From the NCBI GenBank assembly GCA_021840555.1, contig JAKBXW010000011.1:1-34298 (forward strand): a stretch of 34,298 nucleotides of DNA, in the 5' to 3' direction. A program made the translations under genes and the position numbers. Source of the stretch: Nitrospirota bacterium (lineage in GTDB: Bacteria; Nitrospirota; Leptospirillia; Leptospirillales; Leptospirillaceae). The notes below the pieces were generated by a model. It did no database searches. It saw only the letters and a list, made by a program, of their open reading frames with translations, and was not told where the DNA came from. Positions 1 to 34,298 of the stretch are shown here, piece by piece. The number at the start of each line of letters is the position of its first letter. Positions within the stretch are counted from its first letter, which is position 1.

Positions 1-963
1 ACTATTTTGTGTGGAACACTGGCTCAGGGAGTTCAGGAACTGGTAGAAGGACTGGACGATATTGGTGTTGGCGCTTCCCAGGGAGGACAAAAAGAAGGGA
101 AGGGCGTTCAGGGCGTTGGCGGATCCGGGAATCGTGATCGTGGCCGTTCCGCAGTTGTTGCTGCCGCTGCAGGTGGCGCCAAGGATTTCGGCGATGTTTG
201 CAAGGCGATTTTTAGCGTTTGACGTCGACACAAGGTCGGTGGCCAGAGACGATTCCGGGAAGATCGTAACCGGCGTGCAATTAGTGGAGATCCCCCTTCC
301 ATGAGGTGGGCAGATTTCCCAGGTGCTGTTGGTGTAGACGATCCCGGTCTCGTACTGGGCGACGACCAGGAGGTAGACGGCCGAGGCGAGCAGGATGGAG
401 GATGAGTCGGGACAGTTGGTCGCGACCGAGCTCGACCCGGAGCAAGAGGTGTTGGCCAGGACCTGAAGGGCGGTGGCCAGATTGTCGAGGTAGTTGGTGT
501 CGCAGGTGTTGTTGGACAGGCAGGGGATGGCCTGGACGACTCCCTGGAGAACATAGTTTGATTTGGCATTGCTGTTCACGAGATTCAGGACGGTCGAAAG
601 GATCTGGGTGATGGTGGCCCCGGCGGAGGAAGAGGCGGTGGCGCCGGAGAGGCCGGTGACGGAGGTTCCTGTCGCCGTGTTCCCCATGGCGATGTAGGCA
701 TCGGCGTCGGCGTTGGCGATGTCCGGGTTCACGCAATTGTTGTTCGGACAGTAGGGCGCCAGGACCGCGATGGCTCCGGAGTAGTTCCCGTTCGCGATGT
801 CGGTGTTGGCGACCTGCAGGGCTCCGGCCGCGGTTCCCGGACTTCCGGAGCCGTTGCCCATCAAGTTCCCGTTTCCGCAGGAGGAAAGGGAGAAAAAGGC
901 CAACGTGAGGGTCAAGGAGAGAAAAGCGGAGACAGTCAGGGTCTTTCGAAACCGAAAGAACAT
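1..963 (-). CDS. Cysteine-paired lipoprotein, 3' end beyond the window
   Basis: An open frame runs from an ATG at 963 to the left edge without a stop, giving 321 residues of an incomplete protein. Residues 1-28 form a lipoprotein signal: basic start, long hydrophobic stretch, then a lipobox (Leu-Ser-Ser-Cys) with Cys29 as the lipidated residue. The mature part is rich in Asn, Ser, Thr and Ala. It carries spaced cysteine pairs (72/77, 148/154, 174/184, 218/229, 265/271) plus Cys316, which could form disulfides outside the cytoplasm. Residues 45-95 look weakly like a tetratricopeptide helix pair, but this is not secure. A GAGG lies about 9 bases before the ATG. The product is probably anchored in the outer membrane. 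Function is unknown. Confidence 0.8.
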   Translation of the reverse strand, partial: MFFRFRKTLTVSAFLSLTLTLAFFSLSSCGNGNLMGNGSGSPGTAAGALQVANTDIANGNYSGAIAVLAPYCPNNNCVNPDIANADADAYIAMGNTATGTSVTGLSGATASSSAGATITQILSTVLNLVNSNAKSNYVLQGVVQAIPCLSNNTCDTNYLDNLATALQVLANTSCSGSSSVATNCPDSSSILLASAVYLLVVAQYETGIVYTNSTWEICPPHGRGISTNCTPVTIFPESSLATDLVSTSNAKNRLANIAEILGATCSGSNNCGTATITIPGSANALNALPFFLSSLGSANTNIVQSFYQFLNSLSQCSTQNS

Positions 964-1421
964 TGGTCCAAACCTCGGGTTTTGGCCTCGCTGGCCCATG
1001 GGTGTAATTTCCTCAGAGGTGCACGGATGAACACATTTCCTGATCAATATTCCAGAAAAGAGCAAAAAAATCAAAATAATTATTATCGACGAATTCCGGA
1101 CAGTGCTCCGAACCTTTCCTTCATGATTTCACATATTCCTACAAAACAAGATAATTTCCAATCCCCCCGAAAGTTGATCCCAGGACGGACTTAAGTAGGA
1201 AAATGGAAGTCGAGGCGGGTCCCTTCCCTTGCAACTCCTTCCGTCCAGATTTTGAGAAGGGGATCCCTCCCTTCACGCTTGAAAATTTGTAAAGGGGCGT
1301 CATGAAAGGGACCTGCCAAGACCTTGAATCGGCGCCTCGGGAAATCTGCCATCTGTGATGCGATCCTGAAAGAGGAAGTCTCCGTCCCGTCAGGGGGAAT
1401 CTCCGACCGGCCGGGATGGAG
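964..1421. other. Intergenic spacer, no gene seen
   Basis: This 458-base spacer separates two minus-strand genes. The part near 1040-1160 is AT-rich and holds the candidate promoter of the lipoprotein gene. The part from 1200 to 1421 is GC-richer. I see no convincing terminator with a T-tract for the upstream LuxR-type gene and no coding signal in any frame beyond short, unrecognisable stretches. Confidence 0.6.
1046..1074 (-). promoter_or_regulatory. Candidate sigma70-type promoter for the lipoprotein gene
   Basis: On the minus strand TTGATT (1069-1074) is followed after 17 bases by AATATT (1046-1051), four matches to each consensus box. It sits about 80 bases before the lipoprotein ATG in an AT-rich stretch. 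Assigned by eye only. Confidence 0.45.
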
Positions 1422-2465
1422 TCACGGGTTTTCCGAAAAGGGGAGATCCCCCATCACCTTCAGGATGAGTTCGGAGCGGTTCCGGATATTCAGCAGCCTG
1501 AAGATGTCGTGAATGTGATCCTTGACGGTCTGGAGCGACACCAGGAGCTTTTCGGAAATCTCCTTGTTGGTCCGTCCCCGCATGATCTCGAGAACGATTT
1601 CCGACTGGCGGCGGGAGAGAGCGAGCTCTTTCATTTTCTGGCAAAGAAGAACCTTCGGGGGATAGGGTTCAAGAATCACGACCCTTCCTTTTCCCGGAGA
1701 TTTCCCTTCTCCTGCTGAAGGACCCGGCAGGGATCTGACCGGGAAGAATCGGGTCCTGAAGGTTCCCCTCTCGGTGTGAAGAAGCTGGAGGGACTGGCTG
1801 GGCGTCTCTCCGCCAATCCAGTCGGGCATACCGCCGGGGAATATTTTTTCCATCTCCTCGTTCCGGTAGATCGTATGCCCTCGTTCATTGATCACGAGGA
1901 TCCCCGGATTCTGCTCGAGAGGAGGATGGGTGCGCCAATCCTGGACCATCAGAGCGATGGCGAAATGGTGGGCGACCATGGTGGCAAGAGCGCACTCCCA
2001 GTCTCCGAAGTCCTTTTCCCTTGACTCCCGGGTCAGCCATATCACCCCGATTTTGTTCCCATAGCAGGCCAGCGGAATGGTCATGACCCAGGACGCCGGA
2101 ATCTGGGCGAGGAATTCCTTGCAAAGGCGGGATGAGAAGTGGTCTTCTCTGGAAAGGACGTCGCTGTATCGCAAGGCTTTATAGGGGAATGTCTTGAAAA
2201 CAAGGGTGGCAAGAGGGTCGAGCTTCGAATAGTAAAGCAACCACTCCTCGATCCACCGGGCAGGCCCCGGCAGAAGCGCATGGCCTTCCAGCTGATACAC
2301 CCCTTTTTTTTCATCGAAAGGAATCAAGGCGATCGACGGTGAGAGTTCAAAAGGCTCCTTCAAATTCCGGTATATGACGGTCAAAAGCTCTTGTCTTCCC
2401 GTCACTTCGTATACATTATTGATCAGATCCAGAAGGAATCGGGGATATTCATCCACATCTTTCAT
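1422..2465 (-). CDS. LuxR-family transcriptional regulator with GAF-like sensor half
   Basis: A 347-residue protein. The last 65 residues form a classic LuxR/FixJ-type DNA-binding helix-turn-helix (LSRRQSEIV, then NKEISEKL, TVKDHIHDIF and RNRSELI). The first 200 residues look like a GAF-type ligand or signal domain. They do not show the features of an acyl-homoserine-lactone pocket, and there is no receiver aspartate, so this is probably neither a quorum sensor nor a two-component regulator. The start is placed at ATG 2465 because GAGGGG lies 6 bases upstream; an in-frame TTG at 2489 would add 8 residues but lacks a ribosome site. The gene is divergent from purQ and may regulate itself or a neighbour. 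Its target is unknown. Confidence 0.85.
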   Translation of the reverse strand: MKDVDEYPRFLLDLINNVYEVTGRQELLTVIYRNLKEPFELSPSIALIPFDEKKGVYQLEGHALLPGPARWIEEWLLYYSKLDPLATLVFKTFPYKALRYSDVLSREDHFSSRLCKEFLAQIPASWVMTIPLACYGNKIGVIWLTRESREKDFGDWECALATMVAHHFAIALMVQDWRTHPPLEQNPGILVINERGHTIYRNEEMEKIFPGGMPDWIGGETPSQSLQLLHTERGTFRTRFFPVRSLPGPSAGEGKSPGKGRVVILEPYPPKVLLCQKMKELALSRRQSEIVLEIMRGRTNKEISEKLLVSLQTVKDHIHDIFRLLNIRNRSELILKVMGDLPFSENP

Positions 2466-2595
2466 GGGACACCCCTCATTCCGATGCAAAAGCTTTAATT
2501 TTTAAGATCCTTCACCAAATAATTGTTAAAGAATGAATGAATAAATATCTTATAAATTCTAATTTGACTATACCATATTTTTTTATCAATAAAAT

Positions 2596-2609
2596 CCTAC
2601 TAAAGTAGG
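2596..2609. repeat. Perfect 6-2-6 dyad followed by T-tracts
   Basis: CCTACT-AA-AGTAGG is a perfect inverted repeat. On the plus strand it is followed by seven T, one A and six more T, so it resembles a short intrinsic terminator. However, no plus-strand gene lies upstream of it; both flanking genes read away. It could instead be an operator for the adjacent LuxR-type regulator or the end of a small RNA. The symmetry is seen directly; the role is open. Confidence 0.5.
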
Positions 2610-2683
2610 TTTTTTTATTTTTTAGACATTATTTCTCAATTTCTTTCAATACGTTTCATTACATCCCCTTCCTTCGTCCCTCT

Positions 2684-2697
2684 CTCTCCCAGGAGAG
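2684..2697. repeat. 6-2-6 inverted repeat upstream of purQ
   Basis: CTCTCC-CA-GGAGAG is a perfect 14-base dyad about 180 bases before purQ. It has no T-tract, so it is not an intrinsic terminator. It could be a regulator site, but nothing in the sequence identifies the regulator. Confidence 0.35.
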
Positions 2698-2714
2698 GGA
2701 AGTCCCCTTCAGAT

Positions 2715-2744
2715 TTGATCTGCGCGGGCATGATCTGTTATGGT
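2715..2744 (+). promoter_or_regulatory. Candidate promoter for the purQLF genes
   Basis: TTGATC (2715-2720) and TATGGT (2739-2744) are separated by 18 bases and match four of six consensus positions each. They lie about 135 bases before the purQ ATG. Weak, by-eye call. Confidence 0.35.
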
Positions 2745-2878
2745 TAAGGAATGCAATCCATGGTTTCATGTGAGATCTTTTTTCTCTTTCCGGAATTCTC
2801 CGCGGAAAACTGGAGCGGTTTTCACGCCCAGGCGCCCTTCCTTCCGCGGGGCCCTCAAATCCTAAAACAGGACCGTTG

Positions 2879-3586
2879 ATGCCGTCTCGCCATCGTGTTG
2901 GAATCGTCCGCTTTCCGGGAACGAACTGCGACCTCGACACCTGGGACGCCATCTCCCTGATCCCCGAACTCGAACCCGTATGGATTTCCCACAAGGACCG
3001 GCAGGGGGAGGACCTGGCCGCTCTCGTTCTCCCTGGAGGATTTTCATACGGAGACTATCTTCGAACGGGGATCATCGCCGCCAGGGCGCCTGTCATGGAG
3101 ATGGTGGGAAGCTTCGCCGACAGGGGCCGCCCTGTCCTTGGAATCTGCAACGGATTCCAGATCCTGGCCGAGGCCGGGATCCTTCCAGGGACACTCCTTC
3201 CAAACGGCGGGCGAACCTTTCTCTGCCAGGAAGAGTCCCTCGTCCTGGAGAACTGCCGGACTCCCTTCACGAACCTTTTCCTTCCCGGAACCCCGGTGAC
3301 CCTTCCCATCGCGCACCAGGAAGGGCGGTATTTCATTGATCCGGACCAGCTCCAGGAAATTGAAAAGAGAGGCCAGATCCTCCTGCGGTATCTGAAGAAT
3401 CCCAATGGCTCCGAGCGGGAGATCGCAGGGGTGACGAACCGCTCCGGAAATGTCGTCGGTCTGATGCCCCACCCCGAACGACGGGTCCGGACCCTTTTCG
3501 GACGACCGGACGGCCTCCTCTTCTTCCGCTCCCTGGCCCTTCACCTCGAACGCCAGAATTCCCGGGCAGTTCAACCGATCCCCTGA
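2879..3586 (+). CDS. purQ: Phosphoribosylformylglycinamidine synthase, glutaminase subunit PurQ
   Basis: PurQ hydrolyses glutamine and passes ammonia to PurL, which converts FGAR to FGAM in step four of purine synthesis. The 235-residue length is normal for the separate class I glutaminase subunit. It shows FPGTNCD at 12-18, the oxyanion loop GGFSYGD at 53-59, the nucleophile Cys90 in GICNGFQ, and the His198/Glu200 pair in HPE. The start is ATG 2879, with CAGGA about 8 bases upstream; the preceding TTG is less likely. It is first in a tight purQ-purL-purF set, 19 bases before purL. The third subunit of this enzyme type, PurS, is not encoded next to it and must lie elsewhere. Confidence 0.95.
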
Positions 3587-3605
3587 CCCTTATCGAAGAG
3601 AACCC

Positions 3606-5834
3606 ATGACCGCCGTCCCCCCCTCCCGATTCAGAATCCCGGCTCCCGAGATGGAGCGCATCCGGATCCTGCTTGGCCGTGACCCGAATCTGACAGAGGA
3701 GGCGGTTTTTTCGGCCCTCTGGAGCGAACACTGCAGCTACAAGTCAAGCCGGATCCATCTCCGGAAATTTTCCTCGAAAGGGCCCCGCGTTCTCATGGGG
3801 CCTGGAGAGAACGCCGGAGTCGTTCGCGTGACATCCCGGACTGGGATCGCCTTCAAGATGGAAAGCCACAACCATCCCAGCTACATTGAACCCTTCCAGG
3901 GCGCAGCCACGGGAGTCGGCGGGATCCTGCGGGACATTTTCGCAATGGGTGCGAGACCGGTCGCCCTGACCAACAGCCTGGTCTTCGGCTCGCTTCGCCA
4001 GCCACGACAGATGACGCTTTTTCGCCGTGTCGTCGCGGGCATCGCCGCTTACGGGAACGCCATCGGCGTTCCGACAGTCGGGGGAGAGGTCTGGTTTGAC
4101 GAACGGTATGCGAAGAACATCCTCGTGAACGCATTCGCGCTGGGTCTGGTCGACGAGGACGGCATCATGAGCGCCGTCCCGCCTCCCAAGCCCCTGCTCG
4201 CAGTCTATCTCGGGAACAAGACCGGAAGGGACGGGGTTTCCGGGGCAGCGATGGCGTCCCGGAGCTTTTCCGGCGGGGACACCGATCTTCGGCCGCAGGT
4301 CCAGGTCGCCGATCCTTTTGTCGGGAAGAAGGTCATGGAAGCCACACTCCTGATCATCCGCGAGGGGCTGGCGGGGGCCATCCAGGACATGGGGGCGGCC
4401 GGCCTCACCAGCTCCTCCGTCGAGATGGCCTCGAAGTCCTCCCTCGGCATCGAAATCGACGTGGACCGGGTTCCCCTCCGCGATTCCTCCATGGAACCCT
4501 GGGAGATCCTGCTCTCCGAATCCCAGGAGCGGATGCTTCTCCTGGTGGAGGAATCGCGCGTGGAGCGGATCCTCGACATCGCCCGCGACAGCCAGGTCTC
4601 TGCGGCGGTCGTGGGGCGGATCATTCCCGAGCCGGTCTTTCGGGTCCGGAAAGGGGAAGCGGTCTTTGCGGAAATTCCGGTTCCATTTTTGACGGAAGAG
4701 GCTCCCCTTTACGACCGGCCTACCCGGGAACGGGCTCCCTCCCCCTCCCGGCCGTCCCTGCTCCACACTCCCTCGGAAGCCGGTCGACACTCGATCGCCG
4801 AGCTGTTCCATCGTCTTCTCGACCATCCCAATGGGGGAGCCGCCGACTGGATTTCACGCCAGTTCGACTTTGAGGTGGGTACCCGGACCCTCCTGCCTCC
4901 GGGACACGACGTGGCGGTGGTGGATCTCCGGGAGGAGGAGCGGGCCGTGGCGATCTCCATGGCGGGATTTTCCCATCCCCTGACGCGGGATCCCGCCCGC
5001 GGCGCCATGCTTCTCGTGGCGAAGTGCGTCACCGATCTTGCCGCCGTCGGCGCCTGGCCCGTCGGCATGACCGACTGCCTCAACTTCGGGAATCCCGAAC
5101 GCCCCGAAACCATGTCGGACTTTGTTCAGGCGGTCGGCGGGATCGCCGATGCCGCCCGCCGTCTCGGAATCCCGGTCGTCTCAGGAAATGTCAGCTTCTA
5201 CAACGAAACCGACGGCCTCTCCATTCCTCCGACCCCCATCCTCGCCACCTGCGGACTGCTGTCGGACCGGCGAAGTGTCGTGCCCGGGAAAACCGCCCTG
5301 GCTGGACTCTCCCTGGCCCTGGTCGGGTCATCGAAGGACCTCTCCCTGGGCGGCTCCTATCTCGACTGGATTCTGGAGGATCCGGAGCCGGGTCCGGTCC
5401 CCCTGGTGGACTGGGAGACGCTCGGCCGCCTCCAGCCCTTCATGAGCGTACTTTTGTCCGGAGGAAGAGTCCGCGCCTCCCGCGCCATCGGACGCGGCGG
5501 ACTTCTCCGCACACTCCTTCAGCTCGTTTCGGCGGATCAGACGCTCGGGGCGGCGCTCTCCCTGTCCCGTCTCGAGAATCCGCTTCAGACATTTTTCTCG
5601 GAGGCGCCCGGAAGGATTCTGCTGGCCTTCGAACCGGACCATGCGCGCATCGTCGAACAGACGGCGCTCGAATTCGGGGTTCCCTGCCGGACGATCGGAT
5701 CGACGGCTCCCCTTCTCTGGAACATCCGCTACCAGGATCGGGAGGGACGCGCCAAGGAGCTCTCCGACTCCCCCGAACAACTCAAGAGACGTTACGCCGC
5801 GTCCCTCGCCGGCCAGATGGAGGATCTTCCCTGA
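3606..5834 (+). CDS. purL: Phosphoribosylformylglycinamidine synthase, synthetase subunit PurL
   Basis: This is the ATP-dependent synthetase subunit of the small (about 740 residue) type, which works with PurQ and PurS rather than as one large PurL chain. Motifs seen in order: SEHCSYKS (40-47), GPGENAG (65-71), KMESHNHP (84-91) and [10 protein letters not shown] (101-110), which together build the ATP and FGAR site. A second AIRS-like half follows, with a GNVSFYNE motif near residue 530. The 742-residue length fits the family. The stop TGA overlaps the purF ATG by one base (TGATG), which suggests translational coupling. Confidence 0.95.
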
Positions 5835-7303
5835 TGGAGTCCCATGAATCCCTCCGATCCGACGCCCCCTTCGACGATCTGAAGGAAAAATGCGCCGTCT
5901 TCGGGATCTTCAACCACCCGGAAGCCGGCAACCTCACCTATCTCGGTCTTTATGCCCTCCAGCACCGGGGCCAGGAAGGGTCCGGGATCGCCACCATGGA
6001 CGGGGAGCGCATGATCATCCGGAAGGGGGAAGGTCTCGTTTCTGAAATTTTCCATGAATCGGTGATCGGCGAACTCAAGGGACGTTCCGCGATCGGCCAC
6101 AACCGTTATTCGACGGCCGGCTCCGACTCCCAGAGAAATCTCCAGCCCCTCTCCGCCACCATCAGCGACGTCTCGATGGCCCTCGTGCACAACGGCAATC
6201 TGACCAACGCCCTCGACCTCCGAAAGACGCTGGAAGAGGAAGGGGCCCTCTTCACCACCGATGTCGACACCGAGGTCCTGGTCCACATGATCGCCCGGAG
6301 CCGGGGAGAAGACCTCGTTTCCCGCATGGAGACGGCGCTGGCCTCGGTCAAGGGCTCCTACTCCCTGCTCGCCCTCCTCCCCCACGCCCTGATCGGCATT
6401 CGCGATCCCCACGGGTTTCGTCCCCTCTCCATCGGAAAACTGGGAGAGTCCTATGTCCTGGCCTCGGAAACCTGCGCCTTCGACCTGATTGGCGCCAAGT
6501 ACATCCGGGATGTGGAGCCCGGGGAAATGGTGATCATCACAGAGACAGGGATGGAGCACTTCCGTCTCTTCCCGAGGATCCCGAGCGCGGCCTGCATCTT
6601 CGAGCTCATCTATTTCGCCCGTCCCGACAGCCGGGTCTTCGGAATTCCCGTCTATCAGGCGAGAAAGCGTCTGGGACGCCGTCTTGCGCTGGAGGCTCCC
6701 GCCGAGGCCGATATCGTCGTTCCTGTTCCCGACTCGGGGCTGGCCCCGGCTCTCGGATTTTCCGAACAGTCGGGGATCCCGATCGACATGGGGTTGATCA
6801 GAAACCACTACGTCGGTCGGACATTCATCGAACCCCAGCAGTCCATTCGCCATTTCGGGGTCAAGATCAAACTGAACGCCGTTCCAGAACTGCTGGCCGG
6901 GAAGCGGGTGGTGGTGATCGACGACTCCATCGTCCGGGGCACCACCAGCCGCAAAATCGTCTCCATGCTCCGGGAAGCGGGGGCTAGGGAGATCCACATG
7001 CGGATCACCTCCTCCCCCATCCACTTCCCCTGTTTTTACGGGATCGACACTCCCAACCGCGGGGAGCTGATCGCTTCCACCCATTCCCTGGACGAAATCC
7101 GCCGGTACATCAAGGCGGATACACTGGCCTATCTCCCCATCGGGGCGATGGAGGAGGAGGTCGTCTGCAGCCAGACCTTCCGGGAGGGGGAACCGCGGAC
7201 AGCAGGGTCCTTCTGCAAGGCCTGTTTCGACGGAAACTACCCCATCGCCTTTACCCAGGAAGAGCGCATTCAGCACGGGCTGTTCGACCGTCCGATCCGG
7301 TAG
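5834..7303 (+). CDS. purF: Amidophosphoribosyltransferase PurF, iron-sulfur type
   Basis: PurF makes phosphoribosylamine from PRPP and glutamine, the first committed step of purine synthesis. The chain of 489 residues begins with a 19-residue propeptide. Its removal would expose Cys20 as the N-terminal nucleophile of the glutaminase domain (CAVFGIF, then LQHRGQEG at 42-49 and GHNRYSTAG at 88-96). The PRPP loop VVVIDDSIVRGTT lies at 359-371. Cys254, Cys400 and the CKAC pair (461 and 464) sit where the Bacillus-type enzyme binds a 4Fe-4S cluster. This is therefore the oxygen-sensitive iron-sulfur form rather than the E. coli form. The start overlaps the purL stop. Confidence 0.95.
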   Translation: MESHESLRSDAPFDDLKEKCAVFGIFNHPEAGNLTYLGLYALQHRGQEGSGIATMDGERMIIRKGEGLVSEIFHESVIGELKGRSAIGHNRYSTAGSDSQRNLQPLSATISDVSMALVHNGNLTNALDLRKTLEEEGALFTTDVDTEVLVHMIARSRGEDLVSRMETALASVKGSYSLLALLPHALIGIRDPHGFRPLSIGKLGESYVLASETCAFDLIGAKYIRDVEPGEMVIITETGMEHFRLFPRIPSAACIFELIYFARPDSRVFGIPVYQARKRLGRRLALEAPAEADIVVPVPDSGLAPALGFSEQSGIPIDMGLIRNHYVGRTFIEPQQSIRHFGVKIKLNAVPELLAGKRVVVIDDSIVRGTTSRKIVSMLREAGAREIHMRITSSPIHFPCFYGIDTPNRGELIASTHSLDEIRRYIKADTLAYLPIGAMEEEVVCSQTFREGEPRTAGSFCKACFDGNYPIAFTQEERIQHGLFDRPIR

Positions 7304-7341
7304 TCTTCGGCCGGGAGAACGGCTTAAAGGAAGAAGGTCGC

Positions 7342-7998
7342 GTGAAGATTCTTCCCTCCGGAACCGGAAGAAATCCCGTTTCCCCTCCCCTTCGAAACGC
7401 CTGGAGCATGGTGGAGGAGACCCTGTCCCAGGTTCGTGGAGTCGTTTTTCCCCGGATCGAGTGGTTCCGGGTCTGGTTCAGGGTCAGACGGATGGCAGGG
7501 AGAAAGGCGGACCTTCTCGCGCGCCTGGGGAAGTTGGCCGCGGAGAACGGCCTCCAGGACTATTGGCCCTTTACAGGCCTTCACCACCCCGAAATGACCG
7601 CCCTGATCGACCGGATACGGGAAACAGAACGGCTCGAAACGCACCTTCGAGAGTGGATGGAATACCTCGAGGACCGGGAAACTTCGGGCCTCCTCGCCCA
7701 TCTTCAGGAGGACCTCGCACGCAGGATCGTCTTCCCCCAGACGGTTCTGGTGACGGAAGACTCTCCCTATCTCGGGCTTTCCATGAACGACATCCGGAAA
7801 ACGGCCGCCTCGGAAGGCTCCGTTCCCCTCATGGCCCTGCGCGGAAATTTCGCCGTGGAGCTGGGGCCCCGCCTCCCCCTGATGGCGGGCGACCGGCTCA
7901 TTTTGCTCTCCGCCTGGAAAAGGCTCCGGGAGGTGCCTCCCTCAGCCGGCCTTCTCCAGATCGACGGATCCCCCGACTCGGAAATCCCCTTTCCCTGA
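7342..7998 (+). CDS. Unknown protein with TrkA-C (RCK_C)-like C-terminus
   Basis: I do not recognise a named family for this 218-residue protein. Residues 1-125 are rich in charged and helical sequence (for example RETERLETHLREWMEYLED), with no membrane segment or nucleotide-binding Rossmann motif. Residues about 130-205 resemble the TrkA-C/RCK_C fold of potassium-channel regulators: a hydrophobic strand, a short helix with SMNDIRK, the strand SVPLMALRG, and the ending LMAGDRLILL. In such proteins this domain binds small ligands such as c-di-AMP. The start is GTG 7342, with GAAGG about 6 bases upstream. It follows purF by 38 bases and probably shares its transcript. It ends only 27 bases from the convergent miaB stop. 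Confidence 0.7.
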   Translation: MKILPSGTGRNPVSPPLRNAWSMVEETLSQVRGVVFPRIEWFRVWFRVRRMAGRKADLLARLGKLAAENGLQDYWPFTGLHHPEMTALIDRIRETERLETHLREWMEYLEDRETSGLLAHLQEDLARRIVFPQTVLVTEDSPYLGLSMNDIRKTAASEGSVPLMALRGNFAVELGPRLPLMAGDRLILLSAWKRLREVPPSAGLLQIDGSPDSEIPFP

Positions 7999-8025
7999 GC
8001 AACTTTCCCCCAGCTCCCCTGCTTC

Positions 8026-9366
8026 TCAGAGAATCTCTCCCTCGAGTCCCGCCTTTGTGCAGGACCGGATCGCGACCGGGACAATCTCCCCCGGTTCCGG
8101 AAGCGGACGGGAACCCTTCCCGAATCCCCTGACGTGACGGAACTGGGGAGAGCGGCCCGAGACACGCCCGAGGGAGTGGTCGACCCGCTCCACGAGAATC
8201 TCCTGGACTTCTCCGATCTGGCGTTGATTCTTCCCGACGATCAACGAGTCCAGCCGCTCCTCGAGCCGCCGGAACCGGGAGACCGAAATTTCACGCGGAG
8301 GGGTGTCGGCCCAGCGGTGAGCCGGGGTTCCCGGGCGGGGAGAGTAGATGAAGCAGAAGGCGCCGTCGAACTGGAATTCGTCCACAGCCCGGAGTGTCGC
8401 CTCGAAGTCCTCCTCCGTCTCCCCGCAGAATCCGACGATGAGGTCGGTCGTCAGCGCGACCTGGGGAACGGCCTCCCGGAGACGCTCGATCCAACCCCTG
8501 TAGTGGTCGAGGGAATATCCCCGGTCCATGCGGGAGAGAAGGGCGTCGGAACCGGACTGGAGCGGGAGATGGAGGTGGGGCATGACCTTCGGACATTCCC
8601 GCATCGCGGAGAGCATCCCGGAGTCCATGTCCGAGGGATGGGATGTGGTGAATCGGATCCTCCGGAGACCCTCCACGGCGTCCACCGCCCGGAGAAGGTC
8701 GCCGAAAGAGGCTCCCCCGGCTGCATTCTTCCCGTATCCGTTGACGTTCTGTCCCAAAAGGGTGACCTCCCGATACCCTGCCGCGACCAGTTCCCGGACT
8801 TCGTCCGCGATGGCGGCCACAGGCCGGCTCCGCTCGGGGCCGCGGGTCCGGGGAACGACGCAGTAGGCACAGGCCTTGTCGCACCCTTCCTGCACCGTCA
8901 CGAGGGCCGTGACACCGGGCCCCCGTTGGGCGGGAGGCGTCGTCATCTCCGGAAGGCCGTACTCCCTTCCCAGGAGGACCTTTTGCCGGTTTTTCACGTC
9001 TGTCAGCATGGGGACCAGGTTCCGGACCTGGGAGGGGCCGGCGATCAGGTCGATCTCCGGCATGATGCGGTGGAGGTTCTCCTGCTCCCGTTCGGCCATG
9101 CACCCGGTGACGGCGAGAACCACCGATCCGTTTTCCTTCTTGTGCTGCCGGAGTCTTCCCAGATCGGACAGGGCCTTCTGGTCGGCCTTGTCTCTCACGG
9201 TGCAGGTATTGACCAGGATCACGGAGGCCAGGGAGGGATCGTCGACGGAGCGGTAGCCGGCTTCGGCCATGAGGCCGGCCATGCGTTCCGAGTCGTGGAC
9301 ATTCATCTGGCACCCGAATGTGCGGATATAGTAGGTTTCGGAGAGCGGTCGGGATTCGTCGGGCAT
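8026..9366 (-). CDS. miaB: tRNA-2-methylthio-N6-dimethylallyladenosine synthase MiaB
   Basis: MiaB is a radical-SAM methylthiotransferase that modifies A37 of tRNAs reading UNN codons. The 446-residue chain has the N-terminal UPF0004 domain with the auxiliary cluster ligands Cys19 (TFGCQMN), Cys55 (NTCTV) and Cys89 (TGCM). The radical-SAM triad CDKACAYC is at 162-169, and a TRAM RNA-binding domain occupies about the last 70 residues. TFGCQMN and the overall length favour MiaB over MtaB or RimO. The start is ATG 9366; its ribosome site is weak. It lies 40 bases downstream of the DUF5069 gene on the same strand. It converges with the purine cluster with no visible terminator in the 27-base gap. 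Confidence 0.93.
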   Translation of the reverse strand: MPDESRPLSETYYIRTFGCQMNVHDSERMAGLMAEAGYRSVDDPSLASVILVNTCTVRDKADQKALSDLGRLRQHKKENGSVVLAVTGCMAEREQENLHRIMPEIDLIAGPSQVRNLVPMLTDVKNRQKVLLGREYGLPEMTTPPAQRGPGVTALVTVQEGCDKACAYCVVPRTRGPERSRPVAAIADEVRELVAAGYREVTLLGQNVNGYGKNAAGGASFGDLLRAVDAVEGLRRIRFTTSHPSDMDSGMLSAMRECPKVMPHLHLPLQSGSDALLSRMDRGYSLDHYRGWIERLREAVPQVALTTDLIVGFCGETEEDFEATLRAVDEFQFDGAFCFIYSPRPGTPAHRWADTPPREISVSRFRRLEERLDSLIVGKNQRQIGEVQEILVERVDHSLGRVSGRSPQFRHVRGFGKGSRPLPEPGEIVPVAIRSCTKAGLEGEIL

Positions 9367-9406
9367 CGTCAGATCTTTCTTTTTGGTTTTTTTGATATTT
9401 CGCGGT

Positions 9407-9751
9407 TCACAAACGGCCTTCCTCCCGGTCGGCCTCGGCGATCAGGCGGCTGTGGCGGACCAGAAAGACATCGAAGGCCATCCAGTCTCCGGGACCCAGA
9501 GCAGAGATCCTGTGGGAGAGTGCCTGCAGAACTTCCCCGTCTCCGGGGGACGACTTGAGGATCGTGAGAAACTGGTCGGGGGAGAGTCCGAGGCGGTCAA
9601 GTATCTCCTCGTCCATCGGACAGGGGAAGACATAGTCTCCAATGCCGCCCTGCAGGAGCATCCTCCCCTTGTCGATCGCCCGGGCGAGCCAGGGAATCCC
9701 CATCAGAATCTCCCGCCCGCTTCGGGGAACAGGAGCTGCCAACCCGGTCAA
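9407..9751 (-). CDS. DUF5069 domain protein
   Basis: A 114-residue soluble protein matching the DUF5069 pattern as I know it: PRSGREILMGIPWLARAID near the start, then GRMLLQGGIGDYVFPCPMD, then a helical end. No biochemical role is established to my knowledge. The start is uncertain. A TTG at 9751 overlaps the stop of the upstream methyltransferase gene (TTGA), but the AAGGA ribosome site directly abuts it. A second in-frame TTG at 9742 has better spacing (9 bases) and would remove three residues. The overlap suggests the two proteins are made together. Confidence 0.8.
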   Translation of the reverse strand: MTGLAAPVPRSGREILMGIPWLARAIDKGRMLLQGGIGDYVFPCPMDEEILDRLGLSPDQFLTILKSSPGDGEVLQALSHRISALGPGDWMAFDVFLVRHSRLIAEADREEGRL

Positions 9752-10326
9752 TCCTTCAGCGCCTCCACCACATAGTGATAGGGGTAGAGATCGTGCGACC
9801 GGATCCTCGTAAAGCCGGCGTCGATCAGGAGGTCGTAGAGAGAGATATCCGAGGCGCGCTCTTCGACCGGCGGGCCGACGGGCGTCTCCTCCTTCTTCCA
9901 GTCGACGACGAAGAACTGCCCGGCGGGTGAGAGGATCCGGAAGACCTCCCGAAGCATTTCACGCGGCATGGAAAGCTCGTGATAGACGTTGGCCATCCAG
10001 GCAAGCGCCGCTGACTGGTCGGGGAGATCGATCTTATCGGGGGAACCCGGCAGAATGCGGACGGGAAGGGCCCTTCCCCTTTTTTTGAGTTCCGATTCGA
10101 AGTGCGCGATCATTTCCGGCTGAAGTTCGATGGCATGGCAGGCGCCTCGCCCCGAAAGGAATTCGCAGAGCGGGAAAAAGAAGTATCCCGATCCGGTTCC
10201 GATCTCGGCGGCGTCGCCATGCTCGTAGGGACGGACAAGGGGAAAAAGTCTGGCCGGATCCTGAAAGGTCACGCGTTCGGGATCGTGAAGCCTGTCGACA
10301 TGACGGTGATCGAAGAGATGGGCCAC
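9748..10326 (-). CDS. Class I SAM-dependent methyltransferase
   Basis: A 192-residue protein with the Rossmann-type SAM-binding fold. Motif I is EIGTGSGY at 41-48, the acidic end of strand two is Glu67 in AIELQP, and a post-I helix follows. The segment LAWMANVYHEL and VFRILSPAGQFFVVDW match motifs IV-VI of small-molecule methyltransferases of the UbiE/Methyltransf_11 type. The substrate cannot be told from sequence. The start is GTG 10326, chosen because AGGAGG lies 8 bases upstream. It heads a minus-strand group with the DUF5069 gene (TTGA overlap) and miaB, so a role near RNA or cofactor methylation is possible but unproven. Confidence 0.85.
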   Translation of the reverse strand: MAHLFDHRHVDRLHDPERVTFQDPARLFPLVRPYEHGDAAEIGTGSGYFFFPLCEFLSGRGACHAIELQPEMIAHFESELKKRGRALPVRILPGSPDKIDLPDQSAALAWMANVYHELSMPREMLREVFRILSPAGQFFVVDWKKEETPVGPPVEERASDISLYDLLIDAGFTRIRSHDLYPYHYVVEALKD

Positions 10327-10729
10327 GGGGCCTTCCTCCTGTGCTGGATGTGAGCGTGTCTTTCCCTCATTCTACAACAAACCGCAACCCTGTTCAGCCT
10401 TCAAAAAGGACAAGGGCGAGGCGTCAGATTTTGGGGGATCCGGAGATGGCTATGGAGCTCCTTCCTGGGGAGCCGGAACGGATCTGCCGCAAGAACGTCC
10501 CCGGAACCGGCCGCAGGACTGCTTCCGGAGGACCGCCCCGTTCCGGAGAACCGGAGAGGGGAGATCCCGGAGCCAGGGGGTCTCCGGTCCGGTGAACCGG
10601 GCGTACTCCTGATCGACGGGAACGGGCGTTCCCGAAGTCGAAGCAGGATCCGTTCCTTGGCGAAAGTGGGACAGGCGCGAAATCGGTGCCCAGTCTGCGT
10701 CTGCATGGGAGGATGTTGCGCTTCGCCCC
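10327..10729. other. Spacer between methyltransferase and transposase genes
   Basis: The first 75 bases hold the methyltransferase leader and promoter. From about 10450 onward the sequence is a decayed, minus-strand tnpB remnant, listed separately. No intact gene is present. Confidence 0.6.
10369..10396 (-). promoter_or_regulatory. Candidate promoter for methyltransferase-DUF5069-miaB
   Basis: On the minus strand TGAACA (10391-10396) and TAGAAT (10369-10374; five of six consensus matches) are 16 bases apart. They lie about 43 bases before the GTG start of the methyltransferase gene. This is one of the better promoter matches in the window. Confidence 0.5.
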
Positions 10730-10754
10730 ATGGAGAATCAAGCCAACAAATCAT
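10450..10754 (-). pseudogene. tnpB: Decayed N-terminal fragment of an IS605-type tnpB
   Basis: Translation of the minus strand shows TnpB-like pieces spread over all three frames. One frame has GAKRNI near 10720-10735, the region of the N-terminal WxGxxRxIYN motif. A second has a FAKERILL-like piece near 10650-10670. The third, ending at a stop at 10450, has TPVPVDQEYARF, then TPWLRDLPS and VLRNGAV. These pieces follow the order found in one group of TnpB proteins, as I recall it. Several frameshifts separate them, and the RuvC catalytic region is missing entirely, so no active RNA-guided nuclease can be made. The fragment starts just over the tnpA start, in the divergent arrangement typical of IS605. 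Confidence 0.55.
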
Positions 10755-11173
10755 CCTCTCATGAGGTATATTCGCTCAAGCTACATATCGTGTTCGCGAC
10801 CAAATACCGGCGTAGAACGATGACGCCGGAACTGCTGGACTACCTGCGCGGAGCCTTTGCGGAAATACTGGAAGGATGGCGTTGCACGCTTCTGGAGTTC
10901 GGGGGCGAATCAGACCATGTGCATCTGCTGATAGAAATCCGCCCAGCCCTCAACATTTCCACGCTGATCAACAAACTGAAAACCGCAAGCGCGAGACGGG
11001 CGCGCAACCGCTTTGCCGAGCACCTGAAGCCGTTTTACTGGAAGCCGCACTTCTGGCATCGCGCCTACTATGAGATGGGTGGCGTCGGCGGCGCCACGCT
11101 GGAGACCGTGCGGCGCTATGCGGAAAGTCAGGGGACAAAGGAAAAACCTCGAAAGAGCAAGCAACCCGCTTGA
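10730..11173 (+). CDS. tnpA: IS200/IS605-family Y1 transposase TnpA
   Basis: A 147-residue single-strand transposase. It has the HUH motif (His-Val-His in SDHVHLLIE, about residues 62-70) and the catalytic tyrosine in the C-terminal helix (ETVRRYAESQG, about 126-136). The early segment LKLHIVFATKYRRR is also typical of the family. The reading frame is complete, and the length is normal for the family. The ribosome site is poor (GGGAGG about 18 bases before the ATG), as is common for tightly controlled transposases. The neighbouring tnpB is ruined and one element end seems lost, so the element is probably immobile unless the ends still work. Confidence 0.9.
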   Translation: MENQANKSSSHEVYSLKLHIVFATKYRRRTMTPELLDYLRGAFAEILEGWRCTLLEFGGESDHVHLLIEIRPALNISTLINKLKTASARRARNRFAEHLKPFYWKPHFWHRAYYEMGGVGGATLETVRRYAESQGTKEKPRKSKQPA

Positions 11174-11174
11174 C

Positions 11175-11202
11175 CCCCTCCTGACCTGCGGCCCAGAAGG
11201 GG
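11175..11202 (+). repeat. Candidate right-end hairpin of the insertion element
   Basis: Just after the tnpA stop, CCCCT-C-CTG pairs with CAG-A-AGGGG around a 10-base loop, leaving a single C/A mismatch. IS200/IS605 transposases recognise imperfect hairpins with an unpaired base near each end, so this fits a right-end structure. It could also simply terminate tnpA transcription, although there is no T-tract. Confidence 0.45.
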
Positions 11203-11386
11203 AATGCGAGGGCGAATGTTCAAACCCGATGTTTTTTTGAGGAACTCTGAAATGTCACAGGAGCCACTGTATATTTATGAAATACACAATTGTCGAAGCT
11301 GATTCCCTCAATCCACCGACCCGATCAGGCAAGATGATGTTTTTCGGGGCTATGGAGGGATCATGCGAAAACATTCGGGTTTTTCT

Positions 11387-11415
11387 GCCGGATTGATCCG
11401 ATTTTGTGATAAAAT
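11387..11415 (+). promoter_or_regulatory. Candidate promoter for lptF-lptG
   Basis: TAAAAT (11410-11415) is preceded by TGA, making an extended -10 box about 40 bases before the lptF ATG. There is no good -35 box; GCCGGA at 11387 is at the right distance but matches poorly. The rest of 11203-11454 holds no gene. Confidence 0.35.
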
Positions 11416-11454
11416 TCACGGCTTGAGTCCACATCCGCCCACCCGGGGTTCCGA

Positions 11455-12588
11455 ATGAAAATTATCCACCGGTATATTTTTCTCGAGCTCCTGACACCAT
11501 TCTTCCTGAGCCTCTTCGTCCTGGTCATTCTGCTCTTGACGCAGCAGGCGCTTCTGATCATGAACCTTCTGGTCAACAAGGGACTCTCCGTCGAGACGGT
11601 CTTCCGGCTTCTCGCCATGATCTTTCCCCAGTTTCTCAGCATGATCATTCCCGTCTCCGTCCTGACCGCCTCCACCGCAACCTTCCACCGGCTGGCCTCG
11701 GACGGGGAGATCATCGCCTTCAAGGCCTCGGGGATCTCCCTGTCGCGCCTTCTCCTTCCGCTTCTCCTGTTCGCCGCCATCGGATTCGGCAGCAACTTCT
11801 ATCTCTCGCTCAAGGCCATGGAAACGCAGGGGCTCTCCCTTCAGGATCTCCTGGTCCGGGTCTTCCAGAAAAAGCTTTCCCTGGCCATCAAGCCCCAGGC
11901 CTTCAACGATTTCATGGGACGCTTCATCATCTATGTCGAACGGATGCCGACGCTGTCCCATCTGGACGGGGTTTTCATCTACGAGAAGGGAAAGAGGCCC
12001 GGAGAGAGCACCGTCATCTTTTCCCGGGCGGGAGACCTTCTGAACGAGAGGAATCCCCCTGGCCTGCGCCTGAAGCTTACCAACGGAACCTTTTTCCAGC
12101 AGGGCCAGGCCCTCCAGTACATCCGCTTCGAGTCGTACGATCTCACCATCCTTGGCAAACGGTCCAGCGACCATATCCGGGTCAAGAGCATCGACGAGAT
12201 CCGCTCCGAGATCCGGGCCTCCCCCCACCCCGACCCCGCCCTCTTCCGGGCTCTCGAGGACCGCTACAAGAACTATACCTATCCCTTCTCCTGCTTTTTC
12301 TTCGCATTCCTGGGGATTCCCTACGGGATCTACACGATGCGCTCGGGACGTCTCGCCGGATTCGTTTTCGCCACCGTCACGGTCATTCTGTTCTACATGA
12401 TGAACACGATCGACGATCTCATGGTCTCCCGGGGCATTCTCTCCCCCGCCGCCGCCGCGGTGGCCCCTGACGTCGTCCTTGCGATTCTGATGGTCACTCT
12501 TCTCGTCATGGTCTTCCGGGAGGTGGACATCCGGGCCCATCTGCCGCGCCTCTCCCTCCCCTCCTTCTTGAGGAGGAAGCGCCCTTGA
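11455..12588 (+). CDS. lptF: LPS export permease LptF
   Basis: LptF pairs with LptG as the membrane part of the LptB2FG ABC transporter, which lifts lipopolysaccharide from the inner membrane to the periplasmic LptC/A bridge. The 377-residue chain has three N-terminal membrane segments (about 9-31, 49-72, 96-118), a periplasmic beta-jellyroll region (about 120-265), and three more membrane segments (about 279-297, 302-324, 335-354). LASDGEIIAFKASG (about 81-94) is the conserved coupling-helix region that contacts LptB. It comes first in the usual lptF-lptG order and its stop overlaps the lptG start (TTGA). Its presence shows a Gram-negative envelope. Confidence 0.92.
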   Translation: MKIIHRYIFLELLTPFFLSLFVLVILLLTQQALLIMNLLVNKGLSVETVFRLLAMIFPQFLSMIIPVSVLTASTATFHRLASDGEIIAFKASGISLSRLLLPLLLFAAIGFGSNFYLSLKAMETQGLSLQDLLVRVFQKKLSLAIKPQAFNDFMGRFIIYVERMPTLSHLDGVFIYEKGKRPGESTVIFSRAGDLLNERNPPGLRLKLTNGTFFQQGQALQYIRFESYDLTILGKRSSDHIRVKSIDEIRSEIRASPHPDPALFRALEDRYKNYTYPFSCFFFAFLGIPYGIYTMRSGRLAGFVFATVTVILFYMMNTIDDLMVSRGILSPAAAAVAPDVVLAILMVTLLVMVFREVDIRAHLPRLSLPSFLRRKRP

Positions 12589-13673
12589 GGATCCTCACCC
12601 GCCACCTTCTGGGAGAATACCTCAAGATCTACTTTCTCTCCCTCGTCTCCCTCGAGGCGATCTATCTCGTCATCGATTCCGTCGAGAAGATCAAGAACTT
12701 TCTCTCGCACCACGCCCCCTGGTCCCTGATGGGAGAGTTTTTCGCCTGGCGGTCGATCGAGGTCGGGTTCCGGGTGATCCCCATGTCGGCCCTACTTGCG
12801 ACGATCCTCGCCCTGGGAATAGCCTCCAAGAACCATGAGATCACGGCCATCAAGGCTGCGGGCATCAGCCTCCGGAGAGCCACATTCCCCATCATCCTGA
12901 TCGGTCTCCTGCTCTCCGGCATCGAGCTTCTCCTGAACCTCTGGGTCGTTCCCCACGCCTACCAGATGACCGACCTCATCATGGAGGAGCGGATCAATCA
13001 GGGAAAGAACTGGTCGAGCGCCGTCCGGAAAAACGTCTGGTTCCGCCACGGCTCGCGGGAAATCTTCCGGATCGCCCGCATCAAAGACGGAGGCCGTCTT
13101 CTGGAAGGGGTCGCCATCTACCACCGGAACGGACATAACGAGCTCCACTGGGCGATCACAGGCGGAAGCCTCCGATTCGAAAACGGGGGATGGATCTTCC
13201 ATCGGGGGGTCAGGAGGATCTTCCACTCCGACGGAACCCTCACCGAAATCCCTTTCACCACCCTTCCCTTTCCCCTCGACCGGCGACCCGCGGATTTCTT
13301 CATCCGGAAGACCCACCTTTCCCATCTCACCTTTTCCGAGCTGGGGAGGACCATCGATCTTCTCCGGGCGAACGGCCTTCCCCACACGAACTTCACGGTC
13401 CTCAGAGACGGGATCATCGCCTTCCCGGCGGCCTCCTTCCTGATGGTCCTCTTCGCCATTCCATTCGGGATCCGGGAGGGGCGCCAGGTCGGTGTGGCCC
13501 GGGGATTCGGGGTGGCCCTCCTTCTCTCCCTGGCCTACTGGACCCTTTATTCCATGGGGCTTGCCCTGGGCCGGGGGGGAGTCATCCCGCCATTTCTCGC
13601 GGCCTGGTTTGCCAATCTCGTCGTCTTCCTCGTGGGGCTCGGGCTTCTTTCCTCCATGAACCGGGTGTCGTAG
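12585..13673 (+). CDS. lptG: LPS export permease LptG
   Basis: This is the partner of LptF, with 362 residues and the same plan: three N-terminal membrane segments, a periplasmic beta domain and three C-terminal segments. The coupling-helix motif is SKNHEITAIKAAGISLRR, about residues 81-98. The start is TTG 12585, supported by AGGAGG about 9 bases upstream and by the 4-base overlap with the lptF stop, a sign of coupled translation in equal amounts. The ATPase LptB is not in this window. Confidence 0.92.
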   Translation: MRILTRHLLGEYLKIYFLSLVSLEAIYLVIDSVEKIKNFLSHHAPWSLMGEFFAWRSIEVGFRVIPMSALLATILALGIASKNHEITAIKAAGISLRRATFPIILIGLLLSGIELLLNLWVVPHAYQMTDLIMEERINQGKNWSSAVRKNVWFRHGSREIFRIARIKDGGRLLEGVAIYHRNGHNELHWAITGGSLRFENGGWIFHRGVRRIFHSDGTLTEIPFTTLPFPLDRRPADFFIRKTHLSHLTFSELGRTIDLLRANGLPHTNFTVLRDGIIAFPAASFLMVLFAIPFGIREGRQVGVARGFGVALLLSLAYWTLYSMGLALGRGGVIPPFLAAWFANLVVFLVGLGLLSSMNRVS

Positions 13674-13700
13674 CCCCGATCGGGTATTTGCCCGCGGAGC

Positions 13701-13729
13701 TTGACGGAACGCTTGAGCCGTGCGAGGAT
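13701..13729 (+). promoter_or_regulatory. Possible promoter for hemH
   Basis: TTGACG (13701-13706) and GAGGAT (13724-13729) are 17 bases apart in the 129-base gap between lptG and hemH. The -35 box is good, the -10 box poor. hemH could equally be read from the lpt transcript. A perfect palindrome, CAGGCGCCTG (13780-13789), lies just before the hemH ribosome site. Confidence 0.3.
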
Positions 13730-13802
13730 CGGAAGAGTTTTGAAATGCCGAAGTTCTCCGGCGGACAACATTCGCCTATCAGGCGCCTGTCAGGGAGGAA
13801 CG

Positions 13803-14858
13803 ATGCAGGACAGGGAGCGCGTGGCCGTTCTCCTTTTCAATCTCGGTGGACCTGAAACGCTCGACGACGTCGAACCCTTCCTCGTCAATCTTTTCTCCGA
13901 CCCCGACATCATGGACCTTCCCCCGGTCATCGGACGATTTCTTCCGCGCCTGATCGCCAAAAGCCGGGCCCCCAAAAGCCGCACCTACTACGAGGCGATC
14001 GGAGGAGGATCTCCGCTCCGCTCCATTACCGAAGATCAGGTCCGGCTTCTCGGGGCCCGGCTGACCGGATCGGATCCGGAGCGGGATTTCAGGGTTTTTC
14101 TCGCCATGCGCTACGCCCCTCCCCGTCTTTCGGAGATCCGGGACTCCCTGCGGGCCTTCAACCCGCAGAGGCTTGTTCTCCTGCCGCTCTATCCGCAGCG
14201 CTCGACGACGACCACACGCTCCTCCTTTCGGGAGTTTAAAGAGAGCCTTTATGAGGAGCTCGCCCTTCCCCCCAAGAGTCTCCACGTCGTGCCGGCCTGG
14301 CCGGACTACTCTCCCTACATCGCGGCCCTGGGCGAAACCGTCCTGAAGGGGATCCTCGCGCTTCCTCCGAACGACCATCCGGTGGACATCCTGTTTTCGG
14401 CCCACGGGATCCCCGAGTCCCGGATCCGGAAGGGGGATCCCTACCAGAAGGACACGGAGCGGTCGGTGGCGGCGGTCGGAGAATGGCTCGAAAAAGAAGG
14501 GACAGGCAGGAAAATGCGATTCCACCTCTCCTACCAGAGCCGGGTCGGACCTCTCAAATGGCTGGGTCCCGAGACGAAGAAGACCATCGGGGATCTGGCC
14601 ATGAGGCATCGCTGCGTGAACCTTGTTCTGGTTCCCGTGAGCTTTGTCTCGGACCACCAGGAGACCCTTTACGAAATGGACATCACCTACCGGGACCTCG
14701 CCCGCGCCTCCCGGATTCTTCACTTTGAACGGGCGCCGGCCCTCAACATCCAGGAGTCCTTCATTGCCGCCCTCGCAAGCTTGACCAAGGATGCCCTGGA
14801 AAACCGCATTCCGGTCGGAGCCCCCTGCTCCTGCCGGTGCGGCCTCTGTCCCGAATAG
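13803..14858 (+). CDS. hemH: Ferrochelatase HemH with C-terminal cysteine cluster
   Basis: Ferrochelatase inserts ferrous iron into a porphyrin at the end of heme synthesis. The 351-residue chain shows LFNLGGPE (11-18), EAIGGGSPL (64-72), the catalytic His201 in SAHGIP, YQSRVGPLKWL (244-254) and FVSDHQET (281-288). The start ATG 13803 is preceded by GGGAGGA; the frame is open further upstream but without a ribosome site. The last ten residues hold four cysteines (342, 344, 346, 349) in a CxCxCxxC pattern. Some bacterial and all animal ferrochelatases bind a 2Fe-2S cluster near the C-terminus. This compact tail could do the same or bind another metal, which remains an inference. Whether the substrate is protoporphyrin or coproporphyrin cannot be told. 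Confidence 0.93.
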   Translation: MQDRERVAVLLFNLGGPETLDDVEPFLVNLFSDPDIMDLPPVIGRFLPRLIAKSRAPKSRTYYEAIGGGSPLRSITEDQVRLLGARLTGSDPERDFRVFLAMRYAPPRLSEIRDSLRAFNPQRLVLLPLYPQRSTTTTRSSFREFKESLYEELALPPKSLHVVPAWPDYSPYIAALGETVLKGILALPPNDHPVDILFSAHGIPESRIRKGDPYQKDTERSVAAVGEWLEKEGTGRKMRFHLSYQSRVGPLKWLGPETKKTIGDLAMRHRCVNLVLVPVSFVSDHQETLYEMDITYRDLARASRILHFERAPALNIQESFIAALASLTKDALENRIPVGAPCSCRCGLCPE

Positions 14859-14914
14859 CTCCCGTCCCGAAAAGGGCATTCCCGGAGGGATGTCTCATCG
14901 ACTCCGGTCCCGTT

Positions 14915-14931
14915 TCCCCGGACCCCGGGGA
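14915..14931. terminator. Possible bidirectional terminator hairpin
   Basis: TCCCCGG-ACC-CCGGGGA forms a 7-base-pair stem between the convergent hemH and lysR-type genes. There is no strong T-tract on either side, so it is a weak candidate. Confidence 0.35.
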
Positions 14932-14953
14932 TCTCCATTCCATTTGCGGGGTC

Positions 14954-15868
14954 TCAAAGGCCCAGACCGAGCCCCCTTGCCAGACGCTCCGAATTGGTTC
15001 GGATGTGTTCCGCAAATTCCTTGAAGCGCAGACAGCTCGATGAGCTTGCAATCGCGACAAAACGGATATGTTCCACGTTGTCGTTCGCGTCTTTCATGAA
15101 CAGGATGATTCTGGTGCCGCTCACCTTGCTCTTCGGAAGAACCGCCGAACCGATTCCATTCTGGGCCCAGTCGGTCAGGGCGCCATAGCTGAAGGCTTTT
15201 CCTTCGTATTCATTCAGGGGAACCCTGGCCCTCCGGAATATTTCCCGCGTGACGCTCGCAAGACCGCAGGCGTCAGGAACCATGACGAATTTCTGGCCTG
15301 AAAGTGTCTTTGGGGAGACGGATCCAGAATTCAGAAGTGATTCGTCCTGAGTGATGAGCACGAGCGGTTCATCATAGAGAAAGAGGGACCGCATTTTTCC
15401 GAACTCGGCGCTGAAATCTGCGATGAGAGGAACGAAAATGAAATCAAGACTATTGGAGAGGAGCATTTTCTGCAGCTCGGTCAGATTCTCCTCATAGAGC
15501 ACGATTTCATGGTTCGGATTCTTTTCCTTGAAGCTCTGGGTGAGCATCGAGGTGAAGCCCGGATTTAAAAGGGGGGAGATTCCAATCTTGATGATGGCTT
15601 TTTCAGGGTTCAAATAGTTTTTTGCCTGAAGGATCAGATTCGATTCCGCGCTCAGGATGGTTTTCATCAGGGGGATCAGGGCTTTCCCGAACGGGGAGAG
15701 CGTCACGCTCCGGGTTGTTCGTTCAAAGAGCTTGGCCCCCAGTTCTTTTTCGACTTCGGCCACACCATGGGACAGGGTGGATTGTGTCACATGGCATTTT
15801 TCCGCCGCCTGACTGAATGAATGGGCCTCGGCTGTCTCGACCACAAATTTCAGATGGGCGATATTCAT
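14954..15868 (-). CDS. LysR-type transcriptional regulator
   Basis: A 304-residue protein with the N-terminal winged helix-turn-helix of LysR regulators. Residues 1-60 include FSQAAEKCHVTQSTLSHGVAE and the LFERTTRSVTLSPFG wing. A periplasmic-binding-protein-like effector domain follows from about residue 90, with the usual VLITQDE and GIGSAVLPKS segments. The ligand cannot be told. The gene is divergent from the small ABM-like gene at 16047. Two inverted repeats stand in the shared 178-base spacer, one of them with the T-N11-A pattern of LysR sites. The natural inference is that it controls itself and that neighbour. Confidence 0.9.
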   Translation of the reverse strand: MNIAHLKFVVETAEAHSFSQAAEKCHVTQSTLSHGVAEVEKELGAKLFERTTRSVTLSPFGKALIPLMKTILSAESNLILQAKNYLNPEKAIIKIGISPLLNPGFTSMLTQSFKEKNPNHEIVLYEENLTELQKMLLSNSLDFIFVPLIADFSAEFGKMRSLFLYDEPLVLITQDESLLNSGSVSPKTLSGQKFVMVPDACGLASVTREIFRRARVPLNEYEGKAFSYGALTDWAQNGIGSAVLPKSKVSGTRIILFMKDANDNVEHIRFVAIASSSSCLRFKEFAEHIRTNSERLARGLGLGL

Positions 15869-15884
15869 TGATTGCCTCCAATTA

Positions 15885-15899
15885 ATCGAATAATTCGAT
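15885..15899. promoter_or_regulatory. Candidate LysR operator (T-N11-A)
   Basis: ATCGAA-TAA-TTCGAT is a perfect 6-3-6 dyad. It contains T at 15886 and A at 15898 separated by 11 bases, the generic LysR box. It lies 16 bases before the lysR-type start, where autorepression would be expected. Confidence 0.6.
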
Positions 15900-15902
15900 C
15901 TA

Positions 15903-15919
15903 TGATATCAATTATATCA
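15903..15919. promoter_or_regulatory. Second dyad in the lysR divergent region
   Basis: TGATAT-CAATT-ATATCA is a perfect 6-5-6 inverted repeat, 3 bases beyond the first dyad. Two adjacent sites of this kind match the recognition-plus-activation site layout of LysR regulators. The sequence is AT-rich, so promoter boxes may overlap it. Confidence 0.5.
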
Positions 15920-16046
15920 ATTTCTAATTTAAAAAATAATTTGTTAAGCTCGTCTTCAGGGGGATCAGAATTGGAGGAATCCCCGCATTCTCTCTCCCGC
16001 TCAAGATCCCTCCATCAATTTGGTCAACCATTCCCAAGGAGGAGCC

Positions 16047-16328
16047 ATGACTTACCTTGAAATCACCCTGAAGATTCAGGAAAAGAATCGCCCGGCGGCC
16101 GCCGAAGTGTACAAGAAATACAAACACCCCTTCCTGACCACCATCGCCGGAGCGAAATCGAAAGAGCTTCTGGTCCGGGATGAAGACGTCCAGGTTCTTC
16201 ACGGGTTCGATTCGGCCGCCAGCGCAAAGAACTATCTGAACAGCCCGCTGTTCAATCAGGATGTCGTGGGCGCACTCAAACCCCTGCTCGACGCGGCTCC
16301 GGACGTCAGGATCTACCAGGTCGCCTGA
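16047..16328 (+). CDS. Small ABM-like (dimeric alpha-beta barrel) protein
   Basis: A 93-residue protein with no signal peptide. Its pattern (strand TYLEITLKI, helix RPAAAEVYKKYKHPFLTT, strand KELLVRDEDVQVLHGFDS, helix SAKNYLNSPLF, final strand VRIYQVA) resembles the antibiotic-biosynthesis-monooxygenase or EthD-like ferredoxin fold, which usually dimerises. No catalytic residues can be named, so the enzymatic label is not justified. The start is ATG 16047, with a strong AAGGAGGAG site; an upstream in-frame TTG is not needed. It is divergent from a LysR-type gene that probably controls it, and it ends before a clear hairpin. Confidence 0.75.
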   Translation: MTYLEITLKIQEKNRPAAAEVYKKYKHPFLTTIAGAKSKELLVRDEDVQVLHGFDSAASAKNYLNSPLFNQDVVGALKPLLDAAPDVRIYQVA

Positions 16329-16377
16329 TCAGCCGGATAACCATCTTCAGCTTTTGCTTGGATTCTTATAAACCAGA

Positions 16378-16409
16378 AAGCCCCTCTCCCCAAGCCATGA
16401 GAGGGGCTT
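16378..16409 (+). terminator. Hairpin terminator after the ABM-like gene
   Basis: AAGCCCCTCTC pairs perfectly with GAGAGGGGCTT (11 base pairs) around a 10-base loop, 50 bases after the stop. The tail is CTCTTCAACTT rather than a pure T-run, but the stem is strong. Confidence 0.7.
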
Positions 16410-16653
16410 CTCTTCAACTTCGCACCGCTCCACTGCATCGTCCATGTCCACAGCGAATTTCGGAGAATCCGATTTTCCGGACCGCCCCCTGAGAGCCCTT
16501 ACGACTCCCGACAGCCCTCATTTGGGCTTGCGAATAATGACGAGAGAACGGCAAGCAGGGGACAGACGGGATCCTCCGCCTTTGCGGACAAGAGTTCCGA
16601 TGCATGGAATGATCCTGTAGGGAATTGTTGGGAGAAATTCGCGAGAATTTTTG

Positions 16654-16681
16654 AAAAAAAAAAGGGAGCCCGAAGGCTCCC
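16654..16681 (-). terminator. Strong intrinsic terminator of the NHL-repeat gene
   Basis: On the minus strand GGGAGCC-TTCG-GGCTCCC, a 7-base-pair stem closed by a stable UUCG tetraloop, is followed by ten T. It begins 20 bases after the stop codon. This is the clearest Rho-independent terminator in the window. Confidence 0.92.
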
Positions 16682-16701
16682 CTCTTTTGGTTCGATAGAT
16701 C

Positions 16702-17823
16702 CTACAGCTTGAGCATCCGGAGCGTTTCGGCCGGGGTGTCGGCAATGTAAAGGACACCGTTTTCGTAGACGATTGCGCCGGTATACTGGAAGCGGGCCTC
16801 GGAAACGTCTCCGTCTTCCTTTCCGGAGATGGGGATGCCACCGGTGGCTTTTACCCCTCCCGCGACAGTGGTGACCGCGTTGCTGGTCAGGTCGATCGCC
16901 CGGATGGAGGCGTTGGAGGAATCGCCCACATAGAGGGTGCTTCCGTTGAGCGCCAGGGTCACGGGCTGGTTGAAGTAGGCGGAGCTTCCCGCGCCGTCAT
17001 CCGTTCCGGGGAAGCCGGGGTGGCCGGCCAGGGTCGAAACGGCGTTGGTGGCGAGGACGATCTTGCGGATCAGGTTGTTGCGGGTGTCGGCCACATAAAG
17101 GATCGATCCGTCGGGGGTGATGGCCAGACCGCGGGGATCGCGGAAACTTGCGGCCGCCCCGACGCCGTCATCGGATCCGGAGGCGAGGGCTCCCTTACCG
17201 GCTACCGTCGAGACGGTTCCGGTGGCAAGATCGATCTTGCGGATCATGTTGTTTCCGGAATCCGAGACATAAAGGGTTTTCCCGTCAGGGGAAAGGGCCA
17301 GAGCCTTGGGGGCGTAGAATCCCGCGGCAGATCCGACACCATCGTTCGATCCGGGGAAGGCCCGTCCGGCAACGGTGGAAACGGCGTTGGACCCGAGATC
17401 CATCTTCCGGATCCGGTTGTTCCGGGAGTCGGCGATGTAGAGAGTTTTCCCGTCCGCGGTGATGGCGAGGCCTTCGGGATTGTTGAACCGGGCCGCCGTT
17501 CCGACCCCGTCACGCCAGCGGGCATGATGGTTGACACCCGCGAGGGTGACGACGGTGGCGGAACCCCCGCTCACGGTCACCTTCCGGATCAGGTCGTTGC
17601 CGGTATCGGCCACGTAAATGGTTCCATCGGGAGCGGCGACCATGCCCTGTACATACTCGAAACGGACCTGGCTTCCGGTGCCGTCGACATCACCGCGCTC
17701 GTGGAAGGCTCCGGCGATGGTCGAAACGCTCGCCGCACCGGCATGGCCCGCCATGCCCACCAGCAGACCCGCCGTCATGCCCAGAGCCATCACTGCCTTT
17801 TTCGAAGACTTTCTTGCTGTCAT
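16702..17823 (-). CDS. Secreted NHL-repeat beta-propeller protein
   Basis: A 373-residue exported protein. A basic start (TARKSSKK) and a hydrophobic stretch end in AGHAGA, a good signal peptidase I site near residue 30. The remainder is a run of about six NHL blades. Each has a strand ending in TLYIADTRNNLIRK or a close variant, and VSTVAG at the repeat joint, separated by loops with DG(V/A)G. NHL propellers bind protein, carbohydrate or nucleic acid partners; the partner here is unknown. The start could instead be TTG 17853, which has a much stronger ribosome site and would add 10 residues. The gene stands alone with its own promoter and terminator, which hints at strong or separately controlled expression. 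Confidence 0.88.
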   Translation of the reverse strand: MTARKSSKKAVMALGMTAGLLVGMAGHAGAASVSTIAGAFHERGDVDGTGSQVRFEYVQGMVAAPDGTIYVADTGNDLIRKVTVSGGSATVVTLAGVNHHARWRDGVGTAARFNNPEGLAITADGKTLYIADSRNNRIRKMDLGSNAVSTVAGRAFPGSNDGVGSAAGFYAPKALALSPDGKTLYVSDSGNNMIRKIDLATGTVSTVAGKGALASGSDDGVGAAASFRDPRGLAITPDGSILYVADTRNNLIRKIVLATNAVSTLAGHPGFPGTDDGAGSSAYFNQPVTLALNGSTLYVGDSSNASIRAIDLTSNAVTTVAGGVKATGGIPISGKEDGDVSEARFQYTGAIVYENGVLYIADTPAETLRMLKL

Positions 17824-17858
17824 CTTTCCGCCCTGCTGTCCTTTGTGCAACAAAGTGT

Positions 17859-17865
17859 CCTCCTT
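17859..17865 (-). promoter_or_regulatory. Strong ribosome site that favours a TTG start
   Basis: AAGGAGG on the minus strand is 5 bases before an in-frame TTG at 17853 and is followed by a hairpin (CTTTGT-TGC-ACAAAG) that covers the TTG codons. The ATG at 17823 has only a GGA before it. The true start of the NHL protein is therefore uncertain between these two. Confidence 0.5.
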
Positions 17866-18015
17866 CGGAAGGTCCGCCCGGGGTCCTGAAAACCCGCGGA
17901 TCAGATGAAACCGTAACGTCAACTAACGGGCAGCGTTGGGAAGCCTTATACGCTGAAAGCATGAAGGAGATAATAATGGCACACGGCTCCCGCACCCATT
18001 GTCTTGATCGCTCAA

Positions 18016-18044
18016 TGTATACACCCAATCCCGTCAAATTGCAA
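18016..18044 (-). promoter_or_regulatory. Promoter of the NHL-repeat gene
   Basis: On the minus strand TTGCAA (18039-18044) and TATACA (18016-18021) are separated by exactly 17 bases. Transcription from here would leave a leader of roughly 160-190 bases before the NHL start, longer than needed. Confidence 0.55.
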
Positions 18045-18095
18045 GCCAGGGAAAGGGTTTTTTTGAAGGAGCCGGAAAAAGGCGGGAAATGCGCT

Positions 18096-18584
18096 TCAGC
18101 GGGGAGATATCCGGCCATGGAAGATCCCTTCCGTCTCGGGATCCCATTCGAAAAGAAGTCCGGTTCCCTTTCTGATCCCGGAGGGAAGGAGCATCCCGTT
18201 CGGGTCGGGAACAAGGATGCGGGCCAGGGCCAGGAGGCCGGGTTCGTGGCCCACGAGAAGGAGCGTATCGGGAAAGTTTTCGCCCAGAAACGAAAGGAAT
18301 CCCTCCCGTCCGAATTCCCGGGAGAGAAAGTCCGACGCGAGTTCGAGCCGGCATTCCACCCTTCGGACGGGATGCTTCTTCCGGAGTCCGCACAGGAGGA
18401 TTTCCGCGGTCTGAACGGCGCGCGTCAGGGGACTCGATAGGATCCGGTCGACGGGAAGATCGAGGGAGGCGATTTCGCGGGCGAGCCGGCGTACGTTTTT
18501 TCGACCTCCGGGGGTGAGCGGGCGGAGTATCTCCGGATAGGGATCGTCCTCGGCCTCTCCGTGGCGCACCAGAACGATCCTCAT
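18096..18584 (-). CDS. sixA: SixA-like histidine phosphatase
   Basis: A 162-residue member of the histidine phosphatase (phosphoglycerate mutase-like) superfamily. The RHG motif is at 7-9, with His8 as the phospho-acceptor, SSPLTRAVQTAE at 50-61 supplies Arg55, and GHEPG at 112-116 supplies the second His. Length and the RPLTPGG segment match SixA, which in E. coli dephosphorylates a phosphotransfer histidine. The ATG overlaps the dnaB stop (ATGA), so it is coupled to dnaB. It ends the aminotransferase-serA-hisZ-dnaB series. Because some enzymes of this superfamily act on phosphoserine, a role in the serine pathway of the same operon is an alternative. Confidence 0.85.
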   Translation of the reverse strand: MRIVLVRHGEAEDDPYPEILRPLTPGGRKNVRRLAREIASLDLPVDRILSSPLTRAVQTAEILLCGLRKKHPVRRVECRLELASDFLSREFGREGFLSFLGENFPDTLLLVGHEPGLLALARILVPDPNGMLLPSGIRKGTGLLFEWDPETEGIFHGRISPR

Positions 18585-19972
18585 CCGAAATTCTCCGGCG
18601 CGATGTCGTCGTAACCGATCGCCAGGTTTTCGAAGCGGGTACAGAATCCCTGGTAGGCGAGCATCACCGACCCGATCGGACCGTTTCTCTGTTTTCCGAT
18701 GATGATCTCGGCCTTCCCCTTGGAATCGAGGTTGTCGGGATGGTAGACCTCGTCCCGGTAGATGAAGAGGACGATATCGGCATCCTGCTCGATGGCTCCC
18801 GATTCGCGCAGGTCCGAAAGGGTCGGCTTCTTGAGGCCGGGTCGATTTTCGACGGCGCGGGAGAGCTGGGCCAGGGCGATGACCGGGATCTGAAGCTCTT
18901 TGGCCAGGGCCTTGAGGGAGCGCGAGATCTCCGATATCTCCTGCTCCCGGTTGTCCGTCCGCTGGGATCCCCGCACCAGCTGGAGGTAGTCGACGGCGAT
19001 CAGGGCGAGGTCCTTGCGCTGCTTCTTGAGCCTCCGGGCGCGGGTCCGGAGCTCGAAGATGGTGAGATCCCCCGAATCGTCGATGTAGATGGGAACCTCG
19101 CTGGCGTCGCCGAAGGCCTGCATGACGCTGTCCCATTCCTCGGAATTCAGGTGACCGGTCCTGAGATTCTTGGAGTTGACCCGGGCCTGGGCGCTGATGA
19201 GGCGCAGAAAAAGCTGCTCCTTCGGCATCTCGAGACTGAAGATCCCGACGGGCTTGCGGAGGTCGAAGGCCACATGCTGTGCGATGGAGAGAACGAAGGC
19301 CGTCTTTCCCATGGCCGGGCGTCCGGCCACGATGACGAGCTCGGAGGGATTGAATCCGGTCGTGAGATGGTCGAGATCGACGAATCCACTGGGAAGTCCC
19401 GTGACGATATCCTTGATCTCCCGGTTCCTGAGGTCCTCGAGTCTCCTGAACTGGGCGTCGAGATAGGAGAGGTCCCCGATCTGGGCGAACTCGCTCCTTG
19501 AGCGGCGGGCTCCCACGTCCATGATTTTTCTTTCCGCGTAGTCGAGAACTTCGTCGGTGTCGAGAGTCGCGTCGTACCCTTTCTGGGCGATCTCCTCGGC
19601 GACGAGGATCAGCTTCCGGAAGATTCCTTTTTCGACGATCAGCCTGGCGTAGTGGATGGCGTTTGCGGCGGTCGGAACGATCTCGGCCAGCTCGTAAATG
19701 TTTTCGGGAGCGCCGGTGATGCCGGCCCAGTCCTTTTTCGTCAGGTAGTCCGAGAGAGTGAGGCTGTCGATCGGAATGTGGCGGTCGGCCATCTCCTTCA
19801 TCGCCATGAAGATGCGGCGGTTCGATTCGAGAAGAAAGTCGTCGTCCTGAAGCATGTCCCCGACCGTCGTCATGACCTCGTTGTTGAGAAGGATCGAGCC
19901 GAGAAGGGACTTTTCGGCCTCGATGGTCTGGGGAAGATTTTTCCGGGATTCGCGGGCGAGTCGTGATTTCAT
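18581..19972 (-). CDS. dnaB: Replicative DNA helicase DnaB
   Basis: DnaB is the hexameric 5'-3' helicase of the replication fork. The 463-residue chain has the N-terminal primase-interacting helical domain (LPQTIEAEKSLLGSILLN at about 13-30) and a linker. A RecA-like domain follows with Walker A GRPAMGKT (217-224), Walker B (LALIAVDYLQLV, about 320-331) and the SQLSRAVENRP segment. It is uninterrupted by inteins. It begins 7 bases after the hisZ stop and overlaps sixA, an unusual setting; in many bacteria dnaB sits with rplI or alr instead. Confidence 0.95.
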   Translation of the reverse strand: MKSRLARESRKNLPQTIEAEKSLLGSILLNNEVMTTVGDMLQDDDFLLESNRRIFMAMKEMADRHIPIDSLTLSDYLTKKDWAGITGAPENIYELAEIVPTAANAIHYARLIVEKGIFRKLILVAEEIAQKGYDATLDTDEVLDYAERKIMDVGARRSRSEFAQIGDLSYLDAQFRRLEDLRNREIKDIVTGLPSGFVDLDHLTTGFNPSELVIVAGRPAMGKTAFVLSIAQHVAFDLRKPVGIFSLEMPKEQLFLRLISAQARVNSKNLRTGHLNSEEWDSVMQAFGDASEVPIYIDDSGDLTIFELRTRARRLKKQRKDLALIAVDYLQLVRGSQRTDNREQEISEISRSLKALAKELQIPVIALAQLSRAVENRPGLKKPTLSDLRESGAIEQDADIVLFIYRDEVYHPDNLDSKGKAEIIIGKQRNGPIGSVMLAYQGFCTRFENLAIGYDDIAPENFG

Positions 19973-19979
19973 GGAATAC

Positions 19980-21311
19980 TCAGGATCGATCGCCGGACAG
20001 GATGAACCCGGCGATCTCCTCGATCGAGCGGGCGGTCCGGACGCCTTTTTTGCGGCCGGTCAGCGACCAGACACCGTTCTCCGCGTCAAAGAGCACCACC
20101 GCGGCGATATCGGCATGATCGGCCAGGATCTCCGCGGCGGACAGAGGCAGGCCGCTGTCCGAAGAGGGATCGGGAGCCGTCATGACCGGCCGGCCGGAGC
20201 GCCGAAGGGTCCTGGCAAAAGCCTGGACGGGGCCGGCGTTGCCGGGGGCGTGGCAGGCCAGAACGAGCGAGGGCATTTCTCCGGGAGCCTCCTGTTTTCG
20301 GAGCGTCTCTTCGATATGGGTGATGTGATAGGCGAAGCCGACCGCGGGAAGGTCGTGTCCGAAAGCCTGGCCCAGCCGGTCGTACCGGCCGCCCGAAGCC
20401 AGGTGCGTGGAGGAATCCGGGGCGAAGAGCTGGAAGAACATCCCGGTATAGTAGGGACCGGAGGGCGGAAGGGCGAAATCCACACGGACGGAGGAGTCAT
20501 GGGACTGTTCGATGGCTTCCAGAAGGCTGAGAAATTTTTCCATCTCGGCGCGAAGAGCCGAGGATCCTTCCCCGCGAATCCCCAAAAGGATCTGTCGCGC
20601 TTCGTCGACTCCGAAGACCTCGCTTGCGAGGGCGACGGCTACATTCGCGAGCGATGACTTGTCGCGGGCGGAGAGAAGGCTCCTCAAGCGGTCGGGGTTC
20701 CGGGAATGGAAGGCGCCGCGGATTTCATGGGCCCTGTCTGGATTGTCGGTCAACTCCCTGAGAATGGACTCCTGGAGTCCGGCATGGGAAAGAAGAAGAA
20801 GGGAGCCTTTCAGGGGAAAGATCTCCGCACCGGAGAGGCAAAGATCGAGAATCTCCCCGTCGGAAACGACGGAGGGATCCCCGATGAGCTCGAGTCCCGT
20901 CTGGTGGAGCTCCCGATGTTGGGAGGCCTGGTGGTTCTCGTCCCGGAAAACGGAGGTGCTGTAGCAGAAGCGAAGGGGAAGCTGCCGGTCCCTGAAGGAC
21001 TGGGTCGTGAGCCGCGCGATTTGGGCCGTCGCGTCCGGCCGAAGGACGAGAACCTGACCGGAGCCCCGGTCCTGCATGAGATAGAGCTTCGTCAGAAGGG
21101 TCGGCGGAAGCCCGGGAGAAATGGCATCGAGGTACTCGAAGGAGGGAAGGATGATCTCCCGGTACCCCCAGAGGAAAAAATGGTTCAGGAGACGCTGGGT
21201 CGTCTCCCTCCGGAAACGGGCCGTGCGCGAAAGGACGGGAGAAACACCGGTCGGCGTTGATTTCGAAGGGGGGCGGCGGGACTCGCCCGCCCCCTTTTTC
21301 CGCTTTTCCAT
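19980..21311 (-). CDS. hisZ: ATP phosphoribosyltransferase regulatory subunit HisZ
   Basis: HisZ is a histidyl-tRNA-synthetase paralogue that forms the HisG(S)-HisZ complex controlling the first step of histidine synthesis. The 443 residues show class II synthetase motifs in altered form: RPDATAQIARL, STSVFRDE followed by HRELHQTGLELIG, and PYYTGMFFQLFAP then GGRYDRLGQAFG. The tyrosine-rich PYYTGMFF replaces the histidine-site loop of true HisRS, so aminoacylation is unlikely. About 100 C-terminal residues resemble the anticodon-binding domain of HisRS, which many HisZ lack. The start is ATG 21311, 16 bases after serA; its ribosome site is weak. hisG is not in the window. Confidence 0.85.
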   Translation of the reverse strand: MEKRKKGAGESRRPPSKSTPTGVSPVLSRTARFRRETTQRLLNHFFLWGYREIILPSFEYLDAISPGLPPTLLTKLYLMQDRGSGQVLVLRPDATAQIARLTTQSFRDRQLPLRFCYSTSVFRDENHQASQHRELHQTGLELIGDPSVVSDGEILDLCLSGAEIFPLKGSLLLLSHAGLQESILRELTDNPDRAHEIRGAFHSRNPDRLRSLLSARDKSSLANVAVALASEVFGVDEARQILLGIRGEGSSALRAEMEKFLSLLEAIEQSHDSSVRVDFALPPSGPYYTGMFFQLFAPDSSTHLASGGRYDRLGQAFGHDLPAVGFAYHITHIEETLRKQEAPGEMPSLVLACHAPGNAGPVQAFARTLRRSGRPVMTAPDPSSDSGLPLSAAEILADHADIAAVVLFDAENGVWSLTGRKKGVRTARSIEEIAGFILSGDRS

Positions 21312-21327
21312 GGACGTCGGAAACCCG

Positions 21328-22941
21328 CTATTTCGAAAGGGAGGGAAGACGCAGCAGTTTGAGCGCGATGATCTTCGGATTTTTGCGAATTTCATCGAGC
21401 ACGGCCTGGGAAGGTTCGGTATCGAGTCCGATCAGCGAAATGGCCTTTCCTCCGGGAAAGTCGCGCCCGAACTGCATGCGGGCGATGTTGACCCCATGGG
21501 ATCCCAGAAGACTTCCGACAAGGCCCACCACCCCGGGCTGATCCTGGTTCGTGAGAAAGAGCATGATCGGATCGGGAACGACCTCCACCGGCAGATTGTC
21601 GAGGGAGACGATCCGGAAATCCTTCTTCTGGAAAATGGAACCCGCGATCTGGTGCGTTCCGTGAGCCGTCGTGGCGCGAAGCGTCAGCAGCCCCACGTAG
21701 TCACCCTGCTGTGAGGAGCGGGACTCCACCACCTCGAGGCCGCGCTCCTTGGCCAGGATGGGGGCGTTGACCTCGTTGACGCGGGTTGCGAGGATGGGGG
21801 TGAGAACGCCCTTGATCGCCGAAATGGTAACGATGGATGTGGGGAGCGTGGCGGCCTCCCCGCTGAATTCCACCGATATTTTCGAAATGGGTTCGGATGC
21901 AACCTGGGACAGAATGCCTCCCATGACCTCGGCCAGCTGCTGGTAGGGAGCGACTTTCGGGGCATCCTCCGGAGGGATGGACGGAAGGTTCGCGGCATAG
22001 CGGATCACCCCTTTCGCGAGATAGTCGACCATCTGGTCGGCCACGGCCAGCGCCACATTCTCCTGGGCCTCCTTCGTCGCCGCTCCGATATGGGGAGTGG
22101 AGATGAAGTTGTCGAGCTTCAGGAGAGGATGGTCGGCGGGTGGCGGCTCCTGGACGAAAACGTCGAAGGCCGCTCCGGCCACGTGTCCGTTCGAAAGGGC
22201 TTCGGCGAGGTCGGTTTCATTGATGACCCCTCCCCGGGCGCAGTTCACCAGATAGACGCCCTTTTTCATCCTGGCGATGGTCGCCTTGGAGATGAGGTTC
22301 GTGGTCTCGGGGGTGAGGGGCGTGTGGACGGTGATGACGTCGGACTTCGTGAAGAGCTCTTCGAGGGTCACGGGGGTCACGCCATGCTTTTCGGCCACCT
22401 CGGGCGTCAGAAAGGGATCGTAGGCGATCACGTTCATCAGGAGACCCTGAGCGACATGGGCCACATGGGACCCGATCTTGCCCATGCCGAGGATTCCGAG
22501 AGTCTTGTGGGACAGCTCCATGCCCATGAACTTGGATTTCTCCCACTTCCCCGCCCGGTTGGAGGCGTTGGCCTGGGGGATCTTCCGGACCATCGACATC
22601 ATCATCGACACGGTATGCTCCGCCGTCGTGATCGTATTCCCCCCCGGGGTGTTCATGACGACGATTCCCCGGTTGGTTGCGGCCGTCAGGTCCACGTTGT
22701 CGAGCCCCGCGCCGGCCCGCCCGATCACCTTGAGGCGGGTCGCGCCCTCGAGAACCTCCGCGGTCACCCTGGTCCCGCTGCGAATGACGAGACCGTCATA
22801 GGAGGCAAGCTCCTTTTTCAGCTCCTCGGGCGGGAGCTTGGTCTTGACGGTGACCTCGAACCCGGCATTTCTGAATATGTCCAGACCTTCCTCTGAAATC
22901 GGATCGCTCACGAGAATGCGGACCGGCCCTGTACTCAACAC
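21328..22941 (-). CDS. serA: D-3-phosphoglycerate dehydrogenase SerA
   Basis: SerA oxidises 3-phosphoglycerate to 3-phosphohydroxypyruvate with NAD, the first step of serine synthesis. The 537-residue chain is the long type. The substrate and NAD domains include GMGKIG at 152-157, Arg236 in NCARGG, Glu265 and His284 in TPHIGA. An intervening domain follows at about 325-455, and a C-terminal ACT domain (about 460-537) would sense serine. The start is GTG 22941 or the next codon TTG 22938; AAGGGGG lies just upstream and fits either. The same frame is open to 24021, but that part overlaps the aminotransferase gene and is not coding. Confidence 0.95.
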   Translation of the reverse strand: MLSTGPVRILVSDPISEEGLDIFRNAGFEVTVKTKLPPEELKKELASYDGLVIRSGTRVTAEVLEGATRLKVIGRAGAGLDNVDLTAATNRGIVVMNTPGGNTITTAEHTVSMMMSMVRKIPQANASNRAGKWEKSKFMGMELSHKTLGILGMGKIGSHVAHVAQGLLMNVIAYDPFLTPEVAEKHGVTPVTLEELFTKSDVITVHTPLTPETTNLISKATIARMKKGVYLVNCARGGVINETDLAEALSNGHVAGAAFDVFVQEPPPADHPLLKLDNFISTPHIGAATKEAQENVALAVADQMVDYLAKGVIRYAANLPSIPPEDAPKVAPYQQLAEVMGGILSQVASEPISKISVEFSGEAATLPTSIVTISAIKGVLTPILATRVNEVNAPILAKERGLEVVESRSSQQGDYVGLLTLRATTAHGTHQIAGSIFQKKDFRIVSLDNLPVEVVPDPIMLFLTNQDQPGVVGLVGSLLGSHGVNIARMQFGRDFPGGKAISLIGLDTEPSQAVLDEIRKNPKIIALKLLRLPSLSK

Positions 22942-23012
22942 GTCCCCCTTGAATTTTAATCGGATTCGGATTGGGGCCCCGGGCAGGAATTCCTCCCCGG
23001 AGCCATGGCAGA

Positions 23013-24158
23013 TTATCCCTGGATCAGAACTTCCTGGGCCTTGGCGACTCCGGAACCGAGAGGAGCCCCCTTGTATCCCATGCGGGCCAGGACCATTTCG
23101 ATCCCGCTGATCGCCGTGATGATGTCGAAGGTATCGGAATAGCCCATATGGGAGACCCTGAAGACCTTCCCCTTGAGCTGGTCCTGCCCGCCTGCCCCGG
23201 TGATCCCGTACTGGCTCCGGAGATTCTTGTAGATCGCCTCGCCGTCGAAGCCTTCCGGAGCGACGATGGCGGTCAGGGCGTCCGAAGGGGTCTGACGGGC
23301 GAAGATCGAAAGCCCGAATCCCCGGACCCCCTCCCGGGTGGCGCGGGCGAGAAGACGATGCCGGGCAAAAAGCCTGTCGAGGCCCTCCGACTGCATCATT
23401 TCGAGAGACTTCGCGAGACCGATCCACAGGGACACGGCCGGGGTCCAGGCGTTGGAGTCTTTCAGGATGTTGTCCTTCTCGCGCTTCAGGTCGAGGTAGA
23501 AGCGGGGGCATCTGGCCGTCTGGTTCAGGCTCCAGGCCTTTTCGGAGACGGCGATACAGGCGAGTCCGGGCGGAAGCATGAGGGCCTTCTGGGATCCGGT
23601 GATGAGGACGTCGATTCCCCACTGGTCCATCGGAATGTTCACCACGCCAAGGGCGGTGATCGCGTCGACGACCAGGATGGTCTGCTCCCGGCCGGCCGTG
23701 AGACGGGCCAATCCCTGGATGTCGTGCCAGACACCCGTGGAGGTTTCGCTGGCCTGGACGTAAACCGCCTTGATCGCGGGATCTCCGGCGAGAATTTTTT
23801 CCACCTGGGAGAGGTCCACCGAGTCGCCCCAGGGAACCGTGACCTCGATGGCCGTCACGCCGTAGGCCTTGGCGATCTTGAGCCACCGCTCCCCGAATTT
23901 CCCTCCGTTGACGGCGATGACCTTGTCGCCGGGAGAGAGGAAGTTCGTCATCGATGCTTCCATTCCGGCCGTTCCGCTCCCGGCGACGGTGATGACTTCC
24001 TGGGAGGTCTGGAAGAGCCACTTGAGGCCGGCGCGCACCTTCTGGATCACCGGAATGAAGTCCGGGGACCGGTGATGGATCATGGGGGCGGACATGGCCA
24101 GGAGCACCTCCGGTGGAACGGGAGTGGGGCCGGGAGCCAAGAGGTATTGTTTCTTCAT
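23013..24158 (-). CDS. Class V aminotransferase, serine pathway
   Basis: A 381-residue PLP enzyme of the alanine-glyoxylate / serine-pyruvate aminotransferase group. Motifs: LLAPGPTPVPPEV (6-18), the phosphate-binding GSGTAGMEA (60-68), Asp165 in VVDAITALG, and the PLP-binding Lys191 in ITGSQKAL. Because it directly precedes serA, it most likely acts as the phosphoserine aminotransferase in place of a typical SerC, or as a serine-glyoxylate aminotransferase; the sequence alone cannot decide. The start is ATG 24158, with AAGGAGAT about 9 bases before it; the frame is open 28 codons further up but without a ribosome site. It heads the series of five genes ending in sixA. Confidence 0.88.
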   Translation of the reverse strand: MKKQYLLAPGPTPVPPEVLLAMSAPMIHHRSPDFIPVIQKVRAGLKWLFQTSQEVITVAGSGTAGMEASMTNFLSPGDKVIAVNGGKFGERWLKIAKAYGVTAIEVTVPWGDSVDLSQVEKILAGDPAIKAVYVQASETSTGVWHDIQGLARLTAGREQTILVVDAITALGVVNIPMDQWGIDVLITGSQKALMLPPGLACIAVSEKAWSLNQTARCPRFYLDLKREKDNILKDSNAWTPAVSLWIGLAKSLEMMQSEGLDRLFARHRLLARATREGVRGFGLSIFARQTPSDALTAIVAPEGFDGEAIYKNLRSQYGITGAGGQDQLKGKVFRVSHMGYSDTFDIITAISGIEMVLARMGYKGAPLGSGVAKAQEVLIQG

Positions 24159-24187
24159 CGAGAAAGATCTCCTTGAATCAGGGTGAT

Positions 24188-24208
24188 CCCCAAAGGAATG
24201 GTTTGGGG
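24188..24208 (-). repeat. Hairpin just upstream of the aminotransferase ribosome site
   Basis: CCCCAAA pairs perfectly with TTTGGGG around a 7-base loop, ending about 30 bases before the ATG at 24158. It is too far from the ribosome site to mask it directly but could take part in leader folding. Confidence 0.55.
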
Positions 24209-24262
24209 AAAGTGGCGCGCACGGGACCATCCAGTACGGCACGTCCGGTCATGACCTGGAAG

Positions 24263-24311
24263 GTCCAGAGTCTCGGAGCGGACCGGATCTGAGGCGGTCC
24301 AGACTCTGGAC
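24263..24311. repeat. Nested inverted repeat, 11 bp outer and 6 bp inner stem
   Basis: GTCCAGAGTCT (24263-24273) is the exact reverse complement of AGACTCTGGAC (24301-24311). Inside it GGACCG (24280-24285) pairs with CGGTCC (24295-24300), which directly abuts the outer right arm. This leaves a 6-base bulge on the left side and a 9-base loop. There is no T-tract in either direction. Confidence 0.8.
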
Positions 24312-24502
24312 GAATTCACTCAGTCCGGATGAATTCAGGCCGGATTGATTCAGGATGGACCCTCTGGCGTTTTTTCTTGCAGTCCAGGGTCATCCCCCGA
24401 TCAGGCGGGAACGGACAGGACACCATCCAAACTGCCTAACTTTACAACAAGAGGGGGAGCGGTGACAAGAAGAGTCCGAAGTGGCGTCGCCCGGTTCTCC
24501 CT

Positions 24503-25330
24503 TCACATAGGCGGCCTGTATCCTTTCAGGTTCCGGCCGATTTCTTCGATAGCCCGCCGGCGCCAGAGTGGCTCTCCGGTTCTTTTTCCGAAGAGGCCGC
24601 TCCTGGAGGCGATGTCGGCCCGTAGCGCCTCTTCCACGAAGCTGTCCCGGCTTTTCCAGGGGGCCGCAAGGATCCCGCGCGGGAGGGCGTAGGGAAGCCG
24701 GCCACTGATGAGGGAGCCCTTGCTCAGACGGGAGCGCTGGGCGATCGGGACGAGATTCAGATAGTGGGGAAGGCGTCGAAGCAGATAGTGGCGCCTGATC
24801 TGGGTCCAGTGCTCTAGGATCGATACGATGGCGCGGTGCCTGTTCGCAATGGCCCAGTCCATGGCCGTCCCCTCCCCGTCGGTCCTGTTCGGGTCGGCCC
24901 CGTGGGCGACCAGAATGCGGACGATTTCCGGATACCCGTTCTGGGCGGCCCGGTACAGCGGGGTCTTCCCCGAGATGTCCGGGAGGTCGGGGTCGGCTCC
25001 GTAATGAATGAGGAGGCGCACCATGGAAAACCTTCCCTTCGCGGCCGCGATCTCCAGGAGGCTCTGTCCGTCCCGGTCGGTCTCGTCGGGATTCGCTCCT
25101 TCCTCCAGGGCACTCCGGACAGGTTCCAGGGATCCGGCGGCAACGTCGGCGAAGGATATCCGGGGTTGGGCTTCCCCCGCTGAAGGATGGCAGAAAAGAA
25201 GGACAAATCCCGTCAACAGCCCCGCCACCGGCAGTAAAAACGATAAAGGAATCCTCCGGACTCCTTTTCTTCGGAACCGCACTCCGTACCTTTCCGATTT
25301 TTTCTCCCACTGTGCGGGCGAATGTGGCAT
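24503..25330 (-). CDS. Ankyrin-repeat protein with N-terminal membrane or signal segment
   Basis: A 275-residue protein. After a basic stretch, residues 27-47 form a hydrophobic segment, acting as either a signal anchor or a cleaved signal (AGEAQ follows). Residues about 56-180 make three to four ankyrin repeats (DGQSLLEIAAAKGRFSMVRLLI, GKTPLYRAAQNGYPEIVRIL and GTAMDWAIANRHRAIVSIL). The last 95 residues are basic and arginine-rich with no recognised domain. The protein would present a protein-binding ankyrin surface outside the inner membrane. The start is ATG 25330, after AGGAGG; the frame is open further upstream, antisense to the next gene, and was not used. It is divergent from the phosphotransacetylase-like gene, with 63 bases between starts. 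Confidence 0.82.
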   Translation of the reverse strand: MPHSPAQWEKKSERYGVRFRRKGVRRIPLSFLLPVAGLLTGFVLLFCHPSAGEAQPRISFADVAAGSLEPVRSALEEGANPDETDRDGQSLLEIAAAKGRFSMVRLLIHYGADPDLPDISGKTPLYRAAQNGYPEIVRILVAHGADPNRTDGEGTAMDWAIANRHRAIVSILEHWTQIRRHYLLRRLPHYLNLVPIAQRSRLSKGSLISGRLPYALPRGILAAPWKSRDSFVEEALRADIASRSGLFGKRTGEPLWRRRAIEEIGRNLKGYRPPM

Positions 25331-25393
25331 ACTCCCTCCTGGTGGCAATACGACGAGCGGTCGGTTCAACCCCTTACCGGACTGGAGGTCCCT

Positions 25394-26305
25394 GTGACCA
25401 CGCCTCTTTTCGATGCCCTGGTCTCCCGGGCGCGCGCTCTCTCCCCCCTCACCCTGGCCATCGTCGATGCGGGCGAACAGACCGTTCTCGAAGGAGTGGC
25501 CCTTCTCCTCGAAGAAAAAATCGCGAATCCGCTCCTCATCGGAGACCCCGGCCGGATCCGTCAGATCGCGGGCGATGTGGGCCTTCCCGCCGACATACCC
25601 GTGATTCCCGCCATGGACGAGGCGTCGGCAGCCAGGGAAGGCGTTCGACTGGTCGCGGAAGGTCGGGCCCAGGGTCTGATGAAAGGTCATCTGCACAGCG
25701 ACGCCTTTCTGCACCCCGTTCTCGAGGGACTTCGGGAAAAGAAGCGCCTCTCCCATGTTTTTCTGGCGGAGCTTCCGTCCTACGGCCGGCTCCTCGCCAT
25801 CACGGACGCCGCCATGAACATCGCCCCCGACCTCATGGCCAAGGCCGAAATCCTCCAGAACGCCATCGACATGGCCCATGACCTGGGAAATCCCCGGCCA
25901 AAGGTCGCGGTCCTTTCGGCCGTCGAGACCGTCAACCCCCGCATCGCCTCCACGATCGACGCCGCCTGCCTCTCGAAAATGGCCGACAGGGGACAGATCT
26001 CGGGAGCGGTCGTGGACGGGCCGCTGGCCTTCGACAACGCCATTTCCCGGGAGGCCGCCCGCACGAAGGGCCTCGAAAGCCCCGTCTCGGGAGAGGCCGA
26101 CATCCTGCTCCTTCCCGACCTGGTTTCGGGAAACATTCTGGCCAAGGATCTGGAATACCTGGCCGAAGCCACCCTGGCCGGACTCGTCCTCGGGGCGCGG
26201 GTTCCGGTGATCCTCACCTCCCGGAGCGACCCGCCCCGGTCCCGCTTTCTTTCCGCCTGCCTGGCCACGCTCCTTTTTCACGGGAAAGTCCTCCCCCGGC
26301 CGTGA
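25394..26305 (+). CDS. Phosphate acetyl/butyryltransferase family protein
   Basis: A 303-residue enzyme of the phosphotransacetylase/phosphotransbutyrylase fold, which moves an acyl group between CoA and phosphate. Landmarks: NPLLIGDPGRIRQIA, GLMKGHLHSDAFLHPVL, LAITDAAMNIAPDL and a C-terminal GEADILLLPDLVSGNIL. It lacks the hydratase-like N-terminal domain found in some relatives. The start is GTG 25394, with GGAGG 5 bases upstream. No acetate or butyrate kinase is adjacent, so whether it feeds ATP production, acetyl-CoA formation or another acyl exchange is open. It is followed after 6 bases by the end of the convergent SprT-like gene. Confidence 0.85.
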   Translation: MTTPLFDALVSRARALSPLTLAIVDAGEQTVLEGVALLLEEKIANPLLIGDPGRIRQIAGDVGLPADIPVIPAMDEASAAREGVRLVAEGRAQGLMKGHLHSDAFLHPVLEGLREKKRLSHVFLAELPSYGRLLAITDAAMNIAPDLMAKAEILQNAIDMAHDLGNPRPKVAVLSAVETVNPRIASTIDAACLSKMADRGQISGAVVDGPLAFDNAISREAARTKGLESPVSGEADILLLPDLVSGNILAKDLEYLAEATLAGLVLGARVPVILTSRSDPPRSRFLSACLATLLFHGKVLPRP

Positions 26306-26311
26306 CCCCGC

Positions 26312-26914
26312 CTACCGGCCGTCCGGGCCGTCCTGCAACCGCTCGAGCCCCCCGCGGCATTTTCCGCAGACGAGATATCCCGGATCCCTGAGCAGGCGTT
26401 CGTGGCGGATCACACCCAGACGGAACTCCCGAAGACAGTCCGTGCAGCGGTATCCGAAGACCTTTCCCGTCCGGGCGCGGGAAACCGGATAGTCGTGGCA
26501 TCGGTCGGGAGGATGCCCGAAAAGTTTCATCAGAGAACGCCAAAAGGTCCCGTGCGGACTGTAGTCCGCCCGATCCCCCCTTTTTCCGCCATTATATTTC
26601 AGCTGGAAGACGACGGCATGGGCATATTCGTGGGCGATCGTGGGCAGAAAGACTTCTTCCCCCACCCGTTCGATGATCTCTCCGTTGAAGCGGAGCGACA
26701 TCTCCTGGCGGCGGTCGCCCGGGTGGAGTCGGACGGAGAAGAGACCGGCCCGGAGCCCCCGGAGGTCGAAGCGGAGGGAGCCGGCCCGACCGTCGGAAAA
26801 GGTCAGGTCGAGGCCGGATCTTTCCCGGATGATGCCTTCGACCCTCAAAATCTCTTCCTGGAGGAGCGGATAGGGAACGGGAGCTCCCCGGGACTGGGGG
26901 AGGCGGCCGTTCAT
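26312..26914 (-). CDS. SprT-like zinc metalloprotein
   Basis: A 200-residue protein with the SprT fold: zinc-site HEYAH at 95-99 and a third ligand His121 in SPHGTFWRSLM. A C-terminal zinc ribbon has Cys157/Cys160 and Cys183/Cys186 (YRCTDC and VCGKC). The eukaryotic relative SPRTN cleaves DNA-protein crosslinks. Bacterial SprT proteins carry the same motif, but their substrates are poorly known. The ATG overlaps the stop of the preceding unknown gene (ATGA), so the two are probably made together. Residues 1-15 before the helical start look disordered. Confidence 0.85.
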   Translation of the reverse strand: MNGRLPQSRGAPVPYPLLQEEILRVEGIIRERSGLDLTFSDGRAGSLRFDLRGLRAGLFSVRLHPGDRRQEMSLRFNGEIIERVGEEVFLPTIAHEYAHAVVFQLKYNGGKRGDRADYSPHGTFWRSLMKLFGHPPDRCHDYPVSRARTGKVFGYRCTDCLREFRLGVIRHERLLRDPGYLVCGKCRGGLERLQDGPDGR

Positions 26915-28233
26915 GAAGTAGTCGCCTTCCGGTCTGCAGGGGAAATCCCCCTGGCCGCCAGGAACTCCCGAAGGGATCCCGCTCCTTCGAGATTGCTTTC
27001 CGCCATCCCCTCGATCCGGAGAAGGCGGGGGAAGACGCTGGCCTTCGCCCTCTCCGGAGGGCAACCCCGAAGATACAGGTAGATTCTTCCAGGCTTTTTG
27101 GGGTCCTGAAAAAGAAGGTCTGCGGGCCGGAGCTTTTCCTCGATCCTTTTCAGATATCCCCCCGACGGCAGAAGGATCGTCGCGAGGGCGTCCTCCATCG
27201 TGGAGGGAGGACCCAGGGAGGGCAGCTCCTTCAATAGGTCCGGATCGAAACATTCGTCTTCGGGAAGCCAGAAGGAGAGAAAGGAGATCTGTCCCGGGTA
27301 GAGGAGGTGCCTGTAGAGGGAGCGGAGGGAAAGCGCCCGCGCGTGGCGGAGCTTCGAGAGAAAGTGCGGGATGTCGAAGTTTCGGACGATTCCCGCAGGG
27401 AATCGGACTGTTCCCAGATTGAAGATCCCCCAGAGGTCGACCGGAACCTCCAGGCAGGCCCCGGCCTCCCCGGCTCCCGTCCTGGCCCCGGCCGATCCGG
27501 GGGCCTCCTTCCGTTTCTCCAGTTTCAGAACCCTCCGGGTCCATCCTTCCCCGGGGACTTTCCAGTAATCCCCATCGAGGATCTCGTCCTCGACCTCCCC
27601 GCCCAGGGCCGGAAGCGGCACCGCCCGGCGCCATTCGGGAGCCTGGGAGCGTCCGAGGGGGACAAACGGCTCCGGGATATTCCCGAGAATCCGGCCCCAG
27701 AAGACTTCGAGGGTCGAATCGAGCATCCATCGGTCAAGAACCGGCCTGAGGAGCGCCTCGATCTTTCCGACCTTTTGTGCAAAGCCTGCGAGCGCCTGGG
27801 AGGAAGAACCGTCCGATTCGCCCCTCAGGAAGACGGCCCTCCCCCATTCGAAACGGACCCCCCAGAGAAAGAGGCCGGAGGATTGGGAGATACGGTCGGG
27901 CAGGAGCCGCCAGGCTCCACTGAAGGAGGGGATATCCTCCGAGACCCGCTCCCTGAATTCGGAACGGGACGCGGGAATCAGCGCGCGTTCGAGGAGATCG
28001 ACCAGAGCCTCCCATCCGGCGCCCGGAAGGATCTTCGGAAAGAGCGCCTGGGAGGCGGCGTTCTGAAGGAGGAGACCCAGTTCACGGTGGAAGACGAAAA
28101 AGCCTTTCTGGACTCCTTCCGTCCGCTCCGGGGAATCCCCGGAAAGAAAGAGCTTCTCCAGGAGCTGGCGCACGAGGGGGGAGAGCATCGATTCGAAGAT
28201 CGCATCGTCCGGTCTGGTCTCGATCCACTCCAT
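26911..28233 (-). CDS. Unknown 440-residue protein coupled to SprT-like gene
   Basis: I do not recognise this protein. It has no signal peptide, membrane segment or obvious nucleotide-binding motif. It is rich in Leu, Arg, Trp and Phe, and has features of a helical N-terminal half (VRQLLEKLFLSGDSPERTEG, FHRELGLLLQNAASQALF). The middle contains a proline- and glycine-rich stretch at about 245-260. The end (LFQDPKKPGRIYLYLRGCPPER) looks beta-rich. The start is ATG 28233, with GAGGGG about 6 bases upstream. It sits 51 bases after the giant cyclase gene and overlaps the SprT-like start, so it may work with either. Codon use and frame integrity support a real gene. Confidence 0.75.
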   Translation of the reverse strand: MEWIETRPDDAIFESMLSPLVRQLLEKLFLSGDSPERTEGVQKGFFVFHRELGLLLQNAASQALFPKILPGAGWEALVDLLERALIPASRSEFRERVSEDIPSFSGAWRLLPDRISQSSGLFLWGVRFEWGRAVFLRGESDGSSSQALAGFAQKVGKIEALLRPVLDRWMLDSTLEVFWGRILGNIPEPFVPLGRSQAPEWRRAVPLPALGGEVEDEILDGDYWKVPGEGWTRRVLKLEKRKEAPGSAGARTGAGEAGACLEVPVDLWGIFNLGTVRFPAGIVRNFDIPHFLSKLRHARALSLRSLYRHLLYPGQISFLSFWLPEDECFDPDLLKELPSLGPPSTMEDALATILLPSGGYLKRIEEKLRPADLLFQDPKKPGRIYLYLRGCPPERAKASVFPRLLRIEGMAESNLEGAGSLREFLAARGISPADRKATTS

Positions 28234-28284
28234 GGCGCCCCTCTTCCTTCTTCGCTCCGTCGCAACATTCCGTCCGAAATTCTA

Positions 28285-31200
28285 TCAGTCTTTGTCCCAA
28301 AGCTTCCACCAGGAGCTCCGATGGCCCTTGAGACGCTTGATCTCGTAGAGGGCCAGGTCGGCCTGCCTGAGCAGGAGGTCCGGGTCGCCATTTTTGTCCG
28401 GGAAAAGGATGACCCCCATGGAGATCCCCACCGGGATCCGGACTCCCGGTTCTTCGGGAAGATCGTAGGGACGTTCGAGGGACCGGGAGAGGCGATCCAT
28501 GAGAACCGGAAGATGGTCCCGGTCCGGAATCTCTGCCGCCACCACGAATTCGTCTCCTCCCAGACGCCCCACGAGATCGCTCTCCCGAAGGGTTTTCCGG
28601 AGCCTTCCGGAGATTTCGACCAGGAGACGGTCCCCCGCGGCGTGGCCATAGGTGTCGTTGACCGGCTTGAAGTCGTCGAGGTCGAGGATCCCCACGACCC
28701 CCAGTGTTTTCCGGCGTTCTATCGAGGCGAGAAAGGATCGCATGGCGTGCCCCATCCCTCTCCGGTTCAGAAGTCCCGTCAGGGGATCGTGGATCGACAG
28801 ATCCTCGAGTTTCGCCAGGAGACGGATCCGGTCGATGGCGAAGGCGGCCCGCAGGGCGAGGTCTTCGATCAGATCGAGGATCACCCTGTCGGAAAAGGGC
28901 GCGGGATCCCGGGCACCCATCACCAGAACGGCGAGGATCTCCCCCTCCGGCCGCCGGATCGGCCAGCCGGCGACGAACCCCGTCTCCGAGAAGGGCGCGC
29001 TCCGAAAGGCGCCGGGCATGGTCGGATCCCCGGAGGGATGAACCACGGAGACGGGTTTCCCGGAGAGATGGACCCGGGTCGGAAGGGGCTCCTTCCCGTC
29101 CGGCGGGGGAAGAAGGGGGGGAGGCGGGAGGGCGAGGACCGCCCGGGAGAGTTCCCCCAGGACGATCTTCCTTTCGAAGCGGTCCTTTCCGGGCACGAGA
29201 AGTTCGACAAAAAGAATCCCCTGCTCGGAGGAAATCGCATCGGCGAGGGTTCGATAGACCTCCTCCTCCGTTTTGACCAGAAAAAGCTCGGAGAGGATCC
29301 GCTGACCCACGACCTGGGCGTGGGCCCGGCGCCTCTCTCGGCGGATGCGTTCCTTCCGGTCGAGATAGGCCGCCACTTCGACGACGATCCTCTGGAAGAG
29401 GGCCGCCGAATCCTGACCCAGGATGGTGTCGTCCTCGAACTGGGCATGGAGAAGAACCCTTTCTCCCCCGAGCCTGCTCCCGGAGACGGAGAGAGTTCCA
29501 TATTTTCTGGAATCCGTGCCGACCTTCTCTCCAGGGTAGTCCGGCTCTTCCTTCAGAAGAATCTGGGGGAGCCCGGTGCGGAGCGCCATGGCGACCATCC
29601 CCGAGCCTCCGGAAGAGATCAGGGACTCCGCAAGAGAGTCGGCCGAGATGCCTTCTCCCAGGAGGGCGGGAGAGAGTGAAACCAGGGGATGCGATATCCG
29701 CGGGTCCCCCCCGGCCTGGCGTCCGAGAAGGACGAATCGCGCATTCAGGGTCTCACGGAGTTTTTCCAGAAGCTCCCTTTGAACCTCCTCCTCCGGAGCC
29801 TCGTCCTTCTCCCGAAGGATCTGGACCGACTCGGAGAGGGCCCGGTAGAACAGGGAGGCGATCCGGGCCCGTTCCTCAGACTCCTTGAGGGCGGTCACGT
29901 CGGTTTCGACCGAGACGTACCCCGCGGGGTGGCCGTCCGGTGAAAAGAGGGCGGTCGCGTTCACCCGAAGCCAGAAGGGCTCTCCGGACCGCGAATAGTG
30001 GACCATCGTCTCCTGAAAGGAGCGGTGCTCGGCGACGATAGCCCGGATCCGGCCAAGGGTTGCGGGATCGGTCCCGGGCCCCAGCCGGAAGTCCGCCGGA
30101 AAGCGGCCCCGGATTTCCTCCAGGCGGTAGCCGAACTTTTCCTCGAAGGCCCGGTTGACCCAGAGGATCCGGCCGGCGGGATCGGTCAGGAGAATGCCGT
30201 CCGTCGTCTTCTGGGCGACGAGGGAAAGCCGTTCGAGTTCCCCCTCCCGATCGAGGCGTTCGAGCGCAATGGACAGACTCTGCGCCAGTTGCTCCCCCAG
30301 ACGGAGATGGTCCTGGGAAAAAGCCCCTTCCCGGTCGCCCCAGAGGGCGATGACCGCCTCCGGCTCGGGCTTTCCCGGAAGGATGACCGGAACCGCCATG
30401 ATTTCCCGGACGGCCGAAAGCTCCGGATGAGTGGATTGGTAGAAGCGAAGGGCCTCCAGCCCTCCGCCCATGGACTCGATCCTTCCTTTTCGGGCAAGCC
30501 AGGCCTTCGCGGCGACGGTCAGCTTCTCCCATTCTCCCGCCAGAGGGAAGCTGAGCGCCTTCACTATCTCGGCCAGCCTCTCGTCCCGGGAGGCGTGGGC
30601 CGACATGGCCAGTGCGTCCGTCCCGGGATTCCGTTCCAGAACATAGGCGGCCAGCGCGTCCGTCACCCGCGCGATCGTCCGGACAAGGGTCCGGAAGAGA
30701 TCGGAACGGCTCCGGGCGGAGAGAAACTCCTGCTGGGAGGCCCGGACCGCCTCCTGGAACACCGTCACCCTCCGAACCTGTTCCTCCAGACGCTTGCGGT
30801 CGAGGGCCTGAATGATCTCCAGGGAGATCCGCTGGAAGGGGGCGACCCATTGGTCCTCGAGAAAGCGGGGCGAGGAGAACCAGGCCGCAAGAATGACGCG
30901 GTCCCCCTCCTTCCCGAGGGCAGAGGCGACCAGGGAGCCCATGATCCCCAAGCTCTTCGCCCGGGTATGCAGGATCTCCGGAAGCCTCTCTTCGGAGATT
31001 CGAACCGCCCTCCCCCCTTCCCGCTCCATCAGTTCGGAGGCGGGACAGCGTCCGAAGAGAGAGGCGGGATCCCGGAGGTTCTCCATCCCCGAAAACCACT
31101 CCCCCGCCCTGCCTCGCGTCAGAAGGGTCTCCGGAGAGGCGCGGTCCTCGGGAATCCGGGCAAGAAGAAGGACCTCCGGACGGAGCACGGCGTAGACCCG

Positions 31201-33234
31201 GTCGGCCACCTCTCCCACAAAATGGTCCAGGGAGGGGAAATCCTCCCGGAGGGCCTGCATCGTAACGGAAAGGGCCTCCTGGAAGAGCGCCGCGGTCTCC
31301 TTCTGGAGGGAGGCTTCCCGGATTCTGGTAAGGTCGGAGGCGACGAGACCGTAGCCCCGCAAGGCGCCTCCCGGCTCCCTGAGGGGAAAGCCCCTCAAAA
31401 GCCGCCATTCGGCGGGGGTGTCGGAAGAAGGCAGGGAGAGGGTCTCCTCGAAGGGACGGGTGGACCGGATGGCTGAGCGGATCCGGGCCCGGACCCCCTC
31501 CGGGACCCCCTCCCCGGCCAGAAGATCGACGGGATCGGTTCCGGGAAGCTCCTCGGCCGGTCGACGGGATTGCCGGGCAAAGGCGGCGTTGGCCCAATCG
31601 ATCCGGCCGTCGTCTCCGAGAACGCAGATCGCGTCCTCAGTCCCGCGAGTCACCAGGGAGAGGCGGCTGATCCTCTCCTCCTGGTCTAGCCTCCGGACAG
31701 CCCGGCCCAGGCTTTCCGCCAGCGTGGATAGGAGCTCCCGCAGGCTCTCGGTGAAATGGTCCGTCTCCTCGCTCCAGACCACGAAGACCGCCTCCGGGTC
31801 CCGATCTGCCACGGACAGGACGGGAAAGGCCATCGCGGACCTGATCCGGACAAGAGCGGGAAAGCGCCGCTGCATTTCCTGGAGAAAGGGCCACTCTTCG
31901 GATGTGACAGGACCCTGGGGACGGCGCTCACGAAAGGCCAGGGAGAAGAGGGAGGGGCCGAAGGATTCCTCCTCCTCCCTCGTGAAACGAATCCCTCGGG
32001 CCGCCTCCGTCATCCCGGGATCGACCGTCTCCACCGCCTCTGTTTTCAGAGAGCCTTCGGAGTCCCGGACAGCGACATAGCTTCCGAGGGCCCCGGCGTA
32101 CCGGACGATCGCCTGGACGAGGGTCCGGTACATCTGGGTCCGGGTCGTGGCGGAGATAAAGGACTGCTGGAGGCGTCGGATCGCCTCCTGGTAGGAGGCC
32201 AGATTCTGCCGCTCCCGCTCGATCCGTCTCCGGTCGAAATAGGCGGCGATGTCCCCCGCCAGCCCCGCGACCATGGAGCGGAATTCTCCCGGAAAGGCTC
32301 CCTTCCTCTCGCGGTAGAGCACGATCGCAACCTGGCTTCCGTCGGCCATGGCCGCCGAGTCGGCGAGACCGCTTCCGAGTCCGAGCGCTCCTCCCCGGTC
32401 CCCCCAGACGGTCAGTCCCCCATCCGCATCAAGATCCTCGACGACCGCCATATGGCCCCTGGCCAGGGCCTGACCCACGAGCGTCCTTGAAAGCTCTTCC
32501 GTGGTGGGTTCCAGGAAGAGCTTTTCCCCCGTGACAACCGATCTGGAGCCGGCACTGGCCAGGATTTCGAGGCGACTTTCACCGGCCTTCCGGCGGCCGA
32601 TCCAGACGAGCGGGAGACCGAAGGATCCCGATATAAGGTTGGCGACCTCCGACAGGACGGTCTCCGGAGTTCCCGGCTCCGTCTGCCTGAGAAGGCGTTC
32701 GACCTCGAGGAGCGTCGAAAGAGGGGAACTCTCCTCCCGGCACCGGCGGAGAAGCGCTCCGAGCCGGGAGACAAGCTCGGGAGGCAGGATGGTTTCCGGA
32801 ACCGGGAGAGGACGGGATCCCGGGAAGATCAACAGGAGAAGGGTCTCCCCTTCTCTACTGTCTGGCCTGTCGGGATCGGAAAGACCCGGGAAGGGGAGAA
32901 CGAGGCGTCGCCCGTCGGGGCCGCTGTCACCGAGAATGGCGGAGAGGCTCTCCGGGACCGCGGCGGGATCCTTTCCAATGGGAGCGGACAGAAGGAGCGA
33001 AAACAGGGGGTCTGGGGCGGAGACGGCTCGGAGGATCGAATCCCTCTCGAAGAGGAGAAGGAGCGCCCCTTCGGCCTCCAGGGACTCCCGGAGCGCGGAA
33101 AGGAGCTCTTCGGTCGCCGGGCGGACGGGATGGTGCAAGGCCAGGTTTCCGACAAGAGACAGAAGAGTCCTTTCTCCCCATCCGGGCCGATCCCCCTGCT
33201 CACCGGATCCTTCCACCGGCCCTCCCATCTCCAC
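28285..33234 (-). CDS. Giant GAF/PAS sensor diguanylate cyclase
   Basis: A 1649-residue soluble protein ending in a GGDEF domain that would make c-di-GMP. The active loop GGDEF is intact at 1559-1563, the inhibitory RxxD site is at 1550-1553, and the DLDDFKPVND segment is upstream. Before it lies a repeated sensory cassette. An N-terminal degenerate GAF-like part (about 25-165) is followed by three GAF-GAF units whose junction motif (YQEAIRRLQQ, FQEAVRASQQ, then a diverged AHAQVVGQR) recurs near residues 345, 823 and 1300. PAS domains follow the first two units (about 525-640 and 1000-1115); the GGDEF follows the third. No membrane segment is seen. The start is GTG 33234; ATG 33228 is possible, and neither has a strong ribosome site. 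Confidence 0.9.
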   Translation of the reverse strand: MEMGGPVEGSGEQGDRPGWGERTLLSLVGNLALHHPVRPATEELLSALRESLEAEGALLLLFERDSILRAVSAPDPLFSLLLSAPIGKDPAAVPESLSAILGDSGPDGRRLVLPFPGLSDPDRPDSREGETLLLLIFPGSRPLPVPETILPPELVSRLGALLRRCREESSPLSTLLEVERLLRQTEPGTPETVLSEVANLISGSFGLPLVWIGRRKAGESRLEILASAGSRSVVTGEKLFLEPTTEELSRTLVGQALARGHMAVVEDLDADGGLTVWGDRGGALGLGSGLADSAAMADGSQVAIVLYRERKGAFPGEFRSMVAGLAGDIAAYFDRRRIERERQNLASYQEAIRRLQQSFISATTRTQMYRTLVQAIVRYAGALGSYVAVRDSEGSLKTEAVETVDPGMTEAARGIRFTREEEESFGPSLFSLAFRERRPQGPVTSEEWPFLQEMQRRFPALVRIRSAMAFPVLSVADRDPEAVFVVWSEETDHFTESLRELLSTLAESLGRAVRRLDQEERISRLSLVTRGTEDAICVLGDDGRIDWANAAFARQSRRPAEELPGTDPVDLLAGEGVPEGVRARIRSAIRSTRPFEETLSLPSSDTPAEWRLLRGFPLREPGGALRGYGLVASDLTRIREASLQKETAALFQEALSVTMQALREDFPSLDHFVGEVADRVYAVLRPEVLLLARIPEDRASPETLLTRGRAGEWFSGMENLRDPASLFGRCPASELMEREGGRAVRISEERLPEILHTRAKSLGIMGSLVASALGKEGDRVILAAWFSSPRFLEDQWVAPFQRISLEIIQALDRKRLEEQVRRVTVFQEAVRASQQEFLSARSRSDLFRTLVRTIARVTDALAAYVLERNPGTDALAMSAHASRDERLAEIVKALSFPLAGEWEKLTVAAKAWLARKGRIESMGGGLEALRFYQSTHPELSAVREIMAVPVILPGKPEPEAVIALWGDREGAFSQDHLRLGEQLAQSLSIALERLDREGELERLSLVAQKTTDGILLTDPAGRILWVNRAFEEKFGYRLEEIRGRFPADFRLGPGTDPATLGRIRAIVAEHRSFQETMVHYSRSGEPFWLRVNATALFSPDGHPAGYVSVETDVTALKESEERARIASLFYRALSESVQILREKDEAPEEEVQRELLEKLRETLNARFVLLGRQAGGDPRISHPLVSLSPALLGEGISADSLAESLISSGGSGMVAMALRTGLPQILLKEEPDYPGEKVGTDSRKYGTLSVSGSRLGGERVLLHAQFEDDTILGQDSAALFQRIVVEVAAYLDRKERIRRERRRAHAQVVGQRILSELFLVKTEEEVYRTLADAISSEQGILFVELLVPGKDRFERKIVLGELSRAVLALPPPPLLPPPDGKEPLPTRVHLSGKPVSVVHPSGDPTMPGAFRSAPFSETGFVAGWPIRRPEGEILAVLVMGARDPAPFSDRVILDLIEDLALRAAFAIDRIRLLAKLEDLSIHDPLTGLLNRRGMGHAMRSFLASIERRKTLGVVGILDLDDFKPVNDTYGHAAGDRLLVEISGRLRKTLRESDLVGRLGGDEFVVAAEIPDRDHLPVLMDRLSRSLERPYDLPEEPGVRIPVGISMGVILFPDKNGDPDLLLRQADLALYEIKRLKGHRSSWWKLWDKD

Positions 33235-33488
33235 CCATTCAGTCTCTCTCGGTCCACCCGATCCTCTTCGAAGGATCTCTTTCGCTGTGCCTGGTTTCGA
33301 TTGTACCCGGGGAACGGGGTTCAGGGAAGAGGAGAGCTCATGAGAGGTTCGGAACGGGAACCCCGGGAATGGAGGAACGGGGCCCGGAAAATGGGAGGAC
33401 TTTAGCTCCGTGAAGATGGTCCGCCTGCCGTCGCCCTCCCGACACTCCCGACCGGAAGGTCAGGACGCGACCGCGCGACGAATGGATC
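33235..33488. other. Spacer between plsC and the cyclase gene
   Basis: A 254-base non-coding spacer. It has a small hairpin, GATCCT-CTTCGA-AGGATC (33260-33277). A weak minus-strand promoter is possible, with TACAAT at 33300-33305 and TTCCCT 17 bases before it. The cyclase may thus have its own promoter in addition to read-through from plsC. Confidence 0.4.
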
Positions 33489-34163
33489 CTACGACCGGGA
33501 GTCGGAAAGGAGCTCCTGCACACGGTCATGGACACGGGAGACGAGCCTCAGGCTTTCGGCCTTTTTTTCGGCCGGATCGGAGGAAGGGGCCCCGGGCCAT
33601 TCGGGAGGGCCGAAGGTAACGGTCAGCCGGGCGGGACGGGGAACGGCGGCACCCGGCGGAAGGCACCGGTCCGTCCCCGCAATCGCCGCCGGAACGATGG
33701 GAACGTTGGCCCCCATGGCCAGAAGGGCCACCCCCCGGTGAAAGGGGCGCAGTTCTCCGTCCCGGGAGCGGGTCCCTTCGGGAAAGATTCCCAGGACCCC
33801 GCCCTGGCGGAGAACCTCCTCGGAAAAGGAAAGGGCCTTCCGGTCTCCCTCGCCCCGGGCGATGGGAAATCCTCCGAGGGAGAGGAGAAATCGGGCAAGC
33901 AAGGGGTTCGCGAAGAGTTCAGGCTTGGCGGGAAAGCGCGACTCCCGGGGAATGGCGTATCCCAGAAGGGGAACATCGAGCAAGGAGAGGTGGTTCGCGG
34001 CCACGATCACCCCTCCGGAGGAAGGAAGATGTTCCTGTCCTGTAATGGTCACGGGGAGGAGGCTCCGGAAGACCCCTCCGGCCAGAATGCGGAAGGATCG
34101 GTAAAAAAAGGTGGGCCAGATCGTCCCTGGAGGCGGGATTATCGGTAGCGCGCGACGATCCAT
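33489..34163 (-). CDS. plsC: 1-acylglycerol-3-phosphate acyltransferase PlsC
   Basis: PlsC acylates lysophosphatidic acid to phosphatidic acid at the inner membrane. The 224 residues show the NHxxxxD motif (His58 and Asp63 in NHLSLLD), FPIARGEG (about 99-106) and FPEGTRS (127-133). A further block, [10 protein letters not shown], follows. The N-terminal helix (about 14-38) is the membrane-associated part. The ATG lies inside the end of cmk, a 25-base overlap in another frame; cmk-plsC is a common pair in bacteria. The ribosome site is weak, which fits coupled translation. Confidence 0.9.
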
Positions 34164-34298
34164 GTCACCGCTTCGTCGATCGTGAGATGTGTGGTGTCGA
34201 GGCGGAGGGCGTCCGGAGCCGGAACGAGGGGAGAGATGGGGCGATCCCGGTCCCTGCGGTCCCGTTCGAGGATGTCCGACAGGATGGTTTCGAGCGGG
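34139..34298 (-). CDS. cmk: Cytidylate kinase, C-terminal part only
   Basis: The last 52 codons of a gene entering from the right edge end at a TAA (34139-34141). The visible protein has the typical Cmk end: [36 protein letters not shown]. The ERDRRD segment is the CMP/ATP-binding lid region, and the [12 protein letters not shown] helix closes the fold. Cmk phosphorylates CMP and dCMP. The start and nucleotide-binding loop lie outside the window. It overlaps plsC by 25 bases. Confidence 0.85.

Follow-up and report, generated by a model that had tools for sequence, protein, structure and literature searches.

The usual description of a bacterial sensor protein is that of a mosaic whose domains have been assembled piecewise. 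One gene of the window analysed here, by which we mean the whole stretch of 34,298 nucleotides, raises the question of whether a very long sensory protein may have grown by the copying of a multi-domain unit and, if so, which domains made up that unit and what output they serve. The gene encodes a protein of 1649 amino acids, hereafter T, whose reading frame contains no internal stops. The start codon is GTG; its exact position may be off by a few codons, the most similar orthologue beginning at about residue 7. A preliminary description, made from the sequence alone, had read T as a cassette of about 478 residues present three times, in the plan (GAF-GAF-PAS)(GAF-GAF-PAS)(GAF-GAF-GGDEF), and had attributed this plan to internal duplication of a whole sensory module.

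T is found in five genomes of a single genus and nowhere else among the 296 sampled genomes of the phylum, two further genomes of which carry more distant relatives of its last two GAF domains (A3-B3). The orthologues are 59–71% identical to T; they are complete in G003 (71%) and G013 (59%), truncated by the contig in G005 (63%) and present as fragments in G007. In the latter genome the orthologue lies in two frames of a short contig (L014:8-2665 and 2688-3842), owing to a frameshift or an assembly error. Pairwise dN/dS between orthologues is about 0.28, which indicates purifying selection on T; within the protein, the output-proximal PAS2 and GGDEF domains are the most conserved and the N-terminal domain is the fastest-evolving. 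T has no transmembrane-like segment (maximum 19-residue Kyte-Doolittle value 1.35) and is most likely cytosolic.

Repeated Cassettes in the Sensory Region

The domain order of T is N, A1-B1-PAS1, A2-B2-PAS2, A3-B3-GGDEF, where A and B are two classes of GAF domain (Table 1). T carries the A-B-PAS cassette twice, together with a partial third copy. When all ungapped offsets of T against itself were scored with BLOSUM62, 20 whole-protein shuffles serving as the control (maxima 37–55), the regular off-diagonal predicted at about 478 residues was found: at offset 478, residues 280–664 match residues 758–1142 over 385 residues with a score of 397, against a shuffled maximum of 55. Two further diagonals, at offset 480 (766–855, score 96) and at offset 958 (328–383, score 73), also exceed the best shuffled score, and the junction motif said to recur between the paired GAF domains is seen at about residues 345, 823 and 1301. 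Similarity between the units, a test set beforehand, is significant for every pair, with BLASTP E-values of 7e-46 for units 1 and 2 (29% identity over 363 aa), 8e-9 for units 1 and 3 and 2e-11 for units 2 and 3.

The matching is of like with like. Shuffle Z-scores are 30 for B1-B2, 27 for PAS1-PAS2, 15 for A2-A3, 6 for A1-A3 and 2 for A1-A2. When profiles of the orthologues are compared with hhalign, like domains match like across the cassettes (B1-B2, probability 99%); profiles built from orthologues and paralogues connect A1 with A3 (98.7%, E 2e-16), A2 with A3 (99.4%, E 6e-22) and A1 with A2 (94%), and paralogue-enriched profiles connect B1/B2 with B3 (98.5%, E 2e-15) and PAS1 with PAS2 (98.8%). 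Between GAF class A and class B the hhalign probability is at most 33%, and in the GAF tree the A domains and the B domains form two groups. By the paralogue-enriched profiles the third unit is homologous at both of its GAF positions, although its single-sequence signal is weak. The order of domains in the proposed plan, including that of the third unit, is thus borne out by profile comparison and tree, but the plan had overlooked the N-terminal domain of residues 1–173. The class of this domain was sought with Pfam, profiles and the structural model without an assignment; a clear B-type GAF is recognisable only at the N terminus of the paralogue described below. The N domain of T is possibly a degenerate B-type GAF and, as a conjecture, may be the remnant of an earlier unit, since the paralogue has a B-type GAF there.

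The linkers, read from the printed sequences, measure about 45 residues from A to B in all three units, about 32 residues from PAS to A in both instances, and about 23 residues both from B to PAS and from B to GGDEF. In agreement with the earlier suggestion that the output domain stands in the place of a third PAS, the GGDEF domain therefore attaches at a linker of the same length (23) as the one that leads to a PAS domain. The duplication of a whole module is likewise supported, but the best-preserved copy is B-PAS-A and not GAF-GAF-PAS. A duplicated block in the register B-PAS-A fits better because B1-PAS1-A2 and B2-PAS2-A3 are 32–33% identical in each domain (B1-B2 32%, PAS1-PAS2 33%, A2-A3 33%), against 20% for A1-A2 and 23% for B2-B3. 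On these identities, the duplication event probably ran from GAFb through PAS to GAFa.

Table 1. Features of the three-cassette protein T and of its neighbours (positions refer to the window).
Feature	Residues	Positions	Strand	Basis
T, multi-sensor diguanylate cyclase (predicted)	1–1649	28285..33234	-	ORF and orthologues
N, N-terminal domain	1–173	32716..33234	-	No Pfam match; low-confidence model; fastest-evolving
A1, GAF class A	174–344	32203..32715	-	GAF_2 E 1.7e-4; class by profile comparison and tree
B1, GAF class B	345–519	31678..32202	-	GAF_2 E 1e-10; B1-B2 hhalign 99%
S1 (PAS1)	520–643	31306..31677	-	PAS_4 E 2.6e-14
A2, GAF-like, class A	644–822	30769..31305	-	A2-A3 hhalign 99.4%; GAF-like element order in model; no Pfam match for A2 alone
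B2, GAF class B	823–998	30241..30768	-	GAF_2 E 3e-10, GAF_3 E 1e-7
S2 (PAS2), LOV-like PAS without photoactive Cys	999–1121	29872..30240	-	PAS_9 E 4e-17; aligns with flavin-binding PAS domains of LOV type in the PDB
A3, GAF-like, class A	1122–1300	29335..29871	-	GAF_2 E 0.016; class by profile and tree
B3, GAF class B	1301–1462	28849..29334	-	GAF_2 E 0.0016; B1/B2-B3 hhalign 98.5%
GGDEF output domain	1463–1649	28288..28848	-	PF00990 E 2.4e-35; TIGR00254 E 4e-34
I-site RxxD (RESD)	1550–1553	28576..28587	-	Sequence; conserved in orthologues
GGDEF signature	1559–1563	28546..28560	-	Sequence
Conserved 440-aa orphan, 51 bp downstream of T		26911..28233	-	Homologues adjoin T in G003, G005, G013
Acyltransferase gene flanking T		33489..34163

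A Two-Cassette Paralogue and the Direction of Change

All five T-bearing genomes also carry a two-cassette paralogue (L009, which is G000:C148; L109; L110; L111; and L115, partial), which is partial in G005. It resembles T in its order, A1-B1-PAS-A3-B3-GGDEF, which matches T position by position with a cassette spacing of about 476–478 residues, and it is 39–42% identical to T over the C-terminal part; unlike T, it is without the block S1-A2-B2, which in T sits between B1 and S2. Two histories could lead to such a pair. In the one that we somewhat prefer, on parsimony, an in-frame tandem duplication of the B-PAS-A block inside a two-cassette protein resembling the paralogue would have given rise to T. 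In the other, which is possible but rather doubtful, the three-cassette state would be the older one, the paralogue would have lost its middle S1-A2-B2 block, and T would have undergone no recent duplication.

The trees speak for both. The B1 and B2 domains of T are each other's closest relatives, with the B1 of the paralogue outside the pair (support 90–96), which favours duplication in the lineage of T and counts against the loss. In the tree of the A domains, A2 branches outside the group formed by the A3 of T and the A3 of the paralogue (support 90), as an older three-cassette state would predict; moreover, the domains of the paralogue match A1, B1, S2, A3 and B3 specifically, and none of them is nearer to S1, A2 or B2. 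However, A2 and S1 of T sit on long, deep branches in the domain trees, so that their deep placement is suspect. The individual domain trees disagree on the timing of the duplication. None of the three orders, and hence neither of the two histories, is rejected when the concatenated blocks are submitted to AU tests (p 0.54, 0.26 and 0.57).

A loss in the paralogue would also have parallels, because deletion occurs elsewhere in the system. T is flanked by an acyltransferase gene and by the gene of a 440-aa orphan protein, followed by a SprT-like gene. In G009, which is without T, the acyltransferase and the orphan adjoin across a gap of 246 bp (L172:7890-8135), and this gap holds a 22-codon remnant of the 3' end of T, LAL*EIQRLEGHRNVRWKLWEK, with a stop codon inside, which matches the last residues of T, LALYEIKRLKGHRSSWWKLWDK (tblastn E 6e-6 against 700 bp). 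The presence of a 3'-end remnant between the same neighbours indicates that T was once present in G009 and was then deleted. In the trees of both neighbours G009 falls, weakly, with G000 and G003 inside the T-bearing group (support 77 for the acyltransferase and 57 for the orphan). G002, too, has the acyltransferase next to the orphan and no T between them.

The second parallel is provided by short GAF-GGDEF proteins of 435–465 aa in G002, G004, G006 and G011. Their B3-GGDEF part clusters with the corresponding part of T (support 79) and, as at the locus of T, a homologue of the 440-aa neighbour comes next, in this case a second copy of the orphan; unlike T, they have a single GAF domain, begin with about 100 unrelated residues and lie at a different locus. 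The paralogue, L038 and G015 likewise have A3 linked to B3, and on this ground the short form is most readily interpreted as a reduced relative.

Two further observations concern the paralogue. It carries a C-terminal protoglobin domain in G000 (L009:2-4600) and G003 (L109:1849-6537), which is absent in the 1237–1239-aa forms of G007 and G013. The gene adjacent to it is split in G000 into two overlapping frames (L009:5493-6536 and 6398-8692), by a frameshift or an assembly error, and is intact in G007 and G005, where it encodes a GAF-GGDEF-EAL protein of 1063 aa.

The Output Domain and the Neighbouring Orphan

The GGDEF family profile PF00990 scores 122.1 bits on T, against a curated cut-off of 23.8, and the signature RLGGDEF is present. 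The claim that both the GGDEF motif and the I-site are intact holds for T and for the three orthologues whose sequence extends to the C terminus, all of which show RESD/RDSD-LxGRLGGDEF; in T, the I-site stands five residues before the GGDEF motif (RESD-LVGRL-GGDEF). The residues of the substrate site (DLDDFKPVND) are canonical and conserved. T probably makes c-di-GMP, as judged from these motifs. In leptospirilli, the production of exopolysaccharide and the formation of biofilms are proposed to be under c-di-GMP control (PMC5772234), and this proposed role gives the inputs of T practical relevance to biomining and acid mine drainage.

The 440-aa orphan is a probable operon partner of T. Homologues of this protein (E ≤ 0.001) occur in 11 of the 21 genomes of the family and are repeatedly adjacent to GAF-GGDEF genes. 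No Pfam or NCBIfam family matches the orphan, and a degenerate GGDEF or PAS domain, suspected by eye, was rejected by hhalign probabilities of about 1% or less. The association of the orphan with GGDEF proteins admits a different function for T, which would no longer make c-di-GMP but would act as a receptor of c-di-GMP or GTP, or as a regulator of its neighbour by contact. The orphan is indeed kept beside T in three other species, its homologues stand beside the short relatives in four, and the I-site could serve for binding; yet the canonical, conserved signature and substrate site of T are unlike the degenerate GGDEF domains of receptors, and we consider this function improbable.

Fold, Known Relatives and Proposed Mechanism

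AlphaFold models of segments of T, of moderate confidence (mean pLDDT 60–69, pTM 0.41), consist of GAF- and PAS-like elements joined by long helices. The nearest solved folds found with Foldseek are PAS-GAF-PHY(-PAS), PAS-GAF-PHY-GGDEF and tandem-GAF phosphodiesterase architectures, including XccBphP, the Idiomarina phytochrome diguanylate cyclase, DosP and tandem-GAF phosphodiesterases. PadC (PAS-GAF-PHY-GGDEF; PDB 5llw and 6et7), which is among the top matches, shares with T the order PAS-GAF-GAF-like-GGDEF (S2-A3-B3-GGDEF) and a helical spine, and XccBphP (PAS-GAF-PHY-PAS) is comparable to N-GAF-GAF-PAS of T on such a spine; T differs from both in having several cassettes instead of one. 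The tandem-GAF proteins (GAF-A/GAF-B of PDE5 and PDE6) resemble T in possessing two GAF domains with a long helix between them, and a pattern search for their NKFDE cyclic-nucleotide motif (NKXnFX3DE) was negative in T and in three orthologues.

Two photoreceptor identities were considered and rejected. A phytochrome, suggested by the fold search, is contradicted by the absence of PHY and PAS_2 from the families listed up to E 10, and by the lack of a DIP motif and of a conserved Cys in the GAF domains; the whole of T has only three Cys residues (165, 537 and 730). In the LOV-like PAS2, GRFPADFRLGP replaces GRNxRFLQGP, the photoactive Cys of the GxNCRFLQ motif is missing, and the flavin-contacting Asn residues are gone, replaced by H at the aligned NY position and by L at FWN.

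Helices recur as connectors between signalling domains (PMC1592074), and in phytochrome- and LOV-linked GGDEF proteins the length of the linker and the register of the coiled coil control activity (PMC9587094, PMC12805367). It is likely, in our assessment, that T acts in the cytosol as a diguanylate cyclase and that its sensory half, made of A-B-PAS cassettes of about 478 residues and extended by a B-PAS-A duplication, works as a stacked integrator of signals on a helical spine. We infer the dimer, signal flow, activity and inputs of T as follows: T would form a parallel dimer along a helical spine of fixed-length linkers; ligand or redox inputs at several GAF and PAS pockets would shift the register of the helices; this shift would allow the two GGDEF domains to meet and c-di-GMP to be made; and the product would feed back through the RxxD I-site.

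Cassette Number in the GGDEF Proteins of the Family

The preliminary description knew of no protein with the plan of T. This fits our searches, in which the plan was met in only five of the 296 genomes, and T's plan was not found described in the literature on the duplication of multi-domain sensory cassettes; but the principle is common in the family. Among other GGDEF proteins, surveyed as small samples of selected long ones, internal offsets of about 290–306 residues occur in two others of G000, five of G002 and four of G015, several of them with second harmonics near 590–600, and repeated GAF and PAS domains were recognised by Pfam in those that were checked. These long GAF/PAS GGDEF(-EAL) proteins of the same family (L137, 1719 aa; L010, 1897 aa; L145; L157; L158) are like T in that internal multi-domain repeats feed a GGDEF domain, and differ in the length of the repeat, which is consistent with one GAF plus one PAS and contrasts with the 478 residues of T. 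Cassette-repeated GGDEF proteins are therefore common in the family, and the principle is not unique to T.

In bacteria, GAF and PAS domains are freely recombined, and the pairwise sequence similarity of B3 to B1 and B2 is weak, but that such domains were added singly, their regular spacing being due to chance, is very hard to reconcile with an ungapped diagonal of 385 residues that spans several domains at one offset, with strictly like-with-like matching and with the equal spacing of the paralogue. We tentatively suggest that GGDEF proteins of this acidophile lineage might lengthen and shorten their sensory part by duplicating and deleting whole cassettes, linker length being strictly kept, and that each added cassette might be an exchangeable, phase-preserving stage of one long helical transmission. 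If this were true, proteins with three, two and one unit would allow the addition of signals along the spine to be tested in a natural series. In T, the two-unit paralogue, the G009 remnant and the one-GAF forms, the number of sensory stages varies while the output domain and the linker lengths are constant; this natural series of cassette numbers, with its deletion remnant, is the main interest of the locus, and lends itself to the study of signal integration along a helical spine and of the gain or loss of sensor inputs.

Outside the family, no repeat of about 295 residues was seen in three long GGDEF proteins taken from two genomes that belong to another family of the phylum; one of the three has tandem repeats of 128 residues. 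These repeats, of a different kind, are highly similar to one another (L167:1541-4156, G034; ungapped score 1206).
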